Source: Eubacterium sp. (lineage in GTDB: Bacteria; Bacillota; Clostridia; Lachnospirales; Lachnospiraceae). From it: a stretch of 55,122 nt of DNA. The notes under the pieces were generated by a model that saw nothing but the letters and a program-made list of their open reading frames with translations, had not been told where the DNA came from and ran no database searches. Each line of letters opens with the position of its first letter. Position 1 is the first letter of the stretch. This document shows, piece by piece, positions 1-55,122 of this stretch. The position numbers were made by a program, and so were the translations under genes. The DNA is taken from the NCBI GenBank assembly GCA_017634475.1, contig JAGBNH010000106.1:1-55122 (forward strand), read 5' to 3'.

Positions 1-27
1 CAATATAACGCACAAAAAGGGAGGTGA
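1..27 (+). CDS. Possible 3' end of a BrnT-type toxin gene (partial)
   Basis: Frame 1 from the window edge is open for eight codons and reads QYNAQKGR before a TGA at 25-27. The stop sits inside the ribosome binding site of the next gene, an arrangement typical of tightly coupled toxin-antitoxin pairs. In BrnTA loci the toxin gene lies just upstream of the BrnA antitoxin, and BrnT proteins often end in a short polar tail with a Tyr. Eight codons cannot identify a family, so the call rests mainly on the downstream BrnA-like protein. Confidence 0.35.
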   Translation, partial: QYNAQKGR

Positions 28-31
28 CAAT

Positions 32-241
32 ATGCGTGAAGAATATGACTTTTCAAATGCAATCAAAAATCCCTATGCAAAGCCCTCGAAGCAGCAGATA
101 ACAATCAATCTCTCAACCTCAGTCATCACTTATTTTAAAAATGAAGCTTCTGAAACCGGCATTCCGTATCAGACACTCATTAATCTTTACCTGACAGATT
201 GTGTGGATCATAAGAAAAAACTCAAAACAACCTGGAGCTAA
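32..241 (+). CDS. BrnA-family antitoxin (ribbon-helix-helix)
   Basis: A 69-residue protein whose second half has the signature of the BrnA antitoxin family: a beta strand ITINLSTSVITYF, then KNEASETGIPYQTLINLYLTDC, the ribbon-helix-helix DNA-binding and dimerisation core. BrnA proteins neutralise the RNase toxin BrnT and repress their own operon. Length matches short BrnA forms. The ATG is preceded at good spacing by GGGAGGTGA, which overlaps the stop of a probable upstream gene, suggesting translational coupling. A hairpin terminator follows directly at 246-280, so this is the last gene of its operon. Family call is firm; the toxin itself lies outside the window. Confidence 0.85.
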   Translation: MREEYDFSNAIKNPYAKPSKQQITINLSTSVITYFKNEASETGIPYQTLINLYLTDCVDHKKKLKTTWS

Positions 242-245
242 TCAT

Positions 246-280
246 AAGATCAGGCCTATTATATAGGGTCTGATCTTTTC
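246..280 (+). terminator. Intrinsic terminator after the antitoxin gene
   Basis: AGATCAG at 247-253 pairs with CTGATCT at 270-276, extended inward by GCC/GGT pairing, and is followed by TTTTC. It lies five bases after the antitoxin stop codon. Confidence 0.75.
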
Positions 281-328
281 AACATTTCGTATTACCTTCG
301 TTTCATAAAAAAAGCCGGAAATCCGATC

Positions 329-360
329 AAAATAAAAGGGAACGATTTCTCGCTCCCTTT
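329..360 (-). terminator. Intrinsic terminator after the lipoprotein gene
   Basis: On the minus strand AAAGGGAGCGA (360-350) pairs with TCGTTCCCTTT (345-335), with one G-U pair, followed by TATTTTG. It begins about 20 bases after the stop of the lipoprotein gene. The arm sequence GGGAACGATT recurs in the terminator at 12107-12161. Confidence 0.7.
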
Positions 361-381
361 ATCTAATTCCATATCATTTTG

Positions 382-1875
382 TTACTGTGACTCTGCCAAA
401 AAGAACTGTGTACTTAATGTGTAATTCGTATTTCCATCACTTCTATGGTCAATAATGGATTTACTGATCCGGTAAGTGCCCGGCTCCAGTTTCCCATACA
501 GCCACTCCCAGTTTACTTCAATTTCATTTTCTCCTTCCGGAGGAATCACATATGCTTCCATGGTGAACCCGGCGTTATCAATAATCTGCGGAACAAGGAT
601 CCATGTATCGCCCTCAAGCTTCTCCAAAGAAAAATCCTGTCCAAAGTCTAACTCACCACTCGCCTTATTTTCATACTGCCAGAAATGAGCTGTGAGTCCC
701 GTCGAAGTCACATGCTTTACTGTCATGATCACACCAATGTCAGGATTTTCCGACTCGGGAATGAACTGACCTATCCCGCCTTCCGTCTGATTCCGATCAA
801 AAGAAACGGTATCAAGTATGCTCCACGCCTCATCCCAAAAACTATCCGGCCATGACGTGCAATCCGTGTGGTTAACTACAACCTGCGGATTTTCTCCTTC
901 AAAGACAATAAAAGACCAGTGTTTGTCCGAACCATATGTACCCACACGAACCGGAGTTCCCGCAAGCGTATTTTTCTCATTCACCAGACCTGTTCCACAT
1001 ACAGCAAAATTGTCAGCTACGATGACTTCAATCTGACCATTTTCGATACCATTTGGCTTAAGAATAATCCCATAGCACCCGGTGAGCAGCTTATCGTCAT
1101 CCACATTTGCTATTTCGTAACTCCAGGTCTCGGGTACCTTCAAAGATATCTTTCCATATGGTCCAATAACAAAAGCTGATTCTACGCTTTCATCATTTGC
1201 CGGTACATTCTCCTCTACAAATGCATCTGTACTGCTTATGGAGGATTCAATCCTCTTCAAATCATCATCCGACACCTTGCCTTGCGGAATCACTTCGTAA
1301 GGATTTGCTATATCTCCCGGATATGTTTCTACGATGATTCCATTGCTTTGAACAAGGAGTCGATCTCCCACTTCATAATCAACAGGATTCCCATACGCAT
1401 CTGACCGGGGCAAATGACACAGTTTTCCTGCATCGATAATGTAATCATTCCAGTCAAGGTAACAATATGTTTCCCCTCCATGTTTTTTTGCAACAACAGC
1501 ATACATCGGGACAGAGCTATTCAAAGATAGTACCTTACCATCCTGAACGAAAGCCTCAACATATTTTGATATTCCGTCCTGAGATAGTTTCCAAATTCTC
1601 TGTCCTCCAGTGCTAAAGGGCTCTCCCCATGCTTGTAAAAGAGTGTTTTCATCAAGATCCTTTGACAACTCGATCATCTGATCAAATGTGTATGAAGAAA
1701 CCTCTTCTACAGAAGGAAACTCATTGGCCTTTGAATTGGTATCGTTCTCCGTTTCCTTTCCTGAACTTGTTTCTGCATCCGCATCGGTTACTTGCTTCAC
1801 GCAGGAAGTACATACGCACATACTCACCGCCGCCATAATGGAAAGCACAAATACATATTTCATTTTCTTTCCCAT
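382..1875 (-). CDS. Secreted lipoprotein with C-terminal bacterial Ig-like domain
   Basis: A 497-residue predicted lipoprotein of unknown function. Residues 1-25 form a signal peptide ending in a cysteine cluster (C20, C22, C25), so the exact lipidated Cys is unclear. A Ser/Thr/Glu-rich linker follows to about residue 55, then mixed alpha/beta sequence without a motif I recognise. The last 110 residues (from about GVIMTVKHVTSTGLTAHF to VNWEWLYGKLEPGTYRI) resemble the bacterial Ig-like domains found at the C-terminus of many Clostridial lipoproteins. The ATG at 1875 is chosen because AGGAGGTGAAC lies just upstream; the open frame continues to 2064, but that part resembles an unrelated ATPase remnant. 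Expected location is the outer face of the membrane. Confidence 0.75.
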   Translation of the reverse strand: MGKKMKYVFVLSIMAAVSMCVCTSCVKQVTDADAETSSGKETENDTNSKANEFPSVEEVSSYTFDQMIELSKDLDENTLLQAWGEPFSTGGQRIWKLSQDGISKYVEAFVQDGKVLSLNSSVPMYAVVAKKHGGETYCYLDWNDYIIDAGKLCHLPRSDAYGNPVDYEVGDRLLVQSNGIIVETYPGDIANPYEVIPQGKVSDDDLKRIESSISSTDAFVEENVPANDESVESAFVIGPYGKISLKVPETWSYEIANVDDDKLLTGCYGIILKPNGIENGQIEVIVADNFAVCGTGLVNEKNTLAGTPVRVGTYGSDKHWSFIVFEGENPQVVVNHTDCTSWPDSFWDEAWSILDTVSFDRNQTEGGIGQFIPESENPDIGVIMTVKHVTSTGLTAHFWQYENKASGELDFGQDFSLEKLEGDTWILVPQIIDNAGFTMEAYVIPPEGENEIEVNWEWLYGKLEPGTYRISKSIIDHRSDGNTNYTLSTQFFLAESQ

Positions 1876-1949
1876 GATGTTCACCTCCTGCATATAGATA
1901 CGTTTTACATATGTCTTTTTATGGAAATCAGATCTGTTTAACAGTATTT

Positions 1950-2090
1950 TTATAGTACGAAGATACTCCTCACATTCTTTCAATGTGAATGGTTTCAGAT
2001 GAATCTGTCCCGTCAGTCTGTTGTGAAATCCCCCCTTGTCATTCACTATTTTTTCCATAACCACATCTTACGGTGCAGTTGTGGAAGAAA
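1950..2090 (-). pseudogene. Remnant of an AAA-type ATPase (DUF234-associated family)
   Basis: Upstream of and in frame with the lipoprotein lies a stretch encoding MEKIVNDKGGFHNRL and then QIHLKPFTLKECEEYL. This matches the conserved segment after Walker B in the Clostridial ATP-binding family that carries a C-terminal DUF234 nuclease-like domain. Before it the reading frame is closed by a TAA where the family would continue (around SAASWM), and after it the similarity stops. Only about 45 codons remain, with no Walker A. I read this as a decayed fragment of a multicopy ATPase gene, recognised from memory and not by alignment. Confidence 0.5.
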
Positions 2091-2152
2091 TGTGCATAAG
2101 ACTATTATTCACTCCTCTCTGCTCATCATGCATTAAATCTGATTTTAAGGAA

Positions 2153-2182
2153 CAAAAAAGAGCAGGCTCAACGAACCTGCTC
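2153..2182 (-). terminator. Intrinsic terminator of the tRNA-Leu gene
   Basis: On the minus strand GAGCAGG (2182-2176) pairs with CCTGCTC (2166-2160) across a nine-base loop and is followed by TTTTTTG. It starts 14 bases after the tRNA 3' end. Confidence 0.85.
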
Positions 2183-2196
2183 TCTTCTTGTCTGTA

Positions 2197-2280
2197 TGCG
2201 GGAGATGGGACTTGAACCCACACGACGTTTCCACCACTAGATCCTTAGTCTAGCCTGTCTGCCAATTCCAGCACTCCCGC
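2197..2280 (-). tRNA. tRNA-Leu, anticodon AAG
   Basis: An 84-base class II tRNA. The acceptor arm pairs GCGGGAG (2280-2274) with CTCCCGC (2204-2198), with discriminator A at 2197. The anticodon arm is CTAGA, loop CTAAGGA, TCTAG (2253-2237), which places AAG at 2246-2244. A long variable arm and the GGTTCAAGTCC T-arm are present. CCA is not encoded. An AAG anticodon implies A34-to-inosine editing to read CTT and CTC leucine codons. It has its own promoter at 2300-2328 and its own terminator. Confidence 0.93.
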
Positions 2281-2299
2281 TTGTTCAAACGCAAGTGAT

Positions 2300-2328
2300 A
2301 TTGTACCACGATTACAATGGCATGTCAA
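2300..2328 (-). promoter_or_regulatory. Sigma-A promoter of tRNA-Leu
   Basis: On the minus strand a perfect -35 TTGACA (2328-2323), a 17-base spacer and -10 TACAAT (2305-2300). Transcription would start about 13 bases before the tRNA 5' end. Confidence 0.85.
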
Positions 2329-2380
2329 ACACTTTTTGTTTGATCTGCTCTGTTTTTTCATTCATGCATCTTACATGATC

Positions 2381-2409
2381 ATCGGGGGAACCGAAGAGGC
2401 TCCCCCGAT
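2381..2409 (-). terminator. Hairpin after rplT, probable operon terminator
   Basis: A 12-bp stem, ATCGGGGGAGCC (2409-2398, minus strand) with GGTTCCCCCGAT (2392-2381), one G-U pair, loop of five. It lies 21 bases past the rplT stop. No U-tract follows directly, so termination strength is uncertain. Confidence 0.5.
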
Positions 2410-2430
2410 CATAAGCATAACTCCTGCTGC

Positions 2431-2787
2431 TTACGCAATTGCGTTCTTTGCAGCCTCTGCAAGCTTTGCAAATCCTTCCGGATCACTGATCGCCATCTCG
2501 GAAAGCATCTTGCGGTTGATGTCGATGCCTGCTACCTTAAGACCATGCATAAGCTGGCTGTAGGAGATATCGCAGGTTCTTGCTGCAGCGTTGATACGTG
2601 CGATCCAAAGCTGACGGAAATCTCTCTTTCTTTCCTTTCTTCCTGCAAAAGCGGAAGTCTCAGCACGCATTACGGACTGCTTAGCTACACGATACTGCTT
2701 GGAACGTGCGCCTACATATCCCTTTGCTGCCTTTAATGTCTTATTATGTCTTTTCTTGGCATTAGCGCCGCCTTTAATTCTTGCCAT
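2431..2787 (-). CDS. rplT: 50S ribosomal protein L20
   Basis: 118 residues beginning [16 protein letters not shown], the typical L20 N-terminus: a basic extension that threads into 23S rRNA, followed by the globular RNA-binding part ending in [13 protein letters not shown]20 is needed for early 50S assembly. In Bacillus it also binds the infC leader and represses the operon, and a matching leader is present here. It is the last gene of infC-rpmI-rplT, with AGGAGGAAAATGAC before the ATG and a hairpin after the stop. Length is normal. Confidence 0.98.
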
Positions 2788-2861
2788 GTCATTTTCCTCC
2801 TAAATTACCGGTTATTAACGAATTCTAAGTGTAAAAGATATCTGTCAACACGATGTGTCGA

Positions 2862-3059
2862 TTAGATGTAAGGCAGGATCTTCTTCATTACCTTGCTGTT
2901 GGTCTTATCCATCATGGTAGCCTTACGAAGATTTCTCTTACGCTTTGTGGTCTTCTTGGTAAGGATATGACTCTTATACGCCTTATTTCTCTTCAGCTTT
3001 CCTGTTCCTGTTTTGGTAAAGCGCTTAGCAGCAGCCTTCTTTGTCTTTAACTTCGGCAT
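2862..3059 (-). CDS. rpmI: 50S ribosomal protein L35
   Basis: 65 residues beginning [20 protein letters not shown], the diagnostic L35 start, very Lys-rich throughout as expected of a small rRNA-binding protein of the large subunit. It lies between infC and rplT in the conserved order, with AAGGAGGAAAAAGAT before the ATG. Expression should follow the infC leader attenuator upstream. Nothing unusual is seen. Confidence 0.98.
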
Positions 3060-3151
3060 ATCTTTTTCCTCCTTGATTAGTCGGCTTCATGAGCCAGATT
3101 ATAAATCCAATAGATAAACTATAATAGATTTTCAAAATGTTGGTCGAGATC

Positions 3152-3655
3152 CTATCTCTTCTCTACAAGAAACATGATCATGCTGCGTCCTTCAAATTTT
3201 GCCGGACTGTCAACCGTGGAAATGTCGGAAAGCTTCTCCGCAAACTCATCGAGGATCCGCTTGCTCTGGTTCACATAGGCCAGCTCACGACCGCGGAAAC
3301 GCAGCGTTACCTTAACACGATTGCCCTTCTCCAGGAACTTCCGTGCCATACCCACCTTGGTATTCAGGTCATTCTCCTCGATATTCGGAGACAGGCGCAC
3401 TTCCTTGATCTCAACGATCCGCTGTTTCTTCTTTGCTTCCTTTTCCTTTCGCTCCATCTCATAGCGGAACTTACCGTAGTCCACTATTCTGCATACCGGC
3501 GGCTTTGCATTCGGAGAAACCAGGACCAGATCCATATCTGCATCCTCAGCCATCTGCAGGGCTTCCTTGATACCCACAACGCCCAGCTGACCGCCTTCTG
3601 CACCGATCACGCGCACTTCCTTCTCTCTGATCCGTTCATTGACTAAATATTCGAT
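3152..3655 (-). CDS. infC: Translation initiation factor IF-3, probable AUC start
   Basis: 167 residues from the proposed start, reading IEYLVNERIREKEVRVIGAE, then the linker and C-terminal domain with RFRGRELAYV. IF-3 prevents subunit joining and checks start codons on the 30S subunit. The frame is open further upstream, but the only Shine-Dalgarno, GGAGGG at minus 3668-3663, lies seven bases before ATC at 3655, and the sequence before it is leader RNA with a terminator hairpin. No ATG, GTG or TTG is suitably placed. In E. coli infC starts with AUU and IF-3 discriminates against it, giving autoregulation; AUC belongs to the same class of start codon. It is first in infC-rpmI-rplT. Confidence 0.93.
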   Translation of the reverse strand: MEYLVNERIREKEVRVIGAEGGQLGVVGIKEALQMAEDADMDLVLVSPNAKPPVCRIVDYGKFRYEMERKEKEAKKKQRIVEIKEVRLSPNIEENDLNTKVGMARKFLEKGNRVKVTLRFRGRELAYVNQSKRILDEFAEKLSDISTVDSPAKFEGRSMIMFLVEKR

Positions 3656-3834
3656 GGTCGTACCCTCCAAAAGAATAAAAAAAAGTGGATACAAGTATCC
3701 ACAGAATAACGCACCAAAAGACAGGGACGAAGTTCGTCCGCACTGTGATGGATCACAGGTCTCTGACCGTATTAACCCGACCGCTCTGGGCGACACAAGG
3801 TGAGAGTGGATACTCTGCTTTGTTTTTTCACAAG
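3656..3834 (-). promoter_or_regulatory. infC operon leader with terminator/antiterminator (L20-leader-like)
   Basis: About 180 bases of untranslated RNA between the promoter and infC. It ends in a strong terminator (3677-3702). The 5' arm of that terminator, GTGGATACT on the minus strand, is complementary to AGTATCCAC further upstream (minus 3812-3804), so an alternative antiterminator can form. This is the layout of L20-controlled leaders in Firmicutes, where excess L20 favours termination. Binding of L20 itself is inferred from family knowledge. Confidence 0.7.
3677..3702 (-). terminator. Attenuator terminator in the infC leader
   Basis: GTGGATAC (3702-3695 on the minus strand) pairs perfectly with GTATCCAC (3692-3685) across a two-base TT loop, followed by eight T. 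It lies just before the infC ribosome binding site, so read-through controls the whole operon. Confidence 0.85.
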
Positions 3835-3840
3835 GGGTAG

Positions 3841-3868
3841 ATTATCACAATCCACCCCCTGATGTCAA
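3841..3868 (-). promoter_or_regulatory. Promoter of infC-rpmI-rplT
   Basis: -35 TTGACA (3868-3863), a 16-base spacer and -10 GATAAT (3846-3841), with TGT directly before the -10 (extended -10). The upstream side abuts the 50-bp tandem repeats at 3870-3969. Confidence 0.75.
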
Positions 3869-3869
3869 C

Positions 3870-3969
3870 ACATTTTTTCCAAATCCACGGCAAACCCCAT
3901 GGTTTTCCCGCAGTTTGCCACATTTTTTCCAACTCCACGGCAAACTCCATAGTTTTTCTGCAGTCTGCC
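3870..3969. repeat. Two tandem 50-bp repeats, each with an inverted repeat
   Basis: ACATTTTTTCCAA recurs at 3870 and 3920 with an exact 50-base period, and the units (3870-3919, 3920-3969) differ at only a few positions. A degenerate third start is visible at 3970. Each unit contains GGCAAAC facing GTTTGCC or GTCTGCC, so each can fold into a hairpin. They lie between the pheA-fusion stop (3990) and the infC -35 box. Function is unknown. Confidence 0.8.
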
Positions 3970-3989
3970 GCATTTTCATCCGATACCGG

Positions 3990-5678
3990 TCACGAAGAAA
4001 ATGTTCCGAGTACCGTCAGATCCTCTGTCTCATACCGGATCTCTCCAAGCGCTCTGGACACGTTCCTGTCCGTGAGCTTTCCCTCGAAGCTGACGTAGAA
4101 GCTGTATTCCCACTTCTTTTTCAGGGACGGACGGGATTCGATCCTGGTCATGTTGATGGAGTTCTTGTTGATGATCCCCATGATCTGATAGAGCGAACCC
4201 ACACGATGGGGTGCGGTAAAGCAGATGATCACGGAATCCGATCCCTTGAGCACGGTCTTCTTCTTCGTAAGGATCACGAAACGGGTGGCATTGTCCCGAG
4301 TGAAATTGATCCTTCTGGCCAGGACCTTCAGGTTATACAGCTCTGCTGCCCGTTCGCTGGCAATGGCAGCCTTGGTGATATCCCCGCTCTCCATTACCTT
4401 CTTCGCTGCCAGCGCCGTGTTGCTGGTGGTCTCTGAAGAGAACTGATGACTCTCGATATATTCCCTGCACTGCATGATGCCCTGGTTGTGGGAATAAACC
4501 TTTCGGATATCGGAAAGCTCCGCTTCCGGCAGTCCCAGTAATGCATGCTCGATATCCAGGACCACTTCCTCCACGATGGTCACGCCGGCCCGTCGGATGA
4601 TGTCGTAATTCCCGCTGACAAATCCCGCGGAGCTGTTCTCCACCGGCAGCACGCCGTAATCAGCCTGGCCGTTTTCCACCGCTGCCACCACATCATCAAA
4701 GGTCTTCACATTGAGAAGATCCGCATCCTCACCAAAATACCGCATGGCCGCTGCTTCGGCATAAGCCCCCGGCACCCCGGCATAACAGATCTTCTTTCCT
4801 TCCTTCGGAAGCTCCTCGATAAAGGTATATTCCGAGGGATCAAAGGGATCCGTTTCGATATCTGCAGCCTTAAGCTCCTCCAGCATCTGCGTGACTGTTT
4901 TCTTTGTCAGAGGATGCACTGCGTAGGGTGCGATCTCGCAAAGCGGCTCCAGTACAAATGTCCGGCGTTCCATTTCCACATGGGGGATAAATAATCCCTC
5001 TTCCCGGATCACGGCGTCATCATACAGGAGGATATCCAGATCCAGTGTTCTCGGCCCCCAGTGAACGATCCTCTTCCGCCCTGCTTCCTTCTCAATATCG
5101 TGGAGTACGGAAAGCAGCTCCATCGGGGAGTAAAGGGTTTCGATCTCCACTGCGCCGTTCAGGAAATTCGGCTGCTCCACAGGGCCGTAGGGCTCTGTTT
5201 CGATATATGCCGCAGAGCGCACCACCCGGATATAGGGATCCTTTCCCAGCTGTTCCACGGCCTGGTCAAGATACCGCTTCTTATCTCCCAGGTTGGAACC
5301 GATCCCCAGATATACGGTATGTCTTCCCCTGGTGATGGTCACCGCAACGGTTTCAAAATCCATTCCCATGGGGGAATCCGGCTTGTCCACCCGGACCTCC
5401 ACCGAACGGACCTTCCGGAACCGGAGCAGCAGCTCGGAAGCCACAGCCTCGGCCACAGCCTCGATGAGATTCCATTTCTCTCCGGTCACCACATCCTCGA
5501 TCAGATGCGCCGCCGTCTCATAGCTTACGGTTTCGGACAGATCATCGGATACGGATGACGCCCGAAGATCCAGATATAATTTTGCAGAGACGTAGAATGA
5601 CTGCCCCTGCTCCTTTTCTTCCTCATATACGCCATGATAGGCGTAGATCTTCAGTTTATGGATCTCAATGATATCCAT
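3990..5678 (-). CDS. Trifunctional fusion: dihydroneopterin aldolase, HPPK, prephenate dehydratase
   Basis: 562 residues with three enzymes in one frame. Residues 1-118 are FolB (YHGVYEEEKEQGQSF), which cleaves dihydroneopterin. Residues 121-270 are FolK (GIGSNLGDK, RTLDLDILLYDD), which pyrophosphorylates the product; folB-folK fusions are common. Residues 296-475 are prephenate dehydratase (VPGAYAEAAA, SNTALAA, and NATRF with the catalytic TRF), followed by a C-terminal ACT domain at 483-562 (HRVGSLYQIM and ESRPS, the Phe-binding motifs). PheA is normally separate or fused to chorismate mutase; I know of no common fusion to folate enzymes. AAGGAGG precedes the ATG, and the start overlaps folC by 14 bases, so the two are coupled. 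All key motifs look intact, so all three activities are plausible. Confidence 0.93.
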   Translation of the reverse strand: MDIIEIHKLKIYAYHGVYEEEKEQGQSFYVSAKLYLDLRASSVSDDLSETVSYETAAHLIEDVVTGEKWNLIEAVAEAVASELLLRFRKVRSVEVRVDKPDSPMGMDFETVAVTITRGRHTVYLGIGSNLGDKKRYLDQAVEQLGKDPYIRVVRSAAYIETEPYGPVEQPNFLNGAVEIETLYSPMELLSVLHDIEKEAGRKRIVHWGPRTLDLDILLYDDAVIREEGLFIPHVEMERRTFVLEPLCEIAPYAVHPLTKKTVTQMLEELKAADIETDPFDPSEYTFIEELPKEGKKICYAGVPGAYAEAAAMRYFGEDADLLNVKTFDDVVAAVENGQADYGVLPVENSSAGFVSGNYDIIRRAGVTIVEEVVLDIEHALLGLPEAELSDIRKVYSHNQGIMQCREYIESHQFSSETTSNTALAAKKVMESGDITKAAIASERAAELYNLKVLARRINFTRDNATRFVILTKKKTVLKGSDSVIICFTAPHRVGSLYQIMGIINKNSINMTRIESRPSLKKKWEYSFYVSFEGKLTDRNVSRALGEIRYETEDLTVLGTFSS

Positions 5679-6936
5679 GGAATCCTCCTTCTCTTAACAA
5701 ATCCCCCATAAAGCTTAAGGAACCGGAGATCACGATCACCTCTCCTTCAGCCGAATCCCCAAGGGCAGACTGTACCGCCCGGATGACGTCTCCCTTATCC
5801 TGCGCCCTGACCCCGGCCTCCCGGATCTGCCGGGCCAGCTCCGATCCCTTCATTCCTCTGGGGCTGTCCGGGGTAAAGGTATAGACCTTCCCGGCCAGGG
5901 GAAGCAGTGTTTCCAGCATACAGGAAACCTCCTTATCCCGAAGGACTCCCAGAACAAAGGTAAGCTTCCTCTCCGGAAAGAACCCGGCCAGTTCCTCCGC
6001 CAGCCGCTTCCAGGCATCCCGGTTATGGGCGCCGTCCAGGATCACCAGCGGTTCCTGCTCCAGCACCATGAAACGCCCGGGCCAGACGGTTTCCCGAAGG
6101 CCTTCCTGCATCATTTCACGGGATACTTCGGACAGATGGAAATGTGCAGCTCGCCGGTTATATTCCTCCAGCGCCGTAAGGGCTGTAGCGGCATTTTCCA
6201 ATGCTACCTGCCCCGGCATCCGGATCCGGAACGGCGTATCATCCCAGTTAAAGGTCGTTCCCTGAAGACTCTGCCTTACCTCCGAGATCCGGCGAAGGTC
6301 GGTCCCCACATATGTCCGTCCCTCCAGGTACGTACGAAGCTCATCATCCAGGGGTGAAGAAACCAGCACATCGCCCTCTTTTACGATCCCCAGCTTCTCC
6401 TCCAGGATCTTCTCCCGGGTATCTCCCAGAAACTGCATATGATCCATGCTGACGGTGGCCAGGATATCCACCACCTTTTCGGGCATTACATTTGTGGCAT
6501 CCAGCCTTCCGCCCATGCCGCATTCAATGAGCATGATATCACATTCCTGCTCCGCAAACCAGAGAAAGGCCAGGGCCGTTTCCGTTTCAAAGGCTGTGGG
6601 CGTTCCCGGCAGCTTCTCCTCAGCTGCACGGATCCGCGTCATCAGCTCCGCCACGGTTTCCTCCTCCGGCATGACTCCGTTAATGGTCCACCGCTCCCGG
6701 TATTCCACCAGTGCAGGGGAAATGTATCGTCCCACCTTGAGTCCGGCCCGGATCAGCACATGCTCCACGAAGGACATGATGCTTCCCTTTCCGTTGGTTC
6801 CTGCGATATGAAGGGCCGGGACCCGAAGCTGCGGGTTCCCAAGGGCATGCAAAAGCCCCAAAACGTTGTCCAGCCCCGGAATGATTCCGAGGCTGTTCTT
6901 TTCTGCAATATAGATTTGACTCTCTTTATAATTCAT
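5665..6936 (-). CDS. folC: Bifunctional folylpolyglutamate synthase/dihydrofolate synthase
   Basis: 423 residues beginning MNYKESQIYIAEKNSLGIIPGL. It adds L-glutamate to dihydropteroate and to reduced folates in the cytoplasm. The Mur-ligase P-loop is HIAGTNGKGS, and the second conserved block reads ILDGAHNRDAWKRLAEEL. A 466-codon frame exists, but the first 43 codons overlap the end of the preceding deacetylase gene and lack family character, so ATG 6936 is used; a GTG at 6948 is an alternative. The Shine-Dalgarno (AGGA) is close to the ATG. The 3' end overlaps the folB-folK-pheA fusion, making a folate cluster. Confidence 0.93.
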   Translation of the reverse strand: MNYKESQIYIAEKNSLGIIPGLDNVLGLLHALGNPQLRVPALHIAGTNGKGSIMSFVEHVLIRAGLKVGRYISPALVEYRERWTINGVMPEEETVAELMTRIRAAEEKLPGTPTAFETETALAFLWFAEQECDIMLIECGMGGRLDATNVMPEKVVDILATVSMDHMQFLGDTREKILEEKLGIVKEGDVLVSSPLDDELRTYLEGRTYVGTDLRRISEVRQSLQGTTFNWDDTPFRIRMPGQVALENAATALTALEEYNRRAAHFHLSEVSREMMQEGLRETVWPGRFMVLEQEPLVILDGAHNRDAWKRLAEELAGFFPERKLTFVLGVLRDKEVSCMLETLLPLAGKVYTFTPDSPRGMKGSELARQIREAGVRAQDKGDVIRAVQSALGDSAEGEVIVISGSLSFMGDLLREGGFHGYH

Positions 6937-6955
6937 TTCCTGACACACAATCTGA

Positions 6956-8413
6956 TCACTGCACGCTCTCCGTGCTTTCTGTAGTTTCCTGTCCCGTTGC
7001 CGCCATACTGGCCAGCTCTTCCTCTGTATAAAGGACTCTGTGCTGTACCGGTTCGGTGGTCTCATCGATGGGAAGGAGCCAGTAGCCCTCCGCCTTCAGC
7101 GTATCGATCAGCTCCGGAAGGGCCTCCAGTGTTTCGGGATGGCCGTCCAGATCATGCATCAGCACTACGGAATCCCCGGTATTGTTCCGGATATAGCGAA
7201 GTACGTTCTGATTCAGGATCGCCGGCGAAGTATACTCTGCTTCCGCATCCTCGTTCAGTGCATTCCAGTCAAAATAGGTATAACCGTTATCATTCAGATA
7301 CTGAATGCATTCATAAATATCCACGTCGGAAACCCGGTTGCTGCTGCCTCCCGGGAACCGGTAAAGCCGGACATCCTCTCCGGTCATCTCATAGATCAGG
7401 TCATGCACGGTCTCCACATCCTTTTTAAAGGAATACAGATCTGCATAGATCTCACCATATACATGCGAAGCGGAATGGATCCCCAGTGCGTGTCCTTCAC
7501 GCACCATACGTTTCAGGACCTCGCTCTGCTCCGTATCCTTAAGGACCATGAAAAATGTGGCCTTAACCTGCTTCTTCTTCAGGACATCCATCAGCGCGTT
7601 GCTGTTCTCCGACGGGCCGTCATCGAAGGTAAGATAAACCTTCCTGCCGTTCCAGTTGGCCGGTGCCACATCTCCGTTCACTGAAGTGGTACGCTCGGTG
7701 GATACTTCCTCTGTGGTAGCTTCCTCCGTGGTTCTCAGCATATCCGCGTTCACGATCTCCGAAAGGTCGATCCCCTCGGGAAGAACGGGCTGTGACTGAT
7801 GAAGTACGTTGGAATTCGTCTTCTTATCCTTTTCCAGACTGGCCAGCGCGCTGTTCTCCCGCTCTGCCGGATTCTCGGTAGATACGGCAAGCTTCGCTGC
7901 CTGGCGCTTGCTCAGGGTCTCGTCACGGAGCGCGTCCATCTCATTCTGCATGCTGTGCATTTTGATCATCAGTACCACACAGAGTATGGTAGGGATCAGG
8001 AACAGCACCAGAAGAGCCACCAGGATCATCCGCTTCAACCGGTTCACATTGGAACGGTTATAGGAGCCGTCGGAATAGGTTTCGTCGTTCCCGGACCTTC
8101 CTTCCTCAAGATCCCGTTCTTCTGCAGTCAGCTCCTCGGTATCGTAGCCCGGACCGCCCTCGCGTTCCTGCACGATGTATTTTATCTCTGTCCCCGGCAC
8201 AGCACCGATCTCAGACTCAGCCGGTACAGTGCTGAAACCGGGTTCAGCCGGCACAGTGCCGACCCCGGGTTCAGCCGGTACAGCGCCGATCCCGGGTTCA
8301 GTCCCTTCCTGCATAGCGGGAACGAAGGAATCCCCCGTTTCCTGCTCCATGATCTGCGGCACCTGACCCACGGTCTTATTTGTATTCTTTTTTCGGTTTC
8401 TTTTACTACTCAA
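6956..8413 (-). CDS. Membrane-anchored polysaccharide deacetylase (CE4/NodB)
   Basis: 485 residues. Residues 1-127 are a charged cytoplasmic region with four 9-residue repeats (about 38-73, EPGxGxVPA), 129-150 is one membrane helix, and 155-250 is a Thr/Glu-rich extracytoplasmic linker. The NodB domain (258-455) has the metal-site Asp pair in TFDDGPS (262-268), HSASH (313-317), RFPGGSS and LMHDLDG. Such enzymes deacetylate N-acetyl sugars of peptidoglycan or other wall glycans. The start is TTG at 8413 with GGTGGTG upstream. A Ser/Thr/Glu tail follows the catalytic domain. It lies upstream of folC, perhaps co-transcribed, with no obvious functional link. Confidence 0.9.
   Translation of the reverse strand: MSSKRNRKKNTNKTVGQVPQIMEQETGDSFVPAMQEGTEPGIGAVPAEPGVGTVPAEPGFSTVPAESEIGAVPGTEIKYIVQEREGGPGYDTEELTAEERDLEEGRSGNDETYSDGSYNRSNVNRLKRMILVALLVLFLIPTILCVVLMIKMHSMQNEMDALRDETLSKRQAAKLAVSTENPAERENSALASLEKDKKTNSNVLHQSQPVLPEGIDLSEIVNADMLRTTEEATTEEVSTERTTSVNGDVAPANWNGRKVYLTFDDGPSENSNALMDVLKKKQVKATFFMVLKDTEQSEVLKRMVREGHALGIHSASHVYGEIYADLYSFKKDVETVHDLIYEMTGEDVRLYRFPGGSSNRVSDVDIYECIQYLNDNGYTYFDWNALNEDAEAEYTSPAILNQNVLRYIRNNTGDSVVLMHDLDGHPETLEALPELIDTLKAEGYWLLPIDETTEPVQHRVLYTEEELASMAATGQETTESTESVQ
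8196..8303 (-). repeat. Four tandem 27-bp repeats inside the deacetylase gene
   Basis: Units start at 8196, 8223, 8250 and 8277, each like GGTACAGTGCTGAAACCGGG plus TTCAGCC with a few changes. They encode nine-residue repeats of the type EPGIGAVPA in the cytoplasmic N-terminal tail. Copy number could vary by slippage. Confidence 0.9.
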
Positions 8414-8628
8414 ATCGTATCACCACCAAAACAGCAATATCTTGTGTTTCTTCTCTCACGCAACCACAATTGGTCGCAAAAAGAAAGAATGCGCCCGGTA
8501 ACCCGGACGCTATTTTAAAAAAAACATGATTCAAAAATATATAACGTATACTATCCCCAATAGATTTTCGGCCATTCTCATGGCCATTTCCCCTGTGCCT
8601 AACATTATAATTGCTCTTCCCGACCAGG
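8414..8628. other. Intergenic region between the deacetylase and small membrane protein genes
   Basis: 215 bases without a convincing gene. It holds the terminator at 8478-8510 and, on the minus strand, a possible weak promoter for the deacetylase (TTGCGT, 16-base gap, GATATT). A 99-codon open frame here lacks a ribosome binding site and protein-like composition. Confidence 0.6.
8478..8510 (-). terminator. Intrinsic terminator downstream of the small membrane protein gene
   Basis: On the minus strand GCGTCCGG (8510-8503) pairs with CCGGGCGC (8498-8491) over a GTTA loop, followed by ATTCTTTCTTTTT. Confidence 0.8.
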
Positions 8629-8985
8629 TCAACCCTTGGGCTTCGAAAAATATGGCCGAATTTTCCCCTGCATTTCGTCATATTGCTCATACATTTTCTG
8701 CACACTGTTTTCCAGCAGATAATAATGCATGCAGTAGGGAACCAGCAGTACGAACAGCAAGCCGATCAACGGAAGCAGCATCAGTTGTGAGCTTAGCACA
8801 TAGGCCAGTATACTCATCACGGTGCAGATCGCAACCAGCATGAACACCAGAAGGTGCACCAGCCGTTCATGAGAAAAGAAAGCGATCTGATCCTTATGCT
8901 TTTGAATCTCCTGTTCCCAGTCCCGGTCATCCTCCTTCAGGATCCCGTCAACGTAGTCCAGATAGGCAAGAATTCTTTTCTTCAT
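8629..8985 (-). CDS. Small membrane protein of unknown function
   Basis: 118 residues, not recognised as a named family. Residues 1-45 are a charged, probably helical cytoplasmic region (MKKRILAYLDYVDGILKEDD). Two adjacent membrane helices follow at about 50-95, and the C-terminal tail is charged and ends FSKPKG. The ATG at 8985 is chosen over an upstream in-frame ATG because AAGGGGGAGAGTTGT precedes it. It lies between a phosphodiesterase gene and a terminator, so it probably ends the transcript that starts with the phosphodiesterase. Topology predicts both termini in the cytoplasm. Confidence 0.75.
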   Translation of the reverse strand: MKKRILAYLDYVDGILKEDDRDWEQEIQKHKDQIAFFSHERLVHLLVFMLVAICTVMSILAYVLSSQLMLLPLIGLLFVLLVPYCMHYYLLENSVQKMYEQYDEMQGKIRPYFSKPKG

Positions 8986-9010
8986 ACAACTCTCCCCCTT
9001 GATACCCGAC

Positions 9011-9763
9011 CTATGCATTTACCGTCCGCTGTTTTCCGTGATAGTATCTGTGACGGACAGCCATACCCATATCCGGTTTATCCGTGATGAGCATATCCAC
9101 GCCGTATTTCAGCATGCGCTTTGCCAGCTTCTCCTTATTCACCGTCCACACCTGCACCGGATAGTGCTTCCTGTGCATGCGGTAAATGAAGAAGCGCGTG
9201 GCGTAGAAATGGAAGGGCGACACAAAATCGCAGTTCGCCTGCCGAAGCCGTCTCGTCGGAAAGATCTCCTTAAACCGCCAGAGGATATAGCCAACATCTC
9301 GACGGTCCTTTCCCAGGAGAAGTCCGGTTCTGATATTCGGATCAATCTGTTTGATATGATAGACCGCAGGATCCTCAAAGGATTTTACGGAATACTCATC
9401 ATAGTTACAGTATTTATGAAGGATATGGATCAGCTCCTTCTCATAGCCCGGAGTCTTGATCTCGATATCCATGAAGATTTTTCCATGACAGAGCTTCACC
9501 ACGTCTTCAAAGGTAGGCACCTGAAATCCCGCTTCCGCCGCATGACCGGAAAGCTCCGCAAAGGTCTGGTAGGCAATGGGCTGATCCGCAAATGTGCTGT
9601 CATGGAACACCACCAGCTTTCTGTCGCTGGTGCAGCGCACGTCAAATTCCACCATGTCCGCCTTCAGATCGATGGCCAGCTGAAACGCCTCTATCGTATT
9701 ATCGCGCTTTGCAAGGTACGATGCTCCGCGATGCGCAACGATCTTGGTTCTGTTCTTTTTCAT
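9011..9763 (-). CDS. Glycerophosphodiester phosphodiesterase
   Basis: 250 residues with the GDPD TIM-barrel signature: KIVAHRGASYLAKRDNTIEA near the N-terminus (metal and substrate His-Arg and Glu), EFDVRCTSDRKLVVFHDS, FMDIEIK, and a C-terminal VQVWTVNKEKLAKRML. It hydrolyses glycerophosphodiesters to glycerol-3-phosphate and an alcohol. No signal peptide is seen, so it is likely cytoplasmic. ATG 9763 has AAAAAGGA seven bases upstream; the ATG nine codons earlier lacks a site. The small membrane protein gene follows after 25 bases. Confidence 0.92.
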   Translation of the reverse strand: MKKNRTKIVAHRGASYLAKRDNTIEAFQLAIDLKADMVEFDVRCTSDRKLVVFHDSTFADQPIAYQTFAELSGHAAEAGFQVPTFEDVVKLCHGKIFMDIEIKTPGYEKELIHILHKYCNYDEYSVKSFEDPAVYHIKQIDPNIRTGLLLGKDRRDVGYILWRFKEIFPTRRLRQANCDFVSPFHFYATRFFIYRMHRKHYPVQVWTVNKEKLAKRMLKYGVDMLITDKPDMGMAVRHRYYHGKQRTVNA

Positions 9764-9805
9764 TCGTTCATCCTTTTTATCTTCATCCACACATCAACGG
9801 AGGAC

Positions 9806-9834
9806 ATATTATCACATTCTTCCCTTCGGTGCAA
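9806..9834 (-). promoter_or_regulatory. Probable promoter of the phosphodiesterase gene
   Basis: -35 TTGCAC (9834-9829), a 17-base spacer and -10 TAATAT (9811-9806), about 35 bases before the start codon. It lies back-to-back with the clpX promoter. Confidence 0.5.
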
Positions 9835-9845
9835 GTGCCCACAAG

Positions 9846-9875
9846 TTGCAACATGGGGTGGGAGTATGCTATAAT
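9846..9875 (+). promoter_or_regulatory. Promoter of clpX
   Basis: -35 TTGCAA (9846-9851), an 18-base spacer and -10 TATAAT (9870-9875) preceded by TGC (extended -10). I see no HrcA CIRCE or CtsR heptad motif nearby. Confidence 0.75.
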
Positions 9876-9953
9876 CGCTCATATTCATCATTATAAATGG
9901 AAATCTTTTGATCGAAAATGATCATCAGCTCATGATCAGAAAGGAATAATACT

Positions 9954-11366
9954 ATGTCCGATACCAAGGATCCGAACAATTCGGAAGAAAAGAAAGATAA
10001 CGACGAATACGAAAAATACTGTTATATGTGCCGCAGACCGGAAAGCGAAGCCGGACAGCTCATTTCCTTCATGAAGGGGCTGTATATCTGCCCGGACTGT
10101 ATGAACAAGGCCTTCAACTCCTTCTCCAACAGTCCCATCCGGTTCTTCGATGCATCCAACTTCCCCGGATTTGACAACCTGAACCAGTTCATGCCTACGG
10201 ATGATATCCCGAACTCCCAGAAGGTGAAGAAGCGTCATCCGAAGCCGGAGAAGAAAGACGGCAAGACCGATGAGGACGGCGAGCACACCCTCACACTGAA
10301 GGATATCCCCGCGCCCCATCAGATCAAGGCAAAGCTGGATAAACACGTTGTAGGCCAGGAGCATGCGAAGAAGGTCATCTCCGTTGCGGTGTATAATCAT
10401 TATAAGCGTGTACTGTCCGAGCCTGAAGAGGATGGCGTGGAGATCGAGAAATCCAACATCCTGATGATCGGCCCCACCGGATCCGGAAAGACCTACACGG
10501 TTAAGACCATTGCGAAAATGTTGGACGTTCCCCTGGCCATCACGGACGCCACTTCTCTTACGGAAGCCGGTTACATCGGTGATGATGTGGAGAGTGTACT
10601 GTCCAAGCTGCTGGCCGCTGCAGGCAATGATGTGGAGCGTGCGGAAAAAGGTATCGTCTTTATCGACGAGATCGACAAGCTGGCAAAGAAGCAGGAGACC
10701 CGTTCCAGAGATGTCTCCGGTGAAGCTGTTCAGCAGGGACTGCTGAAGCTTCTTGAGGGCGCTGTGGTAGAGGTTCCCGTGGGGGCCGGAAGTAAAAACG
10801 CCATGACCCCGGTGACCAGAATGGATACCACAAATATCCTGTTCATCTGCGGCGGCGCATTTCCCGATCTGGAGAAGATCGTCACTGCCAGACTGACGGC
10901 GCAGTCCTCCATCGGCTTCGGAGCAGAGCTTCGGGATACATACACAAATGATCCCAAGCTGCTCTCTCATGTGACCAATGAAGACCTTCGGGAATTTGGT
11001 ATGATCCCCGAGTTTCTCGGTCGACTTCCGATCCTTTGCGCACTGGATCAGCTGAACGAAGAAATGTATGTGAAGATCCTGCAGGAACCGCAGAACGCCA
11101 TTATCAAGCAGTACCAGAAGCTGCTTAGGCTGGACGAGGTAGAGCTTCTCTTTGACGATTCGGCCTATGTTGCCATTGCCGAGGAAGCCGCAAAACGGAA
11201 GACCGGTGCCAGAGCCCTGCGTTCCATCATCGAGGAATTTATGCTGGATATCATGTACCAGATTCCCCGGGACAAGGCCATCGGCCGGGTGACCATCACC
11301 GGTGACTATGTTCGTAAAAAGGGGTCTCCGAAAATAGAGCTGCGAGGCGTGACCGTTCCTGATTAA
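9954..11366 (+). CDS. clpX: ClpX, ATP-dependent protein unfoldase
   Basis: 470 residues, longer than usual (about 420). A zinc-binding domain has C23/C26 and C46/C49. A Lys/Asp/Glu-rich linker (80-112) precedes the AAA+ module with Walker A GPTGSGKT (173-180), Walker B GIVFIDEIDKLA, pore loop GYIGDD, arginine-finger region EFLGRLP and the ClpP-docking loop SIGFGAE. It should unfold substrates and feed them to ClpP. AAAGGAA precedes the ATG. No clpP or tig is adjacent, unlike the usual tig-clpP-clpX cluster, so this may be a second ClpX; the substitutions in loops (GYIGDD where GYVGED is usual) fit that. It is a single-gene unit on the opposite strand to its neighbours. Confidence 0.93.
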   Translation: MSDTKDPNNSEEKKDNDEYEKYCYMCRRPESEAGQLISFMKGLYICPDCMNKAFNSFSNSPIRFFDASNFPGFDNLNQFMPTDDIPNSQKVKKRHPKPEKKDGKTDEDGEHTLTLKDIPAPHQIKAKLDKHVVGQEHAKKVISVAVYNHYKRVLSEPEEDGVEIEKSNILMIGPTGSGKTYTVKTIAKMLDVPLAITDATSLTEAGYIGDDVESVLSKLLAAAGNDVERAEKGIVFIDEIDKLAKKQETRSRDVSGEAVQQGLLKLLEGAVVEVPVGAGSKNAMTPVTRMDTTNILFICGGAFPDLEKIVTARLTAQSSIGFGAELRDTYTNDPKLLSHVTNEDLREFGMIPEFLGRLPILCALDQLNEEMYVKILQEPQNAIIKQYQKLLRLDEVELLFDDSAYVAIAEEAAKRKTGARALRSIIEEFMLDIMYQIPRDKAIGRVTITGDYVRKKGSPKIELRGVTVPD

Positions 11367-11404
11367 GAGTGTCTGAAAACAGCATTCTTATTATCATTGT
11401 GATA

Positions 11405-11447
11405 ATATGCAAAATCCCCATGTCATCGACATGGGGATTTTGCATAT
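11405..11447. terminator. Bidirectional terminator between clpX and the DUF6465 gene
   Basis: A perfect 20-bp palindrome: 11405-11424 pairs with 11428-11447 over a three-base loop, with AAAA and TTTT tracts within the arms. It lies between convergent genes and serves both. Confidence 0.85.
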
Positions 11448-11473
11448 GACTGAAAACCGGTATCGATCAGGAT

Positions 11474-11932
11474 TTACAGATCGAAAGAGCCCTCAGCGCC
11501 ATCAGCTGTGTAGTATACCTTGTTGTTCTCCGGCTGATAGTAGATGTTCAGTTCCTTGATGGACTTCTTACCGGATACTTCCTTTGCCTTAGCAACAAGA
11601 TCATCTACCTTCTGGCTTCCACCCTGGTACTCAACAAAAAGCTCTACCTTAGCAGCTGTAGCAGCAGCCTTCTTCTCTGCCGGCTTCTTCTCAACTGCCT
11701 TCTTCTCAGCAGCCTTTGCAGGAGCCTTAGCAGCTGCCTTCTTAGCAGGAGCCTTCTCAACAACCTTCTTCTCAGCTACTTTCTTCTCTGCAGCCTTAAC
11801 CTCAGCCTTTACTTCTGCCTTCTTCTCAGCTACCTTAACTTCAGCCTTCTTAGCTTCAGTCTTTACGTCAGCCTTCTTAGCAGCTTCAGCCTTAACCTTG
11901 AGATCACTTAAGCTCGTCTTCTTAATTGCCAT
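11474..11932 (-). CDS. DUF6465-type protein with Lys/Ala/Glu-rich N-terminal region
   Basis: 152 residues. Residues 1-95 are almost wholly Lys, Ala, Glu and Val in repeating KKAEVK- and EKKA-like units, resembling histone H1-like tails. The last 57 residues form a folded domain (VELFVEYQGGSQKVDDLVAK, then NIYYQPENNKVYYTADG) that matches the small C-terminal domain I know as DUF6465 in Lachnospiraceae. The basic region suggests binding to nucleic acid or another polyanion; that is inference. ATG 11932 has GGAGGG upstream, and a strong promoter lies at 12007-12035. The many near-identical codons (AAGAAG, GCTGCT) suggest growth by repeat slippage and high expression. Confidence 0.8.
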   Translation of the reverse strand: MAIKKTSLSDLKVKAEAAKKADVKTEAKKAEVKVAEKKAEVKAEVKAAEKKVAEKKVVEKAPAKKAAAKAPAKAAEKKAVEKKPAEKKAAATAAKVELFVEYQGGSQKVDDLVAKAKEVSGKKSIKELNIYYQPENNKVYYTADGAEGSFDL

Positions 11933-12006
11933 TTTCTTTCCCTCCAAAAAAGAATAACAAAAATATAACAATAGTTTACGTGCCATTTTTCGTTGCTCGA
12001 AATGGA

Positions 12007-12035
12007 TTGTAAATCAAAAGAAATCTTTTTGCAAT
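12007..12035 (-). promoter_or_regulatory. Promoter of the DUF6465 gene
   Basis: -35 TTGCAA (12035-12030), a 17-base spacer and -10 TACAAT (12012-12007). The 5' untranslated region would be about 65 bases. Confidence 0.7.
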
Positions 12036-12106
12036 AGTTGTTGATTTTTTTCTCTTTATTGACGATGAATCGCTGAAAACCATTCTGATTTCAAAACATT
12101 TTGCAC

Positions 12107-12161
12107 AATAAAAAGGGAACGATTTTGTTATTATCAAAGTGATATTAACAGAATCGTTCCC
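12107..12161 (-). terminator. Intrinsic terminator of the topB operon
   Basis: On the minus strand GGGAACGATTCTGTT (12161-12147) pairs with AACAAAATCGTTCCC (12129-12115) with one G-U pair, and the inner bases extend the hairpin. TTTTTATT follows. Confidence 0.85.
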
Positions 12162-12196
12162 GAAGGATCTTTCATCTCACGGCTTCTGATCCGTCT

Positions 12197-12889
12197 CTAT
12201 TTTTTCTCCACGATCACATTTCCGGTCTTCACGATGCAGTTCTCCGGAATGAATCCACGGATCGGAGAGAGAGGGTAAATGTTGGTATTTCTTCCGATAA
12301 CGCTGCCGGGATTCAGCACGCTGTTGCAGCCAACCTCCACATGATCTCCCAGCATGGCGCCGAATTTCTTCAGACCGGTTTCAATAGCAAGATCACTGTA
12401 CTCATCATTTCCATGAACCACCACCAGGGTCTTATCCGACTTGACATTGGAGGTGATGGAACCTGCACCCATATGCGAATAATATCCCAGTACGGAATCT
12501 CCCACGTAATTATAATGGGGAACCTGTACGTGATCAAAGAGGATCACATTCTTCAGCTCCGTGGAATTCCCTACTACACAGCAAGCTCCCACAAGGGCGC
12601 TGCCGCGAATGAACGCACACTGGCGCACCTCCGTATTCGGTCCGATGATGGCCGGTCCGTGTATATACGCAGAATCGAAAACGGTTGCCGTCTCATGGAT
12701 CCATACATCCTCACCCCGCTGTATATATTCCGGTCCCAGTGTTTTTCCCAGTTCCCGTATATAATCCGAAAGCTTCGGCAGGGCTTCCCACGGATATACA
12801 ACCGATTCCAGAAGCGGTGCCGCAAGGGTGTGTGTAAGATCATACATGTTCTTAACTTCCAGTAACTGTTCAGTCTTCATCTCGCTCAT
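12197..12889 (-). CDS. Left-handed beta-helix (hexapeptide repeat) transferase-like protein
   Basis: 230 residues. After a helical N-terminus (1-60) come hexapeptide repeats of the left-handed beta-helix fold (VWIHETATVFDSAYIHGPAI, IIGPNTEVRQ, VEVGCNSVLNPGSVIGRNTN). This resembles the acetyltransferase half of GlmU, and such proteins are often annotated as UDP-N-acetylglucosamine pyrophosphorylase-related. The nucleotidyltransferase domain is absent, so that name is misleading; an acyl- or acetyltransferase role is more likely, with unknown acceptor. The ATG overlaps the topB stop as ATGA with little Shine-Dalgarno, so translation is probably coupled to topB. Last gene before a strong terminator. 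Confidence 0.85.
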   Translation of the reverse strand: MSEMKTEQLLEVKNMYDLTHTLAAPLLESVVYPWEALPKLSDYIRELGKTLGPEYIQRGEDVWIHETATVFDSAYIHGPAIIGPNTEVRQCAFIRGSALVGACCVVGNSTELKNVILFDHVQVPHYNYVGDSVLGYYSHMGAGSITSNVKSDKTLVVVHGNDEYSDLAIETGLKKFGAMLGDHVEVGCNSVLNPGSVIGRNTNIYPLSPIRGFIPENCIVKTGNVIVEKK

Positions 12890-14982
12890 TTTTCTTCGTC
12901 TCCCTGTTTTGTATTTGTTTTCCGGGTTGTTTTCTTCCCGGAATAATAAGGCTTCGTCCGATCAAATACCTGTGTGATCTGATTCTGATTGTTCAGCTGC
13001 TTCACATAGTTTGTATATTTCGTCACGTAATCCGACATCTTCGTCATATATTCCTCGGAGGATATACTTCCGTCCGCTACTCCCGCCAGGCCCTTCTCCC
13101 AGCTGGCGGTAAGGTCCGCCCGGAGCAGTCCCTGTATGGAATATAATACACAGTCGTAGATCACCTCTCCCAGAAATGTGGGTGTGATGATCTGCGTCTT
13201 CGGATTCAGTGCGATATAGGTATTCTTTACCAGCTTGCTGATGATGGCATCCCGGGTGGCCGAGGTACCGATCCCCGCTCCCTTGATCTGCTCCCGAAGC
13301 TCTTCATCCTCGATGAGCTGTCCGGCATTTTCCATGGCCAGGATCAGGGTTCCGGAGGCATAACGTTTCGGCGGAGATGTGGTCCCTTCACGGATCACGA
13401 ACCCGTTGCAGGAAAGCACACTGCCCTTTCTTAAGCCCTCCACCAGTCGGGAGGCTTCTTCTGCATCCAGCATTTTCTCTGCTGCGTCTTCCGCCTTTCC
13501 GCCGGCCTTCTCCTCCTGCTTTGTCTCCTCTGTATCCTTTTTCCCGAAGTTTCGGTCTGCGATCATGAGATAGCCCGGTTTCAGCAGGCTTTTGAAATTG
13601 GCAAAGAAATGTTCATTCTGCCGCGTCAGTTCTATAGCAACCTTCTGGTACTCCGCCGGAGGATAGAAGATGGACAGAAAACGCCTTACGATCAGATCAT
13701 ACACTCCCGCCTTCACCTTCGGCAGAGAAGCGGCCTGTCCCACATTCTGCCCCGTGGGGATGATGGCGTAGTGATCCGTGATCTGTTTATCATTCACGTA
13801 CCTGGACTTTTCCAATCCCTTATAGGCACCCTTCTGCACCACGAAATCCGCATAGCTTCCCACATCCGGATAGCTTGCCAGTCCCCGGAGATTCTTCTGG
13901 ATCTCCTTTGCCACCGCGGTGGAAAGCACACGGGCATCCGTTCTCGGATAGGTGACCATTTTCTTCTCATACAGCTCCTGGACGATCTCCAGTGTCTGTG
14001 AAGGATTGATCTTAAATATACGGGAGCAGTCATTCTGCAGCTCCGCCAGATTGTATAGCAGCGGAGGATTCTTCTTCTCCGTTTTCTTGCTGAGCTTCTC
14101 CACCTTCAGGGTGACCGGCACCGGATTATCCAGTTGTTCCACCAGCTCTTTAGCCTTCTTCTCTTCCTTAAATCCGTTCTCCTTGTAGAGGTCCGGGCTG
14201 TTGAAGAACCGGCTTCCCTCTACCGCGCGCCACTCTGCTTCGAAGAGGGTGGTATTGTCCGCCTCCTCCGGCTTCTTTCCCACCTGCGCCAGGATCCGGT
14301 AAAAGGGCGTTGGAGTAAAGGCCCGTATACTTCTCTCCCGTTCCACGATCATGCCAAGTACACAGGTCATGACACGGCCCACGGCGATGACACATTTATC
14401 CATGCCCAGATAATCCTTGATCTTCCAGGCATATTTCAGCGAAAGCGCCCGGGAGAAGTTGATCCCCATCAGGTAATCCTCCTTCGCCCGAAGATAGGCG
14501 GCGTCGGAAAGCGCGTCATATTCGGAAAGGGGTTTGGCCTCACGGATCCCCCGCTTGATCTCTTCATCCGTCTGGGAGTCGATCCATACCCGGTACTTCT
14601 CCTTGGTATCCGGCACGCCTGCCATCTGATCCACAAGACGGTAAATGTATTCTCCCTCCCGTCCCGAGTCCGTACAGACATAGATCCGATCCACATCCTC
14701 CCGGTTCAGCAGCTCCTTCACTACATTGAACTGCTTGCTGACGGAGGGGATGATCTCATATTTGAACTGGTCCGGGATGAATGGGATCGTATCCATGGAC
14801 CACCGCTTAAGCGCCGGATCATACACCTCCGGATAGCTCATGGTGACCAGATGTCCCACACACCAGGTAACGATGGTATCTCCATCCTCTATATATCCAT
14901 TTTGTCTGGAACCGCGAACACCCAGTGCTGCGGCAAACTGCTGGGCAACACTGGGCTTCTCGGCAATAAAGATCTTTTTCAA
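12886..14982 (-). CDS. topB: DNA topoisomerase III (type IA)
   Basis: 698 residues. The N-terminal Toprim domain has FIAEKPSVAQQ and the acidic site CTDSGREGEY, where the family usually shows TDADREGE: the catalytic acidic residues stay, but the middle is changed. The active-site Tyr lies in VTYPRTDARVLS. A GSVLSCNGFVIREG / TSPPKRYASGTL segment and GIGTSATRDAII follow. The enzyme relaxes negative supercoils and decatenates DNA. The C-terminal tail is short and basic without zinc fingers. The start is TTG at 14982 with TGAGG upstream. The stop overlaps the next gene by four bases. Confidence 0.95.
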   Translation of the reverse strand: MKKIFIAEKPSVAQQFAAALGVRGSRQNGYIEDGDTIVTWCVGHLVTMSYPEVYDPALKRWSMDTIPFIPDQFKYEIIPSVSKQFNVVKELLNREDVDRIYVCTDSGREGEYIYRLVDQMAGVPDTKEKYRVWIDSQTDEEIKRGIREAKPLSEYDALSDAAYLRAKEDYLMGINFSRALSLKYAWKIKDYLGMDKCVIAVGRVMTCVLGMIVERERSIRAFTPTPFYRILAQVGKKPEEADNTTLFEAEWRAVEGSRFFNSPDLYKENGFKEEKKAKELVEQLDNPVPVTLKVEKLSKKTEKKNPPLLYNLAELQNDCSRIFKINPSQTLEIVQELYEKKMVTYPRTDARVLSTAVAKEIQKNLRGLASYPDVGSYADFVVQKGAYKGLEKSRYVNDKQITDHYAIIPTGQNVGQAASLPKVKAGVYDLIVRRFLSIFYPPAEYQKVAIELTRQNEHFFANFKSLLKPGYLMIADRNFGKKDTEETKQEEKAGGKAEDAAEKMLDAEEASRLVEGLRKGSVLSCNGFVIREGTTSPPKRYASGTLILAMENAGQLIEDEELREQIKGAGIGTSATRDAIISKLVKNTYIALNPKTQIITPTFLGEVIYDCVLYSIQGLLRADLTASWEKGLAGVADGSISSEEYMTKMSDYVTKYTNYVKQLNNQNQITQVFDRTKPYYSGKKTTRKTNTKQGDEEK

Positions 14983-15010
14983 AAAACAAGCCTCACTTCA
15001 TTTTTGTCTA

Positions 15011-15553
15011 TTATCTGTACTGCAGGAGATCTGCTACCTCCTTACGGGGCACCGGATCCGGAACGAACTTCGGATATCCGATGGCCAGCAGACAGGATAC
15101 GCTCTGTCCCTCAGGAAGACCAATGATCTCTGCGATCTTCGCCTCATCGAAGATCCCCATCATCACGCTTCCCACGCCAAGGCTGTGTGCTGCCAGAGAG
15201 AAGGTCTGGGTTGCGATACCCGCATCGAACATTTCCCAACGGTCACCCTTGGAGGTGGTAAAGGATCCGTCACGTTCATAACCGCAGCGTTTATTCACGG
15301 TGGCAACCACCACCAGCTGCTTTGCCTTGGAGATGGTCTTCTGATTTCCTTCGAAACCAAGCACCGCATCCTCGCAGATCTTCCGGATCATTTCCGCATC
15401 CTCGATAACGATATAGCGGGTGGTCTGGGTGTTCTTCCAGGACGGGGCAAATCTGGCAAGATCGATGATCTTCTCGATGGTTGCGTGATCTACCGGTTCA
15501 TCCGTAAAACGGCGAACGCTTCTTCTTTCCTTTACACAGGTTTCAAAATCCAT
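15011..15553 (-). CDS. Nitroreductase family FMN-dependent oxidoreductase
   Basis: 180 residues with the nitroreductase fold: RRSVRRFTDEPVD at the N-terminus (FMN phosphate contacts), APSWKNTQTTRYIVI, then the TQTFSLAAHSLGVGSVMMG helix and IGYPKFVPDP near the end. These dimeric flavoproteins reduce nitroaromatics, quinones or flavins using NAD(P)H. The natural substrate cannot be told from sequence. AAGGAGGAGTTACTT precedes the ATG. It lies 28 bases upstream of topB on the same strand and is probably co-transcribed, though the functions look unrelated. Confidence 0.9.
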   Translation of the reverse strand: MDFETCVKERRSVRRFTDEPVDHATIEKIIDLARFAPSWKNTQTTRYIVIEDAEMIRKICEDAVLGFEGNQKTISKAKQLVVVATVNKRCGYERDGSFTTSKGDRWEMFDAGIATQTFSLAAHSLGVGSVMMGIFDEAKIAEIIGLPEGQSVSCLLAIGYPKFVPDPVPRKEVADLLQYR

Positions 15554-15568
15554 AAGTAACTCCTCCTT

Positions 15569-15596
15569 TTGTTCTACTGGAATTTTACTATAAAAT
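15569..15596 (+). promoter_or_regulatory. Candidate promoter of rnpB
   Basis: -35 TTGTTC (15569-15574), a 16-base spacer and -10 TAAAAT (15591-15596); TATAAA at 15589 overlaps. A start near 15603 would fit the RNA's 5' end. Assignment is tentative. Confidence 0.4.
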
Positions 15597-15613
15597 ATGT
15601 TACACTTACACCC

Positions 15614-15952
15614 GTCGAGCAGGACAGGTGATCGCGGCTGACTAAAAGTCAGGTGAGGAAAGTCCGGGCTTCACAGGGCAGGATGCCGGATAACGTCCGG
15701 CGGAGGCGACTCCCGGGAAAGTGCAACAGAAATATACCGCCGGTTTCCACCGGTAAGGGTGAAATGGCGAGGTAAGAGCTCACCGCTGCGCTGGTAACAG
15801 AGCAGGCTCTGTAAACCCCAGCCGAAGCAAGACCAAGTTTGGACCATACGGCTGCCCGCCGTGTCCATGGTAGGTTGCTTGAGCCATACGGTAACGTATG
15901 GACTAGATAGATGATCACCCACGACATAACCCGGCTTATCGTTCTGCTCGAC
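15614..15952 (+). ncRNA. rnpB: RNase P RNA
   Basis: The ends pair as GTCGAGCA (15614-15621) with TGCTCGAC (15945-15952), forming P1. Conserved region I reads GAGGAAAGTCCGGGCTTC at about 15655. Further landmarks are ACAGAAATATACCGCC, GGTAAGGGTGAAATGGCGAGGT split around P11-P12, GTAAGAGCTCACCGC, and the P4-closing part with GATAGATGATCACCC and CATAACCCGGCTTATC. The layout fits the ancestral type A. The RNA is the catalytic subunit that trims tRNA 5' leaders. It lies alone on the plus strand between nitroreductase and nucleoside kinase genes. Confidence 0.95.
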
Positions 15953-15986
15953 TTTCTGATCAGTGCTCTGCAGCAGGCACTCTCTG

Positions 15987-17672
15987 CTATATCTCGAAGC
16001 ATCCGCCGCCGATGAATTCCCTGAGGAGGGAATTGGCCGGAACCGTACTCGAATCGATCCCCAGAAAATACTCCATGAACTTCAGCAAACGCTTTGCTTC
16101 ATAGAACTCATCCGAATCCTGCGGCACCGTAAAGAGCAGCGGTTCCACCTGGATCTTCAATGCCGGCAGCTCATAGATCAGCGCCGAGTTGAACATGGCG
16201 TCCGCTTCATTCTGGTACGGAAAGATATTGTTCTCTTCTCCGCGTCTCACAGAATCCCACATTTTAATTGTCCTTGCCGCATTATTTCCCCGGGTCCTTG
16301 CATCCCGGAGGATCCGCCGCAGCAGGCGGTTATCCGAAGTGGATATCCGGTTATGCTCATCCAGGTTCAGCGGCGTTAACGCACTGATATAGATCTTATA
16401 GCTGGAATCCGAAGGAAGCGCATAAGTAGAGGCCGGGTTCAGCGCATGAATGCCCTCCACCACCAGTACGTCATCCGGCGCAAGCTTTAGTGTCCGGCCA
16501 TCATACTTCTTCTCTCCGCTGGTGAAATCGAATTTCGGCATGTCCACCTCTTCGCCCCGGAGCAGACGCTCCATGCAGCTGTTAAACAGCTCCAGATCCA
16601 TGGCGTTGATGGACTCAAAATCATAGTTGCCCTTCTCGTCCCGCGGGGTATCCACCCGTTCCTTAAAGAAGTTATCCATGGCGATGGGATGCGGTGTCAG
16701 ACCGTGTGCCCGAAGCTGAATGGATAATCGGTTGGAAAATGTGGTCTTACCCGAGGAGGATGGTCCTGCGATCAGGATCAGCTTCCGTCCCAGGCGATGG
16801 ATCTCTTCCGCCACATCGGCGATCTGCTTCTCCATCAGGGCTTCCTGCACCTGGATCAGTTCATTCAGATGGCCTTTGCAGATCTCGGAATTCAGTTGTC
16901 CCACACCACTGATCCCCAGCTGGCTTCCCCAGTCCTCCGCCTTCCGGAGGGCGTGATACAGCTTGTCCGGCGCCTTATATCCGTCACCCATTTCCAGGCT
17001 GTTACGCAGGGGCAGTACAAGAACAAAGCCGTCATCATATTTGGAAATGTCAAAATGGATCAGGCCCTCCGTATTCGGAAGCATATATCCATAGCAGTAA
17101 TCCTCATAACCGTCCAGGAAGTACAGATTTACGCGGCTTGCCCGCCGGTACCGGAACAACTCGGCCTTCTGCTCAAGCCCCCAGTCCTCGAACATTTCCA
17201 CCGCTTCCTGGGTCGTCACCACCTTCTTCTCAATGGGCAGCGCCTGTCCGGTGAGATGCAGCATGGCGGCCTTAAGCTGTGTAAGTTCAGCCTCTGTCGG
17301 TACCTGGATCTCATTTTTCCGGTTACGGATGGTACAATAGTAACCCTGCCCCAGCGAATAAAGAAGCTGGATCTTCATGGACGGGAACACATCCCTGGTG
17401 GCCCTCAGCATAAGCAGGACCAGACTTCGTTTATACATATCGTAGCCGATGGGATCCTCGGTAGTGACGATGGTATACTCTCCGGGCTTGTAGACCTTCA
17501 GTCCCAGTTCCACAAGGCGAAGACCGCGCTTTGCCGCGGCTATACGCCCATACCGGAAATCTGCAGGCCATCTATCCCGCACAAGTGTCGCCAGGGGCGT
17601 TCCCGCCTCCGTCTCGAAAACCTCTTCCTCGGCTCCATACCGTATCTTTACGGTGATCAGTTTATTTCCCAA
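15987..17672 (-). CDS. Nucleoside (uridine-type) kinase with N-terminal ThrRS-like domains
   Basis: 561 residues. Residues 1-60 resemble a TGS domain and about 60-250 the second additional domain of threonyl-tRNA synthetase, including the HFDISKYDDGFVLVLP segment. From about 285 comes a P-loop kinase of the uridine kinase/phosphoribulokinase group with Walker A GPSSSGKTTF, then MDNFFKERVDTPRD, and the base segment VVEGIHALNP. This architecture is conserved in Clostridia and usually called nucleoside kinase. The substrate is inferred to be uridine or cytidine. The start is TTG at 17672 with GGGGAG eight bases upstream. It is last in the dgt-dnaG-rpoD-trmK run. Confidence 0.88.
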   Translation of the reverse strand: MGNKLITVKIRYGAEEEVFETEAGTPLATLVRDRWPADFRYGRIAAAKRGLRLVELGLKVYKPGEYTIVTTEDPIGYDMYKRSLVLLMLRATRDVFPSMKIQLLYSLGQGYYCTIRNRKNEIQVPTEAELTQLKAAMLHLTGQALPIEKKVVTTQEAVEMFEDWGLEQKAELFRYRRASRVNLYFLDGYEDYCYGYMLPNTEGLIHFDISKYDDGFVLVLPLRNSLEMGDGYKAPDKLYHALRKAEDWGSQLGISGVGQLNSEICKGHLNELIQVQEALMEKQIADVAEEIHRLGRKLILIAGPSSSGKTTFSNRLSIQLRAHGLTPHPIAMDNFFKERVDTPRDEKGNYDFESINAMDLELFNSCMERLLRGEEVDMPKFDFTSGEKKYDGRTLKLAPDDVLVVEGIHALNPASTYALPSDSSYKIYISALTPLNLDEHNRISTSDNRLLRRILRDARTRGNNAARTIKMWDSVRRGEENNIFPYQNEADAMFNSALIYELPALKIQVEPLLFTVPQDSDEFYEAKRLLKFMEYFLGIDSSTVPANSLLREFIGGGCFEI

Positions 17673-17721
17673 TAGTTTTTCTCCCCATTTCGTTTCGTCA
17701 GACCTGCCGGCTTACCCACCG

Positions 17722-18669
17722 TCAGCCGATCAGACTCTGTATATACCTGTTCTCCTCCAATTGCCGCCTGATGGTTCCGCTCCGGGCTCTTGCCGCAGGG
17801 GTTTTCTGTCCTGCCAGACTCTTCAGCAGGTCCTCCAGCCCCCTGGCTTCCCACACCAGGAACTCCCGAAAGGCATCCGAGGGATGCTCCGGAAGATATT
17901 TGCCGTACATCATGTACTGCTTTGCTTCTTCATCGGAAACCGGGGCAGGAAGATTCATTCCCACCTTACAGTTCAGGATAAAATACCACTTTCCTTCTTC
18001 AGAGAGACATTTCTCTTCCGTAATGAAAATGTTCATTTTCCGGAGCTCATACCGCACCAGCCTGAGATCCGACTGGGGCGAGAGCACCAGCTGCATTCCC
18101 GAACGAAGCTTATCTGCTCCGTTGTGCAGGATGTCGATGATCAGATGCCCGCCCATTCCGGCGATCACAAGAGCATCTGCCTCTCCCCTGGAAAGTCCGG
18201 CAAGGCCGTCCGACTTCCGGAGCGTGATCCTGTTGATCCAGTCCGGCCCGCCGGTCTGGTCCCCGTCTGAACTGCTGGCCGGTTCTTCTGTTGTTCCGAA
18301 TCCGGTTTCACCATTCGGCTTTTCCGATGCATCGTTTCCGTTTTCACCATTCGGTTCATTTGCCGCTGCATCTCCGGTTTCACCATTCGACTCTTTTGTC
18401 GTACCATTTGCGGTTTCACTGCCCGACTCATTCGCCGTTGCAGTTCCGGCTGCCTTGCTGTACTTTCCGTCCTGCTCCGCAGCTGCCCGGATATTCTCTT
18501 CGGCGATCTTCAGCGGTCCGTCTCCGATGTCCATGGCCAGCACGGTGCAGTTTTTCTTTCTTGCCAGCTCCAGACTCACATAGGCATGATCACAGCCGAT
18601 ATCCGCAACCCGCTGATCCGGCCTTACCATATCCACGATCGCCTGAAGCCGTTCTCCTAATTCCTTCAT
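17722..18669 (-). CDS. trmK: tRNA (adenine-22-N1)-methyltransferase with an inserted repeat region
   Basis: 315 residues; TrmK is normally about 225-240. The SAM-binding motif VADIGCDHAYV lies at 21-31 and AMDIGDGPL at 45-53. Residues 66-142 are a low-complexity insertion made largely of 12-residue repeats ending NGETG, with no match to the methyltransferase fold. The fold resumes at WINRITLRKSDGL and VIAGMGGHLI (169-177, catalytic-site region), and the C-terminal coiled coil follows. TrmK methylates N1 of A22 in tRNA. The insertion falls in the surface loop after motif II, so activity may survive. GGGGGGA precedes the ATG. Placement right after rpoD is the conserved Firmicute order. Confidence 0.92.
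   Translation of the reverse strand: MKELGERLQAIVDMVRPDQRVADIGCDHAYVSLELARKKNCTVLAMDIGDGPLKIAEENIRAAAEQDGKYSKAAGTATANESGSETANGTTKESNGETGDAAANEPNGENGNDASEKPNGETGFGTTEEPASSSDGDQTGGPDWINRITLRKSDGLAGLSRGEADALVIAGMGGHLIIDILHNGADKLRSGMQLVLSPQSDLRLVRYELRKMNIFITEEKCLSEEGKWYFILNCKVGMNLPAPVSDEEAKQYMMYGKYLPEHPSDAFREFLVWEARGLEDLLKSLAGQKTPAARARSGTIRRQLEENRYIQSLIG
18302..18445 (-). repeat. Four tandem 36-bp repeats inside trmK
   Basis: Units at 18302, 18338, 18374 and 18410 share CCGGTTTCACCATTCG and a 36-base period, with a degraded partial unit before 18302. They stay in frame and encode 12-residue blocks such as DAAANEPNGENG. The perfect multiple-of-three period means slippage changes protein length without frameshift. 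Confidence 0.92.
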
Positions 18670-18692
18670 GTCAATTCCCCCCGCATGCTGTC

Positions 18693-20291
18693 TTAGTACA
18701 GGAACTCCTTCAGTTTGCGATAACGGGAAGGATGACGGAGCTTCCGAAGCGCCTTGGCCTCGATCTGACGGATACGCTCACGGGTAACATTGAACTCCCG
18801 TCCAACTTCCTCCAGGGTACGCGCCCTGCCGTCATCCAGTCCGAACCGGAGACGGAGTACCTTGCGTTCACGATCGGTCAAGGTCTCCAATACCTTATCC
18901 AGCTCTTCCTTCAGCAGGGTAAATGCTGCTGCCTCGGAAGGTACCGGCATGTTATCATCCTGGATGAAATCGCCCAGATGGCTGTCCTCTTCTTCACCGA
19001 TGGGGGTTTCCAGAGAAACCGGCTCCTGGGAGATTTTCAGGATCTCACGTACACGTTCTACAGAAACATCCATCTCCTCTGCAATCTCCTCCGGGGAAGG
19101 TTCACGCCCCAGATTCTGCAGCAGCTGACGGGAAACCCGGATCAGCTTGTTAATGGTCTCAACCATATGCACCGGGATACGGATCGTACGGGCCTGATCG
19201 GCAATGGCTCTGGTGATGGCCTGACGGATCCACCATGTAGCATAGGTGGAGAACTTATATCCCTTACGATAATCAAACTTCTCAACTGCCTTGATAAGAC
19301 CCAGATTTCCTTCCTGGATCAGATCCAGGAACAGCATGCCGCGTCCCACATAACGCTTTGCAATACTTACCACCAGTCGGAGGTTGGCCTCTGCCAGCTT
19401 CTGCTTGGCAGCCTCATCGCCGTCCTCGATCCGCTTAGCCAGCTCGGTCTCCTCCTCTGCGGACAGAAGCGGAACCTTACCGATCTCTTTCAGATACATA
19501 CGCACCGGATCCTCCAGAGATACGCCTTCCGGTACGGAGATATCCATGTGCTCAACGTCGATCTCTTCCTCATCCCCCTCGAAGAACTCCATCTCTTCTT
19601 CCGGAGTGGGTTCCTCATCCTCGGTAATGGTCAGCACATCTACGCCATTATTCTCAAAGAACTCCAGACATACTGCCAGCATATCCGGCTCCAGCATAAC
19701 GCTGGAATCCTTGAAGGTTTCAATGATCTCGGAATCCTCGATCACGTTCTTCTTCTTCCGGGCATTCTTCAGCAGCTCGTCCAGCTTCTTCTTGATCTCG
19801 GGGCGCTCCAGGATCGCTCTTGCGCGCTTGCGGGCTTCCCCGTTATCCTCTTCCATGTCCAGATCGTCAATGGCGGAAAGCACATCCCGCTCTTCCATAT
19901 TGAGATCATCGAACTCCACAGGCTCGGATTCTGCCAGATACTTATCTGCCTGCGCCTCCAGCTCCTCAGCGTTCATTTCCTCCAGAGCCTTCTCAGCCCG
20001 TTCTTCCTCAGCCTTTTCCGCAACGAATTCATCCTCCGCCTCTTCCGTTTCGGCTGCCGGTTCCTCCGGTTCCATGACCGAAGCCCGCTTAAGTTCGGCA
20101 GTCTCAGCCATTTCCGCTGCTTCTTTAGCTTCAGCCTTCACCTTGCTTTTCTTCGGAGCTACTGTTTTCTTTGCACTTTCCTTCTTGGAAGCTTCTTTTT
20201 TCTCCGTCTCTTTTTTCGGCGCAGGACTCTTCTCTGCTTCAGGACTTACTTTCATTTCAACCTCTTTCTCGCTTGCTTTTTTTGTTGCCAT
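18693..20291 (-). CDS. rpoD: RNA polymerase primary sigma factor (sigma-70/SigA)
   Basis: 532 residues. Residues 1-110 are a Lys/Ala/Glu-rich extension absent from most SigA proteins. Region 1.1-like helices follow, then region 1.2 ([11 protein letters not shown]), region 2 ([20 protein letters not shown] and [12 protein letters not shown], the -10 binding and melting helices), region 3 (HMVETINKL) and region 4.2 ([20 protein letters not shown], the -35 helix-turn-helix). It directs RNA polymerase to housekeeping promoters such as the TTGACA/TATAAT sites noted in this window. It sits between dnaG and trmK as in the macromolecular synthesis operon. The basic tail resembles those on the DUF6465 and DUF1836 proteins. 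Confidence 0.97.
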
Positions 20292-20411
20292 TATTTTCCC
20301 CTCTCACATATTTGATGCTGGGGACGAATGATTTTGCCCCCGGCTGAAAATCCGCAGCATGCACACTGCATGTGCAATGTATTACTCACGGTCCCTGTCC
20401 AAACCTGCGGA

Positions 20412-22244
20412 TCACAGAGTGATCACCAGCTTCTGGAGTTCCCGCTTTCGCTTTGCATTTTCAAATGCACTTCCTTCGCCCTTACGAAGGGCTTCGTCGA
20501 TCCTTCGGAGCTTCACTCTCCGGACCAGCTCCGTGATGGCCTTCTCCATGGCCAGCTTGTCCAAAGCCTCCCCTCCTTCTTCGGAAGAAGCAAAGGGCAG
20601 CTCCCGGGACATCACACCTGCCATTCTGCTCTGCTCCTCCTCATCCTGACACTTTGCCAGGATCAGCGCCGGCTGAAGCTTTCCTTCCTCCCGGTACTGG
20701 CGAAACAGCTCATCCGCCACGGGGCGTGCTTCAGCGGAGAAATCCTCCTCGGAGATGATCCCCTTAAGCTTCCCGAAGAGTTCCGGCCGGTTCACCATCC
20801 AGGTGATAAGTGTTTCCTCCGTAAGATCCTCCGATGACGGAGCTCTCGCTTCTGTGGAGGTTACAGCGCTCCGCGCTGCCTGTCCTCTGCTCTGTACCCT
20901 GCTCCGCTCCCAGTCAGGATTCCGGCTCTGGTCGGGTTGTGTCTCAAGCCCCAGTGTACCTACCCGGGTCACCTCCTGCTTCAGGACGCCCTGATCCAGT
21001 CGGAACTCTTCCGCCACGGATTCAATATAACTGGCCCGCTCGGCCTTGCTCTTGATCCCTGCTATGGAAACCGCCGTCTCGTGGATAAACTTCGCCTTTT
21101 CCTCCGGATCCGTGAGGCGCCTTTGCTTTGCCATCTGCCGGATCTCATACAGCCTTCCGGGGATAGCGTCCCGTATCCGCTGCTCATAGGCCTCCGGCCC
21201 CTCTGCGGACAGGAATTCATCCGGATCCTTATGGGGCGACAGATCGATGACCCGTTGGGAGATATCCATGCTGCGAAGGATCCTTATCGCCTTCGCCAGG
21301 GCGTTCTGCCCTGCACCGTCGCTGTCGTAGGCCAGATATACCTCCTGGGTAAACCGGCGGATCAGGGACGCATGCCCCTGGGTAAATGCCGTTCCCAGCG
21401 ACGCCACGGCATTGTCAAAGCCTGCCTGATGCTGGGTGATCACATCCATATAGCCCTCGCAAAGGATCACGCCCTTGCGCCTGCTCCGTCTGGCGATGTT
21501 CATGGCAAAGAGATTCCGGCTCTTATCAAAGAGCTCCGTCTCTCTGGTGTTGACATATTTGGGCTTTCCGTCTCCCAGAACACGCCCGCCGAAGCCGATG
21601 CATTTCCCGTTGATATCCATGATGGGAACCATCACCCGGTTCCAGAACACGTCATGTCCGCCCTTTCGCTCGTCGTAATTCACCAACCCGGTATCCCGGA
21701 TCAGATCATCGGGGAAGCCTCTCTGCTTCAGATATTTATACAGATCATCCGCATAAATGTCCGCATACCCCAGGGCGAAACGGTGAATGGTCTCATCCGT
21801 AAAATGCCGCTTATCCCGGTAATACTTATACCCGGCAGCTCCCCGTTCCGTCTTGGTGAGCAGATAATGGAAATATGCAGCGGCTGCCGTATTGATCTCT
21901 TTTAATTTCGTTTTACGGTCGTAGGCCTGCTGTTCCTCCTGGGACAGCTTCACCTCCGGAAGGGCCACCCCCACCCGGTCGGCCAGAAGCTTCACCGCCT
22001 CCGCAAAACTGAAATTCTCATATTTCTGAACAAATTTGATCACATCTCCGCCTTCGTGACAGCCAAAGCAGTAAAAGAACTGTTTCTGTCTGTTCACGGA
22101 GAAGGAAGGGGTTTTCTCTGTATGAAACGGACAACAGCAGCTGTAATTACTGCCCGACCGTTTCAGGTGAAGATACCCGGACACCACATCCACGATATCA
22201 TTCCTGGAAACCACTTCATCGATCACTTCCTGAGGATAATACAT
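20412..22244 (-). CDS. dnaG: DNA primase
   Basis: 610 residues. The N-terminal zinc ribbon has CCCPFHTEKTPSFSV followed by FYCFGCHEGGD. The catalytic core has EGYMDVI and AYDSDGAGQNA, the Toprim acidic motifs, and FGGRVLGDGKPKY. The C-terminal third is the helicase-binding region. DnaG makes RNA primers on the lagging strand with DnaB. The ATG lies in the dgt-dnaG-rpoD order, 98 bases after dgt and 120 bases before rpoD. All key residues are present. Confidence 0.97.
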   Translation of the reverse strand: MYYPQEVIDEVVSRNDIVDVVSGYLHLKRSGSNYSCCCPFHTEKTPSFSVNRQKQFFYCFGCHEGGDVIKFVQKYENFSFAEAVKLLADRVGVALPEVKLSQEEQQAYDRKTKLKEINTAAAAYFHYLLTKTERGAAGYKYYRDKRHFTDETIHRFALGYADIYADDLYKYLKQRGFPDDLIRDTGLVNYDERKGGHDVFWNRVMVPIMDINGKCIGFGGRVLGDGKPKYVNTRETELFDKSRNLFAMNIARRSRRKGVILCEGYMDVITQHQAGFDNAVASLGTAFTQGHASLIRRFTQEVYLAYDSDGAGQNALAKAIRILRSMDISQRVIDLSPHKDPDEFLSAEGPEAYEQRIRDAIPGRLYEIRQMAKQRRLTDPEEKAKFIHETAVSIAGIKSKAERASYIESVAEEFRLDQGVLKQEVTRVGTLGLETQPDQSRNPDWERSRVQSRGQAARSAVTSTEARAPSSEDLTEETLITWMVNRPELFGKLKGIISEEDFSAEARPVADELFRQYREEGKLQPALILAKCQDEEEQSRMAGVMSRELPFASSEEGGEALDKLAMEKAITELVRRVKLRRIDEALRKGEGSAFENAKRKRELQKLVITL

Positions 22245-22342
22245 CCCATCACCTCTCTGCCCGGCTCACCATGGAATCCCGGGCACCGATATATATGAAC
22301 ATTTACCATTTATGTTAAATACGGGCCGGACCACCGGACGGC

Positions 22343-23350
22343 TCAGGTTCTGTGCCATGCTTTGGGCAGGAAGATCTCCTCAAATTTCATGACAGCGTAA
22401 TTGTCCGTCATCCCCGCAATATAATCGCAGGTCACCCGGGTCAGTTCCTCACCCTGCTTCAGCATCTCCCGGTACTCCTCCGTCATCTCCTCCGGATGGT
22501 CAAAGTAAAACCGGTACAGCATGGCGATGATCTCTTCCGCCTTTCCTTCCTCCCCCTTGGCCATGGGATTACTGTAAAGCTCATCAAACATGTATTTCCT
22601 GAGGGAAAAGAAGGCATCGCTCACGGCATCGGACATTTTGATCCGGGGGCTGTCTATGGAATGCTCCACCAGATCCAGAATAATGGTATTGATCCTGTCC
22701 CTGGTGCTCCTTCCGAGAACGTCCGTACACCCTGCCGGCAGCATATCCTCGGTAAGTATTCCGGCCCGGATTCCATCATCAATATCGTGATTTACATAAG
22801 CTACCTTATCGCAGATCCGGACGATATCCCCCTCAAGGGTAGCCGGCTTTGCATTGGTTCCATGATTCCGGATCCCGTCCCGAACCTCCCAGGTGAGATT
22901 CAGTCCCTTTCCATCCTTTTCCAATCGTTCCACCACGCGAACACTTTGCTCACTGTGGCGGAATACGGTACCGCTGGCTGCGGAAAGGGCCCGTTCTCCC
23001 GCATGACCGAAGGGGGTGTGCCCCAGATCATGCCCCAGCGCAATGGCTTCGGTGAGCTCCTCATTTGCCCGAAGGGCCTTCGCAATGGTTCTGGCAAGCT
23101 GGGAAACCTCCAGGGTATGGGTAAGCCGCGTCCGATAATGATCCCCATAGGGCGAAAGAAAGACCTGCGTCTTATGCTTAAGCCTGCGGAAGGACTTACT
23201 GTGAATGATCCTGTCCCTGTCTCTCTGGTAAATGGTCCGGATATCGCTTTCCTCCTCCGGCACATCCCTCCCGCGGGACCGGTCACTGAATGAAGCATAT
23301 TCACTCAGACGCTCATGTTCCTCTGCTTCAAATCTTTCCCGGATCGTCAT
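22343..23350 (-). CDS. dgt: Deoxyguanosinetriphosphate triphosphohydrolase-like protein
   Basis: 335 residues from ATG 23350, chosen because GGAAGGAGGCTGT precedes it; the frame runs 18 codons further without a site. HD-domain metal ligands appear in RTRLTHTLEVSQ and GHDLGHTPFGHAGE, and the C-terminal antiviral-dGTPase helices follow. Enzymes of this family hydrolyse dNTPs to deoxynucleosides and triphosphate and so adjust the dNTP pool. It leads the dnaG-rpoD block, as in many Clostridia. A TATAAT at 23401-23396 on the minus strand is the likely -10, without a good -35. Confidence 0.92.
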   Translation of the reverse strand: MTIRERFEAEEHERLSEYASFSDRSRGRDVPEEESDIRTIYQRDRDRIIHSKSFRRLKHKTQVFLSPYGDHYRTRLTHTLEVSQLARTIAKALRANEELTEAIALGHDLGHTPFGHAGERALSAASGTVFRHSEQSVRVVERLEKDGKGLNLTWEVRDGIRNHGTNAKPATLEGDIVRICDKVAYVNHDIDDGIRAGILTEDMLPAGCTDVLGRSTRDRINTIILDLVEHSIDSPRIKMSDAVSDAFFSLRKYMFDELYSNPMAKGEEGKAEEIIAMLYRFYFDHPEEMTEEYREMLKQGEELTRVTCDYIAGMTDNYAVMKFEEIFLPKAWHRT

Positions 23351-23478
23351 ACAGCCTCCTTCCCGGAACCATGGCCAAAATAACCGTACATTCTGATTAT
23401 ACACCGCGAGATCGGGGATTACTTTTTTTTACGAAAAAAAGATTATTTTTGAAATCCGGTCAAACTTACGGATTACAC

Positions 23479-23507
23479 TTCACTACTTCCGGAAAATATG
23501 CTAAAAT
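23479..23507 (+). promoter_or_regulatory. Promoter of the DUF624 gene
   Basis: -35 TTCACT (23479-23484), a 17-base spacer and -10 TAAAAT (23502-23507) with TGC before it (extended -10). Confidence 0.55.
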
Positions 23508-23545
23508 GTAGTTTCTGACAACCATTGAATTAGGAGAAATTGCAT

Positions 23546-24562
23546 ATGGCACAAAAGAAACAACCGGAGAAACCGGACCAGAAGGAATGGCGGATGCGGA
23601 AATGGCTGGACGCTTTCGGCAACATGTTCGGTCTGAATCTCTGTTTCGTCATCGCTTCCCTTCCGGTGATCACCATCGGAGCATCCCTGTCTGCCACCTA
23701 CGCCATGGCCATTCGATTACAGGAGAACGAGGAAGAAACCATCCTGCACGGATTCATCCACGAGTTCAAAAGGAATTTTAAGCAGGCAACCATCGCCTGG
23801 CTTATCGTCCTGGCGGCAGCGGCGATCCTTCTCGCAGAAAACATTCTGGTAAACATGCCTTCAACCTCACCGGGGATCAAGGTCTTCTATACCATCGTTT
23901 TCTACCTGGAATTACTGCTTGTGGGCCTGGTACTGGCCTTTCTCTTCCCCATGATCGGAAGATATAAGACCACAGTAAAACTGGCCTTCCGTAATTCACT
24001 GCTGCTCTCCGTCGGATATGTATGGAGCGCCATCAAGATCATCGTTGCCTGGGTAGCGCCCATCGCGCTTTCCATCATCTATCCGATGATCTTCCTGTAT
24101 ACATGGTATCTGTGGCTGCTTCTGATCTTCGGGGCGATCATCTGGGGAACCAGTCATACACTGCGGTTTGTCTTTAAGAAAAATGAAGAAGCTCTGGATG
24201 CCACGGAAGAAAAGAAAAAAGAAGAAGCGAAGGAGCAAAGAAAAAAGGAAGCCGAACAGGAGGCCAAGCGGGCAAGCGGCGAGCTTCCGCCCAAGAGAGA
24301 GCTGACCGGCATCGCCAGCAAGGCAAATGTCCTGAAGGCCGAAGCTGCAAAGAACGCACCGCCGAATCCCGCCAATGCGAATTCCGGAAACAAGAACAAA
24401 AACAACGCCGGCTGGTACCGGGGTGACAAGTACAACAAGAACAGCAAGAAACCCAGTCACCCGAACAACAATAATCGTACAGTCGTAAAGAAGACCAATT
24501 CACAGAACCGGAATCCAAATGCCGGAAGAAATAACAATCAGAAACGTAAATCAGGAAAATAG
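23546..24562 (+). CDS. DUF624 (YesL-type) membrane protein with Asn/Lys-rich tail
   Basis: 338 residues. The first 210 form a DUF624 membrane protein with five or six helices (NMFGLNLCFVIASLPVITIG is the family's first helix). Residues 213-255 are a Glu/Lys coiled-coil-like stretch, and the last 70 are rich in Asn, Lys, Pro and Arg and probably disordered. DUF624 proteins often accompany sugar ABC transporters, and here one is convergent with such an operon; their molecular role is unknown. ATG 23546 has AGGAGA upstream; a TTG two codons earlier is less likely. The long polar tail is unusual for the family. Confidence 0.85.
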   Translation: MAQKKQPEKPDQKEWRMRKWLDAFGNMFGLNLCFVIASLPVITIGASLSATYAMAIRLQENEEETILHGFIHEFKRNFKQATIAWLIVLAAAAILLAENILVNMPSTSPGIKVFYTIVFYLELLLVGLVLAFLFPMIGRYKTTVKLAFRNSLLLSVGYVWSAIKIIVAWVAPIALSIIYPMIFLYTWYLWLLLIFGAIIWGTSHTLRFVFKKNEEALDATEEKKKEEAKEQRKKEAEQEAKRASGELPPKRELTGIASKANVLKAEAAKNAPPNPANANSGNKNKNNAGWYRGDKYNKNSKKPSHPNNNNRTVVKKTNSQNRNPNAGRNNNQKRKSGK

Positions 24563-24601
24563 ACAGTACCAAGTAATACAATGTTACTTTCTACAACCCA
24601 C

Positions 24602-24632
24602 AAAAAAGGCGATCCCAAACGGGATCGCCTTT
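24602..24632. terminator. Bidirectional terminator between DUF624 and the sugar ABC operon
   Basis: AAAGGCGATCCC (24605-24616) pairs perfectly with GGGATCGCCTTT (24621-24632) over an AAAC loop, flanked by A-tract and T-tract. It serves both convergent units. Confidence 0.9.
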
Positions 24633-24641
24633 ATTATAAGA

Positions 24642-25502
24642 TTACTCTTTAACTCCACCGAGTGCTACGCCTGCGATAATGTACTTTGACAGGAAGAAGT
24701 ACATAACCAGGATCGGGATAACTGTGGTAAGAAGTCCACAGTAGATCTGGCCCCAGTCACGCTCCTTATCGTTGGACTGTAAGGAAGATACATACATCGG
24801 CATGGTCATCTTGTTACGCTCTGTCGCAAGGATAATGGACGGAGTGTACAGATTGTTCCATGTTCCTACGAAACCGAAAATAGCCTGAGTAGCCATAGCC
24901 GGCTTCAGCAACGGAAGCACGATACGGTTAAAGGTTGCAAACTCTGAAGATCCATCGATTCGTGCAGCTTCCACGATCTCAAGTGACAGACCGGTTTCCA
25001 TATACTGCTTCATGAAGTATACGGTTGTCGGTGCTGCAATTGCAGGAATGATCAGAGGAAGGAAAGTTCCATCCATATGGAGAATGTTACAGATCTTAAC
25101 GAAACCAACGATGGAAACCTGTGTCGGGATCATCATGATCGCGTAGATAAAGCCCCATACAACCTTCTTTCCTTTGAAGTTGTAAGCTGTTACTGCGTAA
25201 GCAGTAAGAGAACCGAAATAAATCTGCAGTGCGGTTGCCGGTACGGTAACGATCAGTGAGTTCAGCATAGCCTGAAGCACATTCACACCACTGGTCTTGG
25301 CTCCGGCATCCAGCAGAGCCTTGAAGTTATTGATAAATTCGCCACCGGGAATCATCTTAATTCCATCGACGATATCTGAAGATTTCAGTGTAGAGTTAAC
25401 GATCATAACCCAGAACGGGAAGATCGAAATAATACACAACAGGATACATACAATGTATCTTAAGATTTTATGGACGTTAACGCCCTTTACTTCCTGATCC
25501 AT
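24642..25502 (-). CDS. Sugar ABC transporter permease (MalG/AraQ type)
   Basis: 286 residues with six predicted membrane helices. The EAA loop that docks the ATPase reads EAARIDGSSEFATFNRIVLPLLKPA. The protein begins with a short cytoplasmic part and ends FLSKYIIAGVALGGVKE, as usual for the second permease of CUT1 carbohydrate importers. It pairs with the permease just upstream, 10 bases away. No ATPase gene is present in the operon, so a shared MsmK/UgpC-type ATPase encoded elsewhere is likely. The sugar is unknown. Confidence 0.93.
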   Translation of the reverse strand: MDQEVKGVNVHKILRYIVCILLCIISIFPFWVMIVNSTLKSSDIVDGIKMIPGGEFINNFKALLDAGAKTSGVNVLQAMLNSLIVTVPATALQIYFGSLTAYAVTAYNFKGKKVVWGFIYAIMMIPTQVSIVGFVKICNILHMDGTFLPLIIPAIAAPTTVYFMKQYMETGLSLEIVEAARIDGSSEFATFNRIVLPLLKPAMATQAIFGFVGTWNNLYTPSIILATERNKMTMPMYVSSLQSNDKERDWGQIYCGLLTTVIPILVMYFFLSKYIIAGVALGGVKE

Positions 25503-25512
25503 TCTGCACCCC

Positions 25513-26454
25513 CTATCTTCCGTCTTTTGACTTCTCAGCCGTTAATCTGTAGAAGACAAGGCTGACCACCATCGTAACAAAGAACAGGACAATGGAATAT
25601 GAAGCCGCACGTCCCATGTTCTGATTAACACCGGTAACTGCGTAGTTCTTGATCAACATCATTACTGTCGTCGTAGAGCTGACTGTCGTCTCGCCCACGC
25701 GGATGGTCGGGCCACCTTTGTTGAAAAGAGCAGGTATATCGAACATCTGCAGACCACCGATCGCAGAAGTAACAAGCGTATACTGCAGGATCGGCTTAAG
25801 CAGCGGAAGTGTGATCTTAAAGAACTGCTGTTTCGAGTTGGCACCATCCACCATGGCTGCCTCATACAGTGCCGGGTTGATACCCAGAATACCTGCACAA
25901 AGGACGATCATGGTATTACCATACCACATCCAGAACTGGATGAAGGCTACGATGATCAGCGAAGCCCAACCCGTCATCAAAAGTCCCTCCTGGCCGACCA
26001 GGCCCATACTTCGTAAGAGCGAGGTCATAGGACCCTGATTTTCAAACATACTATAGAACAACACAGCGATGGTAGCTGCCGTGATAATGTTCGGCATATA
26101 CATGATAACCTTATATGCACCAGTTCCCTTGAGCTTGTACTTAACATCAGTAAACCATGCTGCAAGTACAAGAGACAGAAGAATCTGCGGAATAAAGTTG
26201 AGGATCCAGAGAACTACTGTAATAGCCAGGGCTTTCCAGATCTCTCCGCCACCCATTTCGCCAAATACATAGTTCTTAAAGTTACCGAATCCGAACTCAG
26301 TTACAATCTTACGGCCGTTCTTCGCCTCATAGATCAGGGAATTATAGAAGGTGTACAGCAAAGGATACAGCTGAAAAACTGCGAATACCAGGAAGAATGG
26401 TACGACGAACATTATGCCGTATTTACCATGTTCCACGGTCTTATGCTTATTCAA
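25513..26454 (-). CDS. Sugar ABC transporter permease (MalF/UgpA type)
   Basis: 313 residues from TTG 26454, which has GGGAGGGGG seven bases upstream; an ATG six codons earlier has no site. Six membrane helices are predicted. The EAA loop reads YEAAMVDGANSKQQFFKITLPLLKP. It begins MNKHKTVEHGKYG, a cytoplasmic N-terminus, then VVPFFLVFAVFQLYPLLYTF. It forms the transmembrane channel with the downstream permease. The binding-protein gene upstream is interrupted by a stop codon, so the importer may not work as sequenced. Confidence 0.92.
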   Translation of the reverse strand: MNKHKTVEHGKYGIMFVVPFFLVFAVFQLYPLLYTFYNSLIYEAKNGRKIVTEFGFGNFKNYVFGEMGGGEIWKALAITVVLWILNFIPQILLSLVLAAWFTDVKYKLKGTGAYKVIMYMPNIITAATIAVLFYSMFENQGPMTSLLRSMGLVGQEGLLMTGWASLIIVAFIQFWMWYGNTMIVLCAGILGINPALYEAAMVDGANSKQQFFKITLPLLKPILQYTLVTSAIGGLQMFDIPALFNKGGPTIRVGETTVSSTTTVMMLIKNYAVTGVNQNMGRAASYSIVLFFVTMVVSLVFYRLTAEKSKDGR

Positions 26455-26668
26455 TGGACAACCCCCTCCCATAGAAATCTTAATAAGACTCTTATTTACA
26501 ATGATTGGAAAGGACTTTTTTACCCTTATGAACAAAAAAGCTTTATTTATAAAATATGAAATTTATAAAAAAAGCTATAAAAAGTCCTATTCATAAGACA
26601 CGCACCAGCACATCGCTGTGCTGATGCGTGCGAATTTTTGATTAATTCAGTTTAAGATAAGCGCTGAA
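26455..26668. other. Spacer between binding-protein and permease genes
   Basis: 214 bases without a gene. It contains one strong hairpin (26600-26629) and an A/T-rich stretch on the minus strand leading to the permease ribosome binding site. Confidence 0.6.
26600..26629 (-). other. Intra-operon stem-loop between binding protein and permease
   Basis: A 12-bp stem, ACGCATCAGCAC (26629-26618, minus) with GTGCTGGTGCGT (26611-26600), one G-U pair, six-base loop. No U-tract follows on the minus strand. Such hairpins after binding-protein genes often protect the upstream mRNA or lower permease expression; that role is inferred. Confidence 0.6.
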
Positions 26669-28147
26669 CTATTTAGCCTCGATACCGAACCTAATCTTGG
26701 ACTGCTTCTTAACATAGTTAAGTGCCTCATCAACAGATGCATAAGTACCTGTGATGTATCCATCAGCTGCTTCAGCAATAAGTGCTTCATAGTTCTTATC
26801 CTGGTATGTTACAGCTGCCTGCTTGATTCCAGGAGCTGCTGCAGCCCATGTACCATAGGGGTTCTGTCCGCCAAGGAACTTAACGCCGTTGTTGTCAGCG
26901 GAGATCTCGCCAGCGACCAGACGATCGTTAGCTGCCTTGTTGGAAACTGCATCACCAGTTACGTTTGTGATCTTAACGCCCATATCAGCGTCGCAAGCCA
27001 GCTCGTAGCAGATGAATGCTGCAAGTTCCGGATTGTTGGTGTTCTTACCTACAGATACATAGGTACCACCCCAGTAATACGGGTTCGGTCCTACACAAGC
27101 GCCCCAGGAACCATCTGTTGCGCCATTCTCCTGCATAACGCCGATCATCCACGGGCAGCAGAAGTAGCAGAATACGTTACCGCCGTCCTTCATGTTTCCG
27201 AACCAGCCGCCTCGCCACATGTCACCAGTCTTAACACTGTTTACATATTCGCCGTCAGCCAGCTTCTTAGCCTTCTCGAGGTACTCGGTAATGGTTGCAT
27301 CCGGTACGAATACTTCCTTGCCATCAGCTTCCTGAACCCACGGCTCAGTATGAGCATTGATGATAGCATAGTAGATATCCTTGGTTGTCTCAACGATCTT
27401 GTATCACTTTGCCTTCAGCTCTTCAGCTGCTGCGAAGAAGGAATCCCAATCCTTAAGCTTCTCCTGGATTGCATCCGGATCATCTGTTCCGAATACTTCC
27501 TTAGCGATTGCTCTGTTGTAGAAAACAGAACCTGCTGCTGACTGCCATGTTACAGCCTTAAGCTGTCCGTTGTAGGTAGCAAAGTCAACTGCGTACTGAT
27601 AAGTATCCTTGAACATATCAGGTGTGAAGCCAATGCTGTACAGATCAAGAGTCTTGTCATCATTTTCTGTGTAGTACTTAGCAGATCCGATATCAGCCGG
27701 GATAAGTGACGGATACTTGTCGCCGCTCTTCAGTGCCTGATCGATCAGCTCAAGAGATTCCTCAGAAGCAACACCCAGGTTGATGTACTCAACATAGTCC
27801 TTGTACTGCGGATATGCATCAAGGATTACGTCCAGTTTCTTCTTGAAGTCATCATCCCAGGAATAAGCATAGATCTTATCCTTCTCTGTCCAGGAAGATG
27901 TGTCAGGAGCTGCGATACCGGTTGTTGCCGGTGCGTCTGTCTTCGGCTCTTCAGTGTTGGGAGCGTCAGTCTTGGGCTCTTCAGTCTTCGGAGCTTCTGT
28001 CTTCGGTGCTTCTGTTGTTGACGGTGCGTCTGTGTTTGCCTGTGTTCCTGCGCTTGTTGTGCTTTCCTTCTTGTCGCCACATGCTACCATGGACATACCC
28101 ATAGCAAGTGTCAAAGAAAGTGCAAGTGCCTTCTTAAACTTCTTCAC
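26669..28147 (-). pseudogene. Sugar ABC substrate-binding lipoprotein gene with in-frame TGA
   Basis: One frame of 493 codons, interrupted by TGA at 27406-27404. Before it lie 247 residues: signal peptide with lipobox MVAC, a Thr/Pro/Lys/Glu linker of 5-residue repeats, and the first lobe of an extracellular sugar-binding protein. After it the same frame reads YKIVETTKDIYYAIINAH and WRGGWFGNMKDGG to the normal end KIRFGIEAK. The stop replaces one residue, probably Gly in AKGYKI. As sequenced only the N-terminal half would be made. It may be a true nonsense mutation or a base error. The start is GTG at 28147 with AAAGGAGGG upstream. The gene heads the operon with both permeases. Confidence 0.85.
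27930..28019 (-). repeat. Six tandem 15-bp repeats in the binding-protein linker
   Basis: Six 15-base units such as GGCTCTTCAGTCTTC encode five-residue repeats (TEAPK, TEEPK, TDAPN). They form the flexible tether between lipid anchor and binding domain. Confidence 0.85.
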
Positions 28148-28389
28148 AAAAAAACCCTCCTTTTATTGTGGAAAAATTTGCATGGCCGGACATCCTTTCC
28201 GTCTTCCCTCTTCTTCCTCATACACAGCCAACCATCATCAAGTACCCGAGATACTTAACTCCGACCTTCGCATACGAAGTCGAATCGTTCCAACATCCAC
28301 TCTGTCTGACCGGTGTACCCGTCTGCCTTATATTTTAACGGGCGCACTAAACAAAGTATTTATCGCAGCATTCCCTGCGACATAACGAC
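28148..28389 (-). promoter_or_regulatory. Long 5' leader of the sugar ABC operon
   Basis: About 235 untranslated bases between promoter and GTG start. It holds several short hairpins on the minus strand, including CGCAG/CTGCG around a GGAAT loop near 28365 and AAGTAT/GTACTT near 28245. I recognise no known riboswitch. Confidence 0.45.
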
Positions 28390-28418
28390 ATTATAGGGCA
28401 TAATAAACAATAATGCAA
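28390..28418 (-). promoter_or_regulatory. Promoter of the sugar ABC operon
   Basis: -35 TTGCAT (28418-28413), a 17-base spacer and -10 TATAAT (28395-28390). Confidence 0.75.
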
Positions 28419-28480
28419 CTATTATTTTCTGTTTTTCTGATTTTTTTGTACACATTTGACAAAAGTGTTACAAAATGCCA

Positions 28481-29701
28481 TCAGTTTTGTTTCGACATAC
28501 AGTCTTTCACAAAGGATTTCAGTTCCACTCCGATCTCCTTCGGCGCATACACCGAAACCCGTACAGGGCCCGGGATCTCCTTCATCGTCAGGTTCTTCCA
28601 ATCCTTGAAGAAGTCCCGTTCTTCCTTGTAATAGGAAGCCTCCACGTCCTTTATGTCGGCGCCGTTGGCCACGGCCTGATCCACCTGTGCCTTCAGGTTC
28701 TCGTCCAGGGACAGATAGGGCTCCAGGATGGGATTCCCATAGAGCAGGAATACCGGCACATCCTCGGGCCATCCCATGGATTTCACCAGATGCGCGCTGT
28801 CCACCATGGATTTATCCTCTTTGTACATATCTTTGGTGAAGCCCACACTGTAAACCAGGGCCTGACGGGTATTCATCTGTGCCTCGGTGAAAATGCCTGC
28901 GGGATTGGTGGGGCTCATGTTACCGAAGATCCGGGAACCGCCGATCTTAAAGAGCTGCAGCGCCAGCCAGTCCGCAAAACCGATATAATCTCCGGTCTCC
29001 ATATCGTCAAACTGTTCGGGATAGACCATTCCCAGGCCAAAGATGCCCTTTACCTCACCCGGGTATTTATTTGCCCAGTAAAGCGCCGATATCCCGGAAG
29101 TTCCTTCCGCCACCAGGATATACGGTCCCTTCATGCCGGAAGCTTCCGCAGCACTCCGCACCTCCGTCACAAGGGTCTCCGCATCCCGGATGTCCATACC
29201 CGAAGAATCGCTGAAGCCTGCGCCGGAACGATCCACATAGAAATACCGGCATTCCTTCTCGATCTCCTTCCAGAGGGGCTGCCAGACCACACTGTTATCC
29301 GTGATCCTGTCCCCATGCAGGAAGACCAGGGTCACATCCGCCTCCGGGTTACCGCCGGTCATCACATGCAGATACCGGCCGTCCACCTCCACCTGTTTTC
29401 CGCTCATGACCAGGTATTCCTTCTCACCGTTTTTCTTTACCGCGTGATAGATTCCCATGATGAGCAGGGCCACAAGCAGGATCGCCAGGGTAAAGATCAG
29501 GAACAGCTTGGAGAAATGCAGGAACATTTTCAGCATCGTCTTAATCCGGTCCAGGAATCCCTCACCCTTCTTCTTTTGGGGAGTGATGTAGACCTTGGGC
29601 TTCGCCTCTTCCTTCACTTCCGTGTTTTCCGTGTTTGTTTCCGTACTTACTTCCGTACTTGTTTCCGTTTTGGTTTCTTTCGTGTTTTTTGAATCTTTCA
29701 A
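28481..29701 (-). CDS. Membrane-anchored alpha/beta hydrolase-like protein lacking the catalytic serine
   Basis: 406 residues from TTG 29701, which has AAAAGGA 11 bases upstream; the frame stays open to an ATG at 29776 that lacks a site, so the start is uncertain. A Thr/Glu/Lys-rich cytoplasmic stretch comes first, a membrane helix at about 66-85, then an extracytoplasmic alpha/beta hydrolase fold with VFLHGDR (oxyanion region) and YFYVDRSGAGFSD. The nucleophile elbow reads LVAEGTSGISALYW; relatives have LVPHSMSGIEALYW, so Ser is replaced by Gly (residue 200). Hydrolysis by the usual mechanism is unlikely. It may bind a ligand or partner. It diverges from the next gene. Confidence 0.8.
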   Translation of the reverse strand: MKDSKNTKETKTETSTEVSTETNTENTEVKEEAKPKVYITPQKKKGEGFLDRIKTMLKMFLHFSKLFLIFTLAILLVALLIMGIYHAVKKNGEKEYLVMSGKQVEVDGRYLHVMTGGNPEADVTLVFLHGDRITDNSVVWQPLWKEIEKECRYFYVDRSGAGFSDSSGMDIRDAETLVTEVRSAAEASGMKGPYILVAEGTSGISALYWANKYPGEVKGIFGLGMVYPEQFDDMETGDYIGFADWLALQLFKIGGSRIFGNMSPTNPAGIFTEAQMNTRQALVYSVGFTKDMYKEDKSMVDSAHLVKSMGWPEDVPVFLLYGNPILEPYLSLDENLKAQVDQAVANGADIKDVEASYYKEERDFFKDWKNLTMKEIPGPVRVSVYAPKEIGVELKSFVKDCMSKQN

Positions 29702-29808
29702 TTTTGCCGTATTCCTTTTTCTAAGTTTTTTGTTACCGAAACTTAATGTGCATAGCCCGGTAAAATGTGTTATCATAAGTCGTTATCACGAAAAATACGA
29801 GGTGTCGC

Positions 29809-30711
29809 ATGTCCGAGAATAACAACAGAAAAAACAGTAAAGCCAGCCGAAAAAAGGGCAATGACAAGACCAAACGCAATACAGTGCCCGAAGCTTTGCG
29901 CCCCCGTTCCGTAGCGGGACAGATCGTGGAATATACCGAAGAGGAACGTAAGGTTCAGGAGCAGAAACGTATCCTCCATGAAGATAACCTTGAGCTCGCC
30001 GTCATGACGCGGAAGGAACGCCGCGCCGTGAAGAAGGAACGCCGGGAGAAGGAAATGGAGGGCATGACCAGAGGTCAGCGGATCAAATACCTTCTCTACT
30101 ACTACCAGTGGCCCATCATCGTCACCACCCTCACCGCAGGGTGTCTGATCTGGATCCTCATCGCGGTGCTGCGGAGCGAACCGCCAGTGGCGCTGTCCGC
30201 CGCCGTCATGAATAATGACCGGTCGAAGGAGGTCACCTCCGAGATCTTCGACACCTATATCCGCGAAGCCAACATCAACCCCTCCTACCGAACGGTGGTG
30301 GAGTCCTTCCAGATCAATCTGGAGACCCTGCAGACGGACATCAATGCAGCGACAGCCGATTCTGCTTACGTGCGTTTCCCCAATCTGGCCAGAGAGAGCT
30401 ATTTCGACATCATCATCACCGACCGGGGCGGTCTCGACTACTGTTCCACCACAGATATCGCCATCTATCCGGACTACGTGCTCCCTATGGATCTTCTGGA
30501 AGCGCTGAAGCCCTACGAGGTGGAGGCTGAGGATTATTACAACCAGACCTTCGTTTATGCCTATGACATTTCCGGAACGGATTTTGCGAAATCCCTGGAT
30601 CTGGGTTACGATGAGATCTTCCTCTGTTTTCCCGGAAACACCTCGGAAGCCCAGATGCACGCCGAGAATTTTGTACGATATATCTTCAATGTTCCACGGA
30701 AGGAGCAGTGA
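29809..30711 (+). CDS. Single-pass membrane protein of unknown function
   Basis: 300 residues, not recognised. Residues 1-95 are highly charged (Lys/Arg/Glu), cytoplasmic and probably helical. One membrane helix lies at about 101-122 (WPIIVTTLTAGCLIWILIAVL). The remainder is extracytoplasmic, with YFDIIITDRGGLDYCSTTDIAIYPDYVL, which loosely recalls a periplasmic-binding fold. GAGGTGTCGC precedes the ATG. It is divergent from the hydrolase-like gene, and its own stop codon is part of the terminator stem at 30701-30733. Confidence 0.75.
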   Translation: MSENNNRKNSKASRKKGNDKTKRNTVPEALRPRSVAGQIVEYTEEERKVQEQKRILHEDNLELAVMTRKERRAVKKERREKEMEGMTRGQRIKYLLYYYQWPIIVTTLTAGCLIWILIAVLRSEPPVALSAAVMNNDRSKEVTSEIFDTYIREANINPSYRTVVESFQINLETLQTDINAATADSAYVRFPNLARESYFDIIITDRGGLDYCSTTDIAIYPDYVLPMDLLEALKPYEVEAEDYYNQTFVYAYDISGTDFAKSLDLGYDEIFLCFPGNTSEAQMHAENFVRYIFNVPRKEQ

Positions 30712-30733
30712 TCCGGTCACTGCTCCTTCTTTT
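30701..30733 (+). terminator. Intrinsic terminator overlapping the end of the preceding gene
   Basis: AGGAGCAGTGA (30701-30711) pairs perfectly with TCACTGCTCCT (30717-30727), followed by TCTTTTTT. The gene's TGA stop is inside the left arm. Confidence 0.85.
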
Positions 30734-30736
30734 TTG

Positions 30737-32365
30737 TCAGTCGAAAGCCCTGTCCATATTCATGATCATACGCTTTCTTGCCAGCTCATCGCTTGCAAGA
30801 TACTCGTCGTAGGTGGTCTGCTTATCGATCATGCCGCCTGTGGTAAGCTCGATGATACGGTTTGCCGTGGTTTGAATGAACTGATGATCCTGGCAGGCAA
30901 AGAGCACAACCCCCGGGAACTTGATCAGCGCATTATTGAGGGACGTGATAGACTCCATATCCAGATGGTTGGTGGGCTCATCCAGAATGAGACAGTTGGA
31001 GCCCATAATCATCAGCTTGGAGAAGAGGCAGCGCACCTTCTCTCCTCCGGACAGCACCCGGAGCTTCTTCACGCCGTCATCGCCGGCAAAGAGCATGCGT
31101 CCCAGGAATCCCCGGACATAGGTAGCATCCTTCTCGTCGGAGAACTGGGTCAGCCAGTCCACGATGATCAGGTCATTGTCGAATTCCTTTGTATTATCCT
31201 TGGGGAAGTAGCCCTGGGATGTGGTAACGCCCCATTTGTAGGTACCCTCATCCGGTTCCTCTTCTCCCGCCAGGATCTTAAAGAGCATGGTGGTAGCCAG
31301 TACGTTGGGTCCGACGAAGGCGATCTTATCCTCTCTTCCCACGGTAAAGCTGATATTATCCAACAGCTTTACACCATCCACGGTCTTGGAGATATTATGT
31401 ACCTCCAGCACCTCATTTCCGATATCCCGCTTCGGGCGGAAATCAATATAGGGATATTTCCGGCTTGAGGGCCGGATCTCCTCCAGCTGGATCTTCTCCA
31501 GCGCTTTCTTTCGGGAGGTTGCCTGCTTGGACTTGGAAGCATTGGCCGAGAACCGGGCAATGAATTCCTTCAGTTCCTTGATCTGCTCCTCCTTCTTCTT
31601 GTTGGCTTCCTTCATCTGACGGATCATCAGCTGACTGGACTCATACCAGAAATCATAGTTTCCGGCATAGATCTGGATCTTGCCGTAATCCAGATCCGCG
31701 ATATGGGTGCAGACACGGTTCAGGAAATACCGGTCATGACTGACCACGATCACCGTGTTCTCAAAGTCGATGAGGAAATCCTCCAGCCAGGCGATGGCGT
31801 CCAGATCCAGGTGGTTGGTGGGCTCGTCCAGAAGAAGGTTATCCGGATTTCCGAACAGCGCCTGGGCTAACAGCACCTTCACCTTCAGGTTGTCATCCAG
31901 TCCGGCCATGGGGGAATAGTGATATTCCGTGTCGACGCCAAGGCCGTTCAGCAGATTGGCCGCATCGGACTCGGCATTCCAGCCGTCCATTTCCGCAAAT
32001 TCGCCCTCCAGCAAAGAGGCCCGGATCCCGTCCTCCTCGGTGAAATCCTCCTTCATGTAGATGGCGTCCTTCTCCTTCATCACCTCATAAAGACGCTTGT
32101 TTCCCATGATGACGGTATCCATGACATTGTACTCGTCGTATTTGAAATGGTCCTGTTCCAGGATAGACAGACGCTCTCCCGGATCCATGGTGATATCACC
32201 CGTTGTGGTCTCCAGCTGTCCGGAGAGGATCTTTAAAAAGGTTGATTTTCCCGCACCGTTGGCACCGATAAGGCCGTAGCAGTTACCGGGAGAAAAGGTG
32301 ATGTTCACCTCTTCAAAAAGAGCCTTTTTTCCAAAACGCAGGGATACATTGTTTGCACTGATCAT
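30737..32365 (-). CDS. ABC-F family ATPase (YbiT-like), degenerate second Walker A
   Basis: 542 residues with two ABC domains and no membrane part, hence ABC-F, a group acting on ribosomes. Domain 1 has GANGAGKST (34-42) and LLLDEPTNHLD (177-187), but its signature reads GLDDNLKVKV where LSGGE is usual, as in YbiT-like relatives. A charged linker (245-300) follows. Domain 2 reads GPNVLATTM (352-360) at Walker A, so the Lys expected at 358 is Thr. Its signature LSGGEKVR and Walker B CLILDEPTNHLD are intact. Domain 2 may bind ATP poorly. ABC-F proteins relieve stalled ribosomes or give antibiotic resistance; this one looks housekeeping. Confidence 0.92.
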   Translation of the reverse strand: MISANNVSLRFGKKALFEEVNITFSPGNCYGLIGANGAGKSTFLKILSGQLETTTGDITMDPGERLSILEQDHFKYDEYNVMDTVIMGNKRLYEVMKEKDAIYMKEDFTEEDGIRASLLEGEFAEMDGWNAESDAANLLNGLGVDTEYHYSPMAGLDDNLKVKVLLAQALFGNPDNLLLDEPTNHLDLDAIAWLEDFLIDFENTVIVVSHDRYFLNRVCTHIADLDYGKIQIYAGNYDFWYESSQLMIRQMKEANKKKEEQIKELKEFIARFSANASKSKQATSRKKALEKIQLEEIRPSSRKYPYIDFRPKRDIGNEVLEVHNISKTVDGVKLLDNISFTVGREDKIAFVGPNVLATTMLFKILAGEEEPDEGTYKWGVTTSQGYFPKDNTKEFDNDLIIVDWLTQFSDEKDATYVRGFLGRMLFAGDDGVKKLRVLSGGEKVRCLFSKLMIMGSNCLILDEPTNHLDMESITSLNNALIKFPGVVLFACQDHQFIQTTANRIIELTTGGMIDKQTTYDEYLASDELARKRMIMNMDRAFD

Positions 32366-32383
32366 TTCTTGTCCTCGCTTTTA

Positions 32384-33178
32384 TTATTCTGATTTTTCAT
32401 TATCACGTTTGTTTTCCGCCGCCTCAGGGGCAGCTTTTTTGGCCGCCGGAGCAGCCTTTCCTCCGGTCTTCACCGGTTTTTTAGCGGCGGGCTTTCCCGC
32501 GGGCTTTCCCGCGGCGGTTTTCTTCGCCGTCTTCAGCTTCTGCTTCCTGGCCTTCTCTCTGGCCCTGGCCTTCCTCTGCCGCTCAGCCTCCTGGGCCTTC
32601 TTCTCCTCGGATTCCTGCACCATTTCATCGATCAGCGTCTCGATGAGCCGCTTTTTACTGAACATGTCATAGGCCAGCAGATAGATGAAGGCCAGCTTGT
32701 TCAGCCCTTCCTCCTCTGCCTCGGGGAATTTCTTCTCCACCAGGGACGCCGCCTTAAGGGTACTCTGCTCAATGGTAAAGTACCAGGGCTTCTCCAGCTC
32801 GTAGATATCCTCATAGATCCTGGTCATCTTCTCCGGTGAAGCGAACTCCTCCTGCAGCGGCTCCAGGAGCTTTTGTATATCGCTGATGGAGAGCACATTT
32901 TTCAGGTAATAAATGTAGATCAGCAGGATCAGATGCTGGCGGGAATACCGTTTTTTCTCCGGCGGAGGAACCAGGTGATTCCTGGTATAGTTGTTGATCA
33001 TGGTCTTCGTCAGTACCTTATCATCCTCACTCCGCTTATTCTTCTCCAGATACTGGTCCATGAATCGGGTGACCTGGTCCATGTATAATTCAATATCCGG
33101 AAGATCATCCGGTAGAATAAAATCCAGGCGCAGCTTGCTCCTGAGCTTCTTTTTCAGTTCGCGCTGTTCATCATCCAT
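32384..33178 (-). CDS. DUF1836 protein with histone-like Lys/Ala-rich tail
   Basis: 264 residues. The first 130 match DUF1836, recognised by LDFILPDDLPDIELYMDQVT and TMINNYTRNHLVPPPEKKRY; the second segment looks like a MerR-type winged helix, so DNA binding is plausible. After a helical middle, residues about 192-264 are Lys/Ala/Arg/Glu-rich with KKPVK and AAKKAA units like the tails of histone H1-type proteins. No catalytic motif is seen. It starts 19 bases after the CNNM gene and ends 18 bases before the ABC-F gene, so the three may be one transcript. Confidence 0.85.
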   Translation of the reverse strand: MDDEQRELKKKLRSKLRLDFILPDDLPDIELYMDQVTRFMDQYLEKNKRSEDDKVLTKTMINNYTRNHLVPPPEKKRYSRQHLILLIYIYYLKNVLSISDIQKLLEPLQEEFASPEKMTRIYEDIYELEKPWYFTIEQSTLKAASLVEKKFPEAEEEGLNKLAFIYLLAYDMFSKKRLIETLIDEMVQESEEKKAQEAERQRKARAREKARKQKLKTAKKTAAGKPAGKPAAKKPVKTGGKAAPAAKKAAPEAAENKRDNEKSE

Positions 33179-33197
33179 GGAGCCCCTCCTGCTCTTT

Positions 33198-34490
33198 TCA
33201 TTCCTCGTTCTCCTCCGGCCTCGGCGGAAGGATGGATATTCTCACCCGCTCCACACGATTTCGGTCCACTGCGGTGACGGAAATGTGCACCACATCATTT
33301 TCAACTTCATCGCCCTTATCCGGCAGGCGATCCAGCAGCTCGATCACGAGACCTCCCACGGAATCATAATGGGCGCTTTCGATCTCGATGCCCAGGGCAT
33401 CGGACAGATCGTCCAGCTTCACGCCGCCGTCCACATCATAGGTGCCGTCTGAAAGGGAAATGATCCGTTCCGCCTCACTCTCATCATATTCATCCCGGAT
33501 ATCTCCCACGATCTCCTCGATGAGATCCTCAATGGTGATGAGGCCTGCCGTGATCCCGTATTCATCCAGGACGATGCACATGGTCGTGGAGGAGGCCTTC
33601 ATATCCTTAAAGATCTGCGCCGTACGCTGGTATTCGTAAACATATACCGGTCTGCGCATGATCTTCTCCACATTTACATTTTCACGTCCGTTCTTCTCTG
33701 CATAAAGGATCAGATCCTTCACATGCAGGATGCCCTCAATATGGTCCTTGGATTCCCGGTACACCGGAAGGCGGGAATAATTCTCCTCCTCCAGGAGCTG
33801 CAGCAGCTCCTGATAGCTGCTGGATACCTCCGCACAGGTCATGTCCGTACGGGGGATCATTACATCCTTGGCTACAGCATCACCGAAATCCACCACGTTG
33901 GTGATCATTTCCTGTTCTTCCTTCTCAATGACTCCTTCCTCGTGGCTCACATCCACGATCTTCAGCAGCTCGGATTCGGTCATCTGATCAGGATTGTAAT
34001 CGGGATCGATCCTGAAGAGCCGGAAGATCCCCCTGGAGATCTTGTTCAGGATCCAGATGAGAGGCGTAAGCACCAGAGACAGGATATAGGCCGGCGTGGC
34101 ATAGAACAGACTCATGGGCAGATTATACATGGTCGCCAGGTTCTTCGGCATGATCTCACCGAAGATCAGCACAAGAAAAGTAAGCACACCGGTACCCAGA
34201 CCGATCATGGCGCTGCCAAAAAGCTTCGTCACCAGGATCGTGGTCAGAGCGGATGCGGAAAGATTAACGATATTGTTGCCGATGAGCACCGTGGTAAGAA
34301 GCCGTGAGGGATCCTCACGCATCTTCAGCACCCTTGCCGCTCTTCTTCCCTTTCGTCCGCCCTCATCCACCAGTGTGCGGAGTTTATTTAAGTTTACCGT
34401 TGTCAGCGCCGTTTCCGCCGAGGAGAAGATCCCCGACAGGAGCAGGAGCACGATAAGCATAACGAGTTGTATCACCGAACCGGAGTCCAT
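33198..34490 (-). CDS. CNNM/CorC-type membrane protein (hemolysin C family) with CBS pair
   Basis: 430 residues. An N-terminal DUF21/CNNM domain with four membrane helices (about 1-180) contains SGIFSSAETALTTVN, the family's cation-site region. Two CBS domains lie at about 215-330 (MIPRTDMTCAEVSSSYQEL, CIVLDEYGITAGLITIEDLIE), where adenosine nucleotides may bind. A C-terminal CorC/HlyC domain lies at about 345-425. Such proteins mediate Mg2+ or other divalent cation efflux. ATG 34490 has GAGGAGCG upstream, replacing an ORF start 25 codons earlier. It follows yerC by 19 bases. Confidence 0.9.
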   Translation of the reverse strand: MDSGSVIQLVMLIVLLLLSGIFSSAETALTTVNLNKLRTLVDEGGRKGRRAARVLKMREDPSRLLTTVLIGNNIVNLSASALTTILVTKLFGSAMIGLGTGVLTFLVLIFGEIMPKNLATMYNLPMSLFYATPAYILSLVLTPLIWILNKISRGIFRLFRIDPDYNPDQMTESELLKIVDVSHEEGVIEKEEQEMITNVVDFGDAVAKDVMIPRTDMTCAEVSSSYQELLQLLEEENYSRLPVYRESKDHIEGILHVKDLILYAEKNGRENVNVEKIMRRPVYVYEYQRTAQIFKDMKASSTTMCIVLDEYGITAGLITIEDLIEEIVGDIRDEYDESEAERIISLSDGTYDVDGGVKLDDLSDALGIEIESAHYDSVGGLVIELLDRLPDKGDEVENDVVHISVTAVDRNRVERVRISILPPRPEENEE

Positions 34491-34509
34491 TATTTCTCGC
34501 TCCTCTGTA

Positions 34510-34833
34510 TTACTGCAGTTCTTCTTTCTGTTTCTGTTCCGATTCCAGTTCCTGAAGCCGTTCAAAGATCAGCTCATAGCTGCCGTTCCCGCAGGTAATG
34601 GACCGGTTTACCCGGCTGATGGTCGCGGTGGAAGCTCCTGTCGCTTTTGCGATCTCGATGTAGGTCCTGTTCTCATGCAGCATCTTAGCCACCGCAAAAC
34701 GCTGCGCTATGGAAACCACCTCATTTGTGGTGCATACATCCCCGAAGAAGGAATACAGTTCCTCCTTGTCTCTGAGCTGCATGATCGCATCAAAGAAGGC
34801 ATCCACCGTATCGGTTCTGATCGTCTTTTCCAT
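34510..34833 (-). CDS. TrpR/YerC-type helix-turn-helix regulator
   Basis: 107 residues. The fold matches the Trp repressor-like YerC/YecD family: MEKTIRTDTVDAFFDAIMQL, then the TTNEVVSIAQRFAVAKMLHE helices and the recognition unit YIEIAKATGASTATISRVNR. It should bind DNA as a dimer; the effector is unknown. Its ATG overlaps the alpha-amylase stop as TAATG, with GAAGGAACC as a Shine-Dalgarno inside the amylase gene, so the two are co-translated. Regulation of the amylase promoter by this protein is a reasonable guess without sequence proof. Confidence 0.9.
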   Translation of the reverse strand: MEKTIRTDTVDAFFDAIMQLRDKEELYSFFGDVCTTNEVVSIAQRFAVAKMLHENRTYIEIAKATGASTATISRVNRSITCGNGSYELIFERLQELESEQKQKEELQ

Positions 34834-36281
34834 TATTTCGGTTCCTTCCGTACCCATACAGCCACGGCACCGCGGTTTACATAAAATTCGCCGCAGCCCT
34901 CGTTGTCGATCTTGATATTGTACTTGGCATTTCCCATGATATCTGAGAAATGCGCACCTGCGAACTGACGGCCGATATACATTCGTTTGGTTCCTCCCTT
35001 TCCGTCGGAAAGGACCACTGCCATACCGGAATCCTTATGATCCTCATCACCCTCGCGTGTCCACCCGATGCAGTCCGGATCATCGAAATAATCATGCTGC
35101 GGTCCGTAAGCCTTCTGCTTGCGGAGCTTCATCAGCTTGTCAAGGAGAGCCTTCTCCCCTTTATACCTGTCATTGGCGATCCCCTTATAATCTCCGTAGA
35201 ATACGCAGGGGTATCCGTCCTTCCGGAGCAGGATCAGGGCATAGGCCAGAGGCTTGAACCACTCCTCTACCCAGGATTCCGCCGGCTGACCGGGCTGTGT
35301 ATTGTGGTTATCCACAAAGGTAACTGCATGCATGGGATCACGGTCTACAAGGGTTCCGTCAAAGATCCGCCGGAGGTCGTAAGCCCCCTTTGCCCTGGAG
35401 GCATCATAGAACCGGTAATGCAGCGCCACATCCAGGACAGAGGTCTCTGCATTGGCGGAAGCCAGATATTCAGACAGCACATTTACATCACCGTTCCAGT
35501 ATTCACCTACGGAGAACAGCTCCTTACCCGTAACCCGGCGTACCTCATTCAGGAATTCCCGATAGAAGGAGCCCGGAACGTGCTTTGCCGCATCCAGACA
35601 GAAGCCGTCGATACCGGCGGTATTGACATACCATACGGCCCAGCGGACGAATTCCTCATACACCTCCCGGTTGCTTAAGTCGATATCCGAACCCATAAGA
35701 TAGTCAAAGCTTCCCTTGCCGTCTTCCGCATCGGTCTCTTTCCCGGTCAGCTGGGAAATGGTCTGCTTAACCTTCTTCTGATCCCAGTCAATACCACCGA
35801 AATGTGTCCAGTTCCACACAAAATCAGAGTATTTCCCCTTCCGTCCCGGGAAGGCAAACTTCGTACAGGCACCGATCACCTTATCCTCACCGATCATCTG
35901 ATAGGTGCTTTTCTCGTTGAATTCCGACGCACTTACAGACTCTACTCCGTCCGCACCGGACTTATGATCCAGGACCACATCTGCATAGACGTTGATCTTC
36001 TTATCATGCAGCTCGTCGATGGCCGCCAGATAATCCTTCTTCGTACCATACTTCGTCCGTACGCTGCCCTTCTGCCGGAATTCTCCCAGATCATACAGAT
36101 CATAGACATTAAATCCGGAGTCACTTGCTCCCTCAGCGCCCTTGCAGGCAGGAGGAAGCCATACGCCGGTCACACCGTTTTGCATAAGCTTCGCCGCATC
36201 CTGAGCAAGATTCTTCCAGAGCTTTCCGTCAGCCGGAAGATTCCACTCGAAGTATTGCATAAGTGTTCCGTTCTCAACCAT
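34833..36281 (-). CDS. Cytoplasmic alpha-amylase (GH13)
   Basis: 482 residues with no signal peptide, close in layout to the intracellular liquefying-type amylases. It begins MVENGTLMQYFEWNLPADG, the family start. Catalytic residues are the nucleophile D230 in GFCLDAAKHV, acid/base E260 in SVGEYW, and D324 in FVDNHNTQ. DVVLDHK at 101 is conserved region I. It cleaves alpha-1,4-glucans, probably maltodextrins or glycogen inside the cell. AAGGAGACTGAATC precedes the ATG. Its promoter lies at 36347-36375, divergent from the HD-protein promoter. Confidence 0.95.
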   Translation of the reverse strand: MVENGTLMQYFEWNLPADGKLWKNLAQDAAKLMQNGVTGVWLPPACKGAEGASDSGFNVYDLYDLGEFRQKGSVRTKYGTKKDYLAAIDELHDKKINVYADVVLDHKSGADGVESVSASEFNEKSTYQMIGEDKVIGACTKFAFPGRKGKYSDFVWNWTHFGGIDWDQKKVKQTISQLTGKETDAEDGKGSFDYLMGSDIDLSNREVYEEFVRWAVWYVNTAGIDGFCLDAAKHVPGSFYREFLNEVRRVTGKELFSVGEYWNGDVNVLSEYLASANAETSVLDVALHYRFYDASRAKGAYDLRRIFDGTLVDRDPMHAVTFVDNHNTQPGQPAESWVEEWFKPLAYALILLRKDGYPCVFYGDYKGIANDRYKGEKALLDKLMKLRKQKAYGPQHDYFDDPDCIGWTREGDEDHKDSGMAVVLSDGKGGTKRMYIGRQFAGAHFSDIMGNAKYNIKIDNEGCGEFYVNRGAVAVWVRKEPK

Positions 36282-36346
36282 GATTCAGTCTCCTTATTTA
36301 TCTTTAAGTACATTTTCAACGGTTTCAAAAATCCACATATGGAGAT

Positions 36347-36375
36347 ATTATACCAAACTTTAACACTTTAAGCAA
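36347..36375 (-). promoter_or_regulatory. Promoter of the amylase operon
   Basis: -35 TTGCTT (36375-36370), a 17-base spacer and -10 TATAAT (36352-36347). A cre-like sequence TGAAACCGTTGAAA (36327-36314, minus) lies in the untranslated leader and matches a CcpA site at about 11 of 14 positions. Confidence 0.75.
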
Positions 36376-36396
36376 CTAAAACCCCATGGTCCGGTA

Positions 36397-36425
36397 TTCA
36401 CATTTCCGCCGAAGTCTGCTATAAT
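36397..36425 (+). promoter_or_regulatory. Promoter of the HD protein/citrate synthase operon
   Basis: -35 TTCACA (36397-36402), a 17-base spacer and -10 TATAAT (36420-36425) with TGC before it. It faces away from the amylase promoter with 21 bases between the two -35 boxes. Confidence 0.75.
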
Positions 36426-36471
36426 GTTCAGCACCTGTTTACACGGAATCTGCCGCATAAGGAGAAGGAAA

Positions 36472-36978
36472 ATGATCATCGGTGAGGACAAATCCATTCG
36501 GGATACCATAACAAGACTTGGACATGAGATCCTGGTTTCGGATACCTTCCGCTCCGAGGAACATTTCATCCAGCATGGCGTGATCAACTGCTACGAGCAC
36601 TCCCTGGCCGTGACCTATATGAGTGTCTGGCTGGTGAAGAAGCTTCACCTTAAGCTTTCGCTTCGGGCTGTGGTCCGGGCTGCTCTTCTCCATGACTACT
36701 TCCTGTACGACTGGCACGACAATGCCATCTGGCACAGCCTCCACGGCTATCACCACGCCAGGAGGGCGATGCAGAACGCCCGCAGGGATTTCAGACTCTC
36801 CCGCAAGGAGCAGCAGATCATTTACCGGCATATGTTCCCTCTGAACATCACCAGGTTCCCCAACAGCAAGGAGGCAGCCGTCGTCTGCCTGGCGGACAAG
36901 ATCTGCGCCACCGTGGAGACCATCAACAAGAAAAACTACAAGCCCGTTCTGACCCGGGATTTCCGGGCTCTGGCTTAA
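36472..36978 (+). CDS. HD-domain phosphohydrolase
   Basis: 168 residues with an HD metal-binding domain: CYEHSLAVTYM supplies the first His, ALLHDYFLYDWHD the HD pair, and the C-terminal LADKICATVET the distal Asp. Substrates of small HD proteins range over nucleotides and nucleic-acid ends; this one is unassigned. ATG 36472 has AAGGAGAAGG upstream; the frame extends 16 codons further without a site. It is followed by citrate synthase after 16 bases, so the two are co-transcribed. Confidence 0.88.
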   Translation: MIIGEDKSIRDTITRLGHEILVSDTFRSEEHFIQHGVINCYEHSLAVTYMSVWLVKKLHLKLSLRAVVRAALLHDYFLYDWHDNAIWHSLHGYHHARRAMQNARRDFRLSRKEQQIIYRHMFPLNITRFPNSKEAAVVCLADKICATVETINKKNYKPVLTRDFRALA

Positions 36979-36994
36979 GAAGGAGGTACGCTTT

Positions 36995-38359
36995 ATGTCT
37001 ATGGCTAGTGCCGGCGAGATCAGCCGGGAACTGCATAAACTCGCAAATCTCTGTGTAGAGAACAACCGGATCGATCCCGGTCTCTATGATGTCTATCAGG
37101 TGAAGAAGGGCTTACGTGAGCCCAGCGGCAAGGGAGTCCTTACCGGTCTGACGGAGATCTCCACGGTGAACGGTTCCCGTGAGGTGGACGGCAAGATGGT
37201 CCCCATCGAAGGGGAACTGTGCTACAGAGGGATCCGGATCGAGGATCTGGTGGATGGCTTCACCCGCGACGGACGTTTCGGTTTCGAGGAGACCGCCTAT
37301 CTTCTTCTGTTCGGCCAGCTTCCGGACAAGGACGCACTGTCCCACTGGAACCGGCTGCTGTCCCACGCCCGCCGTCTGCCGGAGGACTTTGTGGAGGACG
37401 TGATCCTGAAGTCCCCCAACAAGGACATCATGAACGCCATGGCCCGTTCCATACTGGCGCTGAACTCCTATGACCGGAATCCGGACGATCTGTCCATCCC
37501 CAACGTTCTTCGCCAGTCCATCAAGCTGATCGCAAATATCCCGCTGATCGCGGCGTATTCTTATCTTGCCTACCGGCACTACATGCTGAACCGGGGCCTT
37601 TATATTCACAATCCGAAGCCGGAGCTCTCCGCTGCGGAAAACCTGCTCCGGATCATGCGGCAGGACAAGAAGTTCACTCCACTGGAGGCGAAGCTTCTGG
37701 ACATCGCTCTGGTGCTCCATGCCGAGCACGGCGGCGGAAATAATTCCACCTTCACCACCCATGTGGTCACCTCCTCCGGTACGGACACGTATTCTTCCGT
37801 TGCCGCATCTCTTTGCTCCCTGAAGGGACCAAAACACGGGGGTGCCAACATCAAAGTCAAGAAAATGTTCGACGAGCTGAAAAAGGAAGTCCACGACTGG
37901 GAGGATGATGAGGAGATCTCTGCTTATCTGCTGAAGATCCTCCACAAAGAGGCCTTTGACAAGTCGGGACTGATCTACGGTATCGGCCATGCCATCTACA
38001 CCCGGTCAGATCCCCGGGCGAAGATCCTTGAGCATTACACGGAGCTGCTGGCGGGGGAGAAGAACCGCACGGCAGAGTTCCATCTGTACCAGAAGGTGGC
38101 CAGGCTGTCACCGGGACTGATGCAGCAGGAACGGAAGATGTTCAAGCCGGTATCTCCGAATATCGATTTCTACAGTGGTTTCGTCTACAACATGATGAAC
38201 ATTCCGGACGAGTTTATCACACCGCTCTTTGCCATCGCCCGTGTGGCCGGTTGGTCGGCCCACCGCATCGAGGAGCTTACCTGCACCAACAAGATCATCC
38301 GCCCGGCGTACATGTCCGTGGCCTCTACCAGCGAGTATGTACCGCTGTCCAAGCGGTAA
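36995..38359 (+). CDS. Citrate synthase
   Basis: 454 residues, somewhat longer than typical bacterial type I forms because of an N-terminal extension of about 45 residues. Catalytic residues fit the family: His in LHAEHGGGNNSTF (242 or 245), His281 in GPKHGGAN, and Asp in NIDFYSGFVY. It condenses oxaloacetate with acetyl-CoA, feeding the oxidative branch toward 2-oxoglutarate and glutamate. Isocitrate dehydrogenase is encoded 5 kb away; no aconitase is in the window. AAGGAGG precedes the ATG. A terminator follows directly. Confidence 0.95.
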   Translation: MSMASAGEISRELHKLANLCVENNRIDPGLYDVYQVKKGLREPSGKGVLTGLTEISTVNGSREVDGKMVPIEGELCYRGIRIEDLVDGFTRDGRFGFEETAYLLLFGQLPDKDALSHWNRLLSHARRLPEDFVEDVILKSPNKDIMNAMARSILALNSYDRNPDDLSIPNVLRQSIKLIANIPLIAAYSYLAYRHYMLNRGLYIHNPKPELSAAENLLRIMRQDKKFTPLEAKLLDIALVLHAEHGGGNNSTFTTHVVTSSGTDTYSSVAASLCSLKGPKHGGANIKVKKMFDELKKEVHDWEDDEEISAYLLKILHKEAFDKSGLIYGIGHAIYTRSDPRAKILEHYTELLAGEKNRTAEFHLYQKVARLSPGLMQQERKMFKPVSPNIDFYSGFVYNMMNIPDEFITPLFAIARVAGWSAHRIEELTCTNKIIRPAYMSVASTSEYVPLSKR

Positions 38360-38364
38360 TACCG

Positions 38365-38406
38365 AAGAAAATGCTCACGGTGTTTCTCCATCGTGAGCAT
38401 TTTCTT
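38365..38406. terminator. Bidirectional terminator between citrate synthase and hscC
   Basis: AAGAAAATGCTCACG (38365-38379) pairs with CGTGAGCATTTTCTT (38392-38406), a perfect 15-bp stem with A- and T-rich ends. It serves both convergent genes. Confidence 0.88.
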
Positions 38407-38410
38407 AACG

Positions 38411-40123
38411 TTATTCTTCTTCCATCTGTCTTTCGACAGCTTCCAGTTCTTCACGGAATTCTTCTCTCGCTCTGGCGATCTTCTCCCGGTCCTGGGTGTC
38501 CAGCACTGCTTCAAAGCGGCGCATCATCCGGTCCACGATGGCTCGGGTGTCGCCTACGGATTCTTCATACAGGCGATCGCCTTTTACCAGAAGGTACCGG
38601 TTCTCTTCCTGCTCCCGGGGAGGGATCTTCAGGTCGGAAAGCTCTGCCAGTCGGGCGTCGATCTGCTCATCCGTCAGGGGGTTCTCCTCATTTCGGATCA
38701 CGATCCGCTTCTCCTGCCCTGTGGATACTACCTTCACCACAACCTCCAGGATGGAGTTCACATCATAGGTAAAGGTAATATCTGCGGCCTCCTTGCCCTC
38801 CGGTCCCTTGGGGACTGCGATCTCCAGATCTCCCAGCACCACATTGTTCATGGCCATCCGGCTTTCTCCCTGCAGCACCTTTACGGCTATAGCGCCCTGG
38901 TTTTCGGACGCGGTATAGACGCGGTGGGTACGGCTCACGGGGATCACGGTATTCCGCTCGATGATGGGCAGATAGTGACCGGGTTCCTTATTGCCGCCGG
39001 GCAGGGTGACGCACACCTCGGTGCCGAGAGTGAAGGGGCAAACGTCCGTGAGGATCATTTCCTTTACTGCTTCGTTCCGTTCCTTCATGGCCCCCTGGAT
39101 GGCCGCCCCTATAGCCACCACCCGGTCGGGATCTATCCCCGTGTTGGGGATCCTGCCGAAGGTCTTGCTCACAAATTTCCGTAAAATGGGGAGCTTTGTC
39201 GCTCCTCCCACCAGAAGGATCTCACCGATATCGGACAGCTTCACGTCCGCGTCCCTGAGTGAGCGTTCGATGGGTTTCTTCAGCTTGGCGAATAAAACCG
39301 AGCACGCCCGTTCATAGGCATCCTGGGTGATCCGGGAGGTATATTCTTTCTCCTCGCCGTTTTGTTTCAGGGTGAAACGCATGGTCACCGTATTCTTCTC
39401 CGAGAAACCCAGCTTGGCGGTTTCCGCAGCCTTCCGCAGAAGCGCTTCTTCCTTCTCAGACAGGGTCCGGTCCTCGATCTTATGCTCCGCCAGGAACATC
39501 CGGATCAGCACGTCCGTGAAATCCTCGCCTCCCAGGAAGTTATCTCCTGCCACGGCGCGGACCTCCATGATCTGCTCAAACTGTTCCAGGATGGATACAT
39601 CAAATGTACCGCCTCCCAGATCAAAGACCAGATATTTGCTGTCTGCATGGTTCTGGTGAATACCGTAGCTCAGCGCCGCTGCTGTGGGCTCGGAGACGAT
39701 CCGCTCTACCTTGAAGCCTGCCATTTCACCGGCCTGTTTGGTTGCCCGCCGCTGGGCGTCGTTGAAGTAGGCCGGGACACTGATCACAGCCTCCGTTACT
39801 TCCTGTCCGAGATAGGCTTCCGCATCTTCCTTCAGACTCCGGAGGATCAGACTGGACAGCTGTTCTGCGGTGAAGTCCCGGTCTCCCAGACGAAAGATCC
39901 TTCCCGTTCCCATGCTCCGCTTAAATACCGCTGCCGATTCATGGGGATGGGTGATGCTCCGTTCCTTTGCCGTTTTTCCGATATACGTCTCTCCGGCCGG
40001 ATCCACGCTTACCACTGAGGGCGTAAGGTATTCTCCCAGTCGGTTGGGTATCACCTTCACCTCTCCGTTATCGGAACAGGCGATCAGACTGTTTGTGGTT
40101 CCAAGATCAATTCCTGCAATCAT
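38411..40123 (-). CDS. hscC: HscC-type Hsp70 chaperone
   Basis: 570 residues, shorter than DnaK (about 610-640). The ATPase domain begins GIDLGTTNSLIAC and has VFDLGGGTFDVS and LVGGATKLP. The substrate-binding beta domain (about 365-490) has NTVIPVSRTHRVYTA, and the helical lid is shortened and ends in a Glu-rich tail, not the DnaK EEVD-like end. This matches HscC in length and lid. It starts inside the end of the upstream J-domain gene (17-base overlap), with GAGGT before the ATG, so the pair is coupled. E. coli HscC likewise works with dedicated J-proteins. Confidence 0.88.
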   Translation of the reverse strand: MIAGIDLGTTNSLIACSDNGEVKVIPNRLGEYLTPSVVSVDPAGETYIGKTAKERSITHPHESAAVFKRSMGTGRIFRLGDRDFTAEQLSSLILRSLKEDAEAYLGQEVTEAVISVPAYFNDAQRRATKQAGEMAGFKVERIVSEPTAAALSYGIHQNHADSKYLVFDLGGGTFDVSILEQFEQIMEVRAVAGDNFLGGEDFTDVLIRMFLAEHKIEDRTLSEKEEALLRKAAETAKLGFSEKNTVTMRFTLKQNGEEKEYTSRITQDAYERACSVLFAKLKKPIERSLRDADVKLSDIGEILLVGGATKLPILRKFVSKTFGRIPNTGIDPDRVVAIGAAIQGAMKERNEAVKEMILTDVCPFTLGTEVCVTLPGGNKEPGHYLPIIERNTVIPVSRTHRVYTASENQGAIAVKVLQGESRMAMNNVVLGDLEIAVPKGPEGKEAADITFTYDVNSILEVVVKVVSTGQEKRIVIRNEENPLTDEQIDARLAELSDLKIPPREQEENRYLLVKGDRLYEESVGDTRAIVDRMMRRFEAVLDTQDREKIARAREEFREELEAVERQMEEE

Positions 40124-43100
40124 TCTGTAACCTCATGATCATATCTTTCAGAACTAAATCCACGCCCCGGGCCGCTCCGGCCTGCTCAAAGGAGAGAAGG
40201 GCCTGGCTCTTATCCTTCCTGGCAAGATGAAGCCATCCCAGTTCCTCATAGGCCTCCGAAACCAAAGCGTTTACTTCGCCGTCCCAGGGGAGTACGTCCA
40301 GCACTTCCCGAAGCAGGGACTCTGCCCTGGCGTAATCCTTGCCTGCTCGCAGACTTTGCGCCAGCCGGATCTTGGATTCCCAGAGGAAGAGCCCGCTGCT
40401 TCCCATCTGTTCCAGAACGGAAATGTACCGATTCACTCTGGTCTTCCCGTTAAACTGCCGGGATGCGCATTCCGCCATGAAGCCCTGATACCGGAACCTT
40501 TTTCCGGGATCCCGGTCCATGGCCAGCCGGAAGCTCTCCTCCGCAGCCTTGTATTCCTTATGCAGCAGCTGCAGCCGTCCCAACAGCTCATACTGATAGC
40601 CGGAAATGAGCTTTCCGCCCGGGCCTGCAGGTTCGTTTTGCTCCGCCGTCTTTACCGCCGCCTTCAGTTCCTTCAGTTTTCCGGCATAGAAGAAGCATTC
40701 GCAGAGACGGTCATGCATGCCCTGCATTTCATCTCTCCGCCAGTCGGTCCGAAGAAGCATCTGTTCCGCTTCGCCGAATCGTCCGGAAAGTACCAGCAGC
40801 TGTGCATGGAGCAGTCGGACGGACTGGTAGGCCCGTGTCTCCCGGAGCGCCGTGATGAGCTTATCCGCGGGGCCGTACATTTTCAGCCGGAGCATGCATT
40901 TCAACCTGAGCTCCAGCAGATCCGGATCGTATTCCTCCGGGGCAGGCTCGCCAAGGCCGGACAGCACCTTCAGTCCGTCCCTGGGACATCCCATGGCCAG
41001 AAGAAGCCTTCCCGCCACAATAGCCGCTCTTGATCCGGGGGCCATAAGCCTTGCCGCGATCAGAGTCTTCTTTCTTGCTTCGAAATACCGTCCCAACTGC
41101 ATCAGGCAATAGCCCTGATTCAGCAGGACTCTGTCCGAGGTGACAAGCTCTGACTGCCGGTCAAAGCATTCCAGGGCTTCCTGGTAATGCAGCAGTCTTC
41201 GATGCATGTCTCCCAGGCGCTCCAGGACCACTGCATTCTCCGGGTTCTCCTTCTCCGCCAGCTGATATTCCTCAAGAGCCTTGTGGGGTTCCTCCATTTC
41301 CTTATAGATGTCCCCCAGCATCAGGTAGAACCGATCCCGTTCTTCCACATCCGACTCGTTCTTTTCGATATTCGCCTTCACCGGTTTCAGAAGCCGCAGC
41401 GCTTCCTTACGGCTTCCGTCCCGTTCCAGCAGGACTCTTGCGCGGATCACCGATGCGGTATCGCTTTCCGGCACCATCTGCTTAAGCCGGGCGGCAACGC
41501 CTTCCGCGCCGTCATAGTTTTTCTGCCGAAGGGCGATCTTCGCCATGATGAGATAGGGCTCCGCATAAAAGGGAAATATACCGATGGCCCGGTTTGCATA
41601 CTCCGCCGCATCCTGGAAGAGATCCATTTCATAGGAGCATTTTGCCCGGATGTTGGAGGCCTGATAGTTCATGGGACTGCGCTTTTCCAGTTCCACGCAG
41701 GCTCTGATGCCTTCGGCATAATTACCGGAAAGATATTCCAGCACACATTTTTCTTCCATGGTCACCGCATATTCATCATGCCGCATGGAGAGGGCGGAAT
41801 CAATGGCCGTCCTTGCTTCGGCATAACGTTTCTGCTGCATCAGGGCAACCCCCAGAAGAGTCACCGCATAGCCCATGCGTTTCCGGATGGCCGTTGCCTC
41901 ATCCGACTCATCCGCTTCGGGAATAGCAACTATGGCATCGATCCACAGCCTGAGCTCCGCCTCCGCTTCCACCGGTTTCCGGATGGACAGCAGGCATCTG
42001 CCCAGGTAATTATGATAGGTCGCACCCAGCAGTCCCTTCGGCGGATCGATCTCCGTCAGCACCCGGATGCCCTCCTCAAACTGATAGCTCTGGTAAAGGG
42101 CTGTGGCCAGAGCGATGCGAAGCTCCAAAGAACCCGGATCCGCCTCAAGCTCCGCCTTCTTCTTTTTCACGATCCCCTCACAGGCCGTGTGGACCTGGGC
42201 GCGGTAATAGTTCTCATAGGGATCGTCCTGCATCAGGTCATAAAAGATGTCCCGGGCTTTTTCGAAATCTTCTCTGGCGTTTGCCACCTCGCCCAGTCTG
42301 CCCCGGATCACCCGGGAATCCCCGGATATTTCTTCCGCCTTCCGATAGCAGCGCTCTGCGCCGTCCAGATCTTCGGAATGAAGCTTGATATCTCCCGTAT
42401 TGATCAGTACGGTGACATCCTCGGGATAGAGGCGGTTCAGCTCCTCCAGAAGCTCCTCGGCTTCCTCCTCCCGGTCGGTCTGCCAGAGAAAACGTACCAG
42501 CATGATGTCGATATCCGGATTTCTCACCGGCAGATCTTTGAGCTTCGGCAGGAGCTTCATCAGCTCCGGAATATTCTCGGCCCTAAGGGCCCTTGAAAAT
42601 GCCGATGCCGCCTCGATCAGATGGTCATAATCATAATCCGCCGGTCCCGTGAACTTGGTAAAGTCCACTGCATCCGCATATCTTCCGTTGGCCAGGATAT
42701 AGTCCACAAAACGGGAAGGATAACGGGCCGTAAGCTCCTCCCTCTGTTCACTCAGATCATAATGCTCCGTCAGGAATTTATAGACCTGGTGGGGAAGCAG
42801 ATAATGCCCGGTGATAAAGTCCAGCAGGGTATACATGGCCTCTGTGGAGGTATCGATGGAGGACGCATAGGGTTCCTCCAGAAGAGCTTCCCATTCATGC
42901 ACATCCACACGCCGAAAAAACGATGCATAGATCTCCTGCATCGTTTTCTGCATTCTGCCCTGAGGGGTGTCGGGATATACGATTTCCGCCGGTTCACGGT
43001 TCTCCTGTGCTTTAGGCCCGGCCTCCGGCTGATATTCCTCTTCCGGAAGATCTGCCAGTCTCAATGCTTCCTCATAGGCGGCCCGGAGGGCCTGAAAGCC

Positions 43101-43208
43101 CTCCGGGTCGTCCTCGGGATGCACTGTCACCAGCACCTTACGGTAAGCCTTTTTTAACTGCTCCTTATCCCTCGTGGGTTCGATTTTTAAAATCGTCCAA
43201 ATATCCAA
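40107..43208 (-). CDS. J-domain protein with long TPR solenoid, partner of HscC
   Basis: 1033 residues from TTG 43208, starting MDIWTILKIEPTRDKEQLKK. A frame to TTG 43244 would overlap icd, and a CTG at 43214 has better spacing to AAGGA, so the start is uncertain. Residues 2-50 form a J domain in which HPD is HPE (30-32, HPEDDPEGF). From about 175 to the end run tetratricopeptide-type helical repeats (ALIAYQ-like pairs such as KALEEYQLAEKENPENAVVL). J domains stimulate Hsp70 ATPase and TPRs bind other proteins, so this probably selects clients for the adjacent HscC. No signal or membrane segment: cytoplasmic. Confidence 0.85.
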   Translation of the reverse strand: MDIWTILKIEPTRDKEQLKKAYRKVLVTVHPEDDPEGFQALRAAYEEALRLADLPEEEYQPEAGPKAQENREPAEIVYPDTPQGRMQKTMQEIYASFFRRVDVHEWEALLEEPYASSIDTSTEAMYTLLDFITGHYLLPHQVYKFLTEHYDLSEQREELTARYPSRFVDYILANGRYADAVDFTKFTGPADYDYDHLIEAASAFSRALRAENIPELMKLLPKLKDLPVRNPDIDIMLVRFLWQTDREEEAEELLEELNRLYPEDVTVLINTGDIKLHSEDLDGAERCYRKAEEISGDSRVIRGRLGEVANAREDFEKARDIFYDLMQDDPYENYYRAQVHTACEGIVKKKKAELEADPGSLELRIALATALYQSYQFEEGIRVLTEIDPPKGLLGATYHNYLGRCLLSIRKPVEAEAELRLWIDAIVAIPEADESDEATAIRKRMGYAVTLLGVALMQQKRYAEARTAIDSALSMRHDEYAVTMEEKCVLEYLSGNYAEGIRACVELEKRSPMNYQASNIRAKCSYEMDLFQDAAEYANRAIGIFPFYAEPYLIMAKIALRQKNYDGAEGVAARLKQMVPESDTASVIRARVLLERDGSRKEALRLLKPVKANIEKNESDVEERDRFYLMLGDIYKEMEEPHKALEEYQLAEKENPENAVVLERLGDMHRRLLHYQEALECFDRQSELVTSDRVLLNQGYCLMQLGRYFEARKKTLIAARLMAPGSRAAIVAGRLLLAMGCPRDGLKVLSGLGEPAPEEYDPDLLELRLKCMLRLKMYGPADKLITALRETRAYQSVRLLHAQLLVLSGRFGEAEQMLLRTDWRRDEMQGMHDRLCECFFYAGKLKELKAAVKTAEQNEPAGPGGKLISGYQYELLGRLQLLHKEYKAAEESFRLAMDRDPGKRFRYQGFMAECASRQFNGKTRVNRYISVLEQMGSSGLFLWESKIRLAQSLRAGKDYARAESLLREVLDVLPWDGEVNALVSEAYEELGWLHLARKDKSQALLSFEQAGAARGVDLVLKDMIMRLQNDCRN

Positions 43209-43227
43209 AATCAGTTTATTTCCTTGA

Positions 43228-44436
43228 TCATACCAAAGTCTCAAGCGTCTTCCGGATCGCCTTGATGAAATCTTCCGTATTCAGGGTGGTCACATCGGAA
43301 AGCTCTGTAATCAGAGCCAGATCCTTGGTCATGGTTCCGCTCTCGATGGTGGAAAGGGTAGCCTTCTCCAGCTTGTCTGCAAATGCGGAAAGCTCCGGAA
43401 GCTGATCCAGCTCGCCACGCTTACGAAGTGCGCCGGTCCATGCAAAGATGGTAGCCACCGGATTGGTGGAGGTCTCCTCACCCTTCAGATGCTTATAGTA
43501 ATGACGCTGTACGGTTCCGTGAGCTGCTTCATACTCATAGAAGCCCTGGGGAGATACCAGTACCGATGTCATCATAGCCAGTGAACCGAAGGCGGAGGAA
43601 AGCATATCGCTCATCACATCACCGTCGTAGTTCTTGCAGGCCCAAATAAATCCACCCCTGGACTTCATGACTCTGGCAACGGCGTCATCGATCAGGGTAT
43701 AGAAATACTCGATCCCTGCAGCGTCGAACTTCTCCTTATACTCTGCGTCGAAGATCTCCTGGAACACATCCTTGAAGGTGTGATCATACTTCTTGGAAAT
43801 GGTATCCTTGGTGGCAAACCACAGGGTCTGCTTCGTATCCAGTGCGTAGGTGAAGCAGCTTCTTGCAAAGCTCTCGATGGAGGGAACCAGGTTATGCTGG
43901 CCCTGTACGATACCTGCGGACTTGAAATCATGGACGAGAACACGCTCTTCGGTTCCGTCAGCTGCGGTATAGACCAGCTCTACCTTTCCGGGTCCCGGGA
44001 TCTTCATTTCACTTGCCTTATACACATCACCGTAAGCATGACGCGCGATGGTGATGGGCTGCTCCCAGTTCCGAACGCAGGGAGTGATACCCTTCACCTG
44101 GATGGGTGCACGGAACACGGTTCCGTCCAGGATGGCACGGATGGTCCCGTTGGGACTCTTCCACATTTCCTTCAGGTTATACTCCTCCACGCGGGCTGCG
44201 TTGGGGGTGATGGTGGCGCACTTTACAGCCACGCCGTACTTCCTGGTGGCCTCGGCGGAATCGATGGTCACCTGATCGTCCGTCTCGTCTCTATGCTTCA
44301 GTCCCAGATCATAGTATTCTGTCTTCAGGTCTACAAAAGGAAGCAGCAGCTCATCCTTGATGTACTGCCAGAGGATACGGGTCATCTCGTCCCCGTCCAT
44401 CTCAACTAAGGGTGTCTTCATTTCGATCTTGCTCAT
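43228..44436 (-). CDS. icd: NADP-dependent isocitrate dehydrogenase
   Basis: 402 residues from ATG 44436, which has AAAGGAGATACGATC upstream; the longer frame lacks a site. It resembles the homodimeric NADP type shared with eukaryotes ([66 protein letters not shown]). It converts isocitrate to 2-oxoglutarate and CO2 in the cytoplasm, supplying glutamate precursor and NADPH. It is directly upstream of the J-domain gene and 58 bases after the HAD gene on the same strand. Together with citrate synthase it indicates a partial oxidative TCA branch. Confidence 0.95.
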
Positions 44437-44494
44437 GATCGTATCTCCTTTATTTAAAAATATTATTTTACGATTTATGTCAGGCATTCGATCC

Positions 44495-45331
44495 TTATTG
44501 GGCCGGATCGGTCTGCCTGCTTTCCCGCTCCGCGTCAAGGGCCCGGATCAGTTCCTTCAGCACCTGGGTCTCTCCGTATTCGGAAAGGGGAGGGGCCAGA
44601 TATTTCGCCGTTTTCTTCACCTCATCTCTCGCACTTCCGATGGCGTAGCTGTACTCCGCAGCCTTCAGCATGCCGATATCATTCAGGTTATCGCCGAAGA
44701 CCATGGTCTCTTCCGGCGTGATCCCCAGCTGCTCCTGCAGCTCCCGAAGGCTGGATCCCTTGTCCGCGTCATACTGAACGATATCCATCCACATGGTTCC
44801 CGCAGAGGCGATATTGAACTGCTCCCGCCATTTGGGGGCGAACCACCTGTTCACCGTGGCTTCGGCCGTATCCTTCTGGTAAATGGACATCTTCACGATA
44901 TCATCCTGCAGATAGGTTTCAAAATCTCCCAGCACCTTTACGTTGAACTTGTAGGAATCCCGCAGCCAGTAGAACATTTCACTGTATTCTTCGCAGTAGG
45001 CCGCATCCTCACCGCAGAGCATGATATCGCAGTCCGGCAGGCGCTTTGCGTCACGGATCAGCTCGAACAGCGTAGTCCGGGGGATCACATGCTTCTTCAG
45101 GATCTTTCCGGCGCTTCGAAGTATGCTTCCGTTATCCGTGATGTAATACATATCCTGCCATACCGGCTGAAAGAGCTTCTTCATGGACAGGAACTGTCGT
45201 CCGCTGGCTCCGGCGAAGACGATCCCCCGCTCCTTTAACGCGCGGATCACGTCCATCATTTCCGGATCGATCCTATCCGTACCGTCCGGCACAAGGGTGC
45301 CGTCGATGTCGCTGGCAATGAGTCTGATCAT
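44495..45331 (-). CDS. HAD-superfamily Cof-type phosphatase
   Basis: 278 residues with the HAD motifs: motif [10 protein letters not shown], motif [11 protein letters not shown], and motif [14 protein letters not shown], with a C2-type cap in between. Cof-like phosphatases act on sugar phosphates, pyridoxal phosphate or flavin intermediates; substrate is not predictable here. ATG 45331 has AGGAGGACC upstream and is preferred over an ORF start 14 codons earlier. A TGC-extended TATAAT precedes it. Confidence 0.92.
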
Positions 45332-45361
45332 TGAAGGTCCTCCTGGGTAAAATTCCAAGGT

Positions 45362-45370
45362 ATTATAGCA
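45362..45370 (-). promoter_or_regulatory. Extended -10 promoter of the HAD gene
   Basis: TGCTATAAT on the minus strand (45370-45362), about 30 bases before the start codon. No good -35 is seen, as is allowed for extended -10 promoters. Confidence 0.5.
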
Positions 45371-45396
45371 CAATCGGGAAATAATTCCTACATTTA

Positions 45397-45425
45397 TTGA
45401 AGGAATTTCTGTTTGATGTTATAAT
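45397..45425 (+). promoter_or_regulatory. Promoter of the PH-like membrane protein gene
   Basis: -35 TTGAAG (45397-45402), a 17-base spacer and -10 TATAAT (45420-45425). Confidence 0.65.
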
Positions 45426-45457
45426 GTGCGGTATGAATTCACGGAAAGGCAAAGAAA

Positions 45458-45946
45458 ATGATCCGCTATCACGTAAAACATAACAAGAGAAGTCGTCGCA
45501 CCCTGCGATACTTCGGTCTGTTCCTCTTTCTCTTCGGTGCCATGATCCTGGTGCTCTTCTTCACCGGCCTGGCTTCGAGTCATGTGATCGGTGCCATCCT
45601 GGGGGGTCTCATCGGCCTGTACGGAGGATATCTCTTCATCCATACCTATGAACGGGATAAGTACGACATCGATTACGAGTTCACGGACAAGGGGATGACG
45701 GTGAAACACCGCTGGGGCGTTACCGAATACTCCTATGAGGATATCGTGGACGCCACACTGATCGTGCCCGAGAACGAATACGCCTACAGTCTGATCCACG
45801 TAAAGACGAAGAAGCATAAATACCTGATCCCTTTCACCGGGAAGAAGGAGCTCTGCGATCAGATCTACGCCCTGCTCACCACCCATGTGACCCTGCGGGA
45901 CCTGAACGAAGAGATCGAAAAGGCAAAACAGAATGCGCAGCAATGA
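45458..45946 (+). CDS. Membrane protein with YcxB-like C-terminal domain
   Basis: 162 residues. A basic N-terminus is followed by two membrane helices (about 18-38 and 43-62, the second GAILGGLIGLYGGYLFI). The cytoplasmic remainder (YDIDYEFTDKGMTVKHRWGV, YSYEDIVDAT, KKHKYLIPF) has the beta-strand pattern of YcxB-like PH domains. Function is unknown. AAAGG precedes the ATG, and a promoter and terminator make it a single-gene unit between HAD and purA genes on the other strand. Confidence 0.8.
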   Translation: MIRYHVKHNKRSRRTLRYFGLFLFLFGAMILVLFFTGLASSHVIGAILGGLIGLYGGYLFIHTYERDKYDIDYEFTDKGMTVKHRWGVTEYSYEDIVDATLIVPENEYAYSLIHVKTKKHKYLIPFTGKKELCDQIYALLTTHVTLRDLNEEIEKAKQNAQQ

Positions 45947-45969
45947 TCATCTAAGCTTTGATGATCTTA

Positions 45970-46021
45970 AAAAAACCAGGGAGCCTGTCGTCGTGAAGTA
46001 CTCACGATGACAGGCTCCTTT
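45970..46021. terminator. Bidirectional terminator between the membrane protein gene and purA
   Basis: GGAGCCTGTCGTCGTGA (45980-45996) pairs with TCACGATGACAGGCTCC (46002-46018) with one wobble. T-tracts lie on both sides: TTTTTTT on the minus strand, TTT on the plus. Confidence 0.88.
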
Positions 46022-46030
46022 GCCTTATCC

Positions 46031-47308
46031 TTATCTGTAAATGATCTCATGTCTTCCCGGTCCGTTGGAAACCATGGTGATGGGGAAGCCGATCTCTTTC
46101 TCGATGAATTCGATATAATTCCGGCAGTTCTCCGGAAGTTCTTCATATTTCGTGATGCCCCGGATCTCGGTCTTCCATCCCGGAAGTACCTTGTAAACCG
46201 GCTTAGCCTTCTTAAGCTTAGCGGTAACGGGGAAATCCTTTGTCACTTCGCCGTCGATCTCATAGCCTACGCATACCGGGATCTCATCCAGATAACCCAG
46301 TACATCCAGTACCGTGAAGGCCACATCCGTGGTTCCCTGGATCCGGCAGCCGTAACGGGTTGCCACGCAGTCGAACCAGCCCATTCTTCTGGGGCGTCCG
46401 GTGGTAGCACCGAACTCTCCACCGTCACCGCCCCGGCGACGCAGCTCATCTGCTTCATCCCCGAAGATCTCGCTGACGAATTCTCCTGCACCTACTGCAC
46501 TGGAGTAAGCCTTTACTACCGTAACGATCTTCTTGATCTCATAGGGCGGGATACCTGCTCCGATGGCGCCGTAGGCAGCCAGTGTGGAGGAAGAGGTGAC
46601 CATGGGATAGATCCCGTGATCCGGATCCTTCATGGAGCCCAGCTGACCCTCCAGCAGGATATTCTTTCCGGCCTTGATGGCCTCATAGAGGAATGCGGAA
46701 ACATCGCATACATAGGGAGCAACCATTTCCTTATATTCCATCAGTGTTGCATATACCTCATCCACTGTAAGAAGCGGCTGATGATACAGATGCTCGAGAA
46801 GCACATTTTTCTGGGTGATCACCCGTGAGATCTTATCCTTCAGCGAAGCCTCATCATCGAAGAGCTCGCTCACCTGGAATCCGATCTTCGCATATTTGTC
46901 GGAATAAAACGGTGCAATACCGGACTTGGTGGAACCGAAGGACTTCCCTGCCAGACGCGCTTCCTCATAGGTATCGAAAAGCACGTGATACGGCATGACC
47001 ATCTGTGCCCGGTCAGATACAAGGATCTTCGGTGTGGGAACACCCTTGGACTCGATATCCTTGATCTCCTTAAAAAGCTTGGGGATATCCAGCGCAACAC
47101 CATTTCCGATGATACTGGTGGTGTGATCATAGAAAACACCCGAAGGCAGTGTATGCAGCGCGAACTTTCCATAATTGTTGATGATGGTATGTCCCGCATT
47201 CGCTCCGCCCTGGAACCGGATGATGATGTCGGAAGTTTCGGCAAGCATATCCGTGATCTTGCCCTTACCTTCGTCGCCCCAATTTGCACCTACGATAGCT
47301 GTAACCAT
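46031..47308 (-). CDS. purA: Adenylosuccinate synthetase
   Basis: 425 residues from ATG 47308, chosen for AGAAGGGAATGGGCT upstream; the longer frame runs into the leader. The GTP loop GANWGDEGKGKITD and IMP-site RFQGGANAGHTI lie at the N-terminus; TTGRPRRMGWFD and VTSSS are later landmarks. It joins IMP and aspartate with GTP to form adenylosuccinate, the committed step to AMP. The gene is monocistronic, with a promoter at 47407-47435 and a short leader carrying a terminator hairpin, so expression is probably attenuated. Confidence 0.97.
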   Translation of the reverse strand: MVTAIVGANWGDEGKGKITDMLAETSDIIIRFQGGANAGHTIINNYGKFALHTLPSGVFYDHTTSIIGNGVALDIPKLFKEIKDIESKGVPTPKILVSDRAQMVMPYHVLFDTYEEARLAGKSFGSTKSGIAPFYSDKYAKIGFQVSELFDDEASLKDKISRVITQKNVLLEHLYHQPLLTVDEVYATLMEYKEMVAPYVCDVSAFLYEAIKAGKNILLEGQLGSMKDPDHGIYPMVTSSSTLAAYGAIGAGIPPYEIKKIVTVVKAYSSAVGAGEFVSEIFGDEADELRRRGGDGGEFGATTGRPRRMGWFDCVATRYGCRIQGTTDVAFTVLDVLGYLDEIPVCVGYEIDGEVTKDFPVTAKLKKAKPVYKVLPGWKTEIRGITKYEELPENCRNYIEFIEKEIGFPITMVSNGPGRHEIIYR

Positions 47309-47363
47309 AGCCCATTCCCTTCTGTAAATCAAAAAAACTATACATGCATCTATGTTCACGCAG

Positions 47364-47398
47364 AAAAAAACCACGCGCAAAAACTGAACGTGGCTTTT
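47364..47398 (-). terminator. Attenuator hairpin in the purA leader
   Basis: AAAAGCCACG (47398-47389, minus) pairs with CGTGGTTTTT (47375-47366) and T's follow to 47364, giving an intrinsic terminator about 55 bases before purA. The 5' arm overlaps GCAAAA, which can instead pair with TTTTGC in the loop (about 47382-47377), a possible antiterminator. Confidence 0.65.
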
Positions 47399-47406
47399 GC
47401 CTATGT

Positions 47407-47435
47407 ATTATAGCCCACTCTATTTCATATGTAAA
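47407..47435 (-). promoter_or_regulatory. Promoter of purA
   Basis: -35 TTTACA (47435-47430), a 17-base spacer and -10 TATAAT (47412-47407). The transcript would begin within about ten bases of the attenuator hairpin. Confidence 0.75.
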
Positions 47436-47473
47436 GAAACTTTTCTCCGAGATTGGGTTTATCCGCACCGGTC

Positions 47474-48745
47474 TCAGAGCAGATACCGGATCACAAATGA
47501 GGTTCCCTCGCCTCTCACGGAGCTTACCATGATCTTCCCGCCACCGTTTTCCACAATGCTCGAGGCCAGGGAGAGACCGATCCCCACGGATTCTTTTCTG
47601 GCATTCTTCGCCCGGTAAAATCGTTCGAAAATGTGCGGCAGATCCTCCTCCGGTATGCCATCTCCGGTATCCCGTATGGTCAGCTCCTTGAACACCGTGG
47701 TATTCCGCATGGAAAGATATACCCGTGAGCCTGCGCCGGAATGCTCGATACAGTTCTTTAAAATGTTGCTTATGGCCTCCAGCTGCCATGCAGGATCGCC
47801 GGTCATGGGCACCGGCCCCAGGGTTTCCGGATCGATGACTTCACCCTTCGGCTCGTCCTCCCAGACCACTTCCACGCCCTGGATCTCTGCCAGGATCTCC
47901 AGCTTCTTCTGCGCTTCCCTGGCTACCGACAGGATATCCATTTCTTCCTTCTTCAGCTCCACTGTTCCGGCATCGATTCTGGCCAGCTTCAGTAAGGTCT
48001 GCACCAGGGAAGAGATCCATTCCAGCTGCATGCTGCATTCCTTCATGAATTCCTTCCGCAGCTCCACCGGCATATCGGGATCATCCAGCACATTGTCCAG
48101 ATTGATCCGGATGGAGGCAATGGGGGTCTTCAGCTGGTGCGAGATATCCGCCAGCCAGCGGGAAAGCGCCTCATTCTTCTCCTTCTCATGCTCTGCTGCT
48201 GTCCTGAGCAATTGTGTCACCTTGAAGATATCACTCTGCAGCATGGACAGGTCCCCTTCCGTGGTCTGTCCGGGGTCCAGATCGTAGCTCCCGTGGTTCA
48301 GCTCATCAAAATACCGCTGCAGCTCCTTTACTTCCTTTCGTACCCGCAGCCGATGCTGTGCATACAGCATGACGCAGATCACACCGGTAAGAAAGATCAC
48401 GCCGGAATTGAACAGCACCAGCTGCCACATCAGGCGTTTCTCTCTGGCAGAGAAGAAGGCGTCGTCATAGCCGTATTTCTGCATGAGATCCGCTCCGCGT
48501 TCCAGCCTTTCCTGCCGGTCTGCCGGATCCTTCAAAAGCTTCATCAGCTCCGCATCCGAAAGCTCCGGAAACTGTTCCCGGAGCAGCCCCACCATGGCGG
48601 TGATCTGCTGCCGCTCCATTTCCTTCTGCTGGGAGATCAGCCAGATATTTCCATACAAAAGCGTCCCCGCCATGATCAGCGCACAGCCCATGGCGAGGAG
48701 GATCCTTCTGGTTCTTCGATTGATCTTGTTCTTTGTCTTTTCCAT
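47474..48745 (-). CDS. Sensor histidine kinase
   Basis: 423 residues. Two membrane helices (about 15-37 and 110-128) bracket a short extracytoplasmic part of about 70 residues. HAMP-like and DHp segments follow, with phosphoacceptor His203 in DISHQLKTPIASIRI, then the ATPase domain with N box NILKNCIEHSG, G1 RDTGDGIPEED, F box FERFYRAKNA and G2 VGIGLSLASSI. It should phosphorylate the regulator encoded just upstream. ATG 48745 is taken; TTG 48754 is an alternative, neither with a strong site. The operon has an ABC exporter, suggesting sensing of an antimicrobial or envelope stress. Confidence 0.93.
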   Translation of the reverse strand: MEKTKNKINRRTRRILLAMGCALIMAGTLLYGNIWLISQQKEMERQQITAMVGLLREQFPELSDAELMKLLKDPADRQERLERGADLMQKYGYDDAFFSAREKRLMWQLVLFNSGVIFLTGVICVMLYAQHRLRVRKEVKELQRYFDELNHGSYDLDPGQTTEGDLSMLQSDIFKVTQLLRTAAEHEKEKNEALSRWLADISHQLKTPIASIRINLDNVLDDPDMPVELRKEFMKECSMQLEWISSLVQTLLKLARIDAGTVELKKEEMDILSVAREAQKKLEILAEIQGVEVVWEDEPKGEVIDPETLGPVPMTGDPAWQLEAISNILKNCIEHSGAGSRVYLSMRNTTVFKELTIRDTGDGIPEEDLPHIFERFYRAKNARKESVGIGLSLASSIVENGGGKIMVSSVRGEGTSFVIRYLL

Positions 48746-48773
48746 TCTTCCCAAAAGCTTCTGTCAGATCTCT

Positions 48774-49484
48774 TTACTCTTCTTCCAGCTCACTGTCCTT
48801 GGCCAGCTTCTCCGGATCAGCGGGATCCTCTGCACGATATCCCACGCCCTTTATGGTCCGGATGATATCCGAGTCTCCCAGCTTCTGGCGAATTCTTTTG
48901 ATATATACCGTAAGGGTATTGTCCTCTACGAAATTGCCGGAAATATCCCAGATCCGATCCATGATCTGCTCCCGGGTAAGGATCTGACCTGCGTTCTGCA
49001 TCAGCATATAGAGGATCTTATATTCCAGCTGGGTGAATTCCGTTTTCTTCCCCTTCACCGTTACCTGATCCGTCTCCACATCGATCTCCACATCCCCCAC
49101 CCGGAAGACCTTTCTGGTCTTTCCGCTGCGGCGGAGCACGGTTTCGATCCTGGAGATCAGCTCCCGGTTACGGAAGGGCTTCAGGATATAATCATCTGCC
49201 CCCAGCTCCAGTCCCATGACCACATCGCTCTCCTCATCCCGCGCGGTAAGGAAGATCACCGGGATGTCCGTCTCCTCCTTCAGCTGCCGGCAGAGATCGA
49301 AGCCGCTGCCGTCCGGAAGATTCACATCCAGGATCGCCACGTCGAATTTCATCTTCGCAAGGCGGTCATCCGCCATCCGTCTTGACATGCAGACCACCAC
49401 TTCGTAGCCTGCCTGTTCCAGGGTATACTGTAAGCCGCGAATGATCATCGGGCTGTCTTCCACCAGAAGTAATTTGAGCTTCAT
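48774..49484 (-). CDS. OmpR/PhoB-family response regulator
   Basis: 236 residues. The receiver domain has the acidic pair E9/D10, phosphoacceptor D53 in VAILDVNLPDG, and the LKPF switch region near 103. The C-terminal winged helix (about 125-225) has TQLEYKILYMLMQNAGQILT and VDNTLTVYIKRIRQKLGD-like wing sequence. It binds tandem DNA repeats as a dimer. A pair of 11-bp direct repeats lies upstream of this operon (52932-52953). It lies 28 bases upstream of the kinase gene and 33 bases after the permease gene. Confidence 0.95.
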   Translation of the reverse strand: MKLKLLLVEDSPMIIRGLQYTLEQAGYEVVVCMSRRMADDRLAKMKFDVAILDVNLPDGSGFDLCRQLKEETDIPVIFLTARDEESDVVMGLELGADDYILKPFRNRELISRIETVLRRSGKTRKVFRVGDVEIDVETDQVTVKGKKTEFTQLEYKILYMLMQNAGQILTREQIMDRIWDISGNFVEDNTLTVYIKRIRQKLGDSDIIRTIKGVGYRAEDPADPEKLAKDSELEEE

Positions 49485-49517
49485 TCTGTTTCTTCCCTCT
49501 TCTTTATAATTTATTTA

Positions 49518-52169
49518 TCAATAGGTCTGCCTTCGTATGGTCTCTATGATGTTCAGCTTCCGCTGGCGCCGAAGGGCGGACCACATGGAGAGACCGATGA
49601 TCAGGATCACGGCCACCACGGAGATCACCATGGCCTTCCAGGGGAAGACATAGCCATATTCAAACTGGCGCTCGATCATCTTGTAAACCAGCAGGGAAAG
49701 CAGAAGTCCCAGCGGAAGGCCGAAGGCCAGGGATTTCAGTACATAGAGCATCCCTTCCACCCGGATCATCCGGCGGAATTCCTTTCCGGTCATTCCCACC
49801 GACTGCAGCATGGCAAATTCCCGCTGCCTCAGGTTCATATTCGTCGTTACCGTGTTCAATACATTTGTGACGCCGATCAGGACGATCACGATGATAAAGC
49901 CGTACAGGAAGATCTCCACCACCAGGATCAGTCTCCTGGTCCGGTTTGCTCCCGACTCCTCATTATACACGAATGTCTCGCCGATTTCAGCATTTTCCTC
50001 CAGTTTCCGGATCTGAAGGATCATTTCCTCCGCATCCTCAGCATCGATCAGCATGGCGCCGTAGTTTGCGTCAAAGGGCATGGCGGCAAAGAAGTCCTCG
50101 TTGACGAAAAGGATGGTTCCCCCGTACTTTTCGAAGCCGGAGCCCACGCCGAAGGGAAGGTCGCTGCTTTCATAAACCGTGCGAAGGATCTTCACCTCCG
50201 CCTGACCGTAGAGCCAGTCATCCTCACCGGCCATGAGCTCTTCATCCGAAAGCCCTTTACTTCCTACCGGATAGGAAAATGTGACTGTCTCTCCCTCCTC
50301 GATGTTCGTCTGCCGCATATGCTTACGCACACCGTCAGCCCCGGAATAAACCACATGATCCGCAAGGATCCCCACGGTGTTTATATCCTCGGTCTCTATA
50401 CCCAGCTGCTCCAGATACTCCCGGAACTCGGATTCTGTCAGCATCATGACATTCATGGATACCGGATACCATTCATTTGTTGCGGCATCCGCCTCATAGG
50501 CTTCCGGATCCCTTGCATATTTCGTTGCATCCAGCTGGCCCATGGTCTCCAGGGAAGTAAAGCACCTCTTTACTCCCGGCAGCTTCCGGATCCGGTTCAC
50601 GTCCCGGCGCATGCCTTCGATGCGTTTCTCCTGTCTCTTCTTTTCCGCCTCAGGATCGGAATCATCGATCCCCAGGTCTCCGATGCCTCCGCCGGAATCC
50701 ACATTTACCGACAGGTTATAGTCCATTTGCGTATAGACCTCACCCACCAGCTTCTTGCCATAGTTTACGAAGCTGTAAATGCCGATGAAGGACGCCATGC
50801 CCACCACCAGGGAGACCACGGTGGTCCGGTATTTCTTCCTGCTTCGCTGCAGGTTCTTGTGGGCGATCACGCCACCCACGCCGAAAAACTTCTTCACGAA
50901 GCCCGCCGGATCCAGCTTCTCTTCATATACCTTCACTCTGGTCTTGCCCCGGATGATATCGATGGGGGCGTATTTCATGGCCGCCCGGGCCGGGATCACG
51001 GAAGCAAAGAAAATGGTCACTGCAGAGAGCAAAACGGTGAAGGCCACCACCCACCAGGGCAGGGTATAAAGCATCCGGATCTTCATGGTTTCCTCCAGCA
51101 GGAGGTTCACCACCTGATCCAGGATCCAGATCACAAATGCACCCAGAAGGATACCTGCGGTAGTTCCGATCAGAAAGATATACATGCCTTCCCGGAGAAC
51201 GATGTTCCGGATCTGGCGCCTGGTTGCGCCCACGCTGGCCAGCATACCGAACTGGGTCTTCTTATCCTCCACGGATATGCGGAAGCTGTTGGAGATCACG
51301 AAGATACTGGTTCCCACGATGATAAGACAGATCACCACCCCCACACCGAAGACCATATCAATGGTCCTGTCGCTGAGACCGCCTTCATAGCGGACCAGCA
51401 TATTTATGTTGGGGAACTGGGTATATCCCTCCTCCATGAGCTGCTTTTCGATATTATCGTTGATCAAGACGAAATCACGAGGCTGGTCAAACCGTACGAA
51501 CACATCCATCATTCCGGATTCAAACCGTTTCTCCCGGAAGAGACAGAGATAGGCCGGTGAGCTGTAGCCGTCCATATTTGAAGGTTCCCGGATCACACCT
51601 ACGACCCGGAAGGTCTTCTCCTTCAGGTTGTCCAGCCGTTCCTCTTCGAAACGGGCTGACTTGGGGGACACCCGCTCTCCGGTGGAGACAAGGATCCGGT
51701 CTCCCAGAGACAGGGTCACGGTATCTCCCACCTTAGGCGCGGAAGCAAGCCTGGAATAGGATTCCGGGATCACCAGCTCTCCGTCATCCTCCGGAAGCCG
51801 TCCCTCCAGCACCTTAACCTGCATCTGGGTAAAGAGGGTGTCATTTCCTCCGGACACATTGATGTAATCCCTGGTCCGGTTATCGTCCGTCACCTTCTGG
51901 AAACCAATATTGGAAAGGATACCGGCCAGCTCCACATGGGCGTTATCGGTCACCAGTCCGCTGATCGGTGCCGGCACATCATAGTACTGTACGTGGTAAT
52001 TTCCCTGATTCAGCTTGTAATCCTCGATCAGGGAATGGCGGAAGGTGGCCACCATGCCCATGACCGTACAGATCAACGCTGCGGAAAGCATGACACCGAT
52101 ACAGGTCACGATGGTACGCTTCCGGTTACGTGCAAGATTTCGTATTGTGAATTTACTTGTAATATTCAA
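49518..52169 (-). CDS. ABC transporter permease (FtsX/MacB type)
   Basis: 883 residues. An N-terminal helix (about 17-38) leads to an extracytoplasmic domain, then a first FtsX unit of three helices (about 270-410) ending near RAAMKYAPIDIIRGK. A reset helix at about 450, a second large extracytoplasmic domain and a second FtsX unit (about 755-880, RQREFAMLQSVGMTGKEFRRM) follow. This resembles the permeases that work with LolD/MacB-like ATPases to move or sense peptides and lipophilic drugs. The ATPase gene lies 28 bases upstream. Co-location with a two-component system suggests drug or peptide defence. Confidence 0.9.
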   Translation of the reverse strand: MNITSKFTIRNLARNRKRTIVTCIGVMLSAALICTVMGMVATFRHSLIEDYKLNQGNYHVQYYDVPAPISGLVTDNAHVELAGILSNIGFQKVTDDNRTRDYINVSGGNDTLFTQMQVKVLEGRLPEDDGELVIPESYSRLASAPKVGDTVTLSLGDRILVSTGERVSPKSARFEEERLDNLKEKTFRVVGVIREPSNMDGYSSPAYLCLFREKRFESGMMDVFVRFDQPRDFVLINDNIEKQLMEEGYTQFPNINMLVRYEGGLSDRTIDMVFGVGVVICLIIVGTSIFVISNSFRISVEDKKTQFGMLASVGATRRQIRNIVLREGMYIFLIGTTAGILLGAFVIWILDQVVNLLLEETMKIRMLYTLPWWVVAFTVLLSAVTIFFASVIPARAAMKYAPIDIIRGKTRVKVYEEKLDPAGFVKKFFGVGGVIAHKNLQRSRKKYRTTVVSLVVGMASFIGIYSFVNYGKKLVGEVYTQMDYNLSVNVDSGGGIGDLGIDDSDPEAEKKRQEKRIEGMRRDVNRIRKLPGVKRCFTSLETMGQLDATKYARDPEAYEADAATNEWYPVSMNVMMLTESEFREYLEQLGIETEDINTVGILADHVVYSGADGVRKHMRQTNIEEGETVTFSYPVGSKGLSDEELMAGEDDWLYGQAEVKILRTVYESSDLPFGVGSGFEKYGGTILFVNEDFFAAMPFDANYGAMLIDAEDAEEMILQIRKLEENAEIGETFVYNEESGANRTRRLILVVEIFLYGFIIVIVLIGVTNVLNTVTTNMNLRQREFAMLQSVGMTGKEFRRMIRVEGMLYVLKSLAFGLPLGLLLSLLVYKMIERQFEYGYVFPWKAMVISVVAVILIIGLSMWSALRRQRKLNIIETIRRQTY

Positions 52170-52197
52170 GAGTCCATACCTCCGGGAGAGACCTGTG

Positions 52198-52878
52198 TCA
52201 GCTCCGCTTTACATCCTTTCTGATCATTCCGTCCTGGATGGTGATCACGCGGTCTGCCTGCGCCGCGATCTCCAGGTCATGGGTGATCATGATAATGGTC
52301 TGTCCCGTGGACTGATTCGCCCGCTGAAGCAGGGCGATGATCTCGTCACTTGCCTTTTTGTCCAGGTTACCGGTAAGCTCATCCGCCAGGATGATGGCCG
52401 GCTGATTGATCAGGGCCCGGCCGATGGCAACTCTCTGCTGCTGTCCGCCGGACATCTGGCTGGGGAGGTGATGCTCTCTTCCCTCCAGGCCAAGGCTGTG
52501 GATCAGCTCCTTCAGCTTCTCCGGATCCACCTCTCTTCCGTCCAGATCACAGGGAAGTGTGATATTCTCCTCCGCCGTAAGCACGGGGATCAGATTGTAG
52601 AACTGGTAGATCAGCCCCACCTGTCTTCTCCGGAAGACAGCCAATGTATCGTCATCCTGCTGATAGATATCTTCTCCGTCGATATAAACCTTTCCGGAAT
52701 TCGGCCGGTCCACTCCGCCCAACAGATGAAGCAGCGTAGACTTTCCGCTTCCCGAGGCTCCGATGATGCAAAGGAACTCACCCTTTTCCACGGAAAAACT
52801 GATATCATCCACCGCACGGACCTCGGTTTCACCGCTTCCGTATATTTTCGTCAAATGCTCAACTCGCAGGATCTCCAT
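52198..52878 (-). CDS. ABC transporter ATP-binding protein (LolD/MacB type)
   Basis: 226 residues with Walker A GASGSGKST, Q-loop, signature SGGQQQRVAIGRAL, Walker B IILADELTGNLD and H-loop ITHDLE. The segment YNLIPVLTAEENITLP is typical of LolD/MacB-type ATPases paired with FtsX permeases. It powers the adjacent permease. AAAGGGAATGTT precedes the ATG. It is first in the operon ATPase-permease-regulator-kinase, and a tandem repeat operator lies about 55 bases upstream. Confidence 0.95.
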   Translation of the reverse strand: MEILRVEHLTKIYGSGETEVRAVDDISFSVEKGEFLCIIGASGSGKSTLLHLLGGVDRPNSGKVYIDGEDIYQQDDDTLAVFRRRQVGLIYQFYNLIPVLTAEENITLPCDLDGREVDPEKLKELIHSLGLEGREHHLPSQMSGGQQQRVAIGRALINQPAIILADELTGNLDKKASDEIIALLQRANQSTGQTIIMITHDLEIAAQADRVITIQDGMIRKDVKRS

Positions 52879-52931
52879 AACATTCCCTTTCTCTGTGTGG
52901 TTGTTTTTGAACCGTGGCTCATGTTATCAGT

Positions 52932-52953
52932 TCAAAGTGACAATAAAGTGACA
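52932..52953 (-). promoter_or_regulatory. Tandem 11-bp direct repeat, probable response-regulator site
   Basis: On the minus strand TGTCACTTTAT (52953-52943) is followed directly by TGTCACTTTGA (52942-52932). An 11-bp period puts both TGTCA cores on one DNA face, as in PhoB/OmpR-family boxes. It occupies the -35 position relative to a weak -10 (GATAAC at 52928-52923), fitting an activated promoter of the ABC/two-component operon. Confidence 0.65.
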
Positions 52954-52973
52954 TTTTCGTAAGAAATGAAATA

Positions 52974-53011
52974 TTCCCCTGACAGTTACTGAAGTCTCAC
53001 TGTCAGGGGAA
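52974..53011 (-). terminator. Hairpin after the repeat-containing membrane protein gene
   Basis: ACTGTCAGGGGAA on the plus strand (52999-53011) pairs with TTCCCCTGACAGT (52974-52986), a perfect 13-bp stem. The following minus-strand sequence TATTTCATTTCTT is only moderately T-rich. Confidence 0.65.
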
Positions 53012-53028
53012 CATATCTTTCGGGGGTA

Positions 53029-53394
53029 TTATTCAGCGTCTCCGCCATGGAAGGGCAGCTTGCAAACGATGCTGTCCGGGATCTTCACCGGAATCCTGGC
53101 GATCACGGTATCCATGGATGTCCTTGCCTTCTCGGGGATCTGCGCGATCACCGCATCCACCGAGGTTTTTGCCTTCTCGGAATGGGTGTAGATCAGATAT
53201 GCCCCGCCGGCGATGGCGCCAACGAAGAGTACACGACGCACGAAGCGGCGTCTCTTCTGCTTGATCCTCTGCTTCATTTTCTTCTTCACATCCGCCTTAA
53301 CTGCCTTACGGATGTCAGCCTTAACCTTCTCCCTTGCATCATCGGCAAGATCACCGAGGATAGAATTCAGCTTCTCATCTAATGACTTCTTCAT
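53029..53394 (-). CDS. Small membrane protein with repeated KA(K/R)TSxDxVIAxIP units
   Basis: 121 residues, not recognised. Residues 1-50 are a strongly charged, probably coiled-coil segment (EKLNSILGDLADDAREKVKA, then Lys-rich). One membrane helix lies at about 55-72 (VLFVGAIAGGAYLIY). The outer part has two copies of a 15-residue unit (KAKTSVDAVIAQIPE and KARTSMDTVIARIPV) followed by KIPDSIVCKLPFHGG. ATG 53394 has GGAGGTTACTT upstream. It has its own strong promoter at 53445-53473 and a terminator-like hairpin. No function can be inferred. Confidence 0.75.
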   Translation of the reverse strand: MKKSLDEKLNSILGDLADDAREKVKADIRKAVKADVKKKMKQRIKQKRRRFVRRVLFVGAIAGGAYLIYTHSEKAKTSVDAVIAQIPEKARTSMDTVIARIPVKIPDSIVCKLPFHGGDAE

Positions 53395-53444
53395 AAGTAA
53401 CCTCCATTCTTCATCCTTTTTATGAAAATGTATCACTGTTGTAG

Positions 53445-53473
53445 ATTATAATCAGCCCTCCGGGGGTTGTCAA
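53445..53473 (-). promoter_or_regulatory. Promoter of the small repeat-containing membrane protein gene
   Basis: Consensus -35 TTGACA (53473-53468), a 17-base spacer and consensus -10 TATAAT (53450-53445). It starts directly after the stop codon of the upstream VWA gene. Confidence 0.85.
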
Positions 53474-53474
53474 C

Positions 53475-55094
53475 CTACAGCTGGCTGTTGAACAGATTCT
53501 TCAGCTTGTAAATGATATCGTCGGAATCCGCATTGATGCTGGCCGCCTCGTTAATTCCTGCCACCTTCTGAAGCTCACTCTTATCCGCATCATCGCCGTA
53601 GCTGATGGTATATACCGGAATGGTGGTGGTCTTTATCGCGCCCTCGATATCCTTAAGCTTGTAGGATCCGTTGGCATAGCCGTCACTCAGAAGGAGGATC
53701 ATACATTTTGCGTCCGGATGATTCACCCTCTCCTTCTCGATCATCTGGGCTGCAACCACCAGCGCTTCGTAGGTAGCCGTATTTCCGCTGGCGCTGAGGG
53801 AATCCACCGCTCCCTGGAAATAGGCGCGCTGATTCAGATCCAGCTGTGCAATGGGAAGCTCCACGGTAACGTCGCTGTCATAGCTCACCAGACCGATATA
53901 GTTGTTATCGTTGATGTAGGAAAGGCCATTGGTCAGAGAACTCTTCAGCTGATTCATGGGTGCTCCGCTCATGGAGCCTGAGCAGTCCGCTACGAAAACA
54001 GCAATGATATCCTTACCATTATCCTTCTCCTTCTTGTAGGTCACCAGCGCCTGGGTCACCTGGGAACCGGAGAAATCCAGGGTGGTCTTGTAATCGTCAT
54101 TTGCATTGAAGCCCTTATTGGTGGCGATCTTCTGCATCTCGGGGGTGAGGCAGTAATCGATGATCATCTTGATGGCGTCCAGCTGGTCCTGACTCTTGGA
54201 TGCCTTATTGCAGATAAACGCCGGATTGTCATGTCGTACGCCGAAGGGAATGAAATCATACACCGAGGTCAGGTTCTTATCATGAATGAAGGCCTGATAC
54301 TCCGTGAGCATTCCGTCAAGTCTTCCGTTGGCGGCACTGTCGCGCATCTGCTGTGTGGTGTAGGCTACATAAGGGATGTTGGCGTTGAACTTGATAAAGT
54401 TCTCCGTTCCGTCCTCCAGCAGGGTGAGCAGGAGGTTCAGTCCCGTAGCACTGGTCTGGGGATTGGTATACCCCACATTGATCTTATTCTCCTGAACGGC
54501 CTTGATGACCGAATCAAAATCCGTATAGGTTCCCTTCTTCACCAGGATACCGGCGGTATTTCCCACCAGACGGTCACAGTAGATCTCCAGCTGCGCACCG
54601 TTGGCGCTGGCATATTCGCCGAACAGGGTATTACTCGGGGAATAGAGATCCGGTACATATTTGTTGGAAATGATGTAATCCGCCGCAGTTCCCGAGGGTA
54701 CGGAGCGTACGCTGAGGGATACGGACTTGCCGTTGCTCAGTTTATGATTTTCGGAATTGAATTTGGTAGCCACATCCACCAGCCAGGAATCGTTTCCCGT
54801 GCCCGCCTTCTCACCGGAGGTAAAGATCTCGATGGCTACCTCACCTCTGCCTTCCACCGCCAGGGGGTATTTGCTGATCTCCGGAAGCTCGTCGTAAAGA
54901 TTGTTGCCGTCAAAGGACACTGCGCCCTTTTTCGGTGTGGCGGTGCTTACCTTTACATCCTCCGCCAGATCATCCAGGCTCTTTCCGTTTTTCATTTCTT
55001 TGCTTTTTCCCACAAGCACGGCAATGAGAATACCGATCATGGCCAGAACCACCACAGCTCCCACGATGATTATGGGCTTTGCCTTCTTATCCAT
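53475..55094 (-). CDS. Membrane-anchored periplasmic-binding-like / VWA-domain fusion protein
   Basis: 539 residues. A membrane helix lies at 8-29. Residues about 80-345 look like a type 2 periplasmic-binding fold (VAIEIFTSGEKAGTG, INVGYTNPQTSATGLNLLL, TPEMQKIATNKGF), as in substrate-binding proteins. Residues 362-539 are a von Willebrand A domain with MIDAS D370-x-S372-x-S374 (ADCSGSMSG), the SGNTATYEAL threonine and LLLSDGYANG. VWA domains bind partners through a metal. It probably sits outside the membrane. AGAGGTGG precedes the ATG. The gene upstream lies outside the window; TelA-type tellurite/stress clusters often hold similar VWA proteins, which I cannot check here. Confidence 0.88.
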   Translation of the reverse strand: MDKKAKPIIIVGAVVVLAMIGILIAVLVGKSKEMKNGKSLDDLAEDVKVSTATPKKGAVSFDGNNLYDELPEISKYPLAVEGRGEVAIEIFTSGEKAGTGNDSWLVDVATKFNSENHKLSNGKSVSLSVRSVPSGTAADYIISNKYVPDLYSPSNTLFGEYASANGAQLEIYCDRLVGNTAGILVKKGTYTDFDSVIKAVQENKINVGYTNPQTSATGLNLLLTLLEDGTENFIKFNANIPYVAYTTQQMRDSAANGRLDGMLTEYQAFIHDKNLTSVYDFIPFGVRHDNPAFICNKASKSQDQLDAIKMIIDYCLTPEMQKIATNKGFNANDDYKTTLDFSGSQVTQALVTYKKEKDNGKDIIAVFVADCSGSMSGAPMNQLKSSLTNGLSYINDNNYIGLVSYDSDVTVELPIAQLDLNQRAYFQGAVDSLSASGNTATYEALVVAAQMIEKERVNHPDAKCMILLLSDGYANGSYKLKDIEGAIKTTTIPVYTISYGDDADKSELQKVAGINEAASINADSDDIIYKLKNLFNSQL

Positions 55095-55122
55095 AATTAT
55101 GCCACCTCTGTCTTACATACTC

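Follow-up and report, generated by a model that had tools for sequence, protein, structure and literature searches.

Dihydroneopterin aldolase (FolB) and HPPK (FolK) catalyze consecutive steps of the pterin branch of folate synthesis, which starts from GTP and is distinct from the p-aminobenzoate branch that uses chorismate; prephenate dehydratase (PDT) acts on prephenate, and no intermediate is common to these steps. Fusions of FolB with FolK and of chorismate mutase (CM) with PDT are already known. The former type is represented by PDB entry 2cg8, presumably the FolB-FolK enzyme of Streptococcus pneumoniae. The latter is represented by the P-protein (E. coli PheA), a CM-PDT according to excerpts of PMC10520331, and excerpts of PMC4224340 describe a FolB-FolK-FolP fusion in eukaryotes for which nine fissions or domain losses are reported. 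The FolB-FolK-PDT-ACT combination considered here is apparently undescribed: no report of a FolB-FolK-PDT architecture was found in the open-licence literature searched, as the earlier note on this DNA had supposed, and the words prephenate and phenylalanine do not occur in the main text of PMC1971073. The architecture may nonetheless sit unremarked in uncurated domain databases.

The window, by which we mean the whole 55,122-nucleotide stretch of DNA that was analyzed, carries these domains in one gene (Table 1). The 562-codon frame that the earlier note had described is real and lies on the minus strand, which that note left unstated; the plus strand of the same interval is interrupted by stops. 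Its reading of the product as a fusion with intact motifs is borne out by Pfam domains, structure alignments and invariant positions. Specifically, the NCBIfam folB and folK models score above their cut-offs, and the best NCBIfam PDT model falls short by 0.1 bit (218.9 versus 219); among the 11 NCBIfam models that gave a match, none spans the folate and PDT parts together, and Pfam yielded neither a CM_2 nor a FolP (pterin-binding) match in the protein. The Pfam ACT match (residues 487-544) lies under Pfam's own cut-off (19.9 versus 27 bits), but alignment with solved PDT structures continues through the ACT domain to residue 560, with residues 297-560 aligning with the PDT of PDB 2qmx.

Table 1. 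Coordinates of the features discussed; positions refer to the window except for loci named L, which carry their own numbering.
Feature	Coordinates	Strand	Remarks
folB-folK-pheA (PDT-ACT) fusion gene	3990..5678	-	562 aa; ATG at 5678, stop 3990-3992
FolB (dihydroneopterin aldolase) domain, residues 4-116	5331..5669	-	Pfam PF02152, E 3.5e-35
HPPK (FolK) domain, residues 123-251	4926..5312	-	Pfam PF01288, E 2e-39; TIGR01498 above cut-off
Linker, residues 272-295	4794..4865	-	fastest-evolving part
PDT domain, residues 297-474	4257..4790	-	Pfam PF00800, E 3.8e-59
ACT domain, residues 480-561	3996..4241	-	ESRP motif at 514-517
folC	5665..7065	-	NCBIfam TIGR01499; 14-nt overlap with fusion gene
Sigma-70-like putative promoter (11/12)	8604..8632	-	upstream of polysaccharide deacetylase-folC-fusion run
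Sigma-70-like putative promoter (11/12)	3841..3868	-	between fusion gene and infC
Two 50-bp direct repeats	3869-3968		arranged head to tail; 88% similar to each other
RNase P RNA, class A	15616-15954		Rfam
PDT proteins with apparent lipoprotein signal	L093 1583-2701; L094 1712-2716; L095 1446-2426; L096 1547-2506; L097 1914-2918
CM-partial PDT-ACT proteins of the second type	L084 1826-2707; L087 1129-2037; L083 1307-2296
CM + shikimate-dehydrogenase-like + shikimate-kinase-like protein	L156 294-1961

Across all 53 aligned fusions, residues that we take to matter for function are invariant in FolB (E21, Y53, E73, K99), HPPK (H206, W207, P209, R210, D215), PDT (E347, N348, H397, Q403, N420, T421, T465, F467) and ACT (G494, L496, I513, E514, S515, R516; within the ESRP motif, residues 514-516 were tallied). 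With respect to selection, each of the four domains gave dN/dS values of 0.02-0.13 over six gene pairs, and the linker gave 0.15-0.26 in the four pairs where it was computable; these values are rough, many dS values exceeding 1, and of the ten loci taken, L007 (wrong frame) entered no pair. By both dN/dS and the 53-fusion alignment, the linker is the least conserved part of the protein.

The fusion gene lies in a minus-strand run of polysaccharide deacetylase, folC and the fusion itself, and infC lies downstream of it. Given the promoter-like site between them, infC may have its own transcription start, although such sites are weak evidence in this window (11 found versus 6.4 expected by shuffling). 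The two direct repeats sit just 3′ of the fusion stop and just before this site; judged by eye, GGCAAAC can pair with GTTTGCC inside each. No T-box or riboswitch was found before the operon by Rfam at the gathering threshold over the whole window, where the only matches were one tRNA and the RNase P RNA.

Among 61 genomes of the same genus, 51 contain the fusion, the window's own included, and in 50 it is a single fused frame at 54-83% identity, which excludes a chance frame. One of the single-frame cases (G058) is cut at a contig end, and in G057 the parts lie on two contigs. Six genomes seem unfused (G009, G013, G016, G020, G045, G051), the FolB and FolK pieces of G016 lying on separate contigs, and four could not be judged (fragments only in G034 and G025; no match in G003 and G021); several genomes are incomplete, and absences are accordingly provisional. 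Beyond the genus, the fusion is rare. In a sample of 299 Lachnospiraceae genomes, nearly one per genus, six gave a full-length match among the matches listed: G000 (the window genome) and G023, both of the same genus, together with G227, G168, G363 and G367. Phylum-wide, a frame spanning both halves was found in one of 398 genomes, the window's own, in a search at E up to 1e-50 that gave any match in 62 genomes and could miss a very divergent fusion.

Unfused relatives point to how the fusion may have arisen. In 14 unfused stretches, chosen for two hits close together or on one contig or for a long open frame, 11 have a same-direction PDT gene behind folBK (the three without are G359, G051 and G300). 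Ten of these genes are CM-PDTs, the one in G224 being separated from folBK by nearly 1 kb; the eleventh, in G100, encodes a PDT that lacks CM, and its start overlaps the stop of folBK. Such adjacency is not general in Lachnospiraceae: 11 unfused folBK-centered stretches, taken as high-scoring FolBK matches, supplied one further CM-PDT directly behind folBK (G379) and one alongside in the opposite direction (G294), and a single one of 19 PDT-centered stretches has folBK next door, again in opposite direction (G112). A four-enzyme FolB-FolK-CM-PDT protein had been suspected from long frames in G105, G394, G331, G187 and G344, and was rejected for these, as stop codons split each into two genes (in frame in G105, G394 and G331); two other long frames (G359, G051) have no PDT gene adjoining folBK.

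The PDT-ACT tree (101 rows) unites 52 fusions in a single clade (100/99), which has the free PDT of G100 as its sister (97/89) and lies within a CM-PDT group; in the concatenated tree (44 rows, with 28 of the 52 main-clade fusions), G100 instead groups with G204 (85/77), close to the base of that clade though not as its sister. Judged by eye, the latter half of the linker in the fusion is similar to the CM-PDT linker of unfused relatives, and the G100 PDT starts within the segment matching it, so that part of the old mutase-PDT linker seems to remain in the fusion. This nesting and the linker resemblance fit loss of CM followed by fusion. The order of steps that we infer is that folBK was directly followed by a CM-PDT gene, that the mutase part was lost to leave a PDT gene overlapping the folBK end (the state seen in G100), and that this gene was then fused to folBK, with CM now presumably supplied by a separate gene. 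Absent from all trees are G057 and the FolBK pieces of G016, G025, G034 and G051, as well as the CM-PDT genes belonging to G045 and G016.

None of the three trees (FolBK, PDT-ACT and concatenated) places the fusions of G363 and G367 in the main clade. AU tests of a single origin gave p 0.068 for the PDT tree, 0.047 for the FolBK tree, where the clade tested retained four unfused rows nested in it, and 0.015 for the concatenated tree, in which the main clade with G363 alone gave p 0.028 and with G367 alone p 0.25; these groups were named after the tree had been seen. Both sequences sit on long branches, their neighbors vary between trees (G187 or G344; G356 or G331), and the tree tool warns of G363 with G187. 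At least two fusion origins are favored on this basis, mainly on account of G363. The partner CMs of G363 and G367 belong to the same group as those of the main clade in the CM tree, which fits common ancestry or transfer.

The PDT half also appears to have been lost at least three times, with FolBK kept in an otherwise kept neighborhood. In the FolBK tree (88 rows), the unfused FolBK of G009/G013, G020 and G045 lie inside the fusion clade; holding the 52 fusions together without these four rows is rejected (AU p 2.6e-7), and one clade of the fusions plus the four is not (p 0.60). Moreover, in G013, G020 and G045 no more than about 160 bp separate folBK from the start of an infC frame, which suggests that PDT has gone from the kept neighborhood; replacement by recombination is the alternative to simple loss. 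The divergent PDT or CM-PDT genes of G009, G013, G020 and G051 form a clade of their own (100/99, PDT-ACT tree).

A fusion that lacks a mutase calls attention to the CM partner, and the earlier note had asked whether the genome holds a CM gene: it does, its only CM_2 hit being on another contig. CM_2 was found in 57 of the 61 same-genus genomes, the four misses being 58-73% complete, and no CM-PDT was found in the 51 with the fusion. The CM genes read from fusion genomes contain no complete PDT. Separate CM proteins, including that of the unfused G100, come in short (about 85-102 aa, CM only; G000, G002, G005, G023), middle (about 170-195 aa; in two of seven, G100 and G055, CM is followed by an ACT hit) and long forms (about 285-292 aa, consisting of CM, about 113-120 residues, and ACT; for example G054, G040, G168, G227 and G363). 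In the four long proteins of this first type that were scanned, Pfam matched no PDT; hhalign placed the middle of a 285-aa protein against PDT lobe 1 (P 2.7e-4, probability 18.7%), and the middle of these proteins is likely a PDT remnant. A second type (G014, G028, G029) retains a partial PDT by Pfam. In the CM tree, CM-partial PDT-ACT proteins of this second type join the divergent CM-PDT from G009/G013, and are perhaps a decayed second P-protein.

Of 13 genomes with a clear CM, which are not independent of one another, eight have CM-PDT next to folBK and no comparable separate CM, save for a CM-shikimate-kinase-like protein in G340, and the five in which PDT is split off or fused (G100, G363, G367, G227, G168) have a separate CM, with ACT recognized in four. 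In the CM tree (70 rows), the family of separate CMs stands next to the CM-PDT group, not inside it, with columns too few to settle where the partner CM came from; the partner may be an old or acquired paralogue instead of an excised piece. This tree omits the CM proteins of G340, G044, G277, L042, L043 and L156 (G097). By eye, L186 (G340) joins CM to a shikimate-kinase-like part, and L156 combines CM with shikimate-dehydrogenase-like and shikimate-kinase-like parts.

Taken together, the architecture, conservation, selection, synteny, distribution and tree placement make it probable that the gene encodes a trifunctional cytosolic enzyme of independent modules, derived from folBK and CM-PDT neighbors after CM loss. 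FolB would convert dihydroneopterin to 6-hydroxymethyl-dihydropterin, which HPPK would pyrophosphorylate, and the PDT-ACT half would convert prephenate to phenylpyruvate with phenylalanine feedback through ACT. The three active sites would share a chain and each work independently; the variability of the linker, the apparently recurrent loss of PDT, and the sufficiency of gene adjacency as a cause of fusion all argue for modules without mutual control.

The principal competing explanation is regulatory coupling, in which Phe bound at ACT alters the activity of HPPK or of the aldolase, or else the quaternary structure, such that Phe supply tunes folate. The invariance of the ACT positions could be cited for it, as could the multiple origins favored above, which hint at some advantage. 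Nonetheless, the PDT half was apparently lost in at least three lineages that kept FolBK and its neighborhood, which argues against obligatory coupling, conservation is lowest in the linker, and adjacency of the genes is enough as a cause. Neither FolB nor FolK uses chorismate, and the chorismate link through which the earlier note had sought a regulatory logic for the fusion is not supported, since it does not extend to these two enzymes. We therefore regard coupling as unlikely. The same doubt attaches to the broader proposal that the fusion evolved more than once and was selected because Phe at ACT, or co-assembly on a FolB oligomer, links the synthesis of pterins to that of aromatic amino acids.

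It is far less probable that the PDT half has decayed or serves some other function, with Phe made by another enzyme. The arginine of the PDT T-R-F motif, present in the window protein (T465, R466, F467), is conserved in 18 of the 53 aligned fusions and replaced by lysine in 35, and this variation is the point in favor of decay. Against it stand the low dN/dS, the many other invariant PDT positions, and the fact that, apart from the fusion, the 51 fusion genomes yielded no PDT that is intact and does not look exported. On the question of another pheA, also raised in the earlier note, the fusion is the only PF00800 match in the window's own genome (81% complete), and 45 of the 51 have no other match. 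The extra match in G014, G028 and G029 is only partial, inside a CM-containing protein, and that in G017, G023 and G046 is a PDT with no ACT hit, no CM and, by eye, a lipoprotein-like signal. PDT proteins of 320-373 aa with such a signal (by eye) and no ACT hit form one clade (100/100, PDT-ACT tree) and are possibly exported prephenate dehydratases. With respect to folate genes, a FolP-like PF00809 frame is present in all 16 genomes tested (in the window genome at G000:C83) and FolE in 15, the miss being the incomplete window genome. In G277, listed as 100% complete, the window protein matched FolBK and no PDT at E 1e-50; this possible Phe auxotroph encodes a 182-aa CM-like protein (L177) with only a partial CM match.

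Post-translational cleavage into FolBK and PDT, which would make the fusion merely genetic, is if anything slightly less credible: the linker is variable in sequence, but its stretch is nearly constant in length (34-37 residues in the 53 fusions). An assembly or sequencing artefact, for which the state of the window assembly (125 contigs) might speak, is scarcely conceivable with the frame unbroken in the 50 genomes noted above, including the one-contig AC2029, where the fusion is in one piece.

The trifunctional enzyme of independent modules would join two pathways that have no intermediate in common at this point. Relatives display a CM-PDT gene following folBK, a free PDT gene in that position, the fusion itself, and an apparent fusion with PDT lost, and this range of states makes a readable case of a bifunctional enzyme being dismantled, with one of its parts attached to a neighbor. 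The CM proteins of many genomes, with ACT and an apparent PDT remnant, are an unusual leftover and candidate Phe-regulated mutases. In terms of annotation, pheA may be missed or misnamed here, being inside a folate gene.

Set against known systems, the fusion resembles several proteins in part. Residues 1-270 align end to end with the FolB-FolK enzyme of PDB 2cg8, which lacks the PDT-ACT half. With the P-protein it shares PDT followed by ACT, and Lachnospiraceae versions have a similar linker before PDT, but FolB-FolK stands in place of the N-terminal chorismate mutase. The exported CM-cyclohexadienyl dehydratase fusions described in excerpts of PMC10520331 are likewise rare and likewise involve Phe-pathway enzymes, yet they are exported, contain CM and carry no folate enzyme. 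The eukaryotic FolB-FolK-FolP protein, as portrayed in excerpts of PMC4224340, also places FolB-FolK at the N-terminus of a labile three-enzyme protein; there, however, the third enzyme performs the next folate step, whereas here it belongs to phenylalanine synthesis.
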